Assembly: GCF_020884755.1 (NCBI RefSeq)
Contig: NZ_BPWE01000001.1
Coordinates: 1-64,000, forward strand
Length of the DNA: 64,000 nt
Direction: 5' to 3'
DNA from: Bifidobacterium mizhiense
GTDB lineage: Bacteria; Actinomycetota; Actinomycetes; Actinomycetales; Bifidobacteriaceae
Numbering within the stretch: the first letter of the stretch is position 1; each line of letters begins with the position of its first letter. Made by a program: the position numbers and the translations under genes. This document shows, one piece after another, positions 1 through 64,000 of this stretch. Under the pieces are notes generated by a model, which was not told where the DNA came from, did not search any database, and saw nothing but the letters and a program-made list of their open reading frames with translations.

Positions 1-264
1 GATCTGGTTCTCATTCCCCAATCGAACAGGAACGGGCACCCCTGCAAGACCCCTATTAACAACCCGACCTATTAACAACCACCCAACACGCTTACAGCCA
101 CAAGGCCAAACCCCCAACATAAACAACGCGTTTAGTTCCTATAGCCCTGATCGGTACGGCTCTTTCTGACCTATTATTCGAGCTCTCCATCGAAAATGTC
201 TCATGCTCGGTTTTCAGTCGCGCCGCCTATGCTGTAACCAGGACCAGAAGGAGGAACGGAAGGC
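1..264. other. Upstream non-coding region
   Basis: No convincing gene is seen here. The 13-nt sequence CCTATTAACAACC occurs twice, at 52-64 and 68-80, a 16-bp period that could be a binding site. A strong ribosome binding site (AAGGAGGAA, about 248-256) precedes the GTG start at 265. No clear promoter can be assigned. Confidence 0.5.
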
Positions 265-1131
265 GTGCTCAAGGTGAGAATCGACTCCATCGAGGATGAC
301 AGAATCGAGGCCTACACCAGGCTGACCGAACCTCAGCTGCGCAACCGCCTGGAACCCGCTAAGGGCCTGTTTATCGCCGAATCCCCCAAGGTCATCGCCC
401 GCGCCCTGGATGCCGGGGTTGAGCCTATCTCCTTCCTGGTGGAAGAGCCCTGGCTGGAGGGGATGCATTCCATGTTCGACCAGGTGGACGCAACCTTCGG
501 ACCCGACATTCCCGTCTACGTCGCCAGCCCAGCACAGCTCAAAGCCATCACCGGCTACCGGCTGCATCGGGGCGCACTAGCCGCCATGAGACGCTGGCCT
601 CTGCCCACTGTGGAGCAGGTTTGCCGCTCGGCAAGGCGGGTGGCCGTCATGGAGAACATTGTTGATCACACCAACATCGGCGCACTGATGCGTTCTGCGG
701 CAGCCCTACAGGTGGATGCGGTACTGGTAACCCCTTCCTGCTCTGACCCTCTCTACCGCAGGGCTGCAAGGGTCTCCATGGGCACTGTCTTTCAGGTTCC
801 CTGGACCAGGATTGGTGGCGACGACGTCCACGCCTGGCCCGACCAGGGCATGCGCCAACTACACGATTTGGGCTTCACCACGGCAGCCATGGCCCTGAAC
901 CGGGATGCCATCAGCCTGGATGAACTGGCGGAACGGCTGGGGCCTGGGTCCGACCAGATTGATCGCCTGGCTTTAATATTCGGTACCGAAGGCGATGGGC
1001 TAAGCCACAGGACCATTGCCCGAGCGGACCTGACCGTGCGCATCCCCATGAGCCACGAGGTGGACAGCCTGAATGTGGCCGCCTCAAGCGCCGTAGCCTT
1101 CTACGCAACCAGACCCCAGCATGGTAGCTGA
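265..1131 (+). CDS. SpoU/TrmH family RNA 2'-O-ribose methyltransferase
   Basis: A 288-residue SPOUT-class methyltransferase predicted to methylate a ribose 2'-OH in rRNA or tRNA using S-adenosylmethionine. The three SpoU motifs are visible in the C-terminal half: ENIVDHTNIGALMRSAAAL near residue 130, IFGTEGDGLS near 238, and IPMSHEVDSLNVAASSAVA near 260, which forms the trefoil-knot cofactor site. The N-terminal third resembles the RNA-binding substrate domain. The GTG start is chosen because AAGGAGGAA lies 8-9 nt upstream. The gene stands alone, convergent with the permease gene that follows. The exact target nucleotide cannot be read from the sequence. Confidence 0.9.
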   Translation: MLKVRIDSIEDDRIEAYTRLTEPQLRNRLEPAKGLFIAESPKVIARALDAGVEPISFLVEEPWLEGMHSMFDQVDATFGPDIPVYVASPAQLKAITGYRLHRGALAAMRRWPLPTVEQVCRSARRVAVMENIVDHTNIGALMRSAAALQVDAVLVTPSCSDPLYRRAARVSMGTVFQVPWTRIGGDDVHAWPDQGMRQLHDLGFTTAAMALNRDAISLDELAERLGPGSDQIDRLALIFGTEGDGLSHRTIARADLTVRIPMSHEVDSLNVAASSAVAFYATRPQHGS

Positions 1132-1314
1132 GCCTTGCCGGCTGACTGCACCAACCAGCCAACTGAGCCCTCTGCTGCGTAGCTAATTCCTGCTGACCTG
1201 AGTCTATTCACTTCATGGCTCAATATCGGGTAACCATTAACATCAGGCAATACTTGGCAACAGACCAAAGTTCGCGTGTCAAGTAACCAAGGAAGGTTGG
1301 CAACTCAGGCGCAA

Positions 1315-2667
1315 TCAGCTCTGATGGGAGACGGCCTGCGAATCCTCATGAATGTAGTCGTCAGGGTCGATGGTTCCCCGCCAGCGGCCGATGGCCTTGA
1401 GACCGTGGTACATGACCAGCGTAGCCACAGAGCCGATGGCGATGCCGTTGAAACTGACCCCGGCAACCGCAAAGGTGAAGTCGGCTATGCCCACGATCAT
1501 GACGACGGCACCCACGGTCATGTTGACGGACTTGCCGAAGTCCACCTTGTTCTCCACCCAGATACGGATGCCCAGCATGCCGATCATGCCGTAGAGCATG
1601 GTGGTGACCCCGCCCAGAACGCCGGTGGGGATGGTGTTGATGATGGCTCCGAACTTGGGGCAGAGGGAGAGCAGGAAAGCGAAAATGGCGGCGCACCAGT
1701 AGGCGGCCGTGGAGTAGACCTTGGTGGCGGCCATGACGCCGATGTTCTCTGCATAGGTGGTGGTTCCCGAGCCTCCGCCCAGTCCGGCCAGCGTGGTGCC
1801 CAGTCCGTCGGCCATCAGGGCGGTGCCGATCTGATCGTCATAATCGCGGCCGGTCATCAGGGCCACCGACTTGACGTGACCGATGTTCTCGGCCACCAGG
1901 ACCAGCACCACGGGGATGAACATGGCCAGGACGGATGGGTCCGCCTGAGGTGTGTGGAAGTGAGGCAGACCGAACCAGGCGGCCTTTTCCACAGCCGCGA
2001 AGTCGACCTGCCCCTGGGTGACCGCGAAGATGTAGCCGACGATGACACCTAGAAGGATGTTGAGACGGCCGATCAGACCCTTGAAGAGGACTGCTATCAG
2101 CATGACGGCCACCAGGGTGACCAGGGCGGTCAGCGGGGCCGACTTGAAGTTCTTCCATGCCGAGGGAGCCAGGTTGAAGCCGATGATGGCCACAATGGCA
2201 CCGTTGACCACCGGCGGCATGATCATATCGATCCATCGCGAGCCGGCAAAGTGGACGATCAGGCCGATCAGGAAGAGCAGGGCGCCGGTGACCATGATTC
2301 CGAAGGAGGCCACAGCCAGACCCTTGTGGGCGGTGGTCACCGCCAGAACCGGGGCGATGAAGCCGAAGGAGCTGCCCAGGTAAGAGGGCAGACGGTTACG
2401 GTTGATCAGCAGAAATAGGGCCGTGGACATGGCCGTGAAGAAGAGGGTTGTAGAGGGGTCGAAGCCGGTCAGAATGGGAACCAGGAATGTGGAGCCGAAC
2501 ATGGCGATGACATGCTGGGCACCGATTCCCGCCGTACGTGGCCATGTGAGTCGCTCATCGGGTTCCACCACTTCGCCCGGAGCCAATGTTTTCCCGTCCC
2601 CATGCAGTTTCCAGCCCATGGACAATGCCATTTCACTGTGCTTTCTCTCATGCGCCGTGCCGGTCAC
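1315..2667 (-). CDS. uraA: NCS2 family uracil/xanthine permease
   Basis: A 450-residue integral membrane protein of the NCS2 nucleobase:cation symporter family, probably importing uracil (UraA-like) or xanthine with protons. About 12-14 hydrophobic segments run from residue 45 to 430. The family signatures are present: VAENIGHVKSV around residue 260 and GLGGGSGTTTYAENIGV around 290, which hold the substrate-binding Glu and Gln/Gly loop. The longest frame begins with a GTG that lacks a good ribosome binding site. The ATG at 2631, preceded by AGAGAAAG, is an alternative start. The gene lies 65 bp downstream of sufT on the same strand, but a TATACT-like -10 just upstream suggests its own promoter. 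Confidence 0.88.
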   Translation of the reverse strand: MTGTAHERKHSEMALSMGWKLHGDGKTLAPGEVVEPDERLTWPRTAGIGAQHVIAMFGSTFLVPILTGFDPSTTLFFTAMSTALFLLINRNRLPSYLGSSFGFIAPVLAVTTAHKGLAVASFGIMVTGALLFLIGLIVHFAGSRWIDMIMPPVVNGAIVAIIGFNLAPSAWKNFKSAPLTALVTLVAVMLIAVLFKGLIGRLNILLGVIVGYIFAVTQGQVDFAAVEKAAWFGLPHFHTPQADPSVLAMFIPVVLVLVAENIGHVKSVALMTGRDYDDQIGTALMADGLGTTLAGLGGGSGTTTYAENIGVMAATKVYSTAAYWCAAIFAFLLSLCPKFGAIINTIPTGVLGGVTTMLYGMIGMLGIRIWVENKVDFGKSVNMTVGAVVMIVGIADFTFAVAGVSFNGIAIGSVATLVMYHGLKAIGRWRGTIDPDDYIHEDSQAVSHQS

Positions 2668-2732
2668 GGCGGACCGGAAACATCAGTATATTCACATGGG
2701 AGGACCCGGGATAGTCTACCGGGAGGATGGTC

Positions 2733-3455
2733 TCACTGATAGGTCGGCATGTTATCGAAGTTGAAGCCGATGGCGGCCAGCTGCTCGCGCCCTTCAGGAG
2801 TGATCATGTCCAGAGTCCAGCGCGGCGACCAGGTCCAATCGATGCGGAACTCCTCGACCAGACCCGCCAGGACGCTGGCGCACTGGTCCTCAATCAGATC
2901 AGTCAGCGGGCAGGCCGGCGTGGTCAGGGTCATGGTGATGATGGCTCGTCCCAATTCGTCGATTTCTATACCATAGACCAGCCCTAGGTCGACCACATCG
3001 ATGCCCAGCTCGGGATCGATGACCTGGTGCAGGGCCTCCCTGACATCCTCAGCGGTGGCCCGGCCTATGTCGTCGACGGCCTTCAGAGGGATGGCTTCCT
3101 CAGCGGCAGCCTCGGCATCAGCTGCATTTTGATCCGCAGCCTTCTCGCCATTGGCGGCTGAGGCACTAGTCGAGGATTCATCATTCGAGCCCTGAGCCGT
3201 CGCTGAACTTTCAGCGGAAGCGTCAGGGGCACCGTGGTCGGCAGGCTGATCGTCGGACTTAGCCGAATCGGACTTCCTGCCTGCCTGGCCATCAACCTGA
3301 CGCATGGAACCACCCTCGGCCGATTTCAAAACCGTTTCCGCGCCCAGGGGATTGCTGGCCAAGGCCTGTGCCGTACCTGGATCGCTGATGGCTCTGCCCA
3401 CCGAGGCCAGGATGGAGTCCTGGGGTTCGGGCACCAGATTCGTATTGCCGCTCAT
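2733..3455 (-). CDS. sufT: SufT-like iron-sulfur cluster maturation protein with long disordered N-terminus
   Basis: A 240-residue protein whose last ~110 residues form a DUF59/MIP18 domain (from about residue 130: VREALHQVIDPELGIDVVDLG, then the conserved TTPACPLTD with its cysteine). This domain helps mature or transfer Fe-S clusters. Typical SufT proteins are about 100 residues. Here an N-terminal segment ends in an Ala/Ser/Asp/Glu-rich, probably disordered stretch (about 50-125). The start codon overlaps the stop of sufU (ATGA), so translation is coupled, and the gene ends the suf operon. Domain assignment is firm. The role of the extension is unknown. Confidence 0.88.
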   Translation of the reverse strand: MSGNTNLVPEPQDSILASVGRAISDPGTAQALASNPLGAETVLKSAEGGSMRQVDGQAGRKSDSAKSDDQPADHGAPDASAESSATAQGSNDESSTSASAANGEKAADQNAADAEAAAEEAIPLKAVDDIGRATAEDVREALHQVIDPELGIDVVDLGLVYGIEIDELGRAIITMTLTTPACPLTDLIEDQCASVLAGLVEEFRIDWTWSPRWTLDMITPEGREQLAAIGFNFDNMPTYQ

Positions 3456-4039
3456 ACCTGCTCCTCCTTCTCACCTTTGTCGCCCTCTTGCCCAGCCGAC
3501 AGAGCCTGGGCCACCGAAGCCTTCATGCCCTCCCAGCCCAACAGTGCGCACTTGATTCGCATGGGGTACTTGGACACGCCCTGGAAGACCATGGCATCAC
3601 CGAGAGCATCCTGCGCCTGCTCGTCCTCGATGCCAGCTCCGCGCGATTCCATAAGCTTGCGGAAGTCGGCAGCCAGATCCATGGCATGGTCAACGGTCTG
3701 CCCCTGGACCAGATCCACCATGATGGATAGGCTGGCTTGGCTGATGGAGCAGCCTGAACCCTGCCAGACGATTCGCTGGATGAGATCGGGGCCGCCCTGC
3801 TCGCCAGGCGCCACTTCCACATGGATGGTGGCCTGATCTCCGCAGGTCGGATTGAACTGATGGGACTCGGCTGCCAGGCAGGCCTCGTGCTCCACCCTGA
3901 TGGTCACGCCGTCGCCATCCGGGTCCTCCGCCGCATCAGCCTGATCTCCTACACGTCCGTGAGGTTTCCGGGCGGCGTCCAGGATCACCTCCTGGTACAT
4001 CTGCTCCAGTTCCTCGTCATCCATCCCGAAATCCGCCAT
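3452..4039 (-). CDS. sufU: SufU, zinc-dependent sulfur acceptor for SufS
   Basis: A 195-residue IscU-like protein that accepts persulfide sulfur from SufS. The three conserved cysteines lie at 66 (NPTCGD, with Asp68), 97 (GSGCSIS) and 164 (RIKCALLGWE), the zinc-binding and acceptor set of SufU. An insertion of about 25 acidic residues (roughly 30-55) precedes the first cysteine compared with Bacillus SufU, and the C-terminus has a short charged tail. It lies between sufS (60 bp upstream) and sufT (4-bp overlap). Confidence 0.93.
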   Translation of the reverse strand: MADFGMDDEELEQMYQEVILDAARKPHGRVGDQADAAEDPDGDGVTIRVEHEACLAAESHQFNPTCGDQATIHVEVAPGEQGGPDLIQRIVWQGSGCSISQASLSIMVDLVQGQTVDHAMDLAADFRKLMESRGAGIEDEQAQDALGDAMVFQGVSKYPMRIKCALLGWEGMKASVAQALSAGQEGDKGEKEEQV

Positions 4040-4099
4040 GTCCTTAAACCTACCAGTATGTCTTTGCTAAATCCGTCTATGCGCTGCCGGTGAATGCCC

Positions 4100-5374
4100 T
4101 CAGGCCACTTGGAAGAACCTGCGGACTCCAGAGACGGCATCCAGCAGGGCATCCGTGTCGGCCACGGTGTTGTAAACGCCGGTCGAGGCCCGGTTGGATG
4201 CCATCAAGCCAAAGTGACGATGCACCGGTTGGGCGCAGTGGTGCCCTACGCGGATGGCAATGCCGCGCGAATCCACATACTGGCCAACGTCATGAGGATG
4301 GACACCTTGGACATCGAAGGCGACCGTACCGATTCGGCCCTCTGGAGTAGTCGGCCCTAGGATGCGTACTCCGTCCAACTCCCCCAGCCTCAACAGACCG
4401 ATGGTGATGGCCTTCTCGTGTTCGGCCACATTCTCCATGCCCAAATTCATCAGCCAATCGGCAGCCGCACCAGCCCCGATCATCTGTGCCACCGGCTGTG
4501 TGCCGGCCTCAAACCTGGCAGGAGGATCCATGTAGCTGGCTGGACGGTCCAGATAGGCCAGCTCCACCATGGATCCGCCGAACGAAGCAGGAGGCAGGGC
4601 CTCCAGCAGCTCTCGGCGGCCATAGAGGAAGCCCACGCCCGTGGGGCCATACATCTTGTGGGCACTCCAGGCGGCGAAGTCCACGTCCATGGCGTGCAGG
4701 TCCACAGGCAGATGAGGCACCGACTGGCAAACATCCAACACCACCAGGGCGCCCACCTGGTGGGCACGGCGAACTATGGGCTTGATGTCTGTGATGGCAC
4801 CGGTCACGTTGCTGACGTGGGTGACGGCGACCACCTTGGTCCGCTCGGTGATGACCTGGTCGGCAGTATCGGCCAGAACACGACCCTCCTGATCCAGATC
4901 GAAGTACTTGAGCACTGCTCCGGTCCGGTAGCAGAGCTCCTGGAAGGGCAGGAGGACCGAGTGGTGCTCGGCCTTGCTGACCACGACCTCATCCCCAGGC
5001 TTCAGGGCGAATCGCTGTGCCGCCTTGCCTCCGCGACCCAGGCTGGCATTGCCGAAGGCGGTGGCGAGCAGGTTCAGAGCAGCCGTGGCCCCGGCGGTGA
5101 CCACGATTTCCTCGCCACCCTCCTGGCCCTCTGCGCCGACAAGGGCGGCCACGCGTGAACGTGCATGCTCGAAAGCCATGGTGCTGCGGGCGGCCAACTC
5201 GTGGGCGCCCCGGTGCACCCCGGCGTTGTCCTTAAGATAGAAGTCCCGAACGGCATCGATGACCGCCAGGGGCTTCTGGGCAGTGGCGGCCGAATCCAGA
5301 TAGACCAGGGGGTGGCCATGCACCTGCTGGTCCAGAATCGGAAACTGCTGCCGAATGCTGTCATCAATGACCAT
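4100..5374 (-). CDS. sufS: SufS group II cysteine desulfurase
   Basis: A 424-residue PLP-dependent enzyme that removes sulfur from L-cysteine for Fe-S cluster assembly. The PLP lysine is Lys240 in SAHKMYGPTG and the persulfide-forming cysteine is Cys380 in RVGHHCAQP. HHSV near residue 138 is the cofactor-stacking histidine region. The length matches the SufS family. It is the fourth gene of the operon, 21 bp after sufC, and would pass sulfur to the adjacent SufU. Confidence 0.96.
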   Translation of the reverse strand: MVIDDSIRQQFPILDQQVHGHPLVYLDSAATAQKPLAVIDAVRDFYLKDNAGVHRGAHELAARSTMAFEHARSRVAALVGAEGQEGGEEIVVTAGATAALNLLATAFGNASLGRGGKAAQRFALKPGDEVVVSKAEHHSVLLPFQELCYRTGAVLKYFDLDQEGRVLADTADQVITERTKVVAVTHVSNVTGAITDIKPIVRRAHQVGALVVLDVCQSVPHLPVDLHAMDVDFAAWSAHKMYGPTGVGFLYGRRELLEALPPASFGGSMVELAYLDRPASYMDPPARFEAGTQPVAQMIGAGAAADWLMNLGMENVAEHEKAITIGLLRLGELDGVRILGPTTPEGRIGTVAFDVQGVHPHDVGQYVDSRGIAIRVGHHCAQPVHRHFGLMASNRASTGVYNTVADTDALLDAVSGVRRFFQVA

Positions 5375-5395
5375 TGCGGACCCCTTCTCTTATCC

Positions 5396-6175
5396 TCAGG
5401 CCAGAGCCGATTCGGAGTCAGCACCCTCGGGCAGGTACTGGTCGTACCCGGTCTCCTCCAGGGTGTCGGCCAGCTCGGGGCCGCCGGTCTTCACAAAGCG
5501 GCCATCGGCGAAGACGTGGACGATGTCGGGCTTGATGTACTTGAGGATCCTGGTGTAGTGGGTGACCATGAGCACACCCATACCGGTGTTCTCCTTGGCC
5601 CTGTTGACACCCTCGGAGACGATGCGCAGGGCGTCCACGTCCAGACCGGAGTCGGTTTCGTCCAGGATGGCGAACTTGGGCTTGAGCAGTTCCAGCTGCA
5701 GGACCTCGGCACGCTTCTTCTCGCCTCCGGAGAAGCCCTCGTTGACCGAACGCCGAGCGAACTTGGGATCCATGCGCAGCCGCTTCATGGCATCGTTCAG
5801 GTCCTTGGTCCACTGGCGGATGGCCGGGGCCTTGCCGTCAACCTCGGTCTTGGCTGTACGCAGGAAGTTGGTCATGGACACGCCGGGCACCTCGACCGGG
5901 TACTGCATGGCCAGGAAGAGCCCTGCCTTAGCCCGCTCGTCAGGGGTCATCTTGAGCAGATCCTGCCCATCCAGCAGGGCCTGGCCCGAATCCACCTCGT
6001 ACTTGGGATGGCCGGCCAGGGTGTATGCCAGGGTGGACTTGCCCGACCCGTTGGGCCCCATGATGGCGTGGGTCTCGCCGGAGTGGACGGTCAGCGTGGC
6101 CCCCTTGAGGATCTGCTTGCGACCCTCCTTGGTCTCCACTGAGACGTGCAGATCCTTGATTTCCAATGTGGACAT
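5396..6175 (-). CDS. sufC: SufC ABC-type ATPase
   Basis: A 259-residue soluble ABC ATPase of the SufBC2D scaffold. Walker A is MGPNGSGKST near residue 40, the signature is FSGGEKKRAEVLQ near 150, and Walker B (LDETDSGLDVDAL) follows near 173. ATP hydrolysis reshapes the SufB-SufD interface during cluster assembly. It starts 1 bp after the sufD stop, so the genes are co-translated. It lacks a membrane domain, as expected for SufC. Confidence 0.97.
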   Translation of the reverse strand: MSTLEIKDLHVSVETKEGRKQILKGATLTVHSGETHAIMGPNGSGKSTLAYTLAGHPKYEVDSGQALLDGQDLLKMTPDERAKAGLFLAMQYPVEVPGVSMTNFLRTAKTEVDGKAPAIRQWTKDLNDAMKRLRMDPKFARRSVNEGFSGGEKKRAEVLQLELLKPKFAILDETDSGLDVDALRIVSEGVNRAKENTGMGVLMVTHYTRILKYIKPDIVHVFADGRFVKTGGPELADTLEETGYDQYLPEGADSESALA

Positions 6176-6176
6176 G

Positions 6177-7403
6177 TCAGTTCTCCTCCAAAACGTGCTG
6201 CATCTCTTGATCCTCGCCGGCCGCCAGCCTGCGGTCGATGACCCCCATCAGGTGCCCGGAGACGCTGGGGACGTCAATCTCCTCCACCAGTTCGCCGAAG
6301 AAGCCTCGAACCACCAGCTTGCGGGCCTCCTGTTCGGGAATGCCGCGAGACTGCAGGTAGAAGAGCTCCTCGTCGTCGAAGCGGCCGACCGAGCTTGCAT
6401 GCCCGGCACCGATGATGTCGCCGTTCTCGATCTCCAGGTTGGGCTCCGAGTCGGCTATGGCCCCAGGGGTCAGCACCAGGTTCCGGTTGAGCTCGTAGGA
6501 GTCGGTTCCAGGCGCGGTGGGCTGAATGAGCGCGTTGCCCACCCAGGTGGTGTGCGCGCCAATGCCGTCCAAGGCCCCCTTGTAGACCACACGGGACTTG
6601 CAGTTGGGATGGTTGTGCACCACCATGGTCCGGTGCTCCATGTGCTGGCCGGGATCGACGAAGTAGATGCCCAGCATGTTCAGGTTGCCCTGCTCGCCGC
6701 CGAAGTCCTGGTCCATGCGCAGCCGTACGACATCGCCGCCCAGACTGACCACCGAGTGACGCAGAGAAGCCTCGGCTCCTAGGTGAATGCGGTGGTTGCC
6801 TACATGCTTGCTGCCCTTGTCCCACTCCTGGATGAAGGTGGTCGACATCTGCGAATTGTCACCGATATCGATTTCAACGCCCTCGGCCAGACGTGCCTGG
6901 CCCTGGTGTTCGACCACCAGATCGGCCTTGGTGCCCGCCTCGGCCTTGATGACCAGATGGAATGCATCCAGCTCAGGGCCACCGCCGTTGACGCGAACCA
7001 GCACAGGCTGATCCAGGGTGCCCTTGAGGTTGACCACAGTCGCCTGCTTGCCGCTGGCCCACTCCACAGCGGCCGCTCGGTCACTGGGCTTGAGGACCGT
7101 GCCGCAGGGGGCCTGATCCATGGGAATCCGGCTGAAGCTGACCTGATCTGCGGGCGGTTCGGATCCGTCGATCATGGTGACCGAGACCTTGGTCAGGCCG
7201 CTGGGCTGGAAGACGGTGAAGAACTCCTCCATCCGGTCGATGGGGGTGAACCGCCAGTCATCCTGCTTTCGGGTAGGCATGGGGAAGTCGTCAGGATTGA
7301 AGGAGCGGGGCTCCTTGTCGGCGCTGGACGGCATGGTAGCCGGGAAAGCATAGGGATCCTTGGGATCCGCATGCGGAATGGTTATTTCGCTGTTTTGTGA
7401 CAT
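6177..7403 (-). CDS. sufD: SufD, Fe-S assembly scaffold subunit
   Basis: A 408-residue beta-helix protein that pairs with SufB in the SufBC2D complex. The C-terminal region carries the SufB/SufD family signature (GAGHASSVGRFDDEELFYLQSRGI, here cited by its ends, about residues 338-362) and the following FFGELV segment. The N-terminal ~80 residues are less conserved, as is usual. Its ATG overlaps the sufB stop by one base (TGATG), giving tight translational coupling. Confidence 0.95.
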   Translation of the reverse strand: MSQNSEITIPHADPKDPYAFPATMPSSADKEPRSFNPDDFPMPTRKQDDWRFTPIDRMEEFFTVFQPSGLTKVSVTMIDGSEPPADQVSFSRIPMDQAPCGTVLKPSDRAAAVEWASGKQATVVNLKGTLDQPVLVRVNGGGPELDAFHLVIKAEAGTKADLVVEHQGQARLAEGVEIDIGDNSQMSTTFIQEWDKGSKHVGNHRIHLGAEASLRHSVVSLGGDVVRLRMDQDFGGEQGNLNMLGIYFVDPGQHMEHRTMVVHNHPNCKSRVVYKGALDGIGAHTTWVGNALIQPTAPGTDSYELNRNLVLTPGAIADSEPNLEIENGDIIGAGHASSVGRFDDEELFYLQSRGIPEQEARKLVVRGFFGELVEEIDVPSVSGHLMGVIDRRLAAGEDQEMQHVLEEN

Positions 7404-8902
7404 CAGCCTACCGAGCCCTCCATCTGCAATTCGACCAAGCGGTTGAGCTCCAACGCGTACTCCATGGGCAGCTGCCGGGAGATGGGCTCCACGAACCCGC
7501 GCACGATCATGCCCATGGCCTCCTTCTCCTCCAGGCCACGGCTCATCAGATAGAAGAGCTGGTCCTCGGAGACCTTGGAGACGGTGGCCTCGTGGGCCAT
7601 GGAGACGTCGTCCTCGCGAACGTCCACGTGCGGGTAGGTATCCGAACGGGAGTAGTCGTCCACCAGCAGGGCGTCGCAGACCACCGAGGAGGAGGACTTC
7701 TCAGCTCCCTTGATGATTTTGACCAGGCCCCGGTATGCAGCCCTTCCTCCGTTGCGGGAGATGGACTTGGAGACGATGGTGGAGGAGGTGTGGGGTGCCA
7801 GATGAATCATCTTGGCGCCCGTGTCCTGATACTGGCCCTTGCCGGCGAAGCCCAGGGAGAGGGTCTCGGCCTTGGCGTAGGGCTCGGCCAGAATGCAGGC
7901 CGGGTACTTCATGGTGGCCTTGGACCCGATATTGCCGTCCACCCATTCCATGGTGCCGCCCTCGCGCACATAGGCACGCTGGGTAACCAGGTTGTAGACG
8001 TTGTTGGACCAGTTCTGGACCGTGGTGTAGCGCACACGGGCGTGAGGCTCGACCACGATCTCCACATTGGCCGCATGCAGGGAGTCTGTGGAGTAGATGG
8101 GGGCTGTGCAGCCCTCCACGTAATGGACGTAGGAACCCTCGTCGGCGATGATCAGCGTGCGCTCAAATTGGCCCATGTTGGGCGTGTTGATGCGGAAGTA
8201 GGCCTGCAGGGGGATGTCCACATGGACCCCCTTGGGCACGTAGACGAAGGAACCGCCCGACCAGGCCGCCGTGTTCAGGGCGGCGAACTTGTTGTCGTCC
8301 GGCGGAATGACCGTGGCGAAGTACTTGCGGAAGAGGTCCGGGTACTCCTTGAGGGCCGTGTCCGTATCCAGGAAGATGACCCCCTGCTTGCGCAGATCCT
8401 CACGGATGGAGTTGTAAATGACCTCGGACTCGTACTGGGCAGCCACGCCGGAGACCAGCCGCTTCTTCTCGGCCTCGGGAATGCCCAGCCGGTCATAGGT
8501 GGTGCGGATGTCGTCGGGCAGGTCCTTCCAGTCCTTGGCCTGCTCCTTCAAGGGCTTGACGTAGTACTTGAAGTCGTCGGCATCGAACCCGCTTAAATCC
8601 ACGCCCCACTTGGGCATGGGCTTCTCCATGAAGGCCCGGTAGCCCTTGAGACGCATCTGCAGCATCCAGTCAGGCTCGCCCTTGTCGGCCGAGATGGCCC
8701 TGACCACGTCCTCGTCAATGCCCTTGTGGGCATTGCGCCCGGCATCGTCGGAGTCGTGCCAACCATAGGTATAGTCGCCGAACTCGGAGATGATCTGGTC
8801 GTCTTTTTTGATTTTTTCTTCATTGACGCGGGAGCGGTCGGCCACGTACTGGCTCATTTCCACATCCCGCGATGTGTCTGTCCGCTGCGAGGTGCTGTCC
8901 AC
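7403..8902 (-). CDS. sufB: SufB, Fe-S assembly scaffold subunit
   Basis: A 499-residue scaffold protein on which the new [4Fe-4S] cluster is built. Family landmarks are [15 protein letters not shown] near residue 228, the [11 protein letters not shown] segment near 265, and [20 protein letters not shown] near residue 435. It is the first gene of the operon. The GTG start has a strong ribosome binding site (AGGAGGT, 8 nt upstream). Many actinobacteria place a SufR repressor gene directly upstream. Here the upstream gap has no gene but holds a GC-rich near-palindrome at 8928-8946. Confidence 0.96.
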
Positions 8903-8927
8903 GAGCTGAGACCTCCTAACACACGCA

Positions 8928-8946
8928 CGGCCGCCATATGCGGCCG
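8928..8946. promoter_or_regulatory. GC-rich inverted repeat upstream of sufB
   Basis: CGGCCGC and GCGGCCG arms flank a short AT core about 25 bp upstream of the sufB start. The position suits an operator or a leader hairpin. No regulator gene is adjacent, so the assignment is speculative. Confidence 0.3.
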
Positions 8947-9118
8947 ATCACACCATTACAGAATAACCAGGACGGCAGTAAACCGCCAGACCCGGGCTTA
9001 CGCTCTCTAAGGAATCCAGCCGGTACTCTTGACAAAGTCGTTGATACGGACAATCGCCCGCCTCCCTGCAGAAGGGAAACGAGCGATCATACCGAAATGC
9101 CTGAAAAGGATCAGCCGC

Positions 9119-10783
<1,665 letters not shown>

Positions 10784-10848
10784 GGAACTTCAGCCTATCA
10801 GGCAGGAGCGACCAGAAACCGGCCAACACACGAGGAGGACAGACCGAT

Positions 10849-13392
10849 TCAGGGACGGCTCAGATGCAGATGGTCGGCCAGGTAGCGGCCGGTCACCGAA
10901 TCAGGGTTACGGGCCACTGATTCAGGGTCGCCCTGGGCCACGATCCTTCCGCCTCGGTCACCACCCCCCGGGCCCATATCGACCACATGGTCTGCGTTGG
11001 CGATCATGTCCAGATCATGCTCGATGAAGACCACCGTGGCCCCCTTGCTGACCAGGCGCTCCAGCACCCCGATCAGGACGCGCACATCCAAGGGATGCAG
11101 GCCGGTGGTGGGTTCGTCCAGGACGAACATGGAGCCATTCTGTCTGCGGCCCAATTCGTTGGACAACTTCAGCCGCTGGGCCTCCCCGCCAGACAGGGAT
11201 GGGGTGTCCTCCCCCAGGGTCAGGTAGTCCAGGCCCAGATCCTTCAGTGTCTGCAGGCCTCGGCGGATGGCCGTGTACTCCCGGCCCTGCGCGAAGACCT
11301 CCAGGGCTCGGCCCACCTCCATGGCCAGCAGATCGGGTAGGCTCAGCGGCTCCGGGTGGGCCGGCGTGGACAGACGGTACTGCTCGGTTTCCGGGCGGTA
11401 TCGACGACCCTGGCAGCTGGGGCAGGTAATGGGGATGTCCGGCAGGAACTGCACATCCAGACTGATCTGGCCGGTGCCGTCGCATTGGGGACAGCGCAGC
11501 GATCCTGTGTTGTAGGAGAATGCGGAGATGCCCAGCTTGTCTTTTTCCGCCTGGTCAGTGGCCGCGAAGAGTCGGCGCAGCCGGTCCATCAGCCCCGAGT
11601 AGGTGGCCACTGTGGAACGCACGTTGATGCCTATGGGCGAGGAGTCCACCAGGCGAACCCTGTCGATGCCCGCCGGGTCCAGACTGTGCACATGCTTGGG
11701 CATGGGGTCGCCTTGAATTTGGGCCTGCAGGGCCGGGACCAGGGACTCCAGGATCATGGTGGTCTTGCCCGAGCCGGATACGCCGGTCACCGCCGTCATG
11801 CATCCCCGAGGAATGGCCAGATCCAGCGGGTGGACCGTGTGAATGGGTCCTGACTGCATGCGGATCCATTCATCCTCTGCAGGCATAGGGTGGCGGTCTC
11901 GTACCAGAACAGGCTCGCGTCCATCCAGAAAACCTGCAATGCGCGAGTCCGGGTCTGCAGCGATCCGCTCAGGGGCTCCCTGGGCCAGAATCCTGCCGCC
12001 ACGCTCCCCTGCTCCGGGACCCATTTCGATTAGATAGTCGGCTGATTGCAAAACCTTGACGTCATGATCGACGAAAACCACGGAATTGCCGTCGGCCAGC
12101 AGGTCGCGCATGACCCCTATCAGCCCCTCCAGGTTGGCGGGATGCAGACCGGTCGAAGGCTCGTCCAGCACATAGAGCACGCCTGTGGTCTCATTGCGGA
12201 CAGCCCTGGCCAACTGGGCCCGCTGCCGCTCGCCTGTGGACAGAGAGGCGCTGGAACGATCCAGGGTCAGGTAGCTCAGTCCCAGTTGGATCAACCGCCT
12301 ACCCATTTCGTCCAAGGTCTTGCAGAGGGCCGAGGCCATGGGCTGCATGGGTTCAGGCAGCGTGGGTGGCAGCTTCCGGCCCCAGTCCAGCACCTTATCC
12401 AGGGGCCAGGAGGTGACCTCGGCCAGATTGTCCCCGTTGATTCGGGGCAGACGGGCTCGTTGGTTGAGCCGGGTGCCCTTGCAGTCCGGGCAGGTCCGCT
12501 CGGTCAGGAACTTGGCCACCTTGGCCAGACGCTTGTCGTCGTTGGCCCTCTTGAGCTCCTCGGTCACGGTCAGCCGTGCGTTGCGGAAGGTGAAGTCCAG
12601 CTCGTGGACACCCTTGATCGAAGTAATGGTGATGTGCTTCTTCTCGGCAGGCCCCTCGAAGACGATCTTCCGCTCCCGATCGGTCAGATCCCGCCAGGGC
12701 ACGTCAGTGCGGACTCCGAACTCGCGCACGATGTCGGGCTGGACATTGAAGCCGAAGGTCCGCCAGGGCACCACGGCCCCCTGGTCGATGGTCAGGCTGT
12801 CATCGGGAACCAGGGTGGCATCGTCCACCTCGCGCACGGTCCCGGTCCCCTGGCAGGTGGGGCAGGCTCCCAAGGAGTTGAAGGCCAGCTCCTCAGCGCT
12901 GGGAGGCTCGACTTTAGCACCGCAGGTGGGGCAAGTGATGGGCATCTCGGCTGCCACAGCCAGAGTGGGCTCCTGTCGATGACCATTGGGGCAGACATGG
13001 CTGGCCAGCCGGGAGAACATCAACCTGAGCACGTTGAGCAGCTCGGTGGCGGTGCCGAAGGTGGAGCGCATGCCGCCCACGCCCGGCCGCTGACGCAGGG
13101 CCAGGGCAGGAGGCAGGAAACGCACCGACTCCACCTGGGGACGCTGGGCCTGGGTCATCCGCCTCCTGGTGTAGGTGGACAGGGATTCCAGGTAACGCCG
13201 GGACCCCTCGGCATAGAGGACCCCCAGAGCCAGGGAGGACTTGCCGGAACCAGAGACCCCGGCGATGCCTACCAAGCGATTGAGAGGAATGTCTACATCC
13301 AGGTTGCGCAGGTTGTGGACCCTGGCGCCGCGGACAAGGATGGCCTTGGGCGGTGCGGAGAGGTTTTTGCCGGTCTCCCCGCTGTCGCTCAT
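10849..13392 (-). CDS. UvrA-like ABC ATPase lacking the UvrB-binding domain
   Basis: An 847-residue tandem ABC ATPase of the UvrA family. Two Walker A motifs (GVSGSGKSS near residue 43 and GVSGSGKTT near 549), two signature motifs (LSTGERQRAQ near 391 and LSGGEAQRLK near 741) and zinc-finger CPxC pairs (CPTC, CPDC, CPQC, CPSC) are visible. It is about 100 residues shorter than housekeeping UvrA and seems to lack the UvrB-interaction region. This is typical of UvrA2/DrrC-type paralogues linked to resistance to DNA-binding drugs. Its ATG overlaps the aroQ stop (ATGA), so it is co-translated with shikimate genes. Its role in repair or drug tolerance is inferred from the family. Confidence 0.88.
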   Translation of the reverse strand: MSDSGETGKNLSAPPKAILVRGARVHNLRNLDVDIPLNRLVGIAGVSGSGKSSLALGVLYAEGSRRYLESLSTYTRRRMTQAQRPQVESVRFLPPALALRQRPGVGGMRSTFGTATELLNVLRLMFSRLASHVCPNGHRQEPTLAVAAEMPITCPTCGAKVEPPSAEELAFNSLGACPTCQGTGTVREVDDATLVPDDSLTIDQGAVVPWRTFGFNVQPDIVREFGVRTDVPWRDLTDRERKIVFEGPAEKKHITITSIKGVHELDFTFRNARLTVTEELKRANDDKRLAKVAKFLTERTCPDCKGTRLNQRARLPRINGDNLAEVTSWPLDKVLDWGRKLPPTLPEPMQPMASALCKTLDEMGRRLIQLGLSYLTLDRSSASLSTGERQRAQLARAVRNETTGVLYVLDEPSTGLHPANLEGLIGVMRDLLADGNSVVFVDHDVKVLQSADYLIEMGPGAGERGGRILAQGAPERIAADPDSRIAGFLDGREPVLVRDRHPMPAEDEWIRMQSGPIHTVHPLDLAIPRGCMTAVTGVSGSGKTTMILESLVPALQAQIQGDPMPKHVHSLDPAGIDRVRLVDSSPIGINVRSTVATYSGLMDRLRRLFAATDQAEKDKLGISAFSYNTGSLRCPQCDGTGQISLDVQFLPDIPITCPSCQGRRYRPETEQYRLSTPAHPEPLSLPDLLAMEVGRALEVFAQGREYTAIRRGLQTLKDLGLDYLTLGEDTPSLSGGEAQRLKLSNELGRRQNGSMFVLDEPTTGLHPLDVRVLIGVLERLVSKGATVVFIEHDLDMIANADHVVDMGPGGGDRGGRIVAQGDPESVARNPDSVTGRYLADHLHLSRP

Positions 13393-13859
13393 GCGTTCTC
13401 CAGCAGGTGGGCCACTGCTTCCAGGGCCAGCCGGTAGCCGTAGAAGCCCATGCCGGTGATGGTGCCTGTGGCCACCGGCGAGATGACGCTACGTCGACGG
13501 AAGGCCTCCCTGGATGCCGGATTGGAAATATGGACCTCCATCAGCGGCAGCCCTGCCTGCGTGACTTGGACGGCGGCATCGGAAAGCCCGTAACTGTAGT
13601 GGGTGAAGGCGGCGGGGTTGAGCACCACTGCACTGCGCTGATCCACCGCCTGGTGCATCCAGCGAATGACCTGGCCCTCGTCGTCCGACTGCAGCACCTG
13701 AACATCCAGACCCAGCTGCTGGCCCCAGTCTTCGCAGTCCCGGGTCAGAGTCGCCAGATCCTGACGACCGTAGACATCAGGGTCGCGCACACCCAGCCGA
13801 CCCAGGTTGGGTCCGTTGACCACCAGAACCGTCTGCCTGCCCTTGTCGGCATCCGCCAT
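13389..13859 (-). CDS. aroQ: Type II 3-dehydroquinate dehydratase
   Basis: A 156-residue dodecamer-forming dehydratase for step three of the shikimate pathway. The type II signatures are VVNGPNLGRLGVRDPDVYG (residues ~12-30, with the catalytic tyrosine), LNPAAFTHYSYGLSDA (near 81) and EVHISNPASREAFRRRS (near 106, with the catalytic histidine). It lies 3 bp downstream of the aroKB stop. Its ribosome binding site sits inside the end of aroKB. Confidence 0.96.
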   Translation of the reverse strand: MADADKGRQTVLVVNGPNLGRLGVRDPDVYGRQDLATLTRDCEDWGQQLGLDVQVLQSDDEGQVIRWMHQAVDQRSAVVLNPAAFTHYSYGLSDAAVQVTQAGLPLMEVHISNPASREAFRRRSVISPVATGTITGMGFYGYRLALEAVAHLLENA

Positions 13860-13862
13860 CTG

Positions 13863-15494
13863 TCATTCCTCCTTGCGTATGGCCTGGAAGGCCTCCTTGA
13901 TCGCCGAGACCGGTGGGTCGTCCAGGTGGGTGGGTTTGCCCAAACCATCAAGAATGATAAACCGCAACTTGTTGCCACGGGCCTTTTTGTCCCGATGCAT
14001 GAGGGCCAGCACCTGGTCGAAGTCGCCCCCGTTCCACCAGGTCCTCAGACCCAGGGAGGACAGAAGCTGCCGATGATAGTCGACCGCCTCCTGATCCAGG
14101 TGACCGGTGATCCTTGCCAGCTCGGCTGCAAAGACCATGCCCACGGACACGGCCTGACCATGCCGCCAGGTGAAGTGTTCGATCTTTTCGATGGCATGGC
14201 CCAGGGTGTGGCCATAGTTGAGGAACTCCCGCAAGCCGGACTCCTTGAGGTCCACCGAGACGTGCCGGGCCTTGACCTCGACGGTGCGTTCGATCAGATC
14301 CTGGACCACCGTGCCCAGCCACTGGTCGGACTCCTGTCCGTCAAAGGAACGAAGAGACTCAGCCCGCTCCTCCAGCTCGCGCAGGATGCCCCCGTCCATG
14401 ATGAAGCCGGACTTGGCCACCTCGCCCAGGCCCTCCACAAAGATCTCATTGGGCAGGGTCCGCAGGGTCCGCAGATCAGCCAGGACGCCGACAGGGGTAT
14501 AGAAGCTGCCGACCAGATTCTTGCCCTGCTCCAGATTGATGCCGGTTTTGCCTCCGGTGGAGGCGTCGACCATGGCCAGCAGGGAGGTGGGGCAGTTCAC
14601 ATAACGGATGCCCCTCATCCAGGTGGCGGCGATGAATCCGGCCTGATCTGTGGCCGCTCCCCCGCCCAGTCCCACAACCGCGTCGGAACGGGTGAAGCCC
14701 TCGGTGGCCAGGCGCTCCCAGATACCCTGGCTGACCTTGACGGTCTTGCCGGCCTCCGCGTCGGGAATGGTCAGATCCACTACCTGGTAACCGGCTTGTC
14801 GAAGCAGGGCCCGGGCATGGTCGGAATGACGCTGAACCGGCTGGGTGTGAATCAGGGCCACACGCATGGTCTGGTCGCCAAGCAGCTCATGCAGCCGCCC
14901 GGTCACGCCTGCACCGATCCTCACATCGTAGGGGTCGGGACCGCTGACGTGAACCACCCGCTCAGTCAAGGCATCCGCCAGCCGTCTGGCCAGGGCTCGG
15001 GGGGTGGTGTTCCTGGATTTAAGGGTGATGGTGGCCAGCTCCTGGTAGACGCTGCGACGCTCACGGTAGAGAGCCATCCAGCGCTCCGATGCGCCGCCGC
15101 GGAGTAAGGGACGATGATCCGACCGAGCTGCTCGGCTGACCCCCTCCTCGGGGTCGACCTGCAGGTAGACCACAGCGCCACCTGCCCGCCGATAGTCCTG
15201 CAAGGCCTGGAAGACCTCGGTGCTCATGGGAGCGCCTCCTCCCAGGGACAGGATACCGCCGGAAAAGTCCTTCAAGAGGTCCAGGACCGCCCTGGTCTCC
15301 ATATCGCGGAAGGCCTGCTCACCTTGAGTGTCGAAGATCTCGCTGACCGATTGGCCTGCTTCCTCCTCGATGCACTGGTCCGTATCCCGGAAGGGCGTCT
15401 TGATCAGGGCGGCCGTCTCCCTGCCCAGACGGGTCTTGCCCGCACCGGGCATGCCAATCACGACAGCCTTGGGCATGCTGCTGCTTTCAATCAT
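13863..15494 (-). CDS. aroKB: Bifunctional shikimate kinase / 3-dehydroquinate synthase
   Basis: A fusion of about 543 residues. The N-terminal ~175 residues are shikimate kinase, with Walker [13 protein letters not shown] near residue 13, the SLGGGAPMS loop near 80 and the RPLLRG lid near 122. The C-terminal ~350 residues are 3-dehydroquinate synthase, with NAD-binding [17 protein letters not shown] near 270, [14 protein letters not shown] near 310 and metal-ligand histidines in [11 protein letters not shown]. The frame is open to 15578, but the ATG at 15494 has a GGGCGGA ribosome site and avoids overlapping aroC. The two domains supply non-consecutive steps (dehydroquinate formation and shikimate phosphorylation). 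Confidence 0.93.
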
Positions 15495-15507
15495 GCAAGT
15501 CCGCCCC

Positions 15508-16701
15508 TCACCGTAGATGCTCGGGCCAGGACTGGAGGTAGGCCTGAGCGTTGCGCCGAACCTCCTCAAGCGAGTCACCGCCGAACTTCTCCAAGGAAAA
15601 CCGTGCCAGGGTCAGATTCATCATGGCTTCGCCGATCACTGCGGCGGCAGGCACGGCGGTCACGTCGGAACGCTGATGGATGGCCTGGGCAGGCTGGCCG
15701 GTGGCCACATCCACCGTGCGCAGGGCCCGAGGCACCGAGGAGATGGGCTTCATGGCGGCCCTCACCCTGATGGGCTGGCCGTTGGAGGTGCCACCCTCCA
15801 GGCCGCCAGCATGGTTGCTGAGTCTGCGGATGGTGCCGTCCGGACCGGGCTCCATCTCGTCATGGGCCTGTGAACCGGGGCGATCAGCCTCGCGGAAACC
15901 ATCACCGATCTCCACGCCCTTGATGGCCTGAATACCCATGAAGGCACTGGCCAGGGCAGCATCCAGACGTCGGTCGTCCTCCATATAGGTGCCCAGACCT
16001 GCCGGCACACCATAGGCGATAACCTCGAAGACCCCGCCGGCAGTGTCGCCATCCTTCTTGATCTGGTCAATTCTGGCCATCATCCGCTTCTCGGCGTCCT
16101 TATCCAGGGTCCTGACCGGCGAAGCGTCCAGTGCAGGTCCGTCTTCGGGGCCGGGCGTGACTTCATGACCCTCCAGGCCGACCCCGGCTATGGAGATGAC
16201 ATGGGAGACGGTCCGTATTCCTAAAGCCTGCTGCAGGAAGTCAGCCGCTACCGATCCCAGGGCCACCCGGGATGCGGTCTCCCTGGCCGAAGAGCGTTCG
16301 AGGACTGGACGTGCATCGGTAAACCCGTACTTGCGCATACCGGTGAGATCGGCATGGCCGGGCCTGGGCCGGGTCAGTGGGGCGTTGCGACCGGTCGCCG
16401 GGGGCTCCTGGTCGGCAGGCAGCTCGTCCACGCTCATGACCTGCTGCCACTTGGGCCACTCCGTGTTGCCGATCTCGATAGCCACCGGAGAACCGAGCGT
16501 CCGTCCATGCCTGACCCCGGTCAGCAGCCGAACCTTGTCCTGTTCAAAGCCCATCCTGGCCCCACGACCATAGCCCAGCCGACGACGGGCCAAGGCCGAT
16601 TCAATATCCTTGGTGGACACGGCGACCCCTGCGGGCAGACCCTCCATCATGGCCACCAGGGCCTCTCCATGGGATTCCCCTGCCGTCTGCCAGCGCAACA
16701 T
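15508..16701 (-). CDS. aroC: Chorismate synthase
   Basis: A 397-residue FMN-dependent enzyme making chorismate from EPSP, the last common step of aromatic biosynthesis. Signatures are [18 protein letters not shown] at the N-terminus, [11 protein letters not shown] with the nearby [19 protein letters not shown], and the C-terminal [16 protein letters not shown]. The frame is open to a TTG at 16707. The ATG at 16701 is preferred because AGGAG lies 7 nt upstream. It heads the aroC-aroKB-aroQ-uvrA-like operon, divergent from the prepilin peptidase gene. Confidence 0.96.
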
Positions 16702-16763
16702 ATTCAAGCTCCTCGTTTGTTCCTCGTTTGCCAGGTTAGGGCTACGTATGATTATCTTAGAAG

Positions 16764-17240
16764 ATGGTCTACCTCATCCCAGCGCCGGGACTGCTGACCG
16801 CCCTCCTCCTGGCCCTGATCGACATCCGCTCCCGGCGAGTCCCACGTCTTCTAGTGCTCTTGGGGCTGGTGCTGCAGACCGTGACCCTGCTGGTCTTTTC
16901 ACTGATCCAAGCGCAACCGATGCTGCTGGTGCAGTGCCTGCTGCTGACTCTGGCCTCTGCAGGCCTTCAGCTCATGCTAGCCCTGATCCGACCCGGTGCC
17001 CTGGGGCTGGGCGACGTGACGGCCACAGGTCTGGTGGCCCTGAGCCTGTCGGTTCTGGGATGGACAACGATCCTGGTCTGGTGGGTGATGATGGGACTGC
17101 TGGGGTTGGTTGCCCTGGCCCTGGCCTGGTTGGCCCGTCACCGCAGCGGACCAGCCAGACCAAACAACCCCCTCTCGCTGGCCTATGTCCCGGTCATCCT
17201 CGCAGCAGCGGCAGTGGCCCTGGCCATTGATGCCATCTAG
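16764..17240 (+). CDS. Prepilin peptidase, A24 family (short form)
   Basis: A 158-residue membrane protease with about six hydrophobic segments. The two aspartates of the GxGD family are present: Asp20 in [10 protein letters not shown] and the GLGDVTAT motif near residue 89. The N-terminal methyltransferase domain of PilD is absent, as in TadV/CpaA-type enzymes that process Flp pilins. The ATG lies close to a TATGAT-like -10, so the transcript may be nearly leaderless. No pilus gene lies in the window, so its substrates must be encoded elsewhere. Confidence 0.85.
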
Positions 17241-17292
17241 AACCGACAAGCACCTGACCGGGGTTGGGATCCTCAAATCCAAGGAAAATGTG

Positions 17293-18489
17293 CTAATTGT
17301 TCTGCTCGTTGTGCTTGGATTCCCAGGCCTTGTATTCCTTGACATCTCGGTTGAACTGATCCTGGTTGTCGCTGAACCTGGTCTCCCCAGTGTCCATGTT
17401 GACGGTCACGAAATAGAGCCAGTTGCCCGACTCCGGGTGCATGGCCGCCTGGATGGCCTCGTCTCCCGGGCTGCCGATGGGGCCTGGAGGCAGGCCCTGG
17501 TGGACCCTGGTGTTGTAGGGGTCGTCGGCATTCTGCAGCATGGCATCGGTCAGCTTCAAGGCCGAGACGTTGTTGGAGTAGGCCACCGTGCTGTCCATGC
17601 CCAAGGGCATTCCCTTGGCCAAGCGGTTGTCGATAACCCTTGCCACCTTGCCGTAGTATTCCGATTTGTTGACCTCGGCTTCGGTAATCGAGGCTGTATT
17701 CAGGATGGTCTGCCGTTCCTGACCTCCGGGTACGCCCAGCTGATCCAGATGCTCAATACGCTTGGAGACCAGGTTGGTCAGGATGGCCTTGGCCGACCCG
17801 GCCTTGCGCACATCGTACTCCCCGGGTTGCAGCCAGCCTTCAAAGTCTCCCTGGGCCTCCTGGGGCAGAATCCCATCCCCCTTGGCTTGAACCAAGGCAT
17901 CGAATTCGCTCTGCGGCACCCCAGAGAGCTGAGCGGCCCTGGCAATCACATCACGCACCCGCTCGCCGGCCCGCACCTGCAGGAAGCCCCCGGCCTTGTT
18001 CCGGTCAGTCAGAATGGTCACGACATCGGAGGCTTTCATCCGCAGACGCAGATCGAAGGTGCCAGGCACCAGCCTGGACTCGGACTGGGCGCTGGTGATG
18101 GCGTGCAAGAAGGCCTCCGTGGACTTGACCACTCCAGCCTTGACCAAGTTGGCACCGACCTGATCAGCCCCCTGGCCGCTCTCGACCGTGAACTCCACCG
18201 GCGCTCCACCAGGGCCGGGATAATCAGGGGCGACCTCCTTGGTGGCTACGATCCTGGGAGTTCCATGGCGTAGCCCACCCACCAGAATCACCACGCAGGA
18301 GGCAGCAACCACCACGGCCAAAGCGATGAGAAGGACCATAATCCGCTGACGGCGCTTGCGGCGTTCACGCCGACGACGCATCTCACGACGCGAACGAGGA
18401 GGACGTGGCGGCATGGCGGAGACCGGGGCTTGCCCATCGGCCACCCACTGGACCTTATCCTGGAAGAATTCCTGCATGTCGTCGGCCAA
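17293..18489 (-). CDS. mltG: MltG endolytic murein transglycosylase
   Basis: A 398-residue YceG/MltG-family enzyme that cleaves nascent peptidoglycan and helps end glycan strands. It has a very basic cytoplasmic segment (residues ~30-49), one membrane helix (~50-71) and a large extracellular domain. The catalytic glutamate is Glu270 in NTASITEAEV, and EGWLQPGEYDV near 217 is the family motif. The TTG start is supported by AAGGAG six bases upstream, and the gene begins directly after the ruvX stop. An ATG four codons later is possible. The gene order alaS-ruvX-mltG is conserved in actinobacteria. Confidence 0.92.
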   Translation of the reverse strand: MADDMQEFFQDKVQWVADGQAPVSAMPPRPPRSRREMRRRRERRKRRQRIMVLLIALAVVVAASCVVILVGGLRHGTPRIVATKEVAPDYPGPGGAPVEFTVESGQGADQVGANLVKAGVVKSTEAFLHAITSAQSESRLVPGTFDLRLRMKASDVVTILTDRNKAGGFLQVRAGERVRDVIARAAQLSGVPQSEFDALVQAKGDGILPQEAQGDFEGWLQPGEYDVRKAGSAKAILTNLVSKRIEHLDQLGVPGGQERQTILNTASITEAEVNKSEYYGKVARVIDNRLAKGMPLGMDSTVAYSNNVSALKLTDAMLQNADDPYNTRVHQGLPPGPIGSPGDEAIQAAMHPESGNWLYFVTVNMDTGETRFSDNQDQFNRDVKEYKAWESKHNEQNN

Positions 18490-18979
18490 TTACCACTCCT
18501 TGTCGGCACGTTGGTTGTCCAGGGCCGACTGCAGCAGCACAACAGCGGACTGCTGATCGACCACAGGACGATGTCTTCGCCCGTCCACGCGGGCATCGTA
18601 TAGCTGACGATGGGCGCTGACGGTCGTCAGTCGTTCGTCTCGCAATACTATACTGGGCTGCTGCTCAGGGGCAACGCCGGAATCTTGCGCAGCCTCCTGC
18701 AGGCGACCGGTCAGGGCACGCACCCAACGGGTCGCCTTTTTGGCGCTGCGACCAGCCTGGCCGCTCAGCAGCAGAGGGTATCCGACTACGACCTTGGACA
18801 CACATTTATCCATAATCAGGTCTTCCACCTGGTCCAGAGCCTGAAAGTAGTCGCCCTGAACCCTGATGTTGCCAGCAGGAAAGGCCAGGGTCAGCTCCGG
18901 GTCCGACAGGGCCAGACCCACCCTGGCTTCCCCAAGATCCACCCCCAGCCATACGGCTGTATGTGATCGCACGAGAAGC

Positions 18980-19002
<23 letters not shown>
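18490..19002 (-). CDS. ruvX: RuvX/YqgF pre-16S rRNA nuclease or Holliday junction resolvase
   Basis: A 170-residue RNase H-fold protein of the YqgF family, linked in other bacteria to 16S rRNA 5' maturation. The first catalytic aspartate is in [15 protein letters not shown] (near residue 20) and [10 protein letters not shown] carries the conserved Glu/Arg near 121. The frame starts at a GTG inside the end of alaS (23-bp overlap). A second GTG at 18969 with GAGAGG upstream is an alternative start. Confidence 0.88.
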
Positions 19003-21661
<2,659 letters not shown>

Positions 21662-21827
21662 GCTGCTTCTGCTCCTTCAGACCCGTTGAATGCCGAGGGG
21701 ATTACGGGTTGTCCAAATGACTCGGTTGCCCAGGGCGCGAACAAGTCGCCCGCACTCCGGACTCATAGCTGAATATGGTGATTTTACACCGGCCAGGCCC
21801 ATCTGTCCCGGCCTGTCCGCCCCAGGC

Positions 21828-22067
21828 TCAGCCCTGGAAACGGTCCAGATAGCGGCGGTCCAGCTCGTCCTGCCGCTGGTGCATCGTCTGGGTGAACTGG
21901 CGCACCAGGCCGGACAGGGTCCGTGAAGCCACCTGGTCCTGATCCTCGCCCAGCACGAATTCCCTTGCGCGCTTGGGGGTATTGGCCCTCACATAGGCCT
22001 CGGCCTTGGTCACCAGGACCACGCCTGCCGTGACGCCCAGCCCCATCCAGAAGATCCGTTTGAACAT
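21828..22067 (-). CDS. Small membrane-anchored hypothetical protein upstream of alaS
   Basis: A 79-residue protein with one N-terminal hydrophobic segment (IFWMGLGVTAGVVLVTKAEA, about 5-24) followed by a charged cytoplasmic helix. It matches the small conserved protein that accompanies the DUF948 gene and alaS in many actinobacteria. Its ATG overlaps the stop of the DUF948 gene by one base (TGATG), so the two are co-translated and probably interact. The function is unknown. Confidence 0.75.
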   Translation of the reverse strand: MFKRIFWMGLGVTAGVVLVTKAEAYVRANTPKRAREFVLGEDQDQVASRTLSGLVRQFTQTMHQRQDELDRRYLDRFQG

Positions 22068-22513
22068 CAGCGGGTCCTCCCCTCGTTCCCTTGGCCCTCA
22101 TTGGCCTTTTGTGCGGTGGTCTTTGGTGCGGTGGAGGGCTTGGATTCGGCGCTGTTGCGGCCTCCTGAAAGGAATGACGAGATCGTCTTGCGCAGGGCGT
22201 AGAAGAAGGCCGCCACTTTGATGACCGGCTTTCCCAGCATTGATCCATACAGGTCGGTCAGGGCGCCAACGTTGCCTGCCGTGGTCGAAGCCGCTGCGGA
22301 GATGCGATTGACGTCAGTCAGAGTCTGGTTGAGCTGGGTGACCGTGCTGGTGGACTCGTCCAGGGTGGGCACCACATGGTCGCCCGCCTGCTTGATGGTC
22401 TGCGCCAGCTGATCGAAGAGCTTCCCCAGACGAATCAGGGGATAGATCAGAAACCCCGCCAGGATAGCGAAGGCAATGGCCGCTATCAGGCCGGCAATCT
22501 GTCCTACGTCCAT
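22067..22513 (-). CDS. DUF948 domain protein
   Basis: A 148-residue protein with one N-terminal membrane helix (~7-28), a coiled-coil-like heptad region rich in Thr/Ser/Asn (TLDESTSTVTQLNQTLTDVN, about 50-69) and a polar Lys/Ser/Thr-rich tail. This is the DUF948 pattern found in Gram-positive general-stress-type proteins. It is co-translated with the small protein downstream and stands in the conserved position between rpsD and alaS. The function is not known. Confidence 0.78.
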   Translation of the reverse strand: MDVGQIAGLIAAIAFAILAGFLIYPLIRLGKLFDQLAQTIKQAGDHVVPTLDESTSTVTQLNQTLTDVNRISAAASTTAGNVGALTDLYGSMLGKPVIKVAAFFYALRKTISSFLSGGRNSAESKPSTAPKTTAQKANEGQGNEGRTR

Positions 22514-22605
22514 CTGCTACCTCTCTTCCATTGGTACGATACTGGGGACAACGCTAGCACGCGCCGTCTATCAGTTCAGGCCATGACTGGCCTATTGAAG
22601 CCGGT

Positions 22606-23274
22606 TCATTGATTGAAGGACCGAACCTGGAGGGCCCGCTCAAAAGGAGCCTCCGTATCGAAGTCGAATATGGTGACACTTCCATTGCTTGGGCGACTGC
22701 TGGTGTCGTAACGCCCGCCGCCGAAGCGGTTGACCAGACTGAGCAAGGTGTTGCCGTGCGAGATCAGCAGGACGCGGTCGCCATTCTTTACATGCTGGTC
22801 GGCGGCAATCAGGGCGAATCCGGCGGCAATGCGAGTCCAGTACTCGCTGTCGGACTCGGCATCGCCAAAGGGATCGGCCTGCTTGAGGAAGTCCCTGGTG
22901 GCGGCCAGACCGAACTGGTCCACGATCTGCTGGTAGGTGCCTGCTCCATGGGGCGCGCCTGCAGCCCACCAGGCCATGGCCATGTCCTGTCCCTCGAAGT
23001 AGCCATAGAACTGCTCGCGGAAGTGACTGTCGCTGACCGGTTCGGGCTTCTTCTCCGACTGGTTCTGGGCCAGGATCCTGCGGACTGTCTCCTGGGCGCG
23101 TGTGGTGTCCGAGCAGTAGGCTGCCGCAAAACTCACCTTGCTCAATTTCTGGCCCGCACGGTCGGCATCCTCCAGCCCCGATGAGGTCAAAGGTGAGTTG
23201 GACCAGCCCTGGAGACGGTTGTAACGATTGAAATAGGTCTGCCCATGGCGGACGGCATACAGATGGAGCAACAT
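22606..23274 (-). CDS. Histidine phosphatase family protein (phosphoglycerate mutase-like)
   Basis: A 222-residue phosphatase of branch 1. The phospho-acceptor histidine is in AVRHGQTYFNRYNRLQGW (RHG at residues 9-11), the conserved Glu is in HFREQFYGYFEGQ and the second histidine is in LLISHGNTL near residue 178. The substrate cannot be inferred. It may be a broad phosphatase rather than a glycolytic mutase. It lies between rpsD and the DUF948 gene on the same strand, separated from each by about 92 bp. Confidence 0.88.
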   Translation of the reverse strand: MLLHLYAVRHGQTYFNRYNRLQGWSNSPLTSSGLEDADRAGQKLSKVSFAAAYCSDTTRAQETVRRILAQNQSEKKPEPVSDSHFREQFYGYFEGQDMAMAWWAAGAPHGAGTYQQIVDQFGLAATRDFLKQADPFGDAESDSEYWTRIAAGFALIAADQHVKNGDRVLLISHGNTLLSLVNRFGGGRYDTSSRPSNGSVTIFDFDTEAPFERALQVRSFNQ

Positions 23275-23328
23275 GTCCCTATTATCCCACCCATACCTCG
23301 GAAGGAGTCGCAGATCCTGACACGCAAA

Positions 23329-23352
23329 GGGCCCCGGACGAACCGGGGCCCC
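23329..23352 (-). terminator. Rho-independent terminator after rpsD
   Basis: A 9-bp perfect GC stem (GGGCCCCGG / CCGGGGCCC) with a five-base loop lies 15 bp after the rpsD stop. It is followed on the minus strand by TTTGCG, a short T run. Confidence 0.75.
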
Positions 23353-23366
23353 AAAGTTCTTGGTGG

Positions 23367-23993
23367 TCAGCGAGCGTAGAACTCGACCACGTACTGAATG
23401 TTGATCTGAACCGGGATCTCCTCCGGCTCAGGCTTGCGGACCAGGCTGGCCTTCAGAGAAGCCAGGTCCACGTCCAGGTAGCCGGGAACTGCGGGCAGCA
23501 CATCCCGGTGGACGCCTTCGGCGGCAATCTGGAAGGGTACCATGGTCTGGCTCTTGGGCTTGACCTGGATGGTCTGGCCGGGCTTGACCCTGTAGGAGGG
23601 ACGATCCACGATGTTGCCATCGACCAGGATGTGGCGGTGAACCACGTACTGACGGGCCTGGGCGGTGGTGCGGGCGATGCCGGCGCGCAGAACCAGGTTG
23701 TCCAGGCGGCACTCCAGCTCGCGAAGCATGGCGGCACCGGTCTGGCCGGACTCGTGGGTACCCCGCTCATAGGCGGCGCGCAGCTGCTTCTCGGAGACGC
23801 CGTACTGGGCGCGCAGCCTCTGCTTCTCCCGCAGACGGACGGCGTAGTCGGACTCGGTGCGACGGCGGCTACGGCCGTGCTCACCGGGGCCATAGGGGCG
23901 CTTCTCGAACAGGCGCTGGGCCTTGGGCGTCAGGGCGATGCCCAGAGCGCGGGACAGGCGGACCTGGCGACGCGCACGCTGAATGTTAGTCAT
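23367..23993 (-). CDS. rpsD: 30S ribosomal protein S4
   Basis: A 208-residue primary 16S rRNA-binding protein. The S4 domain is visible from about residue 95 (LECRLDNLVLRAGIARTTAQ, then ARQYVVHRHILVDGNIV). It belongs to the cysteine-free type lacking the N-terminal zinc knuckle, as usual in actinobacteria. It is a single-gene unit closed by a strong terminator. Confidence 0.98.
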   Translation of the reverse strand: MTNIQRARRQVRLSRALGIALTPKAQRLFEKRPYGPGEHGRSRRRTESDYAVRLREKQRLRAQYGVSEKQLRAAYERGTHESGQTGAAMLRELECRLDNLVLRAGIARTTAQARQYVVHRHILVDGNIVDRPSYRVKPGQTIQVKPKSQTMVPFQIAAEGVHRDVLPAVPGYLDVDLASLKASLVRKPEPEEIPVQINIQYVVEFYAR

Positions 23994-24308
23994 TGATGCA
24001 ATCCTTACTTGCTTCTGTCGTTATCTGAACGAAGACGGCCGAAACCGTCGAGTCAGGCCTCTCCAATGCTTCACCGTGCCAAGCACGAACGACCTTGTGG
24101 CCGCCGACCCATTGATGGGCTGAGACTCCAGATAGGTTCGCGCACAAATACGCAAACCAAGTGTTTATTAAACCACATGAGCCCGACCTGGGAGTACATG
24201 TATGTTGTGATATATTCATACCAACGGTCGGTATGATATTGATTCAAGGCTTGGACTCCCCTACCCATCAATGAAGATCCAACCCGACGTCCTGAAAGGA
24301 AGACGACC
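23994..24308. other. Divergent promoter region between rpsD and the TetR-MFS operon
   Basis: No gene is seen in these 315 bp. The side next to the TetR gene is AT-rich and contains the inverted repeat at 24216-24236. The rpsD promoter must lie in the left part but cannot be placed with confidence. Confidence 0.5.
24216..24236. promoter_or_regulatory. Candidate TetR operator of the TetR-MFS operon
   Basis: The arms TCATACC and GGTATGA form a perfect 7-bp inverted repeat around AACGGTC, with a TATGAT-like -10 overlapping the right arm. The position, 73 bp upstream of the TetR start, suits autorepression. The same CATACC half-site recurs at the second TetR efflux locus (63234-63248). Confidence 0.65.
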
Positions 24309-24971
24309 ATGGCCCGCAACGCACATCCAGAGCTGACGCAGGAGAGAATCATCGAAGCCGCCACCGAACTCTTCACCAGCCAGGGCTACGACAAAACCAG
24401 CATGCAGGACATCATCGATGCGACCGACGGCTTGAGCAAAGGGGCCGTCTACCACCATTTTCGGTCCAAGGAAGACCTTTTTGATGCTGTGGCCGACAGG
24501 TTGATGAACACCATGAGCGAAGAGACCAACAAGGCCCATGCCGGGTCAAAGCAAGGCACGGCATTGGAACAGCTGCAGTCGCTCTTCTCCCCTGAGCGAG
24601 CGCGCAAGAGACTGGAGGCCGCGGACCTGATGTTCCGCAAGTTCAACCCAAAGGCCAATCCCAAGATGATCGGCATGGAATTTACCGCCTTGGTGGATGA
24701 GCGGAGCGACTTTGTCGGCCTGATCAAAGAGGGGAATCGGGACGGCTCAATGCATGTGGACCATATCGAACAAACTGCAGAGATTTTCCGGCTGCTGGCT
24801 AATATGTGGTTGCTACCCTTCTTTCGCCGGGGAACACAGACTGAGCTGCGCACCAGAGCCGCTTGCTTTTTCTCGGTCATGCAGGGCCTGGGCATCCCCC
24901 TGGAGGATCAGGGATTCTCCGACCTGCTCGCATCCTTCGGCACCGACGCCCAAGGCGAAGCCGGGATATGA
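24309..24971 (+). CDS. TetR family transcriptional regulator
   Basis: A 220-residue repressor. Residues ~12-58 form the TetR helix-turn-helix (RIIEAATELFTSQGYDKTSM, then the recognition helix SKGAVYHHFRSKEDLF). The C-terminal ligand domain is variable and gives no clue to the inducer. The ribosome site GAAAGGAAG lies about 9 nt upstream. Its stop overlaps the start of the MFS gene (ATGA), so regulator and transporter are made together. The palindrome at 24216-24236 is the likely autoregulatory site. Confidence 0.9.
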   Translation: MARNAHPELTQERIIEAATELFTSQGYDKTSMQDIIDATDGLSKGAVYHHFRSKEDLFDAVADRLMNTMSEETNKAHAGSKQGTALEQLQSLFSPERARKRLEAADLMFRKFNPKANPKMIGMEFTALVDERSDFVGLIKEGNRDGSMHVDHIEQTAEIFRLLANMWLLPFFRRGTQTELRTRAACFFSVMQGLGIPLEDQGFSDLLASFGTDAQGEAGI

Positions 24972-26254
24972 GCTCGCCCGATCAGGCCCAAACCTCAAGC
25001 AAAGGACTGCTGGCACCGCCATTCCTTGCTCTTCTGACGACTGAGATTCTCTCCAGCCTAGGGCAGACATGCTTGGTCTTCGCCCTTCCGCTTCATTTGC
25101 TGAACATCTCAGGATCAGCATCCCTCTATGGCATGGCCTCCGCTATGGCCGTCCTTCCATCCATACTCCTGACACCTCTGGGCGGAGCTCTGGCCGACCG
25201 GCTGCACAAGCAGTCCACCATGGCAGTGCTGGACATTCTGTCAGCGTTGACTGCCTTCTTATATATCCTGATCAGCCACAGGATCGACCCGGTTTTTTTG
25301 ACTGTGACCTGCATGATGCTGGTGAATGCCTACAGGGCCTGTTACAGCCCAACGGTGCAAGCAGCCCTTCACTGCCTGGTAGACAGCAACGACCTGACCC
25401 GCGCATCGGCCCTGGTTTCCCAGGCGATCTCCCTGGTGGGAATGATCGGACCAGTATCGGCTGGCATGGTCATGGGATTCTTCGGAATCATGCAGGTAGT
25501 CGGAGTTTCCGCCCTGGCCTGCCTTCTGTCGGCTGCCTGGATCAGGATCGCCGTCAGAATTCCCGAACCAGCACAAAGCCACTTCCAAGGCCTAAGAGCA
25601 CTGGTGAGCCATCTGGTCGCTGACACGAAAGAGGCTACACAATTTCTGGTCAGACATGGCAACCTCAAAGTGGTCATAGGACTCAGCCTGGCGGCCAACC
25701 TCATCTTTGCATCCTATGTCAATGTGGCCCTGCCCTATATGGTCACTCGCACGCTGGGTCTAAGTAACGCCCTGCAGGGACTGGCCGAAGGAATACTGGC
25801 CTGCGGGAGCCTGCTTGGAGCCATTCTCGTATCCATCCGTCCAGCCTGGTTCTATCTGCAACGGATACCCATGTTGCTCTCGGGCAGCGCCTTGGTTCTC
25901 CTGCCCATTGCAGCAGGACTGCTCATGCATTCGCCTACACATGTCCTCTTCGCACTGGTAACCGGATGCATGGCTCTGGCTGCGGGAATGGTGCAGACGG
26001 TCAACATCACTTCCCTGTCCTATGAACAGATTCACACCCCCGCAAGACTGATAGGCAAGGTAATAGGACTGACCAACAGTCTATGCATGTGCGCGATTCC
26101 GCTGGGACAGGCCGCCTTCGGGCCGCTGATCGACCACTGCCCTATGACCCTGATCATCACCGGGGTGGTCATGGTGACACTGCTGACATGTCTAATCGCC
26201 AGGATGGCCATGAAACCGGACAAACAATCAGCAGGGCGGACGCATTTGCGATGA
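24968..26254 (+). CDS. MFS transporter, probable drug/metabolite efflux pump
   Basis: A 428-residue, 12-segment major facilitator protein. The loop GGALADRLHKQ between segments 2 and 3 (about residue 64) is the MFS motif A. The frame is open upstream to 24863, but the ATG at 24968 overlaps the TetR stop by 4 bp and is the natural coupled start. Pairing with a TetR regulator points to export of a toxic compound. The substrate is unknown. It resembles in type the MFS protein at 59.6-60.9 kb. Confidence 0.87.
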   Translation: MSSPDQAQTSSKGLLAPPFLALLTTEILSSLGQTCLVFALPLHLLNISGSASLYGMASAMAVLPSILLTPLGGALADRLHKQSTMAVLDILSALTAFLYILISHRIDPVFLTVTCMMLVNAYRACYSPTVQAALHCLVDSNDLTRASALVSQAISLVGMIGPVSAGMVMGFFGIMQVVGVSALACLLSAAWIRIAVRIPEPAQSHFQGLRALVSHLVADTKEATQFLVRHGNLKVVIGLSLAANLIFASYVNVALPYMVTRTLGLSNALQGLAEGILACGSLLGAILVSIRPAWFYLQRIPMLLSGSALVLLPIAAGLLMHSPTHVLFALVTGCMALAAGMVQTVNITSLSYEQIHTPARLIGKVIGLTNSLCMCAIPLGQAAFGPLIDHCPMTLIITGVVMVTLLTCLIARMAMKPDKQSAGRTHLR

Positions 26255-26269
26255 TCCACGAATCCGGCA

Positions 26270-27607
26270 TCATCCGATCATACTGGGGTCGGAGCTGACA
26301 GGAGCGACCAGGGTGGCCCGAGTGCGTGTCAGGCGTGAGACCATAAGGCCGACACAGGCATAGGCCAGAGCGAAGAGGGCAACCACGGTCAGCGGAAGAC
26401 CCCAGGAGGCCAGACTTGCTGTGCTTGAATCCATGATTGATTGGACTGCTGTGTTGTACCACCAGCCCGGCGTCAGTTTGCCGATCGTCTGCATGACCGG
26501 AGGCAGGGGGCCGCCGGAACTTGACCCGGAGGTGAACATAACCACCAGGCCGAAGGTGACCCCGACGGAGTTTATGAGCGAAGAAGAAGGATTGAACTGA
26601 GCAAGCATGAATCCAAAGGATGCCGCCGATACAGCGAATACCAGCATGACGACAAAGCTCAGCAGCACCCTCCCCCAGCCAAGGGAAGCCAAGGACACCC
26701 CCGATGCCGCCATGCTGAAGGCAACGAGTACCACGTAGTATACCCAGGAGAAGCCTGCCAGGATGAGGGCTGCCGTGAGCTCCTGTCCATTCAGGCTGCT
26801 TGACCGCACTGGAGAGGCAAGCAGACGTCGATGTCGGTCGGGAGAACTGAAGGCCCCGAAGAGCGTGGCAACGCAGACCGTCAGCGCTGTCATCAAGGGA
26901 AAAGCGGCCAGGCCGACTGTCGTAGCGAAGCCTTTCAACAAAGCTCCATGGTTATCAGTCTTGGGACTGGCATGAATGCCCATATGTGGCTGGTTGCCGG
27001 CATAGTGTGCCACTGCATAGGCAGCCGCATCCTTGACCGCTGCAGATGAATGCATCTCCATCGAACCTTTTTGGCCTAAACCCGTCAGCAAGGCAGTACG
27101 AAGAGCATCAAAATAACTGTCCACCTGCAATTGTGCCAGACTGCCGCGGCTGGAATTATAGGAGGCAGCCGTTTCAACTTTAGGAAAACTCGGCGTCTTA
27201 CCGTCGCTGTGAGCTTGGGCAGCAGTGTCTTCAAGCGCATCAAGGAACCGTTGGCCATATCCGGCTGGGATGATAACGGTCAAATCGCTTTTACCGGACA
27301 CATTGGCATCCTGCAGAGCTTGAGGCTCATCTTTGACTGTCACCAATTGGGCCGACTTGCCCAGATACCGCTCCAGACCTTGGCCCATCGCGCAACCAGC
27401 CTGGTTATCGCAGTCCCGGTTGATGACGACTATTTTCGCCTGCGCAGGTTCAAAGCGACCAACCGAGCTTGAAGTATTGGCACGTACCGCGGCCTGCATG
27501 TTCGTGGAACCGATGACAATCATGATCAGGCTCATGCCCACCAAATACAGGAGGAGGTAGAACTTATGCGCCCAGATCACGCGCAGTGCTGTTTTACAAG
27601 TATTCAT
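26270..27607 (-). CDS. ABC-2 type transporter permease, second subunit
   Basis: A 445-residue permease with one N-terminal helix (~15-35), an extracellular domain of about 180 residues and six C-terminal helices, the layout of ABC-2/YhgE-like exporters. A GSSSGGPLPPVMQTIGKLTPGW segment near residue 370, cited by its ends, precedes the last helix pair and is typical of the family. Its start overlaps the upstream permease by 14 bp, so the two are co-translated and likely form a heterodimer. Confidence 0.85.
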   Translation of the reverse strand: MNTCKTALRVIWAHKFYLLLYLVGMSLIMIVIGSTNMQAAVRANTSSSVGRFEPAQAKIVVINRDCDNQAGCAMGQGLERYLGKSAQLVTVKDEPQALQDANVSGKSDLTVIIPAGYGQRFLDALEDTAAQAHSDGKTPSFPKVETAASYNSSRGSLAQLQVDSYFDALRTALLTGLGQKGSMEMHSSAAVKDAAAYAVAHYAGNQPHMGIHASPKTDNHGALLKGFATTVGLAAFPLMTALTVCVATLFGAFSSPDRHRRLLASPVRSSSLNGQELTAALILAGFSWVYYVVLVAFSMAASGVSLASLGWGRVLLSFVVMLVFAVSAASFGFMLAQFNPSSSLINSVGVTFGLVVMFTSGSSSGGPLPPVMQTIGKLTPGWWYNTAVQSIMDSSTASLASWGLPLTVVALFALAYACVGLMVSRLTRTRATLVAPVSSDPSMIG

Positions 27608-28787
27608 ACCGTTGTTTCCTTAGGAGCAGACCACAGATGGCCAGGAAGATGGCAGCCATAGTGACCAGAATGCCGCAGGTGCGGGCGAAGGGTGCCAGGC
27701 TGTCGTAGTAGACGATGTCGTAAAAGAGGTTGGAGACCTGCTTGACCGGGTTGAGCAGGTGAAGGATGGGGGCATGTTCCTGGATGGCATTGTTCAGGTC
27801 CATGGCCAGGCTGCCGTAGAGGCCGATAAAGGCACTCAGCGTGCAGTCGATGCCTATGACCAGACCAACCTTCGTTTCGGTGGGGAGTTTGGGAATCGCG
27901 CCCATCATAGAGCCGAAAGCGGTAGCCATAAAGGTGCCTACAGCGATAGCTATGAGGGCTATCGGGTCACGACCACCGGTGTGCACTCCACAGACTGTGC
28001 GGACGAAGATGTAGGCAACCAGGAGGCTGACTGCGGAGAAGAACCATGAGGCCAGAAAGGCGCCCGCTGCCTGCCGCCACTTGGGACTGGGAGAGCTGGC
28101 CCGTCGGGCTCCCAGGGCTGAAAGGTTGGGCTGAGTCTTGGCTATCATCTCGGCTGCGGTGCTGGCACCGATAAGGCAGGCCATAGCGAGCACAGCGAAA
28201 AAGTAGGGCGCGGTCATAGAAGGGTGGATGTGCGTCAGGCGGATTTGCTTGGTGTAGGTCTGTCCGCCGGATTGCAGCAGAACTTGATTGCTTGGTGAGG
28301 CAATGGCTGCCCTTGCGGAGTTGGCCTGGTTGAAACTGCCCAGCGAGGCGGACAGAATGGAGACCGCTATACCTTCTGAGGCGGTCGCATCGGATTGGAT
28401 GCTGGCGGCTTCGCGGTCGGACAGGACCATGTTGACCAGTCCGTCAGGGCCCGCGTACAGGTAGCCGATATCCTTCCGGCTATCCAGACGCGTGTTCGCT
28501 TCCTCCCTTGAAGCCACTGTCGTCGGGATAAGCAGTTGAGTGTCGTCAGACCCAGCCTTGGGCTTCTTCGATAGCGATGAGACCAGTTCGTCAGCACCTG
28601 GGCTGGCTTTCCAATTGGCATCCGAGACTATGGCGAAGTGCTGTGCCTCGGCAGTGTAACTGTCTTGCAGGTTGCCCATGATGCCCAGCATCAGAGCGGC
28701 CAGAATGACCGGGAAGGCCAGAACCCAGAATAGGGAGGAGGTGTTGCGTATCGAGGTCTTGACGTTGATCAGGAATGAGTTCCACAT
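27594..28787 (-). CDS. ABC-2 type transporter permease, first subunit
   Basis: A 397-residue permease with the same layout as the next gene: one N-terminal helix (~17-37), a ~150-residue extracellular domain and about six C-terminal helices. It lies 41 bp downstream of the ATPase gene. The substrate may be an antimicrobial peptide or lipid-active compound, judging by the linked two-component system. That is inference. Confidence 0.85.
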   Translation of the reverse strand: MWNSFLINVKTSIRNTSSLFWVLAFPVILAALMLGIMGNLQDSYTAEAQHFAIVSDANWKASPGADELVSSLSKKPKAGSDDTQLLIPTTVASREEANTRLDSRKDIGYLYAGPDGLVNMVLSDREAASIQSDATASEGIAVSILSASLGSFNQANSARAAIASPSNQVLLQSGGQTYTKQIRLTHIHPSMTAPYFFAVLAMACLIGASTAAEMIAKTQPNLSALGARRASSPSPKWRQAAGAFLASWFFSAVSLLVAYIFVRTVCGVHTGGRDPIALIAIAVGTFMATAFGSMMGAIPKLPTETKVGLVIGIDCTLSAFIGLYGSLAMDLNNAIQEHAPILHLLNPVKQVSNLFYDIVYYDSLAPFARTCGILVTMAAIFLAICGLLLRKQRYEYL

Positions 28788-28828
28788 AGATAGGTGCTCC
28801 TTACGGCAATTGAGCCTGGGGACCGCGC

Positions 28829-29785
28829 TCAGTCGCGCAGTTCCTTGCCGGTCAGTTCCAGGAACACGTCGTTCAGGGATGGCGGACGGCTGGTCAGGTG
28901 GCCGTAGCTGGTCTTGGTGGATTCCAGGACCGTCAGCACGTCCTGGAGGTTGTGCTCGCCCTGTCGGCAGTGGATGACCAGTTCCTTGCCGTCATAGTCG
29001 ACGGACTGGGCCAGAGACAGGGCACGAATCTGGGCCAGAGTGGAGTCCTGAAGATCCAGGGTCTCGACGGTGACCTGCTCGCCGGCCTGGACCATGCCCT
29101 TGAGCTCCTCGGCAGTGCCCAGGGCGATCTGACGGCCGTGGTCCATGATCATGATCCGTGTACAGATCTGCTCCACCTCCTCCATGTAATGGCTGGTGTA
29201 AACCACCGTGGCCCCCTGGGCATTCAGCCGTTCGATGCCCTCCAGGATGGCGTTGCGGCTCTGGGGGTCAACGGCGACGGTGGGCTCGTCGAAAAAGATG
29301 AGATCGGGCTGATGGGCGATGCCACAGGCTATGTTGAGCCTGCGCAGCAGACCGCCCGACAGCTTGCCGGGACGGAACTTGCGGAAGTCGTCCAGCCCCA
29401 CGAAGTCAATGGCCTGCTCAACCAGAACCTTGCGGTCGGCCTTCTTAGGCACATAGAGGGAGCAAAAATAGTCGATGTTCTCCTGCACGCTCAGTTCGTT
29501 GAAGACGGCCACATTCTGTGGAACCACGCCGATATGACTTTTCAAGTCGTAGGAAGTCGGGGTCATCTCCTGCCCGAATATCCGAACCGTCCCCGATTCA
29601 AAGCTGAGCAGGGCCAGTATGCAGTTGATGGCGGTTGACTTGCCTGAACCATTGGGGCCGAGCAGTCCGAATACTTCACCTCGATTGACTTCCATGTCGA
29701 AGTGGTCCAAGGCCACCATGTCACCGTAGCGCTTCACCAATCCGCTGACCTTCAAGGCCGGCTCTTGCTCACGTGAACTGTTCAT
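28829..29785 (-). CDS. ABC transporter ATP-binding protein
   Basis: A 318-residue ATPase with Walker A GPNGSGKSTA near residue 40, the LSGGLLRRL signature near 143 and Walker B LIFFDEPTVAVDP near 160. The C-terminal ~90 residues are an extra domain ending in SLNDVFLELTGKELRD, typical of DrrA/NatA-type drug exporters. It heads the three-gene operon and is divergent from the histidine kinase gene. Confidence 0.92.
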   Translation of the reverse strand: MNSSREQEPALKVSGLVKRYGDMVALDHFDMEVNRGEVFGLLGPNGSGKSTAINCILALLSFESGTVRIFGQEMTPTSYDLKSHIGVVPQNVAVFNELSVQENIDYFCSLYVPKKADRKVLVEQAIDFVGLDDFRKFRPGKLSGGLLRRLNIACGIAHQPDLIFFDEPTVAVDPQSRNAILEGIERLNAQGATVVYTSHYMEEVEQICTRIMIMDHGRQIALGTAEELKGMVQAGEQVTVETLDLQDSTLAQIRALSLAQSVDYDGKELVIHCRQGEHNLQDVLTVLESTKTSYGHLTSRPPSLNDVFLELTGKELRD

Positions 29786-29820
29786 AACTCCATCATCCCA
29801 GCCAGGGCTGGCCCAACACC

Positions 29821-29834
29821 ATGACAGCCGTCAT
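29821..29834. promoter_or_regulatory. Palindrome in the ABC exporter/two-component divergent promoter
   Basis: ATGAC-AGCC-GTCAT is a perfect 5-bp inverted repeat. It shares the TGAC..GTCA core with the second palindrome 42 bp away, so both may bind the adjacent NarL-type response regulator. Confidence 0.45.
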
Positions 29835-29863
29835 CAAAGTTGTGGATGCTCAAATCAAACCTA

Positions 29864-29875
29864 TGACATTTGTCA
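29864..29875. promoter_or_regulatory. Second palindrome in the same divergent promoter
   Basis: TGACA-TT-TGTCA is a perfect inverted repeat about four helical turns from the palindrome at 29821. NarL/LuxR-type regulators bind this kind of short dyad. A near-palindrome (CCTGTGCCTAGGCTCAGG) follows at 29888-29905. Confidence 0.5.
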
Positions 29876-29964
29876 CGGGTGGTCCTGCCTGTGCCTAGGC
29901 TCAGGAACGGGTAGCCCGAGAATTACTATTTGAGGCAATAGGACGACAGGGCGAGGAGACATTC

Positions 29965-31227
29965 ATGGGCAGGATAGCTGGCTGGCTGATCCTGCTTGGT
30001 CTGGGGACCTTGTGCGGATCATGGTACGGTTCAGGGGTTTCAGGAACCCTGATCGCCGGGCTTCTGGCCTCGGTAGCCGCAGGAGCCCTGTGTGAATGGC
30101 TGCTGCCAGCGCCAGGTTCCATCTGGGGCGGTGCTCTGGTGTCGCTTTTGGCAACGTTCATTCCAGACTGGCTTTTCTTCTTGCCAGCCCTGGCCTTCGA
30201 GGCGGGGGTCGGACTCGGAGCTATGGTTCCTGCTACCAGATCAGCCGGCATGAAAGATTCCTGGGCCAAGGACTCCGGGCTGGCCCGGCCCAGGCTGCTC
30301 TTGGCCTTGCTGCCGGCATTCTTTTGGCTGATACCTGCCATGGCCGACCTCATATTATTTACAGGCCTCACCCAGCGCTATGCCCTGCTGGCTTTGTTGA
30401 CCTCAGCACTGGCACAAGGCGGCGGACTGGCATGTGCACACTTGGCCGTGGCTAAGGGTCGTGTCTGGCAGATTGAAGACACCGAGCGCTACCGGATTCG
30501 CCAACTGCACGGCCGCATCAACGACCTGGACGAGGAGAGGGCCCAGGCGACCCGAATGGCGCACTTATCCGAGCGGACCCGGATCGCTCGGGATATTCAT
30601 GACAATGTGGGTCACCTGCTCACCCGAGCCATCATGCAGATCCAGGCTGGCCGGGTGGTTGCTCAGAGCAAGGGCGATCAGAGTACCGAACAGATACTGA
30701 ACGATGTCGGCAAGACCCTGGATGAGGCCATGACCACAATCCGTCGTTCGGTGCATGACTTGGAGGATGCAGGCACCGACTTCGCATCCCAGATGGAGGA
30801 TGCCAGCTCCGAGGCTTCTATGGGGCGGCTAAAGGTCGATCTGAACAACGGCATCGAGACGGCTCCCGCACCAGTGTGTCGTTGCCTGGCCACCATCGTC
30901 CGCGAGGCCCTTACCAATACGGTCCGCCATTCTTCAGCCAGGTCGGCACAGGTCATTCTGCGCGACCTCCCGGCCTTCTGGCAGATGGTGGTGCAGGACG
31001 ACGGCGGCATTCAGCAATTACAGCCTGACCGCTCGCACCCAAAGGAGCCAGAACTCCAGCGCGGCATGGGGCTGGCCGATATGGAAGCCAGAGCCAGAGC
31101 CTTGGGCGGCACGGCCAACAGCGGTCCCAACCGACAAGGATGGAAGGTTTTCGTATCCTTGCCTAAAGAACCCTGGTCCGACCGCAGCACAGCTGAGCAT
31201 GTAGAAGATAAGAAGGTCATGGCATGA
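29965..31227 (+). CDS. Sensor histidine kinase (HisKA_3, NarL-type)
   Basis: A 420-residue membrane sensor. Five or six hydrophobic segments lie in residues ~5-165. A HisKA_3 dimerisation domain follows, with the phospho-acceptor His212 in RTRIARDIHDNVGHLL. The HATPase domain shows REALTNTVRHS (N box) near residue 315 and GMGLADMEARARALGG (G box) near 367. It lacks a large extracellular sensor domain, like kinases that sense through the linked transporter or the membrane. It overlaps the regulator gene by 4 bp. Confidence 0.92.
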   Translation: MGRIAGWLILLGLGTLCGSWYGSGVSGTLIAGLLASVAAGALCEWLLPAPGSIWGGALVSLLATFIPDWLFFLPALAFEAGVGLGAMVPATRSAGMKDSWAKDSGLARPRLLLALLPAFFWLIPAMADLILFTGLTQRYALLALLTSALAQGGGLACAHLAVAKGRVWQIEDTERYRIRQLHGRINDLDEERAQATRMAHLSERTRIARDIHDNVGHLLTRAIMQIQAGRVVAQSKGDQSTEQILNDVGKTLDEAMTTIRRSVHDLEDAGTDFASQMEDASSEASMGRLKVDLNNGIETAPAPVCRCLATIVREALTNTVRHSSARSAQVILRDLPAFWQMVVQDDGGIQQLQPDRSHPKEPELQRGMGLADMEARARALGGTANSGPNRQGWKVFVSLPKEPWSDRSTAEHVEDKKVMA

Positions 31228-31886
31228 AAGTCGCTATCGCTGATGACGATCCGATCGTCTGCTCGTCCCTATCAACGATTTTGACGGCAACCGGTACTGC
31301 AGATGTGCTCTGGACCGCCAATGACGGTCAATCAGCCCTCGAGAGTTTTCAGACAGCTGGCGGCAGGCCTGACGTGCTGCTTCTTGATGTGCAGATGCCT
31401 GGCATGGATGGCCTGGAGGCGGCGGAGCACATCCTCGCTATGGATTCGACTGCCCGGGTGCTCTTTCTGACCACCTTTGCCGACAAGGAGTATATTTCCC
31501 GTGCTTTGGCCTTGGGTGCCAAGGGCTATGTGATCAAGCAGGACGTGGCCTCAGTGGTGCCGGCCCTCCAAGCCGTCATGGCCGGTCAGACGGTTCTTGG
31601 AGCTGAAGCCGTTGCCAACCTATCGCTTGGCGAACAGGAGGAGCAGGCGCGAAAGGATACAGAGGATACAGCTGAGCCTGTTCCCCGGCGCTTCCAAACC
31701 CTGACCGACCGCGAACGGGAAATCGTCGCTCTGGTGGCCGACGGCCTCGATAACCAGGCCATCGCCAGGCGTCTCTATCTCAGTGAAGGCACCGTCCGCA
31801 ATCACATCTCCGCCATCCTGGCCAAGACTAACCTGGCCAACCGCACCCAACTCGCTGTGGAATGGCTGTCCTCACAAGAGTCATAA
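31224..31886 (+). CDS. LuxR/NarL family response regulator
   Basis: A 220-residue regulator with an N-terminal receiver domain (DDD acidic pocket at residues 7-9, phospho-acceptor Asp55 in LLLDVQMPGMDG, conserved Lys in GAKGYVIK). The C-terminal LuxR helix-turn-helix runs from about residue 156 (LTDREREIVALVADGLDNQA, then SEGTVRNHISAILAK). Its start overlaps the kinase stop (ATGA). Target sites are probably the TGAC..GTCA palindromes upstream of the kinase and ABC genes. Confidence 0.93.
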   Translation: MKVAIADDDPIVCSSLSTILTATGTADVLWTANDGQSALESFQTAGGRPDVLLLDVQMPGMDGLEAAEHILAMDSTARVLFLTTFADKEYISRALALGAKGYVIKQDVASVVPALQAVMAGQTVLGAEAVANLSLGEQEEQARKDTEDTAEPVPRRFQTLTDREREIVALVADGLDNQAIARRLYLSEGTVRNHISAILAKTNLANRTQLAVEWLSSQES

Positions 31887-31916
31887 GCAGCATACAGCTT
31901 TTGGAGTCTCGATCCT

Positions 31917-34451
31917 TTAGAGCTTTTCGATCGGCGCCAAGCGCAGCATCAGCCTCTTGGTCCCTTCGGAACCGAAGTCTACGGTCAGGACCGAGTTGTG
32001 CCCCTTGTCCTGAATATCGACCACCTTGCCCAGGCCATACTGGTCATGGGCCACCCTGTCCCCCAGGGAGAAGTCCTGAATGGACAGGCCATTCGACTTG
32101 GGTTGGGCCGAGGCCCTGCCAGCGTGTGAGGTTGACGATGAGCTTGCTGTGCTGCGTCTGGTCGTGACTCTTCCATTTCTTGAGGACGAGCCTCGAGAGC
32201 CATACCCTAATGATCCGAACGAATGCTGTGAGGAGGTTCGCGAGCGCCCGTACCCAATCCGGGAAGCGCCAAACCCGGACCCGGAGCCGAACCCGCCGAA
32301 TGAACGATGACCGAATGCGCGACCATCGCTTTCATCCTCGAAACCGCCGAATTCGTCCTCGTCGTCACCCAGATCCCAGCCTGCGCGCATCCGCTCATTG
32401 CCGGCCTGCCGACGCTTCCAGTCGATCAGATCGTCAGGGATGTCGTCCAGGAACTGGCTGGGCAGCATCTCATTGACCTGCCCCCACTGGGAGCGGACGG
32501 CCGCCCGGGTCAGGTAGAGTCGACGCTTGGCACGGGTCACGCCCACATAGGCCAGTCGGCGCTCCTCCTGCATCTCATCGGTATCCTCAAGGCAGCGAGA
32601 GTGAGGGAAGGTTCCCTGCTCCATGCCAGTCAGGAAGACCACCGGATACTCCAGGCCCTTGGCCGTATGCAGGGTCATCAGCGTTACCTTGCCCGAGTCG
32701 TCGCCCAGGCCCGGCAGCTGGTCCGAGTCGGCTACCAGTGCCGTGGTCTCCAGGAAGCCCGCCAGCGTAGCGTCGGGAGTTTTCTGTTCGAACTCGGCGG
32801 CCACAGACTGCAACTGACCGAGGTTCTCAAGCCTGGAGGCATCCTGCGGATCCACCGACTTGCGAAGCTCGTCCAGCATGCCGGACTCCTCCAGAACCTT
32901 CTCAACAATCTGAGACGGCTTGGTATCGTGTTCTGCGGCAAAGTCGGTCAGGGAGGTAATCAGATCCCTGAAGGCCTTCATCCGCTTGACCATCAGCGTG
33001 GAAGCCCCGGGCACCTCCTCGATATGCTGCACCCCCTCCCAGAAGGAGACCTGATGCAGATCCGCATAGGAGGTCGCCGCCGCCTCGGCACGTGCGGCCA
33101 GGCCCCGCTTGGGTACATTGAATATCCGCCGCATGTTCACATCGTCCTGGGGGTTGGCGATGGCGTGCAGGTAGGCCAAGGCGTCCTTGATCTCCTTGCG
33201 CTCGTAGAAGCGGGTCCCACCCACCAGCTGATAGGGCAGGCCAGCGTTGATGAGCCCCTCCTCCAGGGCGCGGGACTGGGCGTTGGCCCGGTACATGATG
33301 GCCATGTCGGAGTAGGGAATGCCCTCCTCGCTGCGCAGCCGGGCGATCTCGGTGGCGATCCAGGCAGCCTCCTGCTGGGCGTTGTCGGCGGCATAGCCCA
33401 CGATGGGCTCCCCCTTGCCCAAGGCGGTCCAAAGCTTCTTGGGCTTACGGCCCTCGTTCTTGACGATGATGGCATTGGCTGCATCCAGTATGGTCTGGGT
33501 GGAACGGTAGTTCTGCTCAAGGAGGATGGTCCGGGCTCCGGGGAAATCCTTTTCGAAGTCCCTGATGTTGCTGATGTCAGCCCCTCGGAAGGCATAGATG
33601 GACTGGTCCGAATCCCCCACCACGGTGATCCAGGCCTGGTCCTGCTTGCCAGCATCGGCGCCGGCCAGCTCACGCATGAGCACGTACTGGGCATGGTTGG
33701 TGTCCTGGTACTCGTCCACCAGCACGTACCGGAAGCGATGGTGGTAATACTGGGCCACCATCGGGGACTGCTGAAGCAGCTGGACCGTGCGCACGATCAG
33801 ATCGTCGAAGTCGACGGCATTGGCCTGAGCCAGCCGGTGCTCGTACTCGGCGTAGATCACGGAGTAGAGCTCCTCCTCGTTGCCGAAGCGAGCGGTGATC
33901 TGCTGGCCACGCTGCCCGGGCCGGTAGTCGGGGGCGTACTCCTGCAACTGTGTGCGCCAATCCTGCAGGTTGTTCTTGTAGTCGGATATGTGGCTCAGAA
34001 TGTTTCTGGGTGTGTAGCGCTTCAGATCGATGTTGAGATCCTTGCCGATCAGCTTGATCAGGCGCTCGGAATCGGCTGTGTCATAGATGGTGAAGCCCGA
34101 CCGCAGGCCGATTTCCTTGCCGTCCCGCCTCAGAATGCGCACGCAAGCCGAGTGGAAGGTGGACACCCACATGCGGTCGGCCACGGGCCCGATCAGCCGG
34201 CGCAGACGTTCGCGCATCTCGGAAGCCGCCTTGTTGGTGAAGGTGATGGCCAGAATCTGGCTGGGCCAGGCGCCGAACTGGCTGAGAATCCAGGCAATCC
34301 TGCGGGTAAGCACCCTGGTCTTGCCCGAACCTGCGCCTGCGCCGATCAGCAGGGCCGGCCCCTGGTATTGTACTGCCTCGGCCTGCCGATCGTTGAGCCC
34401 CTTGAGCAGCTCCTTGGCGCTGCGCTGGATCAAGTCCGGTTCCTCGTTCAC
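31917..34451 (-). CDS. pcrA: PcrA/UvrD ATP-dependent DNA helicase
   Basis: An 844-residue superfamily 1A 3'-5' helicase for repair and conflict resolution. Motif I is GAGSGKTRVLTRRIAW near residue 37, motif II VDEYQDTNHAQ near 246, and motif III/IV GDSDQSIYAFRGAD near 284. Motif VI is VGVTRAKRRLYLT near 655. After the helicase core comes a Gly/Ser/Arg-rich linker (about 720-790), then a Tudor-like C-terminal domain (LGDRVAHDQYGLGKVVDIQ) that binds RNA polymerase in PcrA homologues. It is convergent with the response regulator gene. Confidence 0.96.
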   Translation of the reverse strand: MNEEPDLIQRSAKELLKGLNDRQAEAVQYQGPALLIGAGAGSGKTRVLTRRIAWILSQFGAWPSQILAITFTNKAASEMRERLRRLIGPVADRMWVSTFHSACVRILRRDGKEIGLRSGFTIYDTADSERLIKLIGKDLNIDLKRYTPRNILSHISDYKNNLQDWRTQLQEYAPDYRPGQRGQQITARFGNEEELYSVIYAEYEHRLAQANAVDFDDLIVRTVQLLQQSPMVAQYYHHRFRYVLVDEYQDTNHAQYVLMRELAGADAGKQDQAWITVVGDSDQSIYAFRGADISNIRDFEKDFPGARTILLEQNYRSTQTILDAANAIIVKNEGRKPKKLWTALGKGEPIVGYAADNAQQEAAWIATEIARLRSEEGIPYSDMAIMYRANAQSRALEEGLINAGLPYQLVGGTRFYERKEIKDALAYLHAIANPQDDVNMRRIFNVPKRGLAARAEAAATSYADLHQVSFWEGVQHIEEVPGASTLMVKRMKAFRDLITSLTDFAAEHDTKPSQIVEKVLEESGMLDELRKSVDPQDASRLENLGQLQSVAAEFEQKTPDATLAGFLETTALVADSDQLPGLGDDSGKVTLMTLHTAKGLEYPVVFLTGMEQGTFPHSRCLEDTDEMQEERRLAYVGVTRAKRRLYLTRAAVRSQWGQVNEMLPSQFLDDIPDDLIDWKRRQAGNERMRAGWDLGDDEDEFGGFEDESDGRAFGHRSFGGFGSGSGFGASRIGYGRSRTSSQHSFGSLGYGSRGSSSRNGRVTTRRSTASSSSTSHAGRASAQPKSNGLSIQDFSLGDRVAHDQYGLGKVVDIQDKGHNSVLTVDFGSEGTKRLMLRLAPIEKL

Positions 34452-34576
34452 AAGCCACCTCTTGCCATCTGGTCTCGGTCACCGTCACAGGCCGGATGGC
34501 GCACACCCGGCAACCAACTATTTCTACCACAAAGCGGTGTCATCGACCCTGGCTCACCGGTTAGCCAGCAGACATA

Positions 34577-34615
34577 AAAGACCCCGTCCGCTTTGATAAG
34601 GAAAGCGAACGGGGT
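34577..34615 (-). terminator. Rho-independent terminator
   Basis: A stem of 14 positions with one mismatch (ACCCCGTTCGCTTT / AAAGCGGACGGGGT on the minus strand) is followed by CTTTTATG. It lies 27 bp after the stop of the LEA-like gene. Confidence 0.85.
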
Positions 34616-34641
34616 AAATCGGGGAAGTCGAGATGACCCAG

Positions 34642-34935
34642 TCAGTTGCGCATTTGATCCTTGGCGTTGTTGACAGCCTCGGTAGCGCCCTGCTCAGCCT
34701 TGGCCTTGCCGACCTTGGCATCGGCCTTGGCCTGGTCCATCTTGTCGGAGGCGGCGTCCTTGACGTCACCCAGCTTGTCCTGGGCAGCGTCCTTGGCGTC
34801 ACCCATCTTGTCGGCAACGGCGTCCTTGGCATCGGATGCCTTGTCCATAACCGTGTCTTTTACATCGCCTGCGACGTCGGAAATCTTCTCGCCGGCAGAC
34901 TTCATGGCATCCTTTGCATCATCCAGAATCCCCAT
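34642..34935 (-). CDS. LEA/CsbD-like repetitive stress protein
   Basis: A 97-residue protein made almost wholly of Ala, Asp and Lys, with about six imperfect 11-residue repeats of the form D-K-x-x-D-A-K-D-A-x-x. It has no Cys or Trp and no signal peptide. The period fits an amphipathic helix of late-embryogenesis-abundant type, associated in plants and bacteria with desiccation and envelope stress. AGGAGG lies 6 nt upstream of the ATG. It is a single-gene unit with its own terminator. Function is inferred from composition. Confidence 0.75.
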   Translation of the reverse strand: MGILDDAKDAMKSAGEKISDVAGDVKDTVMDKASDAKDAVADKMGDAKDAAQDKLGDVKDAASDKMDQAKADAKVGKAKAEQGATEAVNNAKDQMRN

Positions 34936-35182
34936 ATGGTCCTCCTTAGGTCCTTGAACGCACCGCTACGATGCGTGACCATTGCGGTCAATTTTCACTG
35001 TAACAGTCAGGGCCTTGGATCCGCGGATTGACGGGCTGACACGCCAGGAAGACACTCCAATCCGCTGGAGGTGAAACCTGGCGGATCAGGGCGGTCTGGC
35101 TACAGTCTCAGAACCGGGTTATCTTGGTGTCTATCCGTCGGGACCGTAGGGGCCCCGCTTTCATGACGACAAGGATGATGAC

Positions 35183-35773
35183 ATGCAGGAACTTGAGGAG
35201 CGAATCCGCCGCCAGGGCACGGTCAAGCCAGGCAACGTACTCAAGGTGGACGCCTTCCTCAACCATCAGTGCGACGTGCGACTCTTTGACCACATGGGCG
35301 CTGAATGGGCCCGCCTGTTTGCCGGTCACCGGATCGACAAGATTCTGACCATCGAGGCATCCGGCATCGGCATCGCCTGCCTGGCTGCCCGCCACTTCGG
35401 CGACGTGCCGGTGGTCTTCGCCAAGAAGACCCAGTCCATCAACCTTGACGGCGACCAGTACACGGCCCGCATCTACTCCTTCACCAAGCAGCGGGAGTAC
35501 CCCGTCATCGTGGCTAAGCGCTTCCTCAAGGAAGGCGAGCATGTACTGATTCTTGACGACTTTCTGGCCAAGGGCAACGCCCTGCACGGTCTGATCGACA
35601 TCTGCCATGATGCCAAGGTCGTCATCGAGGGCATCGGCATCGCCGTGGAGAAGGGCTTCCAGGAGGGGGGCCGAACCCTGCGCAAAGAGGGTTACAACCT
35701 CAAGTCCCTGGCCATCGTGGAAAGCATGGACCCGGACCAGGGCACCATCACCTTTGCTCAGAATACCGACTGA
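35183..35773 (+). CDS. xpt: Xanthine phosphoribosyltransferase
   Basis: A 196-residue type I phosphoribosyltransferase salvaging xanthine to XMP with PRPP. The PRPP-binding loop is [14 protein letters not shown] (near residue 122), and the N-terminal [13 protein letters not shown] and TIEASGI segments match Xpt. The ATG has AAGGATG upstream. No purine riboswitch consensus was found in the 247-bp upstream gap, which holds only a weak ATCCGC/GCGGAT hairpin. XMP made here could feed GuaA encoded at 49.5 kb. Confidence 0.93.
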
Positions 35774-35812
35774 GCCGGTCGGAGCCCGGTCCGGGTCGCG
35801 GAGATAATAGGG

Positions 35813-36805
35813 TCAGTCCACCTGATGCTCGCTGGTGCCGCCCTCAAGGATGGTTTTTACATCGTTCAGGGAGATGTTGACCATGGCGGTCACGGCGGCA
35901 TCGGTGTAGAAGCCGATGTGGGGCGAAACCTCTACGTTGGGCATGGCCTTGAGGGTCTCCAGGGCCTGGTTGTCGACCTTGGTTCCGCTCAGATCCTTTT
36001 CGAAGATGCCCGCCTCCCCCTCGATGGTGTCGATGGCGGCACCCGCGATGGATTTGGTCTGCAGTGCCTCAATCAGGGCCGGGGTGTCCACAATGGGGCC
36101 GCGGGCTGCGTTGATCAGGAAGGCCGAGGGCTTCATGGCTTCCAGGGCCTGAGCGCTGATCAGATGATGGGTGGTCTCGTCCAGCGGCGTATGAACGGTG
36201 ACAATGTCGGCCCTCTTCAAAAGGGTGGGCAGATCCACATAGTCCAGGGTGTCCGCCAGCTCGGGGCGGTGAACCGGATCGTTGGCGATGACGGTGGAGC
36301 CCAGGGCCCGGAAGATCCTGGCCACAGCGGATCCAATCTTACCGGCTCCGATGATCCCTACAGTCAGGTTGTGGATCTCGTGGGCCTGAAGTCCATCCCA
36401 GGTGTAGTCGTCATTGGCCTCGCGAACGCTGGCCTCCCCCAGATGCCGGACCAGGCGCATGACCTGGGCCAGGACCAGTTCGGAGACCGACCGGGGCGAG
36501 TAAGCAGGCACGTTGGTGACGACCAGCCCGTTCTCCCGAGCGGCCTGCAGGTTGACGATGTCATAGCCCGTGATCCGCAGGGTCAGCTGCTTGAGGCCAT
36601 ACTCCTTGAGCCGTTGGTAGAGTTCGGGCTCGGACAGGGCCGCATGCTGCTGGATGACGATGCCGTCGTAGCCCTTGATCATGTCCACGGTCTTCATTCC
36701 CAGATCGCGGTCTGTGGTATCCACTTGGATATCATTGGCTTGCGCCCAGGCCTGAATGGCCTCCTGCTCGTCGGGGCGTACTGAATACATGAGAATACTG
36801 GTCAT
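35813..36805 (-). CDS. ldhD: D-lactate dehydrogenase (D-2-hydroxyacid dehydrogenase family)
   Basis: A 330-residue NAD-dependent enzyme. The Rossmann motif is VGIIGAGKIGSAVARIF (residues ~149-165). The catalytic set is Arg235 (NAARG), Glu264 (IEGE) and His296 (SPHIG), at the same positions as in Lactobacillus D-lactate dehydrogenase, and the C-terminal NISLNDVKTILEGG fits that subfamily. It should reduce pyruvate to D-lactate or act on related 2-oxoacids such as phenylpyruvate. It sits 57 bp downstream of an aminotransferase gene. Most bifidobacteria are known for L-lactate. Confidence 0.88.
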   Translation of the reverse strand: MTSILMYSVRPDEQEAIQAWAQANDIQVDTTDRDLGMKTVDMIKGYDGIVIQQHAALSEPELYQRLKEYGLKQLTLRITGYDIVNLQAARENGLVVTNVPAYSPRSVSELVLAQVMRLVRHLGEASVREANDDYTWDGLQAHEIHNLTVGIIGAGKIGSAVARIFRALGSTVIANDPVHRPELADTLDYVDLPTLLKRADIVTVHTPLDETTHHLISAQALEAMKPSAFLINAARGPIVDTPALIEALQTKSIAGAAIDTIEGEAGIFEKDLSGTKVDNQALETLKAMPNVEVSPHIGFYTDAAVTAMVNISLNDVKTILEGGTSEHQVD

Positions 36806-36862
36806 TTTCTAGTCCTTGGTAACTGTCTTCGTTGATGGGTGTAATTTGAATCGTCAGGGAAA

Positions 36863-38032
36863 TCAGCCGCGATTTTCACGCATGTAGTCGCCAATCCGCT
36901 CCACGGCGGTATGCAGATCCTCCATGGAGGCTGCGTAGGAAATGCGGACGTAGCCTTCTCCCCCAGGTCCGAAGCTTGCTCCGGGGATTACCGCCACCTT
37001 GGCCTTGCGAGCCAGGTCGTAGACGAAGCTCCAGCTGTCGCGCATGCCCTCGGGCAGTCGGGCGAAGATGTAGAAGGCGCCCTTGGGATCAATGACGTCC
37101 AGACCGACCTCGGGCAGGGCCTTGACCAGATAGTCCCGCCGCTTGCGGTAGGCCTCGCGCATCGGATCCGTGTCATTCATGCCCTTGGTCAGAGCCTCCT
37201 GGGCCGCATACTGGGCGTTGGTGGTTACCGAAGTGATGGTGAATTCGTTGACCTTGCTGATCTGGTCAATAACGTCGGCGGGGCCAGCGGCGATGCCGAC
37301 CCGCCATCCAGTCATGGCATGGGATTTCGAGACCCCGCCAAGCACGACCGTCTGTTCGGGCAGGATGGTGCCCATGGATACATGGGTGCCCTGGTAGGTC
37401 AATTCGGCGTAGATCTCATCGCTGAGCACGAAGAAGCCGTGCTTGCGCGCCACCTGGGCCAGAGCCTCCAGATCCTCTCGGGCATAGGTCACGCCGGTGG
37501 GGTTGGTCGGATAGTTGAGCACCAGGGCCTTGACCGGACCATCACTGTTTTCGATGGCGGCTTCCAGCTTGTCCGGCTTGAGAATGAAGCCGTCATCGGA
37601 GGTGTCGACAAAGACGGTCTTGGCGCCGCTCAGCTGGGCGATGGGAATATAGAGAGGGAAGATGGGTGTGGGCAGGATGACCGTGTCGCCCGGGTTGATC
37701 ATGGCGGTAAGACCCGAGAAGATGCCCCCGGTGGCCCCGGCCGTAATCACCATTTGGGTGTCGGGGTCGTAGTCCAGCCCGTACTTGGCGTGTAGATAAT
37801 CGGCTGCCGCCTTGCGCAGACTGGGCATACCGCGACTCTCGGTGTAATGACTGTGGTTGTCCTGGATGGCCTGAATGCCCGCCTGCTTGACGTGCTCAGG
37901 AGTAAAGAAGTCCGGCTCCCCAAGAGTCAGCTTCACGATGCCGTCTATTCCGGCGATCTCCTTGTTGAACTCAAGAATGTCGCTCGGCGCCAGAGCTTTG
38001 ACTCTGGCATTCATATGATCCGCCAATGTCAT
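36863..38032 (-). CDS. Class I/II aminotransferase (PLP-dependent)
   Basis: An enzyme of about 389 residues of fold type I. The PLP lysine is in GGVSKSHAMTGWRVG (near residue 236), with NYPTNPTGV near 173 and SDEIYAEL near 204. It resembles Asp/aromatic or alanine transaminases (AspC/PatA group). The exact amino acid is uncertain. The frame is open to 38050, but the ATG at 38032 has GAAAGGAC eight bases upstream. Together with the downstream D-hydroxyacid dehydrogenase it could turn an amino acid into a D-2-hydroxyacid via the oxoacid. Confidence 0.85.
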   Translation of the reverse strand: MTLADHMNARVKALAPSDILEFNKEIAGIDGIVKLTLGEPDFFTPEHVKQAGIQAIQDNHSHYTESRGMPSLRKAAADYLHAKYGLDYDPDTQMVITAGATGGIFSGLTAMINPGDTVILPTPIFPLYIPIAQLSGAKTVFVDTSDDGFILKPDKLEAAIENSDGPVKALVLNYPTNPTGVTYAREDLEALAQVARKHGFFVLSDEIYAELTYQGTHVSMGTILPEQTVVLGGVSKSHAMTGWRVGIAAGPADVIDQISKVNEFTITSVTTNAQYAAQEALTKGMNDTDPMREAYRKRRDYLVKALPEVGLDVIDPKGAFYIFARLPEGMRDSWSFVYDLARKAKVAVIPGASFGPGGEGYVRISYAASMEDLHTAVERIGDYMRENRG

Positions 38033-38372
38033 TGGCTTGTCCTTTCCCATGCGGTTATTACAACCATTGTCGCTGGTGCTGCCCTACCGACTATGCGATG
38101 ACGATGCACGGGAAATGCTGTCGACGACTGCAGGGCCGGTGGGTTCCGATCCGTGCAACCGTTCCTACAAGGCACGCGGCGTCACAGATCGAATCCGTGC
38201 CACCAATAGGTAAATCGTGTGCCCTGCATGCTGAAACCTCCTGCGGAATCTACAATCAGCATTGATAGTAAGCGTACAGCGGTGTTTCAACAATCATACG
38301 AGCGCGACCATTATTTGACCAAACGCTTGTGTACTGGCAAGCAGTGCAATTCCCTCGATTGCAGAGGTTCGC
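38033..38372. other. Intergenic region without a recognisable gene
   Basis: These 340 bp between the aminotransferase and the SorC-type regulator hold only short frames with no recognisable domain or ribosome site. They must contain the aminotransferase promoter. Nothing else is seen. Confidence 0.5.
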
Positions 38373-39317
38373 CTATTCCTCTAACAGACGCATGGCAGCT
38401 TGGGAATCCGTAATCAGCACATTGGCATAGCCGCCCAGAAGCGCCGCACGCATGGATGCTATCTTGGAAGGCCCTCCCGCCACCAATATGGAACATGGCT
38501 TCTTGCGCAACCGATCAAGCTGTATCCCCACCGTTCTCGCGTTAATGCCATCATCCGCAATGGAGCCGTCCGGAGCTATAAATCGTGAAAGCACATCGCC
38601 GACAGCCTTATGCTGCAGCATGGTGATCTCTCTGCGGGAGAGATATCCCAGTTTGAAAAGCATGGCATCATCACGAACGGTTCCGCAGGTGAACACGGCG
38701 ATATCGGTCCGTTCCCCCTGACGAACAATCTCGTCGATGAAACGATCCTTGAGCACAATATCCCGAGTCAAGGCATTGTCGAAAATGACCGGCAAGGGCA
38801 GCACTGTGGTGGTGGTGCCGAAGGCCATGCCGAATTTCAGGGCGATATCCGCAGCATAGTTGTTGAAATCGGACGCGGAGACACTCCCCTTCAACTGCAC
38901 CACCGATACATCCTTGTGCTCATTGGGCCGCAGATGATCGGCTACGGCCTTGAGGGTCCTCCCCCAGCTGATTCCCAAACGGTCGTGATCGCCGACAATC
39001 TCGGCCAGGTAATCTGCTGTAACCGTGCCCAGTTTGTCCCTGATGGCGTCTTCGTCACCGGTCGAGTCATAGGTGAGTTTGACCTCGCGCAGGCCGAAAG
39101 CCACTTTGAGCCTTCTGGCCAGGGACTCCAAATCAGCCTGAGGATCAGTTATGAGTACGCGGACCAGCCCCTCCTGCCTGGCGAATGCCAGAAGACGCGA
39201 AACCGTGGGACGGGAAACGTTCAGTCTGCGGGCGATGGCGCTCTGGCCTAAGCCCTCCTCGTAATACCAATGGCAGACTGTGACAGCTTGATTCCTGTGC
39301 TGTTCATCGTCGATCAT
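38373..39317 (-). CDS. deoR: SorC/DeoR-type sugar-phosphate-binding transcriptional regulator
   Basis: A 314-residue SorC-family regulator. The N-terminal helix-turn-helix is visible at about 22-50 (GLGQSAIARRLNVSRPTVSR). The sugar-phosphate-binding domain follows, with LGISWGRTLKAVADHL near residue 133, FTCGTVRDDAMLFKLGYL near 216 and ILVAGGPSKIASMRAALLGG near 277. It is divergent from deoC. Bacillus DeoR belongs to this family and responds to deoxyribose-5-phosphate, so this gene is probably the repressor of the deo cluster through the palindrome at 39398. Confidence 0.88.
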   Translation of the reverse strand: MIDDEQHRNQAVTVCHWYYEEGLGQSAIARRLNVSRPTVSRLLAFARQEGLVRVLITDPQADLESLARRLKVAFGLREVKLTYDSTGDEDAIRDKLGTVTADYLAEIVGDHDRLGISWGRTLKAVADHLRPNEHKDVSVVQLKGSVSASDFNNYAADIALKFGMAFGTTTTVLPLPVIFDNALTRDIVLKDRFIDEIVRQGERTDIAVFTCGTVRDDAMLFKLGYLSRREITMLQHKAVGDVLSRFIAPDGSIADDGINARTVGIQLDRLRKKPCSILVAGGPSKIASMRAALLGGYANVLITDSQAAMRLLEE

Positions 39318-39397
39318 GAAACCTTCCCTTCTCCCGGTTGTGCGGAGCCAACATGCAAAAGAGGTTCATGGCCAGCTGGTGATTGAGCTCTCCTTTT

Positions 39398-39411
39398 TGA
39401 ACATATGTTCA
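39398..39411. promoter_or_regulatory. Candidate DeoR/SorC operator upstream of deoC
   Basis: TGAACATATGTTCA is a perfect 14-bp palindrome in the regulator-deoC divergent gap, 62 bp before the deoC ATG. It overlaps a TTGAAC -35-like hexamer and resembles the TTGAAC..TTCAA operator of Bacillus DeoR, a SorC-family protein. Confidence 0.7.
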
Positions 39412-39435
39412 TTATAGCATTTTACTTCTGTGCAT

Positions 39436-39450
39436 TCACTGTTACAGTGA
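39436..39450. promoter_or_regulatory. Second palindrome in the deoC leader
   Basis: TCACTGTTACAGTGA is a perfect 15-nt palindrome with a central T, located 22 bp upstream of deoC, near the probable transcription start and before the AAGGAGGT ribosome site. It could be a roadblock operator for a second regulator. The binder is unknown. Confidence 0.55.
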
Positions 39451-39472
39451 GGCCCACAAGGAGGTAACAACC

Positions 39473-40123
39473 ATGCAGATCAATCGCCTCATCGATCACA
39501 CACTGCTCAAACCGGACGCAACGCTGGCACAGATCGACCAGGTCATCGACGAAGCCCTGAACAATCATTTCTATTCGGTCATGGTCAATCCCTACTGGGT
39601 TTCCCACGTCCATGAGCGGGTCAAGGGGTCGGATGTCCTGACTGCCTGCGTCATCGGCTTCCCCCTGGGCGCCAACACCACAGCAAACAAGGTCGCCGAA
39701 ACCCAGGAAGCCATCGCGAACGGAGCCGATGAACTGGATATGGTGATCAACATCGGCGAAATGGCAGGTGGCCGGGAAGACCTGGTTACCAAGGACATTC
39801 GTGCTGTCGTCGAGGCGGTCCATCAGGCAGGAAAAGTGGTCAAGGTCATCATCGAGACCGCCCTGCTTAGCGATGAGCAGATCGCAAGGGCCAGCGTGCT
39901 GGTGGCCGATGCGGGCGCCGACTTCGTCAAAACGTCCACCGGATTTACCAGCCGCGGCGCCAGCGTGCACGACATCGAAATCATTAAAGAAGCAGTCAAG
40001 GGAAGAATCCACATTAAGGCCGCCGGCGGCATTCACACCCGGCAGGAGGCCGATGCTCTGATCAACGCAGGTGCCGAACGCCTGGGCACCAGCTCCAGCA
40101 TGGCCATCATCGGCAAGGCCTGA
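39473..40123 (+). CDS. deoC: Deoxyribose-phosphate aldolase
   Basis: A 216-residue class I aldolase that splits 2-deoxyribose-5-phosphate into glyceraldehyde-3-phosphate and acetaldehyde. The Schiff-base lysine is Lys153 in ADFVKTSTGF, and the second lysine is in HIKAAGGIHT near residue 182. The start has AAGGAGGT eight bases upstream. It heads the cluster for the permease, epimerase and kinase. The same enzyme would also serve nucleoside salvage. Confidence 0.96.
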   Translation: MQINRLIDHTLLKPDATLAQIDQVIDEALNNHFYSVMVNPYWVSHVHERVKGSDVLTACVIGFPLGANTTANKVAETQEAIANGADELDMVINIGEMAGGREDLVTKDIRAVVEAVHQAGKVVKVIIETALLSDEQIARASVLVADAGADFVKTSTGFTSRGASVHDIEIIKEAVKGRIHIKAAGGIHTRQEADALINAGAERLGTSSSMAIIGKA

Positions 40124-40132
40124 CTTCGGCAT

Positions 40133-40150
40133 CCGGGGGCCAACCCCCGG
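40133..40150 (+). terminator. Hairpin between deoC and the permease gene
   Basis: CCGGGGG-CCAA-CCCCCGG is a perfect 7-bp stem ten bases after the deoC stop, followed by GCCGATTCTTATATT. The T-rich tail is weak, so it may be a partial attenuator or an mRNA-processing stem that lowers expression of the downstream genes. Confidence 0.5.
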
Positions 40151-40215
40151 GCCGATTCTTATATTCTCGGCGGGCGCAGCGCAGCGGCCGCCGAATGCAA
40201 ACCCAAGGAGGGGTT

Positions 40216-41559
40216 ATGCAATCGCCAACCTTTCATCTGTTCAAACTGCACGCACAGGAATTGGATGATGGATACCTGGACAGGACGCCAATGCTCCAGT
40301 ACATCCTCCTCTCCTGCCTATTTCCCCTTTGGGGAGCAGCCGCCAGTCTCAATGACATACTCATAACCCAATTCAAAACCATCTTCACGCTGTCCAATGT
40401 TGCCAGCGCCTTTGTGCAGACGGCCTTCTATCTTGGCTATTTTCTGATTGCCATACCGGCTTCGCTCATCATCAAGAAGACCTCATACAAGGTCGCCATC
40501 ATGATCGGCCTTTCGCTGTACACCATCGGATGCTCAATCTTCTTCCCAGCCTCGCGCATGGCCACCTATGGATTCTTCCTGATTGCCCTGTTCGCCTTGG
40601 CCTGCGGCTTGAGCTTCCTGGAGACCTCGGCCAACACCTTCAGCTCACTGATGGGCCCGAAGAAGTATTCCACCCTGCGGTTGAACATCTCTGAAACCTT
40701 TTACCCGTTGGGTGCCATAGCCGGCATACTACTGGGCAAATATCTGATCTTCGGTGCCGGCCAAAGCCTGGAAAGGCAGATGAAGGGACTTCACGGACAG
40801 GCCCGCATCGCCTTCGGCGAGCGCGCCCTTCAGCATACGCTGCTGCCTTACAAATACATCATCTTCGTCCTCTTGGTCGCCCTGGTGCTTTTTGCGCTGA
40901 CGTAATTCCCCTCAGGCAAGCCCAAGGTGGATCCGACCAAACAGCAGCCTCAGGCGCGCATCGGTGAGACACTGGTCTATCTCGCGCATAACCGCCGCTT
41001 CCTTTGGGGCATTTTCACCGAGTTCATGTATGTGGGCATGCAGACGGCCGTGTGGTCCTTCACCATCAGGTTGGCCATGGAGCTCAATTCCTCGATCAAC
41101 GAACGCTCGGCATCGACCTTCATGGTCTACAGCTACGCCGCTTTCTTCATAGGCAAGGTTATTGCCAACTTCATGATGAAGTCCATGCACCCCGCCCGGG
41201 TCCTGCAGTGGTTCTCGGCATTCGGACTGGCTGCCTTGGTCTACATCCTCCTGCTGCGCAACATGAGCGCCGTCTATGCGGCCATCATCGTCTCGGGCCT
41301 GTTCGGACCCTGCTGGGCCACCATCTACTCCCAGACCTTGGATACGGTGACCGACAAACGCCACACGGAAACAGCGGGAGCCATCATCGTCATGTCCATT
41401 GTGGGCGGGGCCTTCATCCCAGTAGCGCAAGGATTCGTCGCGGACATCTCGAACATGTCCCTGTCCTTCCTGGTCGATGTGATCTGCTTCGCGGTCGTCT
41501 GCGTTTATTCCACAGCAAAAATGCGCGCTTTCAAGGCTGAAGGCGCTCGAGAAAACTAA
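40216..41559 (+). pseudogene. deoP: FucP/DeoP-like MFS sugar permease interrupted by an in-frame TAA
   Basis: One continuous frame encodes a FHS-family sugar:proton symporter of about 446 residues with 12 membrane segments, but codon 230 is TAA (40903-40905). The first half holds segments 1-6 (LWGAAASLNDILITQFK near residue 32, SLIIKKTSYK near 84) and the second half segments 7-12 from RIGETLVYLAHNRRF. Both halves are in the same frame and well preserved, so a single base change explains the break. The stop lies at the inter-domain loop after segment 6. AAGGAGGGG supports the ATG at 40216. A permease of this family (DeoP) sits with deoxyribokinase in Salmonella. Read-through or independent re-initiation at 40927 cannot be excluded. 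Confidence 0.8.
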
Positions 41560-41576
41560 TGAAAGGAAAACCAATC

Positions 41577-42593
41577 ATGCAGCAAGTTCATCTCAATCAT
41601 GACATGTTCGGCCCGGCCGAATTCACCCTCTATGAGGACGATGATTTCAAAGCCGTCACCTTCACCTACCCATCAGGAGTTGAAGCGGTCCGCATGGAGA
41701 ACTCGCGCGGCCAGCTCACCGTCCTGCCCTACATGGGCCTGATCATCTGGGATGCGGTCTTCGACTCCATCAGCCTGAAGATGAAAGACATGTTCTCGCA
41801 GCCCCTGCCCGGCACCGCCATAGCCGATACCTACGGCTGCTTCCAGTTCACATCGGGACTCCTCGGCGGAGGGACACCAGCCCCGGAGGACGACTATCAG
41901 CTTCACGGCGAGGCTCCGACCAGCCGTATGGACAGCGCCTGGCTGGGATTCGAAGAAGGAACCATGTCAATACATGGACAATTCGAATATGTCAAAGGGT
42001 TCGGCGACCACTACCTGAGTCGGCCGTCCGTAACATTGCATGCGGATTCCGGACTCTTCGACATCGGCCTGGAGGTCACCAACCTCTCCAACTACCAGGC
42101 CATGCCTCTGCAATACATGTGCCATATGAACTACGCCTATGTGCATGACGGGCATATGGAACAGAACGTTCCTGACGAGGCTTTCCGTCTGCGCCAGACC
42201 GTTCCCGCCCACGTACATCCCACCCCACAATGGCTGGCCTACAACGAAGAGCTCAAGGCCAGCGGCGAGCTGATCAACGACCTGAACGATGAAAGCCACT
42301 ACGATCCTGAGATCGTCTTCTTCTCCCAGAACTTGACCCACTTTACGGATATGGCCGAGTTCCGGCTTCATCTGAATGCCGAGCACAACTTCCTGACGCG
42401 ATTCAGCACGAAGCAATTCCCCATCGTCACCCGCTGGATCCTGTACAACGCCGACCAGCAGGTGGCGGCCTTCGCTTTGCCCGGCACCAGCACGCCCGAG
42501 GGCCGTGCCGCCGCTGAGAAGGCGGGCACCCTGATCCATCTGAAGCCTCAGGAAACACGTTCATTCCTGGTAACCACCGGCCTGGAAAGGTAA
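41577..42593 (+). CDS. deoX: DUF4432 aldose 1-epimerase-like protein (DeoX-like)
   Basis: A protein of about 338 residues with the galactose-mutarotase-like fold, predicted to interconvert sugar anomers. Landmarks are LLGGGTPAPEDDYQLHGEAP (near residue 91), with the substrate histidine of LHGE, and the MPLQYMCHMNYAYV segment near 178. The frame begins at 41559 in a TAATG overlap with the permease. GAAAGGA lies 8 nt before the ATG at 41577, so that start is preferred. In Salmonella a DUF4432 gene (deoX) accompanies the deoxyribose genes, which fits this neighbourhood. Confidence 0.8.
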   Translation: MQQVHLNHDMFGPAEFTLYEDDDFKAVTFTYPSGVEAVRMENSRGQLTVLPYMGLIIWDAVFDSISLKMKDMFSQPLPGTAIADTYGCFQFTSGLLGGGTPAPEDDYQLHGEAPTSRMDSAWLGFEEGTMSIHGQFEYVKGFGDHYLSRPSVTLHADSGLFDIGLEVTNLSNYQAMPLQYMCHMNYAYVHDGHMEQNVPDEAFRLRQTVPAHVHPTPQWLAYNEELKASGELINDLNDESHYDPEIVFFSQNLTHFTDMAEFRLHLNAEHNFLTRFSTKQFPIVTRWILYNADQQVAAFALPGTSTPEGRAAAEKAGTLIHLKPQETRSFLVTTGLER

Positions 42594-42601
42594 AGAACAA
42601 T

Positions 42602-43528
42602 ATGGCTGACATCACTGTCATCGGTTCCAATATGTACGAGCTGACCACCTTTGTCGATCGCATGCCGGTGGAAGGAGAGACTGTAGAAGCTCCTGAATTC
42701 GAGATGGGATTCGGCGGCAAGGGGGCCAACCAGGCCATCGCCGCCGCCCGCTTGGGTTCACAGGTCAACTTCATCACCATGGTCGGCAAGGACGAGTTCG
42801 GCAGACAGCAGCTGGAGAATTATCGCAGCAACGGCATCAGATCCGATGGGATCGGCATCGCTGATGGGAGCAGCGGCGTGGCGCCTATCTTTGTGGACAC
42901 CAGCGGCGACAATCGGATCCTGATCGTCAAAGGCGCCAACAAGCAGCTGACCCCTGCCGCCTTGGACAGTAAAAAAGACCTGATCAAGGGGTCGAAACTG
43001 GTCGTTCTCCAACAGGAGATCGCCCTGGAGACCAACTACCATGCGATTGAACTGGCAGAGGATTACGGCGTGCCTGTCCTGCTGAACCCTGCGCCAGCCA
43101 ATGATGATCTGAACATCGACTATGTCTCCAGAGTGGCCTTCTTTGCACCAAATGAGACCGAACTGGCCACACTCACCGGAATGCCCACAGAGACACTGGA
43201 CGAGATCAAAGCCGCAGCACGGAACTTGGTTAAGCGTGGGGTAGGCAACCTGATTGTCACCATGGGCGGCAAGGGCGCCCTCTGGGTCAGCGCCGACCAG
43301 GAGCTGCTGGTGCCTGCGGTCACGGTTGAAGCTGTGGATACCACTGGCGCCGGCGATGCCTTCATCGGCTCGTTCACCCACTACTACACGCAGGGCGAGG
43401 ATGTGCCAACAGCTCTGGGCCACGCCAACAGATACGCTGCAATCAGCGTCACACGCCGCGGTACCCAGAAGGCTTATCCAACAACCGCCGAGCTGAACGA
43501 CCTGCTGCAGGAAAGGGTGCAGGTATAA
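42602..43528 (+). CDS. deoK: PfkB-family sugar kinase, probable deoxyribokinase
   Basis: A 308-residue ribokinase-family enzyme. The N-terminal GFGGKGANQAIAAARLG signature (near residue 36) and the C-terminal VDTTGAGDAFIGSF with its catalytic Asp (near 246) are clear. The start reads ITVIGSNMYEL, with Met11 where ribokinases usually have Asn-x-Asp. Salmonella deoxyribokinase also has Met there, in the position described as deciding deoxyribose over ribose. With deoC in the same cluster, phosphorylation of 2-deoxyribose is the most likely role. Ribose kinase activity remains an alternative. Confidence 0.82.
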   Translation: MADITVIGSNMYELTTFVDRMPVEGETVEAPEFEMGFGGKGANQAIAAARLGSQVNFITMVGKDEFGRQQLENYRSNGIRSDGIGIADGSSGVAPIFVDTSGDNRILIVKGANKQLTPAALDSKKDLIKGSKLVVLQQEIALETNYHAIELAEDYGVPVLLNPAPANDDLNIDYVSRVAFFAPNETELATLTGMPTETLDEIKAAARNLVKRGVGNLIVTMGGKGALWVSADQELLVPAVTVEAVDTTGAGDAFIGSFTHYYTQGEDVPTALGHANRYAAISVTRRGTQKAYPTTAELNDLLQERVQV

Positions 43529-43549
43529 GATTTTCACCATGGTCGCATT

Positions 43550-43591
43550 GCCAGATGTGGACGGGTAGACCGCCCGCGTCTGGCTTTTTAT
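43550..43591 (+). terminator. Rho-independent terminator of the deo cluster
   Basis: A stem of about 14 pairs (GCCAGATGTGG... pairing with ...CGTCTGGC, with two wobble pairs and one mismatch) has a five-base loop and ends in CTTTTTAT. It closes the deoC-deoK transcript. Confidence 0.9.
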
Positions 43592-43614
43592 GTCCTTGCA
43601 GCAAAATGCTGTCA

Positions 43615-43620
43615 TATACT
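43615..43620 (+). promoter_or_regulatory. -10-like element of the SDR gene
   Basis: TATACT lies 61 bp upstream of the SDR start, followed by a small GCCTC/GAGGC hairpin at 43622-43636. A good -35 at standard spacing is not obvious. Confidence 0.4.
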
Positions 43621-43680
43621 GTGCCTCAAAGAGAGGCAGGAGTCACGATTCACAGACACCAGCCAGAAGGAGTGATCAAT

Positions 43681-44505
43681 ATGACCAATCGGGTGGCGCT
43701 GGTCACCGGAGCAACAAGCGGCATAGGGTTTGAAACAGCTCGAATGCTCGCCGATCATGGATACAAGGTATATGCTGCAGGACGACGAGTCGAACGACTG
43801 AAGCCACTGGCCGACAAGGGCGTGACAGCCGTGCAGATGGACCTGACCGATTCTGCATCCATTGAGAGGGCCGTCACACGAATTCTGGAAAAGGAAAAGC
43901 GGGTCGATCTGCTGGTCAACAACGCCGGCTACGGCTCCTATGGACCGGTCGAGCAGGTCTCCATTGACGAGGTCCGTCGGCAATTCGAAGTCAACCTATT
44001 CGGCCTCGCCCGATTGACCCAGCTGGTGCTGCCTGCCATGCGCCAAGCCAGACGCGGCCGCATCGTGAACACCTCATCCATGGCAGGCCGAATGGTCACC
44101 TATATGGGTGCCTGGTACCATGCCACCAAGTATGCTCTTGAAGCCTTCAGCGACGCTCTGCGTATGGAAACCCGACCCTTCGGCATCGATGTGGTCCTGA
44201 TCGAGCCCGGAGTCATTGCCACCAACTGGGGCGCAATAGCCGCCGACCATCTTCAGAAGGTAACCCGCAAGAGCGCCTATCAACAGTCAGGATCCCGAGC
44301 TGCTGCCGGGTTGCACAAGCTATATTCCAGCAGGCATTTGACCCCACCATCGACCATTGCCAAGGCCATCGTCCGAGCCTCGACGGTACGCCATCCCCAT
44401 CCACGCTATCTACTGGGCTTCGGCGCCAAACCCCTAGTCGCCCTTCATGCCCTGCTTCCCACCCGTGCCTGGGACTACTTGATGATTCATGCCAAAGACC
44501 TTTAG
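43681..44505 (+). CDS. Short-chain dehydrogenase/reductase
   Basis: A 274-residue classical SDR. The NAD(P) motif is TGATSGIG (residues 9-16), NNAGYG is near 79 and the catalytic Tyr/Lys pair is in YHATKYAL near 143-147. The arginines after strand 2 (AAGRRVERL) favour NADPH. The C-terminal PKP-like region after residue 250 may associate with the membrane. AGAAGGAG lies 10 nt upstream of the ATG. It is a single gene after the deo terminator, so a role in deoxyribose use is not implied. The substrate is unknown. Confidence 0.85.
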   Translation: MTNRVALVTGATSGIGFETARMLADHGYKVYAAGRRVERLKPLADKGVTAVQMDLTDSASIERAVTRILEKEKRVDLLVNNAGYGSYGPVEQVSIDEVRRQFEVNLFGLARLTQLVLPAMRQARRGRIVNTSSMAGRMVTYMGAWYHATKYALEAFSDALRMETRPFGIDVVLIEPGVIATNWGAIAADHLQKVTRKSAYQQSGSRAAAGLHKLYSSRHLTPPSTIAKAIVRASTVRHPHPRYLLGFGAKPLVALHALLPTRAWDYLMIHAKDL

Positions 44506-44690
44506 ACGATAAACAAGGTATCAGAACAATACTCCATAGCAGCTGAATGCTTGCAAATAGGTTTGGATTCGAAGAAATCAAGACTCGCCAAGCCCTGCAG
44601 AGTGAAAAGGACAGCCGGCAAAGGATGCTGCGGCGCAGAAGCAACATAGTTACAACAGTATCCCTTGCTAATTGTCTTGATGCTAAATCC

Positions 44691-45719
44691 TCAAGCCTCC
44701 AGAGCTCGCGCTCCCAGGAGTGCCTGCTCAGCAGCCATGGGAACTCGTCCCAATCCATCCAGACCGACGTTGAGCAGGTAGTTGATGCCGTACTTATTCA
44801 GATGGGCCTTGTAATCGTGAATGGTCTGCGGGCTCTTCCAATTTTGGTCATGATAGGAGAATCCCCAAGAATCGTTGATGGTACCAGCGGTCTCGTAAAG
44901 ACCAAGCTTTGAGGGCTTGAATCCTTCGATCGAGTTGTAATCGACATTCCCATCCGAAGCGGCCTTGTCGCTGGCGTCCGAGTCTTCTGGAATCTCGTTG
45001 TCCCCCAAAGAGACATAGTCGTAGCGGCCGTTGCCCAGCCTGGAATTGATCAGGCAGTCGGGCTGCAGGCGTTTGACCGTATCGTAAATGGTCTGGCTCT
45101 GCACGTCGCTGAGGGTCATGGGAACATCAAACCAGGCAACCGAGATCTCTCCATAGTTGCTCATGATCTCTTCGATCTGCGGCATGATCTTATGCTCGAA
45201 CGCCCGGTCGTAGTTCTTCTCCCCTGTGAAGTCCCAGCTGTTGTCCCAGGTGGTGCCCGCCGTCTCGATGTCGTTCGAGAGGTATCCGCCGCCATCCGGT
45301 TCATGCCAGTCCAGGTCCTGCGAATAGTAGAGACCAAATCGCAGGCCAGCCTTGCGGCAGGCCAAAGACAGCTCGCCGATCACATCCCTGTGGAAGGGCG
45401 TCGCGTCGTAGACATTGTAAGGATCCACCAGCGACCGGTACATGGCAAAGCCGTCATGGTGCTTTGTGGTGACGACCAGGTACTGCATGCCGCAGCGCTT
45501 GGCCAGATCAACTATGGCATCCGCGTCGAAATAAATGGGGTTGAAGGCCTGGGTCAGGCGTTCGTACTCCTTGTTGGGGATCTGGAGCTTGGATTGGATC
45601 CATTCCGCATAGTTGCTAGACGACTTCCCCTGGTACTCCCCTCCCAGGAGTGAATAGAGACCCCAGTGAATCATCATTCCGTACTTGGCCTGCTTGAACC
45701 ATGCCACGGTATCGCTCAT
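44691..45719 (-). CDS. alfC: GH29 alpha-L-fucosidase, AlfC-type (intracellular)
   Basis: A 342-residue glycoside hydrolase family 29 enzyme without signal peptide or extra domains. TTKHHDGFAMY near residue 84 is the family signature. Asp198 in VAWFDVPMT is the expected nucleophile and Asp240 in SLGDNEIP the expected acid/base. Both match, with a two-residue offset, the Asp200/Asp242 pair recalled for Lactobacillus casei AlfC, an alpha-1,6-fucosidase. Long stretches (FKQAKYGMMIHWGLYSLL, ETAGTINDSWGFSYHDQNW) also agree with AlfC. AGAGG supports the start. It lies 47 bp downstream of an MFS permease, the same pairing as alfHC. Cytoplasmic release of L-fucose from an imported glycoconjugate is inferred. 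Confidence 0.9.
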   Translation of the reverse strand: MSDTVAWFKQAKYGMMIHWGLYSLLGGEYQGKSSSNYAEWIQSKLQIPNKEYERLTQAFNPIYFDADAIVDLAKRCGMQYLVVTTKHHDGFAMYRSLVDPYNVYDATPFHRDVIGELSLACRKAGLRFGLYYSQDLDWHEPDGGGYLSNDIETAGTTWDNSWDFTGEKNYDRAFEHKIMPQIEEIMSNYGEISVAWFDVPMTLSDVQSQTIYDTVKRLQPDCLINSRLGNGRYDYVSLGDNEIPEDSDASDKAASDGNVDYNSIEGFKPSKLGLYETAGTINDSWGFSYHDQNWKSPQTIHDYKAHLNKYGINYLLNVGLDGLGRVPMAAEQALLGARALEA

Positions 45720-45766
45720 TATTTACCTCTGTTTCTGTTGATTGACACGAGTTGCAATGACCACTC

Positions 45767-46966
45767 TCAGATGGTCAGCTTGTCCTTCTTGACGACGAAG
45801 GCATCGTAAAGGGCCAGAATCACGTAGCAGATTCCTGCACACATGATCATGAAACCTGGGTCTTTATTGCCAAGCACCCCGCCCAAAGCTTGGAAGAAGT
45901 AGGGAGCCACCAGGGAGCCGACGTTGATGCCGATGAGGATGATCGAAGTGGTCAGATTCATGGAGCCCTTGGGCGAATAGGCCACCATGCGGGCAGTCAG
46001 AGCCGGATTGATGATGCCATTGCAGAACCCCGCCACCAGGACCAGAACCAGCAAGATCGGAATGGAGTTGGTGAAGGGCATGGCGATCATGACCACTGCC
46101 GTCAGCACCTCGAAGATGAAGACAGTGTATCGTCCGCACCACTTGGCGAGCTGTTCGAAAGCGATGCCTGAGATAATCGAGCAAAGTACCAGGAAACCGA
46201 AGATCCTGGTGGCATCGGCTGCAGAGCCTATGTGTGAATCGACCATATGGCTGGCCAGTTTCAGGGAGATAGCCGAGTAAAAGAGGCAGACGAAGAGGAA
46301 GAGGATAGCCAGCTGGATGACACCACCGTTGGTGGACGGCTTGATGGAGGTGTCCTCCTCGACCTCCTTGCCGTCCTCCACGATGACTCGGTCAAGCCGC
46401 TTGGGGACGAAAAGGGAGACGAGGACGATTGGCACGATCAGGAAGAGGAAGACCAGGTAAGTGGCATGCCAGGAGATGTTGATCAGGAATCCTGCAATGA
46501 AGAGCATGATCGAATCGCCGATGGCACCGACGGAGTTCCTCCAACCCAGGAGCCTGTTCCTTATTTTCTCAGGGAAGACATCAGTGATGTAGGAGACGCT
46601 CAGCGGGGTGAAGATGCCCATGCCCACGCCGAACATGGCTCTCGACAGGAAAATGGCCGGGTAGTTGTAGAAGAAGGCGGGGATGACTCCGAAGACCAAG
46701 GAGACTATCAATCCCAGAAGGACCGTGTACTTCTTGCCCAGCTTGTTGGATATCAGGCCGCTGACCACAGTTCCCAGCAGGACGCCTCCCGTGGGAATGA
46801 CGACCAACAGCTCGACGTTGGCCTCCGAGATGTTGGAAAAGTACTGCTTCATCAACGGGATTGTCCCTGATACGGCATTGGAAACCGACATCAGGAACGA
46901 TATGGACAAGATGCCCAACATCAAAATCGGTGAGCTGGTGTTCACCTGTTTCTCTTTTGACTCCAT
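45767..46966 (-). CDS. alfH: MFS transporter, AlfH-like glycoconjugate permease
   Basis: A permease of about 399 residues with 12 hydrophobic segments and the motif A-like loop ISNKLGKKYT near residue 75. A charged central loop (KRLDRVIVEDGKEVEEDTS, near 190) separates the two halves. The frame is open to 47041, but the ATG at 46966 has AGGAAGGG eight bases upstream. It precedes the fucosidase in one operon and faces a divergent glycosylasparaginase gene, so it may import fucosyl-GlcNAc-asparagine or a related fucosylated compound. The substrate is inferred from neighbours. Confidence 0.8.
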   Translation of the reverse strand: MESKEKQVNTSSPILMLGILSISFLMSVSNAVSGTIPLMKQYFSNISEANVELLVVIPTGGVLLGTVVSGLISNKLGKKYTVLLGLIVSLVFGVIPAFFYNYPAIFLSRAMFGVGMGIFTPLSVSYITDVFPEKIRNRLLGWRNSVGAIGDSIMLFIAGFLINISWHATYLVFLFLIVPIVLVSLFVPKRLDRVIVEDGKEVEEDTSIKPSTNGGVIQLAILFLFVCLFYSAISLKLASHMVDSHIGSAADATRIFGFLVLCSIISGIAFEQLAKWCGRYTVFIFEVLTAVVMIAMPFTNSIPILLVLVLVAGFCNGIINPALTARMVAYSPKGSMNLTTSIILIGINVGSLVAPYFFQALGGVLGNKDPGFMIMCAGICYVILALYDAFVVKKDKLTI

Positions 46967-47073
46967 GAAAGTCCCTTCCTCGGAACTGTCATCGCATTCG
47001 CATTTACGATGGCGAGTGATTGATTCACTCATGTACTGCAAACAACTTGATTCAATGGACCATCTTGGTCCCG

Positions 47074-47096
47074 AACTATTTCAATAGATAATAGTT
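47074..47096. promoter_or_regulatory. AT-rich inverted repeat, candidate operator of the alfHC-like operon
   Basis: AACTATT and AATAGTT form a perfect 7-bp inverted repeat with a 9-bp spacer, followed by a third AATAGT. It is 108 bp upstream of the permease start. Confidence 0.45.
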
Positions 47097-47149
47097 TGTT
47101 AATAGTATATATCAAATTGGAAACTGTACATGCCGAAGATGGTGCGTCA

Positions 47150-47162
47150 GGCCGAATCGGCC
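47150..47162. promoter_or_regulatory. GGCCGA-A-TCGGCC palindrome
   Basis: A perfect 13-bp palindrome with a central A, midway in the divergent gap. It may be an operator. No binder can be named. Confidence 0.4.
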
Positions 47163-47353
47163 GGATCTGCCATACAGCGATCACCAAACGAATTGTTGAA
47201 ACTCGGCCTTTTATGTCAGCCTTAAGGGATGTACGCAAAAGCTAACGCCGATAAAGCAATTGGAACGCTGGCAAGACATTCCGAAACAAAAGTATCTTTA
47301 TTAATTATCATTGACAGAAGAGATAAGGCAGAGGACATCGTTGCTGTCTGCAT

Positions 47354-47372
47354 GCGGGCGAGGTAAGCCCGC
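47354..47372. other. Small GC hairpin in the glycosylasparaginase leader
   Basis: GCGGGC and GCCCGC flank GAGGTAA, giving a perfect 6-bp stem just upstream of the larger hairpin. Confidence 0.4.
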
Positions 47373-47393
47373 TACTGACGGCTGTCCCCTCAG

Positions 47394-47447
47394 GAGCAGG
47401 GTCCATCAGCTCGATCATTCATCGACCGGCTGAGGTCTCGCCTGCTC
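47394..47447 (+). ncRNA. Long structured hairpin in the probable 5' leader of the glycosylasparaginase gene
   Basis: The outer stem GAGCAGG/CCTGCTC encloses a second long arm: CCATCAGC pairs with GGCTGAGG with one bulge, and TCGAT pairs with ATCGA around a CATTC loop. In all, about 18 base pairs form one extended stem, followed by TTCTGCTTTAAAACAG. It lies 73 bp upstream of the start codon. It matches no riboswitch consensus I recognise and lacks the T-box AGGGTGG motif. It may be a leader regulator, a small RNA or a terminator of an unseen transcript. Confidence 0.45.
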
Positions 47448-47520
47448 TTCTGCTTTAAAACAGTTTCTGTGCTCCACCCAAGAGCAGTCAACGACCGCAC
47501 CGACAGAAAGAACCAAGGAA

Positions 47521-48516
47521 ATGAGTGATTCATCCCCACAGATAGTCAGCCACGATCAGTCCACCTGGGCATCCATTGCTACATGGCGGATGGCCTATGA
47601 AGGGATGGTCAAGTCAAGTTCCGGTCTTGAGGAGGGTGGCCAGGCGGGTGATGCTGTCGAGGCGCTGATCCGAGAGGTTGAAGCCAACCCCGATTACACC
47701 TCCGTCGGTTATGGAGCTTTGCCCAACCGGGAAGGTGAGATGGAGATGGACGCCGCCTTCATGGACGGGAACAGCATGGCAATGGGCGCTGTGGCCGGCA
47801 TCCAGCATGTGCTCCACCCCATATCCGTGGCCAGACGGCTGAGCCGACGCCATACCAGCAGCTTTCTGGTCGGGCAGGGGGCGACCCGTTACGCCCAGGT
47901 CAGCGGGTTCGAAATGCGCAATATGCTGACGGACAGGGCCAGAAAGCGTTGGGAGTTGGAAGCCGCCAAGACCACGACACCGGAGTCTGCCGGCCCCTAT
48001 CGAGGGCACGATACGGTCGGGGCCATCTCCTTGGATGCACACGGTTCGATGGCTGCCGGTACATCAACATCGGGGCTCTTCATGAAGGAACCTGGCAGAG
48101 TAGGCGATTCTCCCCTACCCGGCTCGGGCTTTTATGTGGACAGCACCATCGGAGGGGCGGCCGCCACCGGGCTGGGAGAAGACATCATGAAAGGGTGCCT
48201 CTCCTATCGGATCGTTGCCCTTATGGGAAGTGGATTGACCCCTCAGGAGGCCTGCGATACTGCAGTCTACGGATTTGACGACCTCCTGAGGAACCGCTAC
48301 GGCAAGGTCGGCGAGATCTCCATGATCGCACTCAACGCAAGAGGAGAATGGGGGGTCGCCACCAACGTGGAATTCACCTTCTGCACAGCCCAGAAGGGCG
48401 AGCCGATACGCATACTCATGGCCAATCCGGATGGCAAGGGCGGAACACGAATCGAACCAGTGACTAAGGAATGGCTGCAGGAATACGAACATTCATTGAA
48501 GGCGCCCATCAAATGA
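47521..48516 (+). CDS. asnA2: Glycosylasparaginase (aspartylglucosaminidase), Ntn-hydrolase
   Basis: A 331-residue Ntn-hydrolase of the isoaspartyl-peptidase/aspartylglucosaminidase family. The autoprocessing site is GHDTVGAISLD, with Thr165 as the N-terminal nucleophile after cleavage at Asp164. The following SMAAGTSTSG, GRVGDSPLPGSG and GGAAATGLGEDIM match human and Flavobacterium glycosylasparaginases, more than plain asparaginases, in which HGTVGAV is usual. It should cleave GlcNAc-Asn to aspartate and N-acetylglucosamine (first as the glycosylamine). No signal peptide is seen, so it acts in the cytoplasm. It is divergent from the fucosidase/permease operon. Confidence 0.9.
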   Translation: MSDSSPQIVSHDQSTWASIATWRMAYEGMVKSSSGLEEGGQAGDAVEALIREVEANPDYTSVGYGALPNREGEMEMDAAFMDGNSMAMGAVAGIQHVLHPISVARRLSRRHTSSFLVGQGATRYAQVSGFEMRNMLTDRARKRWELEAAKTTTPESAGPYRGHDTVGAISLDAHGSMAAGTSTSGLFMKEPGRVGDSPLPGSGFYVDSTIGGAAATGLGEDIMKGCLSYRIVALMGSGLTPQEACDTAVYGFDDLLRNRYGKVGEISMIALNARGEWGVATNVEFTFCTAQKGEPIRILMANPDGKGGTRIEPVTKEWLQEYEHSLKAPIK

Positions 48517-48536
48517 CCGCTTATCATTCTTGACCG

Positions 48537-48550
48537 ATTAGTCAACTAAT
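48537..48550. promoter_or_regulatory. Candidate TetR operator in the promoter of the small TetR operon
   Basis: ATTAGT-CA-ACTAAT is a perfect 6-bp inverted repeat that lies just before the regulator start, between a TTGACC -35-like box (48531-48536) and the ATG. This form (TTAGTCAACTAA) is typical of TetR-family sites. Confidence 0.6.
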
Positions 48551-48565
48551 GCTATCTTGACGGGC

Positions 48566-48991
48566 ATGGGTCGCAAGAGAAGTTTCGATGATGATGAGGT
48601 ACTTGCCCGCGCCCGCGAGGTTTTCCTGGAGCATGGCTATGAGGGAACGTCGATTGATGCTCTCGTCAAGGCCACGGGTCTGCTCCGGGGCAGTCTCTAC
48701 GGTGCCTTCGGCAGCAAGCGTGGCATGTTCGTGGCTGCGCTCCGTGATGCAACGGATTCTGGGTCGGGCGATTCAGGAGTGCTCAATCTGGTATTGGTGG
48801 CACTCATGGAGCTGTCAGATCATGATCTTGAGGTTCGTGGGCTGGTCAGGGATTACCTTGCGAAGCTGTCCAGCTCGGGATCTGACGATACCAACGCTGT
48901 GGCCCTTGATATCGCCACGCTCCTTGGCGAGACGCTACTGCAGCGTGCACATATTCGGTTGCAGTCTGATGATGAAAGAAGCGAGTCATGA
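48566..48991 (+). CDS. Short TetR-family transcriptional regulator
   Basis: A regulator of 141 residues (144 if a TTG at 48557 is used). The N-terminal helix-turn-helix is clear (VLARAREVFLEHGYEGTSID, then LLRGSLYGAFGSKRGMFVAAL). The ligand domain is much shorter than the usual ~140 residues, a compact form rather than an obvious truncation. It overlaps the next gene by 4 bp (ATGA). It may regulate itself and the adjacent glycosylasparaginase region, but that is a guess. Confidence 0.8.
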   Translation: MGRKRSFDDDEVLARAREVFLEHGYEGTSIDALVKATGLLRGSLYGAFGSKRGMFVAALRDATDSGSGDSGVLNLVLVALMELSDHDLEVRGLVRDYLAKLSSSGSDDTNAVALDIATLLGETLLQRAHIRLQSDDERSES

Positions 48992-49344
48992 ACAACAAGG
49001 TGGCAATTGTCGGGCGGACGCTGGAAGTTGAACCGCAGGGCTTGGATAAGATGTGGTCGTTCAAGGGGAAACTGGCCGTGCCGCTTGAGCATGTTCTGGG
49101 TGCGAGCGAGGATCCGGGCATTCTTGATGATGCCAAAGGCCTGCGTGCGCCCGGCCTTCATGTTCCCGGTAAATGGGCCGGCACATACATTGAGCACGGG
49201 GAAAAGACATTCTGGAATGTCACCAGACCGGAAAGTCCCATTGTCATCCAACTCAAGGGTGAGCGCTATGACCGACTGGTGCTCGGGGTAGAACATCCCC
49301 GTGAGCTGGTTGACCGGATCAACGCGGCCATCATCGAAAAGTAA
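48988..49344 (+). CDS. Conserved hypothetical protein, PH-domain-like
   Basis: A 118-residue soluble protein without membrane segments. Its pattern of short beta strands (FKGKLAVPLEHVLGA, KWAGTYIEHGEKTFWNVT, PIVIQLKGERYDRLVLGVE) and a C-terminal helix suggest a bacterial PH-like fold. I do not recognise a specific family. It is co-translated with the TetR regulator, so it is probably the operon's effector or a co-sensor. Confidence 0.65.
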   Translation: MNNKVAIVGRTLEVEPQGLDKMWSFKGKLAVPLEHVLGASEDPGILDDAKGLRAPGLHVPGKWAGTYIEHGEKTFWNVTRPESPIVIQLKGERYDRLVLGVEHPRELVDRINAAIIEK

Positions 49345-49412
49345 ACGAGGAATTACAGCACCTGAACTCTTCTATTAGCTCTCGGCGCTCAAGTGGTTAG
49401 AAACCAGCTGAA

Positions 49413-49459
49413 TGGGCTGATAAGCCATATGATGCATTGCCATACGGCTTATCAGCCCA
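49413..49459. terminator. Bidirectional terminator between convergent genes
   Basis: TGGGCTGATAAGCC and GGCTTATCAGCCCA form a perfect 14-bp stem that continues for four more pairs after one mismatch. It lies between the PH-like gene (+) and guaA (-). T tails are poor on both sides, but the stem is very stable. Confidence 0.7.
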
Positions 49460-49465
49460 GATGCC

Positions 49466-51028
49466 TTACTCCCACTCGATGGTTGCCGGCGGCTTGGAGG
49501 TGCAGTCCAGGACCACGCGGTTGATGCCCGGGCACTCGTTGGTAATCCGCGTGGAAATAGTAGACAGCACATCATAGGGCAGACGCGTCCAGTCGGCGGT
49601 CATGGCATCCTCAGAGGAAACAGGACGCAACACGATCGGCGAGCCATAGGTGCGCTCGTCGCCCTGCACGCCTACTGAATGCACATTGGCCAGCAGCACC
49701 ACCGGGCACTGCCAGATCTGCCGATCCAGCCCAGCCTTGGACAGCTCTTCGCGGGCGATGGCATCGGCCTCACGCAGGGTCTCCAAACGTTCCTGGGTGA
49801 TCTCGCCGATGATGCGGATGCCCAGACCAGGGCCCGGGAAGGGCTGACGCCAGACGATCTGGTCAGGCAGGCCCAGTTCGGTGCCGATGGCTCGGACTTC
49901 ATCCTTGAAGAGGGTACGCAGAGGTTCGATCAACTTGAACTTGACGTCCTTAGGCAGACCGCCCACATTATGGTGAGACTTGATATTGGCCGCTCCATCT
50001 CCACCACCAGACTCGACCACGTCAGGGTAGAGCGTGCCCTGCACCAGGAACTTGACTTCTTTACCGGTCTTGCCGGCCTCCTCAATCACCTGCCGCTGGG
50101 CCTTTTCAAAGGTGCGGATGAACTTCTCCCCGATGATCTTGCGCTTCCGCTCAGGCTCGGAAACACCCTTGAGCGCGGTCAGAAAGTCCTGTGAGGCATC
50201 TACTGCGATTAGCTTGATGCCAGTGGCGGCAACGAAATCATGCTTGACCTGCTCGGCCTCCCCCTTACGCAGCAGACCGTGATCCACAAAGACGCAAGTC
50301 AGCTGGTCGCCGACGGCCCTGTGGACCAGAGCGGCCGCCACAGCTGAATCCACGCCGCCCGACAGGCCGCAGATGACCTGGTCATCACCCACCGTGCGGC
50401 GGATCTTCTCCACCTGTTGTTCGATGATGCCCGAAGCGTTCCAGTCCGACGGCAGTCCCGCGCACTGGTGCAGGAAGCGGTCGATCAGGTCCTGCCCCAG
50501 AGGGGTGTTGGTCACCTCGGGATGCCACTGGACCCCGTACAGCCCCCGGGAGGGATCCTGCATGGCCGCCACCGGAGCACCCTCGGTATGCGCCAGAACC
50601 TCAAAGCCTTCAGGCGCACGATTGACGGCGACGCCATGGCTCATCCACACATCCTGCCGGGCGGGTGAATCCTGCAGTATTCCCTTGGCGCTGTCGATGA
50701 AGGCCTCGGTTTTGCCGTACTCCCCCAGGGCCGCCTTGTCCACCTCGCCGCCCAGCTCATGAGCCATGACCTGGAAGCCGTAGCAGATGCCCAGCACGGG
50801 CACCCCCGCCTCGAAAATCCTCTTGTCTATGGTGGGTGCCCCGTCCACGTAGACGGATGCAGGTCCGCCGGAAAGGATGACCGCCTTGGGATCCTTGGCC
50901 AGCATCTGGTCCAGACTCATCGAATGAGGCACCAGCTCGGAGTAGACCCCCGCCTCCCTGACTCGACGAGCGATCAGCTGGGCGTACTGCGCACCGAAAT
51001 CGACCACCAGGACGGGACCCTGTGCCAT
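49466..51028 (-). CDS. guaA: GMP synthase (glutamine-hydrolysing)
   Basis: A 520-residue enzyme turning XMP into GMP. The N-terminal amidotransferase has the nucleophile Cys82 in [15 protein letters not shown]. The ATP pyrophosphatase domain has the P-loop-like [12 protein letters not shown] near residue 220, and the C-terminal dimerisation domain ends in [12 protein letters not shown]. The frame is open 93 codons further upstream to 51307, but the ATG at 51028 carries AAGGAG and begins with the family's normal N-terminus. It uses XMP that Xpt (35.2 kb) can supply. guaA next to xfp is a usual bifidobacterial arrangement. Confidence 0.97.
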
Positions 51029-51081
51029 AAGACTCCTTATATATGTATGCTGTATCTGCCATGGATGCCCGGGAGCGACGA

Positions 51082-51096
51082 TTCGAGGCCCTCGAA
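51082..51096. promoter_or_regulatory. Palindrome TTCGAGG-C-CCTCGAA upstream of guaA
   Basis: A perfect 15-bp dyad 54 bp upstream of guaA. It does not match the actinobacterial LexA box (CGAAC-N4-GTTCG). The binder is unknown. Confidence 0.5.
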
Positions 51097-51171
51097 CAAG
51101 TCCAGTATGGTTGCAGTTTTCGACAATGCTACCGTCATTGAGCCCAGATCGGCAGCCCCAATGGAAGTTCA

Positions 51172-51187
51172 TGTCTGCAAGCAGACA
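51172..51187. promoter_or_regulatory. Palindrome TGTCTGC-AA-GCAGACA upstream of xfp
   Basis: A perfect 7-bp inverted repeat with a 2-bp spacer, about 175 bp before xfp. It is a plausible site for a regulator of the bifid shunt. No binder can be named. Confidence 0.5.
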
Positions 51188-51363
51188 ATTCCCTCGCATT
51201 TTCTCACAAGAGCGAACACACACTGCAAGAAAACGTTCAGAAAAGTCTGCTCGTTCACGTACCATGTAGGCATTGGGTACGGACCCGACAGATGCCTGGA
51301 ATGACACTGTACAAGCCCGTAACCGAGGTAAATAAACAATCGCACTAAAGTGCAGGAGTACAC

Positions 51364-53838
51364 ATGACGAATCCTGTTATCGGCACCCCTTGGGCGAAGC
51401 TGGAGACCCCAATCGCCGAGGAGACCCTCGAGGCCGTCGACAAGTATTGGCGGGCGGCCAACTATCTTTCCATCGGACAGATTTATCTTCGCAGCAACCC
51501 CCTGATGAAGGAGCCCTTCACTCGGGAGGATGTCAAGCATCGTCTGGTCGGCCACTGGGGCACCACCCCCGGCCTGAACTTCCTGCTGGGCCATATCAAC
51601 CGTCTGATCGCCGACCATCAGCAGAACACCGTGATCATCATGGGCCCCGGCCACGGCGGCCCCGCCGGCACCTCGCAGTCCTACCTGGATGGCACCTACA
51701 GCGAGTACTACCCCAAGATCACCAACGATGAGGCTGGCCTGCAGAAGTTCTTCCGCCAGTTCTCCTACCCGGGCGGCATCCCCTCCCACTTCGCGCCTGA
51801 GACCCCCGGGTCCATCCACGAGGGCGGCGAGCTGGGCTATGCCCTCTCCCACGCTTATGGCGCCATCATGAACAACCCCAGCCTCTTCGTGCCCTGCATC
51901 GTGGGCGACGGCGAAGCCGAGACCGGCCCCCTGGCCACCGGCTGGCAGTCCAACAAGCTGGTCAACCCCCGCACCGACGGCATCGTCCTGCCCATCCTGC
52001 ACCTGAACGGCTACAAGATCGCCAACCCGACCATTCTCTCGCGCATCTCCGACGAAGAGCTGCATGAGTACTTCCATGGCATGGGTTATGAGCCCTTCGA
52101 GTTCGTTGCCGGATTCGACGACGAGGATCATCTGTCCATCCACCGTCGCTTCGCCGACATGCTGGAGACCGTCTTCGACAAGATCTGCGACATCAAGGCC
52201 CGGGCCGAAACCGACGACATGACTCGTCCCTTCTACCCCATGATCATCTTCCGCACCCCCAAGGGCTGGACCTGCCCCAAGTTCATCGACGGCAAGAAGA
52301 CCGAGGGATCCTGGCGCGCCCACCAGGTGCCGCTGACCTCCGCCCGCGACACCGAGGCTCACTTCCAGGTCCTCAAGAACTGGCTGGCCTCCTACAAGCC
52401 CCAGGAGCTTTTCGACGAGAAGGGCGCCCTGCGTCCCGAGGTCACCAGCTTCATGCCCAAGGGCGACCTGCGCATCGGCGAGAACCCCAACGCCAACGGC
52501 GGGCGTCTGCTCAAGCCGCTGGAGCTGCCTGACATCCACGACTACGAGATCGACGTCAAGAAGCACGGCCATGGCTGGGGCGCCACCGAGGCCACCCGCG
52601 TCCTGGGTTACTACACCCGCGACGTGCTGGCCAAGAACCCCACCGATTTCCGTATCTTCGGGCCTGACGAGACGGCCTCCAACCGTCTGGCTGCCGCCTA
52701 CGAAGTGACCAACAAGCAGTGGGATGCCGACTACCTGTCGGAGCTGACCGACGAGCACATGGCCCATACCGGCCAGGTCATCGAGCAGCTCTCCGAGCAC
52801 CAGATGGAAGGCTTCCTGGAGGGCTACCTGCTGACCGGACGCCACGGCATCTGGAGCTCCTACGAGTCCTTCGTGCACGTCATCGACTCCATGATCAACC
52901 AGCACGCCAAGTGGCTGGAGGCCACCGTCCGCGAGATCCCGTGGCGCAAGCCCATCGCCGGCCTGAACCTCCTGGTCACCTCGCACGTCTGGCGTCAGGA
53001 CCACAACGGGTTCTCCCACCAGGATCCCGGCTTCGTCGACATCCTGCTGAACAAGAACTTCAACAACGATCACGTGGTCAACATCTACTTCCCCGCCGAC
53101 GCCAACATGCTGCTGAACGTGGGCGAGCGTTGCTACAAGTCGACCAACTGCATCAACGCCATCTTCGCCGGCAAGCAGCCTGCCGCCACCTACCAGAGCG
53201 TGGACGAGGCCGCCGCCGAGCTGGAGAAGGGGGCCGCCCGCTGGGATTGGGCCTCCAACGCCAAGGATGCCGAGGATGCTGATGTCGTCATCGCCACCGC
53301 AGGCGACATCCCCACCCAGGAGGCCCTGGCCGCCGACGACATGCTGCAGAAGCTGGGCCTCAAGGTCCAGTTCGTCAACGTGGTCGACCTGCTGAAGATC
53401 CAGGACACCGAGGAGAACGATCAGGCCCTGTCCGACGAGGAGTTCACCAAGCTCTTCAGCAAGGACAAGCCGGTCCTGTTCGCCTTCCACGCCTACCCCG
53501 GCTCCATCTACCGCCTGATCCACGGACGTCCCAACCACGACAACTTCTCCGTGCACGGCTACGAGGAGCAGGGCTCCACCACCACGCCGTTCGACATGGT
53601 GCGCGTCAACAACATGGACCGCTGGTGCCTGGCCGCCTCCGCCCTGAAGCTGGTGGACGCCGGCAAGTACGCCGACCAGATCGACAAGTGGACCAAGTTC
53701 CGCGACGAGGCCTTCCAGTTCGCAGTGGACAAGGGCTACGACCACCCCGATTACACCGATTGGGTCTGGCCCGATGCCAACCGCGCCGGCCAGGAGACCA
53801 TCTCCGCCACCGCCGCGACCGCCGGAGACAACGAGTGA
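51364..53838 (+). CDS. xfp: Xylulose-5-phosphate/fructose-6-phosphate phosphoketolase
   Basis: An 824-residue thiamine-diphosphate enzyme that splits fructose-6-phosphate or xylulose-5-phosphate with phosphate into acetyl-phosphate plus a shorter sugar phosphate. It is the key step of the bifid shunt. [24 protein letters not shown] (around residues 98-121, cited by its ends) and the TPP motif [18 protein letters not shown] near residue 180 are diagnostic, and [17 protein letters not shown]-type residues occur near 540. Codon use is strongly biased to G/C-ending optimal codons, as expected of a highly expressed gene. It is followed by a strong terminator. Confidence 0.99.
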
Positions 53839-53858
53839 TACGCTGATCCGACTCTGGA

Positions 53859-53896
53859 ACCGCCCGTCATGCGCAGCCCGCATGGCGGGCGGTTTC
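53859..53896 (+). terminator. Rho-independent terminator after xfp
   Basis: A 15-bp stem with one wobble pair (ACCGCCCGTCATGCG / CGCATGGCGGGCGGT), a five-base loop and TTTCT lie 20 bp after the xfp stop. It separates abundant xfp mRNA from pta. Confidence 0.9.
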
Positions 53897-53964
53897 TGTA
53901 TACTGGACAAGGTTGTGAACAAAGCAGTCATCAAGGCAACCACGTCCGGACAGGAGAAGACACA

Positions 53965-55653
53965 GTGAGTCTTGCAAGCATCACCATCATCAGCCCAGAA
54001 GCCGCCAACGGCCGCAATGTCGTGGCCTACGGCCTGACCAAGGCCCTGAGCGCCAAAACTAAAACGGCCGTATTCAGGCCAATCGCCTGCAGGAAGCACC
54101 CATTGACCCCGGAACTGGTTGCAGCCAGCTCATTCCCCGACACGGATCCAGAGATCTGCCGTGGCAAGTGCCCCGGGCACGCCACTGAGGATCCCATGCA
54201 GACCCGGGCCGATGTCCTCAATGCCTATGACGGGCTGGTGGAGGCCACCCATCCCGAGCGCGTCCTGATCGTGGGCAGCGATGCCTCAAAGCTCTTCGAC
54301 CCCGGCCTGTTTGCCCTGAACGCGCAGATCGCCGCCGACCTGAGGTCCCCGGTCATGCTGGCCGTCTGCACCATCGGCAGGGAACCCGGTCAGGTCATAA
54401 AGACCGTGGCCGCCTGCCGGCGAACCATCGAGGCGCAGGGAGCCGTGCTCGCCGGTGTCTTCATCACCGGATGCCAGCCTGAACAGAAAGCGCCACTTAC
54501 CCAGGCCTTCCAGGAATACGATCTGCCGACCTGGACCGTCTCCAAGATGGACTTCGACACGGATCCGTCCGCCGATCAGGCCCGCCAGGCCACCAGCCAG
54601 ACATTCCAGCAGGAGGTGGATGTCGACCAGGTGCTGAAGGCCGCCGACGCCGCCAGCCCCAAGGCCACCACTCCTGTAGCATTCCAGAACGATCTGCTGG
54701 CCAAGGCCAAGGCCAACAAGAAGACCATTGTCCTGCCCGAGGGCGGCGAGGACCGCATTATCAAGGCGGCCGACTACCTGCTGGCGCGGAACATCGTCGA
54801 CCTGATCATCGTGGGCGACAAGGATTCCATTCTGGCCCGCGGGAAGGAGCTTGGCCTCGACAACCTGGCCAAGGCTTCATTCCAGCCCATGGACGACGAG
54901 CAGGTGCTGGCACCCATGGTTGATCGTCTCTGCCAACTGCGTGCCAAGAAGGGCATGACTCCGGAGCAGGCGCGCAAGCAGCTGGCCGACCCCTCCTACT
55001 TCGGCACCATGCTGGTAGTGCTGGGCAAGGCCGACGGCCTGGTGTCCGGCTCCATCAACTCCACAGCCAACACGGTCCGTCCAGCCCTGCAGGTGATCAA
55101 GACCAAGCCGGGCGCTTCGCTGGTCTCCGGAGCCTTCCTCATGTGCTTCCCCGACCATGTGGCGGTCTTCGCCGACTGCGCCATCAACCTCAACCCGTCG
55201 TCCGAGCAACTGGCCGACATCGCCATCCAGTCGGCCCAAACCGCTCGCTCCTTCGGCGTGGATCCGCGCGTGGGCATGCTCTCCTACTCCACCCTGGGCT
55301 CAGGCAAGGGCCCGGATGTCGACCTGGTTGAAGAGGCCACCCGCCTGGCCAAGGAGAAGGCGCCGGACCTGCCCATCGTGGGCCCCATCCAGTTCGACGC
55401 GGCCTGGTCGCCCACCGTGGCAGCCACCAAGGCCAAGGGTGATCCGGTTGCCGGAAAGGTCAATGTCTTCGTCTTCCCCAGCCTGAGCGCCGGCAACATC
55501 GGTTACAAGGCCGTACAGCGCACCTCGGGAGCTTTGGCCATCGGACCGGTCCTGCAGGGGCTGAACAAGCCGGTCAACGACCTCTCGCGCGGCGCTCTGG
55601 TGGCCGACATCATCAACACCGTGGCTCTGACCGCCGTCGAGGCCCAGGACTGA
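53965..55653 (+). CDS. pta: Phosphate acetyltransferase
   Basis: A 562-residue enzyme exchanging acetyl-CoA and acetyl-phosphate. The C-terminal ~330 residues are the catalytic domain (IVLPEGGEDRIIKAADYLL near residue 250 and GSINSTANTVRPALQVIKT near 355). The N-terminal ~220 residues are the P-loop-like/DRTGG regulatory module of long Pta enzymes. The frame is open to 53869 across the xfp terminator. The GTG at 53965, with GGAGAAG upstream, is chosen. It lies between xfp and ackA, linking acetyl-phosphate to acetyl-CoA. Confidence 0.95.
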   Translation: MSLASITIISPEAANGRNVVAYGLTKALSAKTKTAVFRPIACRKHPLTPELVAASSFPDTDPEICRGKCPGHATEDPMQTRADVLNAYDGLVEATHPERVLIVGSDASKLFDPGLFALNAQIAADLRSPVMLAVCTIGREPGQVIKTVAACRRTIEAQGAVLAGVFITGCQPEQKAPLTQAFQEYDLPTWTVSKMDFDTDPSADQARQATSQTFQQEVDVDQVLKAADAASPKATTPVAFQNDLLAKAKANKKTIVLPEGGEDRIIKAADYLLARNIVDLIIVGDKDSILARGKELGLDNLAKASFQPMDDEQVLAPMVDRLCQLRAKKGMTPEQARKQLADPSYFGTMLVVLGKADGLVSGSINSTANTVRPALQVIKTKPGASLVSGAFLMCFPDHVAVFADCAINLNPSSEQLADIAIQSAQTARSFGVDPRVGMLSYSTLGSGKGPDVDLVEEATRLAKEKAPDLPIVGPIQFDAAWSPTVAATKAKGDPVAGKVNVFVFPSLSAGNIGYKAVQRTSGALAIGPVLQGLNKPVNDLSRGALVADIINTVALTAVEAQD

Positions 55654-55685
55654 TCGCCGTCCCTATAAGGTCTATATGAACCTCT

Positions 55686-55733
55686 GGGGCTGCTGCTGGA
55701 ACCTATTTTCAAGAAGGGTCCGGTAGCAGCCCC
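55686..55733. terminator. Strong hairpin between pta and ackA
   Basis: A stem of about 15 pairs (GGGGCTGCTGCTGGA / TCCGGTAGCAGCCCC, two wobble pairs) encloses an 18-base loop, 33 bp after the pta stop. It is followed by AAAACC rather than a T run, so it may terminate poorly or protect the mRNA end. Confidence 0.6.
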
Positions 55734-55843
55734 AAAACCATGTCGGCCTGGCTATATACCGCGGCTTGTAAGGGCCGACGAGTAATCTTGAAGACTGATC
55801 GAGGAGCGCAGGCTCTATACAAGCACATCAGGAGGATGCCCCA

Positions 55844-57070
55844 ATGGCGAAAACCGTCCTAGTCATCAATTCGGGTTCAAGCTCGATCAAGTACCAGCTG
55901 GTCGATCTGGAGACCAGCCAGAGCCTGGCCTCGGGTCTGGTCGAGAAGATCGGCGAGCCCACCGACGGCCACTACAAGCACGAGGTCAATGGCGAGAAGC
56001 ATGAGCTTGAGGAGCCCATCCACGACCATGAGACCGGACTCAAGCGCGTCCTGGGCTTCTTCAAGGAGTATGGCCCTGATCTGGACAAGGCCGGCATCAT
56101 CGCCGTTGGTCACCGTGTCGTCCAGGGTGGAGCCATCTTCCCCAAGCCTGCCCTCCTGACCAAGAAGACCCTGAGCCAGGTCAAGGATCTGGCCGTGCTG
56201 GCCCCCCTGCACAACGGACCCGAGGCTGAGGGCGCCGAGGTCATGAGCCGGCTGATGCCGCAGACCCCGCAGGTCTTCGTCTTCGATTCCTCCTTCTTCT
56301 TCGAACTGCCCAAGAAGGCCTCCACCTACGCCCTCAACAAGGACATCGCCAAGCAGTACCACATCCGTCGCTACGGCGCCCACGGCACCAGCCACCAGTA
56401 TGTGGGCCAGCTGGTTCCCGGCCTGCTGGGCAAGCCTGCAGAAGGTCTGCGGCAGATCGTCCTGCACATCGGCAACGGGGCTTCCGCGTCAGCACAGGTC
56501 TCCGGACATCCCGTCGAGACCTCCATGGGCCTGACCCCCCTGGAGGGCCTGGTCATGGGCGGCCGCACCGGCGACATTGACCCTGCCGTTGTCTTCCACC
56601 TGATCCGCAACGCCCACATGAGCGTGGATGAACTGGACACCCTATTCAACAAGCGCTCCGGCATGACCGGCCTGACCGGCCACGGCGATATGCGCGAAGT
56701 CCACAAGCTGATCGCCGAGGGCGACGAGGATGCCAAGCTGGCACTGGACATCTACGTCCACCGCATCGTCGGCTACATCGGCAACTACACGGCCCAGATG
56801 GGCGGCCTGGACGCCATCACCTTCACGGCTGGCGTGGGCGAAAACGACGAGATCGTGCGTCGCCAGGTCATCGAGCAGCTGAAGCCCTTCGGCGTAAAGC
56901 TGGACCAGGAGAAGAACGACCAGCGCTCCAAGGAGGCACGGATCATCTCCACCCCCGACAGCACGGTCGCCGTCTGCGTCATCCCCACCAACGAGGAGCT
57001 CTCCATCGCCCGTCAGGCCGAGGTCGTCGCCAGCCAGGGCGATGCCTACGGCAACAAGTTCCAGGCCTGA
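55844..57070 (+). CDS. ackA: Acetate kinase
   Basis: A 408-residue kinase forming acetate and ATP from acetyl-phosphate, the main energy-gaining step of the bifid shunt. The N-terminal NSGSSSIKYQL, the RRYGAHGTSHQYV motif near residue 176, HIGNGASASAQ near 206 and the GGRTGDIDPAV and FTAGVGENDEIV segments are all present. AGGAGG lies about 9 nt upstream. It has its own 190-bp upstream region behind the pta hairpin, so an independent promoter is likely. Confidence 0.98.
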   Translation: MAKTVLVINSGSSSIKYQLVDLETSQSLASGLVEKIGEPTDGHYKHEVNGEKHELEEPIHDHETGLKRVLGFFKEYGPDLDKAGIIAVGHRVVQGGAIFPKPALLTKKTLSQVKDLAVLAPLHNGPEAEGAEVMSRLMPQTPQVFVFDSSFFFELPKKASTYALNKDIAKQYHIRRYGAHGTSHQYVGQLVPGLLGKPAEGLRQIVLHIGNGASASAQVSGHPVETSMGLTPLEGLVMGGRTGDIDPAVVFHLIRNAHMSVDELDTLFNKRSGMTGLTGHGDMREVHKLIAEGDEDAKLALDIYVHRIVGYIGNYTAQMGGLDAITFTAGVGENDEIVRRQVIEQLKPFGVKLDQEKNDQRSKEARIISTPDSTVAVCVIPTNEELSIARQAEVVASQGDAYGNKFQA

Positions 57071-57088
57071 CCGCTGACCGGACCTGCC

Positions 57089-57118
57089 CCCTCAACCCGA
57101 CTGATGGTCGAATGAGGG
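57089..57118 (+). terminator. Hairpin after ackA
   Basis: CCCTCA and TGAGGG enclose a second CGAC/GTCG pair, giving a two-part stem 18 bp after the ackA stop. It lacks a T run but is followed 46 bp later by a longer stem. Confidence 0.55.
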
Positions 57119-57164
57119 ATGATTGAGATAAGGGTTCGGTCCTCAGAACTTGGTCCTGAGAACC

Positions 57165-57210
57165 AAGAAGGCTGGTGACCACAGCAATGCATGTGGTCAC
57201 CGGCCTTCTT
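57165..57210. terminator. Long bidirectional terminator between ackA and hisN
   Basis: A 19-bp stem with one wobble pair (AAGAAGGCTGGTGACCACA / TGTGGTCACCGGCCTTCTT) and an eight-base loop lie between the convergent genes. The right arm ends in CTTCTTCTATAT on the plus strand. Confidence 0.85.
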
Positions 57211-57226
57211 CTATATGTCATATGTT

Positions 57227-58027
57227 TCAATCACCCAAGGCCGCCAGGGCTTCCTTGTGCAGAAGACCGTTGCTGGCAAGGCCATTGCCACCCCATGGAC
57301 CCGGGTTGCCCGCCAGGTCAGTAAAGCTGCCACCGGCTTCGGTCACAATGGGGACCAGGGCACCCATGTCATAGAGGTCAAGTTCCGGTTCGGCCGCCAG
57401 GTCGATGGCACCCTGGGCCAGAAGCATGTACTGCCAAAAGTCCCCGAATCCGCGCAGCCGCCAGATCCGATCGGTCAAGTCCAGAAGTCTCTCCCGTCGG
57501 CCTATGGCCTTCCACCCAGTCAGCGACGACAAGGACATGGAGGCGTCTTCCATCCGGTCCACTCTTGATACGTGGATGGCCTGGGGAGCTTCACCCTGGC
57601 GCGCCATGTAGGCTCCCTGACCCTGCGCAGCGTACCAGCGGGTGCCCAACATGGGGGCCGATACCGCGCCGACCACCATCTGATGGTCTACCTCCAAGCC
57701 GATCAGGGTCGCCCAGACGGGTACTCCGCGCACATAGTTCTTTGTCCCGTCAATGGGATCAATGATCCACCGCCTGCCGTTGGACTCCTGCTTTCCCAGC
57801 TCCTCGGCATAGATGGTATCGTTCGGCCTTGCCTGGGCCAGAACGCGACGAATCACTGCCTCCGCCTCTTTGTCGGCCTGGGTAACCGGAGTATTGTCCG
57901 CCTTGCGTTCCACCTTAAGATCCGGCGACTTGAAGTAGCCCACGGTGACCTGATCCGCCTGGTCAGCCATGGCGATGGCCAGGTCCAGATCCTCCTGCCA
58001 GGTCTGTCTATCAACCTCGATGCTCAT
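57227..58027 (-). CDS. hisN: Inositol-monophosphatase-family phosphatase, probable histidinol-phosphatase
   Basis: A 266-residue Mg-dependent phosphatase. The metal-binding motifs are YAEELGKQ near residue 68, WIIDPIDGTKNYVRGVPVW near 82 and DLYDMGALVPIVTEAGG near 220. The VRGVPVWATLIGLE continuation is like actinobacterial HisN, which supplies histidinol phosphatase in species that lack HisB. Inositol phosphatase is the alternative. The frame is open to 58096. The ATG at 58027 has AAAGGAG upstream and does not overlap aroA. Confidence 0.82.
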   Translation of the reverse strand: MSIEVDRQTWQEDLDLAIAMADQADQVTVGYFKSPDLKVERKADNTPVTQADKEAEAVIRRVLAQARPNDTIYAEELGKQESNGRRWIIDPIDGTKNYVRGVPVWATLIGLEVDHQMVVGAVSAPMLGTRWYAAQGQGAYMARQGEAPQAIHVSRVDRMEDASMSLSSLTGWKAIGRRERLLDLTDRIWRLRGFGDFWQYMLLAQGAIDLAAEPELDLYDMGALVPIVTEAGGSFTDLAGNPGPWGGNGLASNGLLHKEALAALGD

Positions 58028-58059
58028 AACACGGCTCCTTTCGCTCGAATCGCTATGGT

Positions 58060-59427
58060 TCAGCCTTGGCCCTCGCCTGCCAGCATTCGCTTCCACATAC
58101 CCGGGAAGTCGGGCATGGTCTTGGCAGTGGTGCCGATATTTCGCACCCGAATACCAGGTACTCTGAGCCCGATCATGGCGGCAAAGGTGGCCATGCGATG
58201 ATCGGCATAGGTCTCCATGACGGCCCCGTGCATACTGTGCACAGGCACGGGCTCGATGGCCAGGCCATCGTCCAGCTCACGGGCCTGGCCGCCTATTCTG
58301 CTGATTTCGGTGGCCAGTGCTTTCAGCCGGTTGGTCTCATGACCACGCAGGTGGCCAATGCCGTGCAGTCGGCTGGGTCCATCGGCAAAGACCAGGATGG
58401 CCGCAATAGAGGGAACGATCTCCCCTGCTGGGGACAGGTCGAAGTCGCCGAGTCCATGAATGGCTTCCCCCCCGGTCACCCGGCAGGTGGCGCCACCCTG
58501 CCCATCAGGAACCATGTCTACCTTCGCGCCCATGGTTTTCAGATACTCGGGCAGCAAGCCACCTGGCTGTGTGGTCCGTTCTGGCCAGTTGGGCACACTG
58601 ACTTGCCCGCCTCCTATCAGGGCTGCTCCAAGGAAGGGGGCTGCATTCGACAGGTCGGGCTCCACCTGGACCCGATCGGGCAGCTGCGTCCCAGCAGATC
58701 CCCTGCCTTCAACGCTCCACCTGCAGAGATCGGGATTGGCCTGAACCTGGACTCCGGCCTGACGCAGGTCGTCAACGGTCATGGCGATGTGCGGAAGACT
58801 GGGCAGATGCTGACCAGAGTGGACGATGGTCATAGTGCCATCAGCCCTGGCAGCCAGCAGCAGGAGGCCGGAAATGAACTGGGAGGATGCCGAGGAGTCT
58901 ATAGTCACCTCCCTGCCCACCAGGCGATCCGGGGGTGTGAGCACAAAGGGCAGGAAGCCCTCCTGGCCCAGGTACTCGATCTTGGCTCCCAGCTGGGTCA
59001 GGCCGTCCAAGAGGGGTCTCATAGGGCGCCGATAGGCCTGCTGGTCTCCATCGAAGTGCGTGGGGCCATCAGCCAGCATGGCCAGGCCCGGCACGAAGCG
59101 CATAACGGTTCCAGCCAGTCCGCAGTCTACCCGGGCACCGCCACGGAAACGTCCGCCTGACGGTGGAATGACCATTACATTCGTAGGGTCGTCCGGATCA
59201 ACCCGACAGTCCACGCCGAGGGCCTTCAGGGCCCCGATCATCAGGTCCGTATCACGCGATCTGAGCAAACCTGTCAGCCTGACCGGACGACTTCCCAGGG
59301 CCGCCAGAATCAGATACCTGTTCGAGAGGGACTTGCTCCCCGGTATGGTCACCGTTGCATCCAAGGGACCATCCGCCAACGGCGCCGCCCATGTCTCTTC
59401 CACTGTCATGGTCACCATGGTAACCAC
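58060..59427 (-). CDS. aroA: 3-phosphoshikimate 1-carboxyvinyltransferase (EPSP synthase)
   Basis: A 455-residue enzyme for the penultimate shikimate step. The N-terminal IPGSKSLSNRYLILAAL (residues ~29-45), DCGLAGTVMRFVPGLA near 101, and RPMRPLLDGL near 134 form the substrate sites. The C-terminal SPAGEIVPSIAAIL, HLRGHETNRLKAL and YADHRMATFAAMIGL motifs follow. It lies away from the aroC-aroKB-aroQ operon. Three ATG codons lie within the first seven residues, so the precise start is uncertain. Confidence 0.95.
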   Translation of the reverse strand: MVTMVTMTVEETWAAPLADGPLDATVTIPGSKSLSNRYLILAALGSRPVRLTGLLRSRDTDLMIGALKALGVDCRVDPDDPTNVMVIPPSGGRFRGGARVDCGLAGTVMRFVPGLAMLADGPTHFDGDQQAYRRPMRPLLDGLTQLGAKIEYLGQEGFLPFVLTPPDRLVGREVTIDSSASSQFISGLLLLAARADGTMTIVHSGQHLPSLPHIAMTVDDLRQAGVQVQANPDLCRWSVEGRGSAGTQLPDRVQVEPDLSNAAPFLGAALIGGGQVSVPNWPERTTQPGGLLPEYLKTMGAKVDMVPDGQGGATCRVTGGEAIHGLGDFDLSPAGEIVPSIAAILVFADGPSRLHGIGHLRGHETNRLKALATEISRIGGQARELDDGLAIEPVPVHSMHGAVMETYADHRMATFAAMIGLRVPGIRVRNIGTTAKTMPDFPGMWKRMLAGEGQG

Positions 59428-59533
59428 AGGCGCAGAGCTGTTCGCGCTCCCTGCTCACCCTCGCGGGATCAGCCGGGACCCGACCCTGTGCTATATTGAT
59501 ACATTGTGCCCATACGGTGATACCGATGGGCGC

Positions 59534-59607
59534 CGGGCTATAGCGCAGCTTGGTAGCGCGCCTGCTTTGGGTGCAGGATGTCGCCGGTTCAAATCCGGCT
59601 AGCCCGA
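59534..59607 (+). tRNA. tRNA-Pro (anticodon UGG)
   Basis: A full cloverleaf of 74 nt: acceptor CGGGCTA/TAGCCCG with discriminator A, D arm GCGC-AGCTTGGTA-GCGC, anticodon arm CCTGC-TTTGGGT-GCAGG (anticodon TGG) and T arm GCCGG-TTCAAAT-CCGGC. CCA is not encoded. The last nine bases overlap the stop end of the MFS gene on the other strand. Confidence 0.97.
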
Positions 59608-60885
59608 CTTTCGCTTTCGTCCCATTTCGGGAGTCGGATCCTTGGCATTCATGCCCAGTAATCCAGTAAGGAAAATCGCCAGAGCAAGAAGGCCCGTCAG
59701 GCTCGCATAAATAGACATGGTGATGGGGATGCCGACCAGATTACCCAGCGTCAGAAAGACCATCTGCCCCAGAGGCGCCCCGATCATCATGACAGTCTGC
59801 ACCACTCCCATAGTTGCGGCCAAGTGGTCCTCGGCCACCGTGCTGATGAGCATGGTCATGAACCGAGGGTTGATCTTGCCCAGAAGATAGTTCATGGCCA
59901 GAAGAGGAAAGAACAGTAGGGCAGGAATGCGCAGCCAGACCAGATTGACCCCTACTACGGCAGCTGCGGCCATGACGCCGGTCAGCAGGTGGGCCATAGG
60001 CAACCGCCTGAGAGGATCCGCGGCAAGGAGTGCGCCGAGAATGAGTCCCAGAGAGGAGATGCCGTTGACGGAGGCTATGGTCGTGCCGTAGCTTCCCCAC
60101 CAGACTTCGGGCATAGAGATCAGCCCTAGATTGAGCAGGGGTTGCAGGGCCGTCCCCAGAAGGTTGACCATGCATCCGAAACCCACCATCAGAACCAGAA
60201 AGGCGGAGTGGCGGAACTCCCCCAAGGTCACATGGAGGCTGGATGCTAGTCCCACATGCTCGCCCACAGGTGAGCCATTGACTGAGACCTCCGTCCTGAC
60301 GAATTCCCTATAGCCAACAGCAACGAGAATCCCCGCCAGGAGGAAGGTAAGGGCGTTGATCAGCGCAAATATAGCGAATCTGTTGCCCAGGAGGGCAATC
60401 AACACTGCGCCTCCACCTGCACTGATGACAGCCGCAACGCTGGAGGTAGCAGAGGTGATCGAAGTAGCCTGGTGAAGCTGGCCCGGCTGAACCAGATGTT
60501 TGAGGACAGGCATCCACAGACTGCCTGCATACCCCTCGAGCATGGAAGATGCCATGTCCATGGCCACCAGCAGCAGGAAGACGGGCAGGCTCTTGGACCT
60601 GCCTATCAGTATGGCCATAACCAGATAGATACACACCTGAACCGACTTGATTGTGACTTGCATCCGTGTCTTGTGCACGGTCCTGTCGGCCAGGTATCCG
60701 GTCAGGATGGCCGTCAGGGCTGGAGCCACCCAGGCCATTGAGGCTATGGAGACGGCCAGTCCGGCAAAGGGCATGGTCTGGGCATAGACGATGAAGACGA
60801 TGTTGAAGAGCTCGCCTCCGACCGTATTCAACAGACTGGCCAGAACCATAGTCACGAAAGGCTTGTTCTTCAGAAGCTCCTGCAT
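59599..60885 (-). CDS. MFS transporter, probable multidrug efflux
   Basis: A 428-residue 12-segment major facilitator. GYLADRTVHKTRMQV near residue 62 is motif A, and the segments are spaced as in macrolide-efflux or transmembrane-secretion-effector proteins. It lies 13 bp downstream of the ABC permease gene in one operon, under the same TetR. Its TAG stop lies inside the opposite-strand tRNA-Pro, giving a 9-bp overlap with a basic C-terminus (GRKRKSG) encoded across the junction. The substrate is unknown. Confidence 0.86.
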   Translation of the reverse strand: MQELLKNKPFVTMVLASLLNTVGGELFNIVFIVYAQTMPFAGLAVSIASMAWVAPALTAILTGYLADRTVHKTRMQVTIKSVQVCIYLVMAILIGRSKSLPVFLLLVAMDMASSMLEGYAGSLWMPVLKHLVQPGQLHQATSITSATSSVAAVISAGGGAVLIALLGNRFAIFALINALTFLLAGILVAVGYREFVRTEVSVNGSPVGEHVGLASSLHVTLGEFRHSAFLVLMVGFGCMVNLLGTALQPLLNLGLISMPEVWWGSYGTTIASVNGISSLGLILGALLAADPLRRLPMAHLLTGVMAAAAVVGVNLVWLRIPALLFFPLLAMNYLLGKINPRFMTMLISTVAEDHLAATMGVVQTVMMIGAPLGQMVFLTLGNLVGIPITMSIYASLTGLLALAIFLTGLLGMNAKDPTPEMGRKRKSG

Positions 60886-60898
60886 GGTCAGCCGTCGA

Positions 60899-61594
60899 TC
60901 AGGGCAGTTCGATCTTCATGAGGGTCCGATGAAGCAACCACCAGGCCGGCAGGGAGGCCAGAAAGATGATCAGAAGCAGCAGAGCAGACAGTAGTGGGGA
61001 TAGGGAGAGCAGGTTGCCCACTACAGCGTCCAGCAGGAGCAGGACTGCGAACATGACGGGCAGCGAGCGCTTCCAGAAGCCTATAGAAAGGGCGATGCCA
61101 ACCAACCCCACCAGTCCGGCAAGGCTAGTAACCAGCATGAGGAGAACCTGTCCGAGCAGACTGCCTGGCGAGCCCGTTCCAAGCGAACCTACAAGACGGT
61201 CGATCAGCAAGATGACAGTCAGAGTGATAGCCGTCCCAACCAAGTAGGAGAGCGCCGTAAAGAGGCCGACGAAAACCAGCTTGGCCAGCAGGATTCGACC
61301 TCGCGATATCGGACATGAGAGGGTGAGCGCCAGGCTCCTCCCCGTATAGGGCTCAATGAAGACCAGGTTGCAGAGGGCAATGGCCACCAGGGAGAAGCCC
61401 ACCAGAAGGATGACCATGGCCATCTGCAGCACGAAGACCAGACTGGACAGCCTAGGATCAGACCGTCCGCTCGTGTGGCCAATGGCCAGGAACATGCCTC
61501 CCAAGGCCAAGGCTGCGGCTACTACCGCCAGTCCTCCGAAGATGCAGGGCCAAAGCCTTGTCTTTTTCAGTTCCAATTTCAACAGCGTCTTCAT
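60899..61594 (-). CDS. ABC-2 type transporter permease
   Basis: A 231-residue permease with six hydrophobic segments of the NatB/BcrB class. The cytoplasmic motif FIEPYTGRSLALTLSCPISRG (near residue 73, cited by its ends) is typical of short ABC-2 permeases used in peptide immunity and drug export. It starts one base after the stop of the ATPase gene, so translation is coupled. Confidence 0.87.
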   Translation of the reverse strand: MKTLLKLELKKTRLWPCIFGGLAVVAAALALGGMFLAIGHTSGRSDPRLSSLVFVLQMAMVILLVGFSLVAIALCNLVFIEPYTGRSLALTLSCPISRGRILLAKLVFVGLFTALSYLVGTAITLTVILLIDRLVGSLGTGSPGSLLGQVLLMLVTSLAGLVGLVGIALSIGFWKRSLPVMFAVLLLLDAVVGNLLSLSPLLSALLLLIIFLASLPAWWLLHRTLMKIELP

Positions 61595-61595
61595 A

Positions 61596-62327
61596 TCAGC
61601 CTTCCATAGCCTTGATCAGGGTTCGCTCGGCGGCCTCCTGGCCCTGATTGAGCAGTTCCGGCACGATGGCCCGCAGGCTGACTCTGCCGTCCGCCACGAC
61701 CATGACGCGGTCGGCTGTGCGCAGCACCTCGGAGAGAATGTGGCTGGAAAGGAGAATCGCACTCCCCTGGGCTGCCAGACTTCGCAGACTGTTTCGCAGC
61801 TGTCCGATTGCCACAGGGTCCAGTCCGTTGAGTGGCTCGTCCAATAGGTAAAGGTCAGGATGATGGCCCATGCACCTGGCCAGGGCCAACCTCTGCCTCA
61901 TGCCCATGGAATATCTGCCGACAGGCGTGGTTGAATCGGCGGCCAATCCGACCTTCTCCAAGAGTTGAATGATTCCAGTGGGCTCGTCATCCCTATGCTC
62001 CCGGTTTGCCAATGCCAGGTAGGTCAGATCAATCTCAAGATTCTCCCTAGCGCTGAGGGACTCATAAAAGACCGGCTCGTTGATGGACGCTCCCATCCTG
62101 GCCAGATTGCCCGGGTAGTCTTCGCTCAGAGGCCTCCCCAGAAAGCGGATCCGACCGCCGACAGGCCTCTGCATTCCGGTCAGGATCTTCAACAGCGTGG
62201 ACTTGCCAGCCCCGTTGGCACCCAGCAAGCCCAGAATCTCGCCCTGCCCCAGGGTCAAATCCAGTCCGGACAGCACCTCCCTGCCTTCAAATACTTGGAC
62301 AATACCGTCCGCCTCCAGCACCTGCAT
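61596..62327 (-). CDS. ABC transporter ATP-binding protein
   Basis: An ATPase of 243 residues with Walker A GLLGANGAGKSTLLK near residue 32, the GMRQRLALARCMGH signature near 139 and Walker B LYLLDEPLNGLDP near 156. The frame is open to 62381 across the operator. The ATG at 62327 with GGGAG upstream is chosen. It is the first gene of the ABC-permease-MFS operon. BcrA-type antimicrobial peptide exporters share this size. Confidence 0.92.
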   Translation of the reverse strand: MQVLEADGIVQVFEGREVLSGLDLTLGQGEILGLLGANGAGKSTLLKILTGMQRPVGGRIRFLGRPLSEDYPGNLARMGASINEPVFYESLSARENLEIDLTYLALANREHRDDEPTGIIQLLEKVGLAADSTTPVGRYSMGMRQRLALARCMGHHPDLYLLDEPLNGLDPVAIGQLRNSLRSLAAQGSAILLSSHILSEVLRTADRVMVVADGRVSLRAIVPELLNQGQEAAERTLIKAMEG

Positions 62328-62343
62328 AAAACTCCCTTCAAAA

Positions 62344-62356
62344 ATACCATTGGTAT
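62344..62356. promoter_or_regulatory. TetR operator of the ABC/MFS operon
   Basis: ATACCA-T-TGGTAT is a perfect 13-bp palindrome 16 bp upstream of the ATPase start. It shares the ATACC half-site with the palindrome in front of the adjacent TetR gene. Confidence 0.75.
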
Positions 62357-62444
62357 GTTTGTTGGAAACAAAAACCATCACTCGTTGAGTGCCCGAATCT
62401 TGCTAGTAGCCGGAGCCCTCTTGGCCTTAAGAAATCTATCGGCT

Positions 62445-63158
62445 CTAAGAGATCCCTTGATCCTGATTCTTGTCAGATTCCTCTTGTGTGGACTCCCCGC
62501 TGGTGGCAGTCAAAGGATTGCTCTTCAGATGTGCGTGCAAATGCACGGCCGCGCGAATAACCCGATCATCAATGACCGGCGCCCCTATTCCCTCGAGCAT
62601 ATCCGCCAACAGGGTGAACTTGGAGACCACCTGGTCCCGGGTCATGGTCGAGAATCGAATCCCTATCCACATGTTGAGCAGGATGTAGAGCACCTGGGCC
62701 AGATCCTCAGGATTGCATGGGGCGATGGAGCCGTCTTCCACACCTTCACGGACATAAGGAGTGATCACGTCCACAATCCTGTCCATGGATTTCAGGTACA
62801 TCTGTCCCACCATGCGGGGGCTCTTCAGCAGGGTTCTGGCGGAGAAGGTGACATCGAGACGCGAGTATGCCGACAGGGAGGCAATCAGCTCGTTGCGCAG
62901 CTTCTCCAACCCGGTCTCGCCAGGCCAGTCCCCCAGCCAGTCTCCCTGGGATGAGGACGAGGCCATACGCTCGGTGACCGCGTGGAAAATAGCCGTCTTG
63001 GATGGGAAATGGTAGTAGACCGCTCCCTTGGTCATGCCACCCAGGCCATCGACGATGTCCTGGATGCTGGTTCCGTCGTAACCCTTTTCCAGGAAGAGCC
63101 GTTGGGCTACATCGAGGATCTGATTGCGATGTCCTTCGGGATCCTTCGGTGTGCCCAT
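62445..63158 (-). CDS. TetR family transcriptional regulator
   Basis: A 237-residue repressor. The helix-turn-helix lies at residues ~12-58 (QILDVAQRLFLEKGYDGTSI, then TKGAVYYHFPSKTAIFHAV) and is clearly similar to that of the regulator at 24.3 kb. The C-terminal ligand domain ends in a polar tail (TATSGESTQEESDKNQDQ). Its own promoter and that of the downstream export operon both carry ATACC palindromes, so it probably represses both. GGAGAGGAGCA precedes the ATG. Confidence 0.9.
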   Translation of the reverse strand: MGTPKDPEGHRNQILDVAQRLFLEKGYDGTSIQDIVDGLGGMTKGAVYYHFPSKTAIFHAVTERMASSSSQGDWLGDWPGETGLEKLRNELIASLSAYSRLDVTFSARTLLKSPRMVGQMYLKSMDRIVDVITPYVREGVEDGSIAPCNPEDLAQVLYILLNMWIGIRFSTMTRDQVVSKFTLLADMLEGIGAPVIDDRVIRAAVHLHAHLKSNPLTATSGESTQEESDKNQDQGIS

Positions 63159-63233
63159 GCAGTGCTCCTCTCCCTGTCAGCGCAACAATGCCTGATCATT
63201 CTGACATGACCATCTTTCCTGACAAGAACTTAT

Positions 63234-63248
63234 CATACCACCGGTATG
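63234..63248. promoter_or_regulatory. TetR operator upstream of the TetR gene
   Basis: CATACC-ACC-GGTATG is a perfect 6-bp inverted repeat with a 3-bp spacer, 76 bp upstream of the regulator start. A TTATCATACC context gives an overlapping -10-like box. Confidence 0.72.
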
Positions 63249-63285
63249 TTCTGCTCGTCCAATCACAGGCCTTGATGCCTGAACC

Positions 63286-63969
63286 TTAATCCTTCTGCAG
63301 GCGACGGATGGCTTCATGCTGAATGGCCACCACTGCCTTGGCATCGGCTACTCCCGCTGCACAAAGCTCCTGCCAGGAGACCCAGGCCGACTGGACATGC
63401 TCGCCCGGGTCGAAGTCGGTGGATCCCTGATGCCAGCGACGCAGATGCAGGACCACGATGTGGCCAAGCTCGTCGCTCATACCCAGGGAGGAGTAGACAT
63501 CGGGAGCGGCATCGATCCAACCATCCTCCGGATCCAGGTGGCTTTCTGAGCCCGGCGCACCCTCTGGCCCGGGCACCAGACCGGTTTCCTCACGCAGCTC
63601 GCGCAGGACGGCCTTGGCGGGGCTCTCCCCCGGGTCGATGAAGCCGGCCGGCAGGCCAAAGACATAGGCCTGGGCACCCACCCGGTACTCGCGGGTCAGC
63701 AGATAGGCATCGGCAGCGCAGTCGTGTACCAGCATGACCACGCAGGGGTCGTGACGGATGAGCTGCCGATCGATGGTTTCCTTGGAACCGTCACGCCTGA
63801 ACATGACCACCTGCTGCTGGTCGATAACGAATATCGGGCCGCGAAAAACCTCCCTGTCATCCATCAGCTCGGGAGCGCGGATCATATCGATACCCTTGGG
63901 TCCCTGACCATCGCGGCCATCCAGTCTGGCGGCCAATCGTGCCTGCAGATCCTGTGCTTCATCGCTCAT
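63286..63969 (-). CDS. NUDIX hydrolase, ADP-ribose pyrophosphatase-like
   Basis: A 227-residue NUDIX protein. The box GFIDPGESPAKAVLRELREETGL (about 115-137, cited by its ends) contains the REL-x-EE metal site. The spacing and the upstream RVGAQAYVFGLPAG fit the ADP-ribose pyrophosphatase subfamily, which recycles ADP-ribose or related nucleotides. The frame is open to 63987. The ATG at 63969 has GAGGAGGA upstream. It is convergent with nothing inside the window, and its upstream region runs out of the window. Confidence 0.88.
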   Translation of the reverse strand: MSDEAQDLQARLAARLDGRDGQGPKGIDMIRAPELMDDREVFRGPIFVIDQQQVVMFRRDGSKETIDRQLIRHDPCVVMLVHDCAADAYLLTREYRVGAQAYVFGLPAGFIDPGESPAKAVLRELREETGLVPGPEGAPGSESHLDPEDGWIDAAPDVYSSLGMSDELGHIVVLHLRRWHQGSTDFDPGEHVQSAWVSWQELCAAGVADAKAVVAIQHEAIRRLQKD

Positions 63970-64000
63970 GAAATCAGTCCTCCTCAACCATCAACCCTCA

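Follow-up and report, generated by a model that had tools for sequence, protein, structure and literature searches.

Bifidobacterium mizhiense very probably carries the Lactobacillus alf-2 locus in the form known from bee bifidobacteria, derived from Lactobacillaceae and serving the import and breakdown of core-fucose stubs that remain when animal glycoproteins are digested. In the window analysed here (the whole 64-kb stretch of DNA) three alf-2-type open reading frames run uninterrupted (Table 1), with alfH immediately preceding alfC on one strand and the asnA2 orthologue divergent from them, which is the arrangement of the L. casei type. A reduced alf-2 pathway in this organism is well supported at the sequence level, because the three genes are orthologous to those of Lacticaseibacillus chiayiensis, the fucosidase is near-identical to one of B. 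asteroides and the hydrolase is nearer to glycosylasparaginases.

Table 1. Features of the alf-2-type locus and of its promoter region in the window
Feature	Position	Strand	Remarks
alfC orthologue, GH29 alpha-1,6-L-fucosidase	44691..45719	-	342 aa; matches to Pfam PF01120, PDB 8P1S and 6O18
alfH orthologue, MFS permease	45767..46966	-	ATG 46966 likely start; frame open to TTG 47041
asnA2 orthologue, glycosylasparaginase	47521..48516	+	331 aa; AsnA2 identity, PDB matches, conserved residues
Promoter-like site upstream of alfH, TTGATA-16-TATTAT	47088..47115	-	consensus scan 10/12
Inverted repeat AACTATT-N9-AATAGTT, candidate operator	47074..47096	.	overlaps the -10-like hexamer of the alfH promoter-like site
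Degenerate TAGTATATACTA copy (10/12), possible AlfR2 operator vestige	47103..47114	.	

Relation to known alf-2 clusters

Orthology was judged against the alf-2 cluster of L. chiayiensis (L040) and not against L. casei AlfH and AsnA2 themselves. Identity was 78% for AlfC, 72.9% over 399 residues for AlfH and 64.4% for AsnA2, and the corresponding window proteins scored 211.6, 120 and 230 bits with the Pfam profiles Alpha_L_fucos, MFS_1 and Asparaginase_2. The original prediction of an alf-2-type set with asnA2 divergent from alfH-alfC is borne out by this orthology and by the gene coordinates. In pairwise comparisons between the window and relatives, the dN/dS of alfC and alfH lay at 0.015-0.069 and that of asnA at 0.095-0.132; therefore none of the three is a chance open reading frame.

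The whole alf-2 pathway has been demonstrated in L. casei (PMC6960285), and the cluster of strain BL23 contains alfH-alfC with a divergent asnA2, as the window does. BL23 alf-2 also carries sugK, pepV and alfR2, whereas the window has no homologues of these and the GlcNAc genes lie elsewhere in the genome: as had been predicted, tblastn with L. chiayiensis AlfR2, PepV and SugK gave zero matches within the window, and the closest AlfR2-like protein of the genome (28% identical) is about 683 kb away on C1. PMC6960285 found no PepV in bifidobacteria, yet counts their loci as alf-2 clusters, and the window locus can therefore be regarded as a reduced alf-2 variant. According to the same study, L. 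rhamnosus lacks asdA, B. magnum and B. gallicum are the sole bifidobacteria that have it, and alf-2 of bifidobacteria was inferred to have been transferred from Lactobacillus (Becerra et al. 2020, PMC6960285).

The claim that the pathway had no description in this lineage has to be withdrawn. In the Fig. 7 legend of PMC6960285, B. asteroides Bin2 and B. actinocoloniiforme DSM 22766, both of this lineage, are listed with alf-2 clusters, which by that legend and the Discussion resemble the window locus in kind; a B. asteroides fucosidase of this type is characterised in the available text of PMC11189522. The alf-2 type of gene set in bee bifidobacteria is already known (2020) and a near-identical fucosidase has since been tested; the presence, loss and operator details across relatives are what the present analysis adds.

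Fucosidase, permease and upstream region

The window fucosidase has the sequence and the catalytic residues of AlfC-type GH29 enzymes (SSN cluster 26). It is 78% identical to AlfC (PDB 6O18) and shares the catalytic pair of the crystallised B. asteroides enzyme BaGH29-26A (PDB 8P1S/8P1R), from which it differs by 7 substitutions (8P1S is matched at 335 of 342 positions). Asp198 (nucleophile), Asp240 (acid/base) and Tyr37 align with Asp200, Asp242 and Tyr37 of AlfC, in agreement with the two-residue offset expected for the catalytic pair. In the available text of PMC11189522, BaGH29-26A is alpha-1,6-specific and freed fucose from the free glycan FA2G2; it was inactive on IgG glycan, IgG glycoprotein, PLA2 N-glycan and PLA2 glycoprotein, and the glycoamino acid fucosyl-GlcNAc-Asn is absent among the substrates given there. 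By analogy, the window enzyme is predicted to have the same alpha-1,6 specificity. That text treats the fucosidase alone, whereas our case concerns a whole locus. In the accessible part of PMC12521233, strains differ in alpha-fucosidase activity, with 4 of 9 bee isolates positive; both B. apousia strains were negative for it by API ZYM, despite which alfC is present in B. apousia W8102. These negative strains and the inactivity of BaGH29-26A on the four IgG and PLA2 substrates speak against the pathway proposed here. The AlfC tree should be read with the caveat that two long branches join at its root rows (L078, L090) and that the composition of L038 is odd.

For the permease, ATG 46966 (399 aa) is a likelier start than TTG 47041, because a GGAAGGG stretch precedes this ATG, its position holds ATG or GTG in all five aligned B. 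asteroides-group genomes, and the relatives G008 and G001 have a stop within the longer reading and none within the 399-residue one. Its sequence suggests a role in substrate import in B. mizhiense, and the choice of substrate is not readable from sequence. An adjoining split FucP-like permease was considered as a conserved two-piece transporter and rejected, since none of the five relatives compared has a stop at that position.

The promoter-like site upstream of alfH is weak alone, as 5 such sites were found in 5.1 kb vs 3.3 expected. The inverted repeat that overlaps its -10-like hexamer has no second site in the genome (2.09 Mb) when up to 2 mismatches are allowed; it is exact at the loci of B. 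apousia and B. asteroides ESL0199, has one more match in L045, far from alfC, and is altered in B4142 and G011. A 12-base palindrome, TAGTATATACTA, occurs in the alf-2 promoter regions of four Lactobacillaceae/Enterococcaceae loci among those compared and is a candidate AlfR2 operator. Against this idea, L047 has the palindrome and no AlfR2 match in the stretch examined, L058 has an AlfR2 match and a palindrome copy with one mismatch only, and L041 and L042 are without the palindrome. The window site TAGTATATATCA was not accepted as a proven operator: degenerate sites of this kind number 10 in the genome vs 25 for the reversed control and are not significant alone. The TetR gene at 48557-48991 is unlikely to be a dedicated regulator, since it is present in 6 of the 8 relatives short of cluster parts (G003, G007, G009, G010, G019, G022); it was not seen in the stretches of G012 and G020, nor in that of B4142, which has the full gene set.

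Presence and loss among relatives

All three genes are kept in 5 of 13 B. asteroides-group genomes, and the other 8 lack at least one. Strains with the full locus include B. asteroides ESL0199 and B. apousia W8102. Six of these retain merely a piece of asnA, without alfC and alfH; G010 has kept alfC and has no asnA, and in G022 asnA and alfC persist with a mere scrap of alfH. Of 27 genomes compared, 6 have asnA and alfH in divergent orientation, and in G001 asnA is about 236 kb distant from alfHC. The asnA genes of G011 and G025 were considered as pseudogenes and rejected as such: stops at residues 318 and 321 (G011) and 321 (G025) of 331 shorten the tail only. The single-gene xfp tree leaves the group unresolved, and for this reason the count of independent losses rests on the deletion end points, which differ between genomes that lost alf-2 genes.

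That 8 of the 13 near relatives have lost part of it speaks for a dispensable alf-2 pathway. Tentatively, and with slightly less than an even chance, we propose a module freed from its repressor AlfR2, with a degenerate operator, and lost repeatedly at one chromosomal site; neighbour species would differ in their use of core-fucose stubs and show partial states (alfC alone; alfC and asnA without the permease), and TAGTATATACTA would be the AlfR2 operator in Lactobacillaceae/Enterococcaceae.

It is unlikely that the locus serves mainly free 6'-fucosyl oligosaccharides (6'-fucosyl-GlcNAc, core-fucosylated chitobiose), with asnA as an incidental passenger. L. casei AlfH and AlfC do also carry and cleave 6'-fucosyl glycans after alfR2 loss (PMC6960285), and both the lack of an AlfR2 homologue in the window and the alfC of G010 without asnA would favour such use; however, the purifying selection on asnA, its divergent position in those six genomes, its persistence with alfC in G022 and the piece of it that outlives alfC and alfH in six genomes all argue against a passenger. 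It is also quite improbable that the locus is unexpressed or disappearing, as a transferred module that lacks its regulator and is being lost across bee bifidobacteria: the eight incomplete genomes with varied end points, the lack of an AlfR2 homologue in the window and the degenerate operator-like site are consistent with it, whereas the three genes of the window are intact and under purifying selection.

Hydrolase and proposed pathway

The hydrolase combines the glycosylasparaginase family profile (Asparaginase_2, Ntn hydrolase) with a Thr nucleophile at the autocleavage site. The HDT nucleophile site anticipated for it is H163-D164-T165, where T165 lines up with the N-terminal residue of the beta chain of glycosylasparaginases, and the protein is predicted to cleave itself before Thr165. 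It has equivalents of Trp11, Arg180, Asp183, Thr203 and Gly204 of the Elizabethkingia enzyme. Trp22, which aligns with that Trp11, is invariant across all 13 aligned sequences. The best PDB sequence and fold matches are glycosylasparaginases, ahead of isoaspartyl peptidases, and over whole chains the fold alignment gave 33-35% identity to the Elizabethkingia enzyme (PDB 1P4K, 1AYY), which has its fold and Thr nucleophile in common with the window hydrolase; the structure model has a mean pLDDT of 67, with residues 185-222 below 50. The N terminus shows no apparent export signal. It is very unlikely that the hydrolase is a plant-type asparaginase or an isoaspartyl peptidase with no tie to glycan use. 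The common superfamily and an NCBIfam beta-aspartyl-peptidase match (yet at 125.9 bits vs a cut-off of 567) speak for such an enzyme; the best matches just named, the invariant Trp22 and 64% identity to L. chiayiensis AsnA2 speak against it.

In the pathway that we propose, AlfH would bring in core-fucose stubs, that is 6'-fucosyl-GlcNAc-Asn and perhaps further 6'-fucosyl sugars, AlfC would strip the alpha-1,6 fucose inside the cytoplasm, and AsnA2, presumably located there too, would split GlcNAc-Asn into aspartate and 1-amino-GlcNAc, the latter giving GlcNAc. A ROK-family kinase, NagA and NagB would then lead to fructose-6-phosphate and the bifid shunt; outside the window, the genome has nagB and nagA together with a ROK-family gene, which adjoins nagB. 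Fucose would probably leave by export; fucose isomerase (PF02952) has no match in the genome. GH85 endoglycosidase (PF03644) has no match in the genome either, and therefore the bacterium may depend on other organisms for the stub. For B. mizhiense we infer the transport step, the cleavage of GlcNAc-Asn, the identity of the kinase, the flux and the regulation.

Core alpha-1,6 fucose is possible on insect N-glycans and, according to the available text of PMC6935376, was first found on bee-venom glycoproteins. A specialist would find the locus itself unsurprising; what it means is that a pathway originally elucidated in L. casei is also resident in bee-gut bifidobacteria. Its patchy loss among close relatives lets the use of host glycans in the bee gut be compared between naturally differing species, and this pattern could be matched with the alpha-fucosidase strain differences published in the accessible part of PMC12521233.

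The locus and its prior description

The coordinates originally predicted for the fucosidase (alfC), permease (alfH) and hydrolase (asnA) genes hold, all three reading frames are intact, and their products match the Pfam families Alpha_L_fucos, MFS_1 and Asparaginase_2, each well over cut-off. The permease start was the sole point to be corrected. A GGAAGGG stretch lies upstream of ATG 46966, the codon at this position is ATG or GTG across five aligned B. asteroides-group genomes, and in two genomes (B. asteroides ESL0199 and G001) a stop interrupts the longer reading and the 399-residue one is stop-free; on these sequence features, ATG 46966 is probably the true start, giving 399 aa.

The locus is real and was outlined correctly, but it is already described: while the original prediction knew of no account in this lineage, alf-2 clusters of bifidobacteria are found in PMC6960285, where the Fig. 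7 legend names B. asteroides Bin2 and B. actinocoloniiforme DSM 22766. By that paper's account, the nearest alfC homologues are in bifidobacteria from Hymenoptera, bifidobacterial AsnA2 homologues are limited to B. actinocoloniiforme, B. asteroides and B. xylocopae, and Lactobacillus is the probable donor of all three genes. Our AlfC tree, whose rows are a hand-picked 39 of 80 loci plus the window, G001 and the AlfC structure 6O18, agrees with such a transfer, the bifidobacterial rows being nested within an otherwise Lactobacillaceae clade (95/94).

Relative to PDB 8P1S, titled "Bifidobacterium asteroides alpha-L-fucosidase (TT1819)", the fucosidase carries 7 substitutions in 342 residues; it is 78% identical (263/337) to AlfC 6O18, its Asp198, Asp240 and Tyr37 aligning with AlfC Asp200, Asp242 and Tyr37. 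According to PMC11189522, BaGH29-26A, a B. asteroides GH29 enzyme, prefers the alpha-1,6 linkage, removes fucose from the free glycan FA2G2 and is inactive on IgG glycan, IgG glycoprotein, PLA2 N-glycan and PLA2 glycoprotein; one structure with fucose and one of the nucleophile mutant are reported. The name TT1819 is absent from its text, and the agreement of descriptions suggests that 8P1S and 8P1R are these structures. The linkage assay proposed with the original prediction has therefore been done, in effect, on a near-identical enzyme.

Distribution and loss in the genus

Of 27 genus genomes, 9 carry a full-length alfC and 1 a broken copy. Seven have an alfH orthologue (81% or more), and asnA is full or nearly so in 8 and fragmentary in 6. 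All three genes occur together in 7 genomes and adjoin in 6; in G001, asnA lies ~236 kb from the other two.

The B. asteroides group (13 genomes, a clade in a single-gene xfp tree with mostly unresolved inner order) retains the full trio in 5 genomes, and, just as in the window, the remnants in all 8 reduced genomes sit next to an SDR gene, a tetR gene or the two together. B. polysaccharolyticum W8117 has asnA and alfC, with alfH cut to a 46-residue tail, and B. asteroides VRA_9sq_n keeps alfC beside scraps of alfH, with asnA absent. In G009, residues 1-33 of the SDR gene abut the asnA end; only decayed asnA is left in G012 and G020, and an identical 69-residue asnA scrap is common to G003, G007 and G019. 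Near this scrap lies a similar gene pair (335 aa and 111 aa) that also flanks the full cluster of ESL0199. Eight loci of B. asteroides-group relatives (L112-L117, L035, L036) show alf-2 genes partially deleted in differing ways at a single site. Outside the group, G018 carries a broken alfC-like gene ~4.6 kb from guaA, with several stops and pieces of about 43-69% identity to the window alfC. No published account of alf-2 loss was found in a literature search that mostly did not reach subscription journals.

A candidate operator

With L. chiayiensis queries, tblastn found no homologue of AlfR2 (the Lactobacillus alf-2 regulator), PepV or SugK within the window; the nearest AlfR2-like protein of the genome has 28% identity. 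The palindrome TAGTATATACTA occurs in five copies in 4 of 180 loci, belonging to Lactobacillaceae and Enterococcaceae, against 0.04-0.23 copies expected by chance across 80 genome-contig loci. In L037 and L040 (the L. chiayiensis cluster) it stands in the alfR2-alfH interval, in L044 directly before asnA2 and in L047 directly before pepV. L. chiayiensis AlfR2 carries GntR and UTRA domains, which makes TAGTATATACTA a good operator candidate for this regulator. What counts against the assignment is that L047 has the palindrome and no AlfR2 match, that L058 pairs an AlfR2 match with nothing better than a copy bearing one mismatch, and that no copy is present in L041 or L042. In these last two (Companilactobacillus) the alf-2 gene order differs, asnA2 sharing a strand with alfH-alfC, and the retrieved stretch holds no AlfR2 match.

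The main text of PMC6960285 mentions no operator, palindrome, inverted repeat, binding site or promoter; among the papers searched, the word AlfR2 otherwise occurs solely in PMC12791066. A degenerate copy in the window and an inverted repeat beside it, which occurs once in the genome, overlap a promoter-like site of alfH and may be binding sites.

Features of the window and of compared loci
Feature	Position	Location	Remarks
FucP-family MFS permease	40195-41559 (+)	window	broken by in-frame stop
Degenerate TAGTATATACTA copy	47103-47114	window	10/12; not significant genome-wide
Neighbouring gene	51364-53838	window	presumably phosphoketolase
TAGTATATACTA	4945	L037	perfect; alf-2 promoter region
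TAGTATATACTA	8418, 8635	L040	perfect; alf-2 promoter regions
TAGTATATACTA	6867	L044	perfect; alf-2 promoter region
TAGTATATACTA	6624	L047	perfect; alf-2 promoter region
Gene pair	11260-12580	L033 (ESL0199)	335-aa and 111-aa type; beside full cluster
alfC-like gene	9874-10798	L163 (G018)	broken
ROK-family ORF		contig other than the window's	368 aa; PF00480 match; overlaps nagB, then nagA

Probable fate of the released sugars

The ROK-family protein, whose ORF is preceded by one of 434 aa, may be a GlcNAc kinase; NagA matches at 239.6 bits (cut-off 225.65) and NagB at 263.1 (cut-off 236.9). A family search found no fucose isomerase in the genome, so fucose is probably exported. L. casei ATCC 334 is without fuc genes, according to PMC6960285. 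The interrupted FucP-family permease, stop-free there in all five relatives compared, belongs to a deoC / DUF4432 / ribokinase-like cluster that perhaps serves deoxyribose use.

What is new here, for a locus itself known, is the pattern of its loss and the candidate operator.
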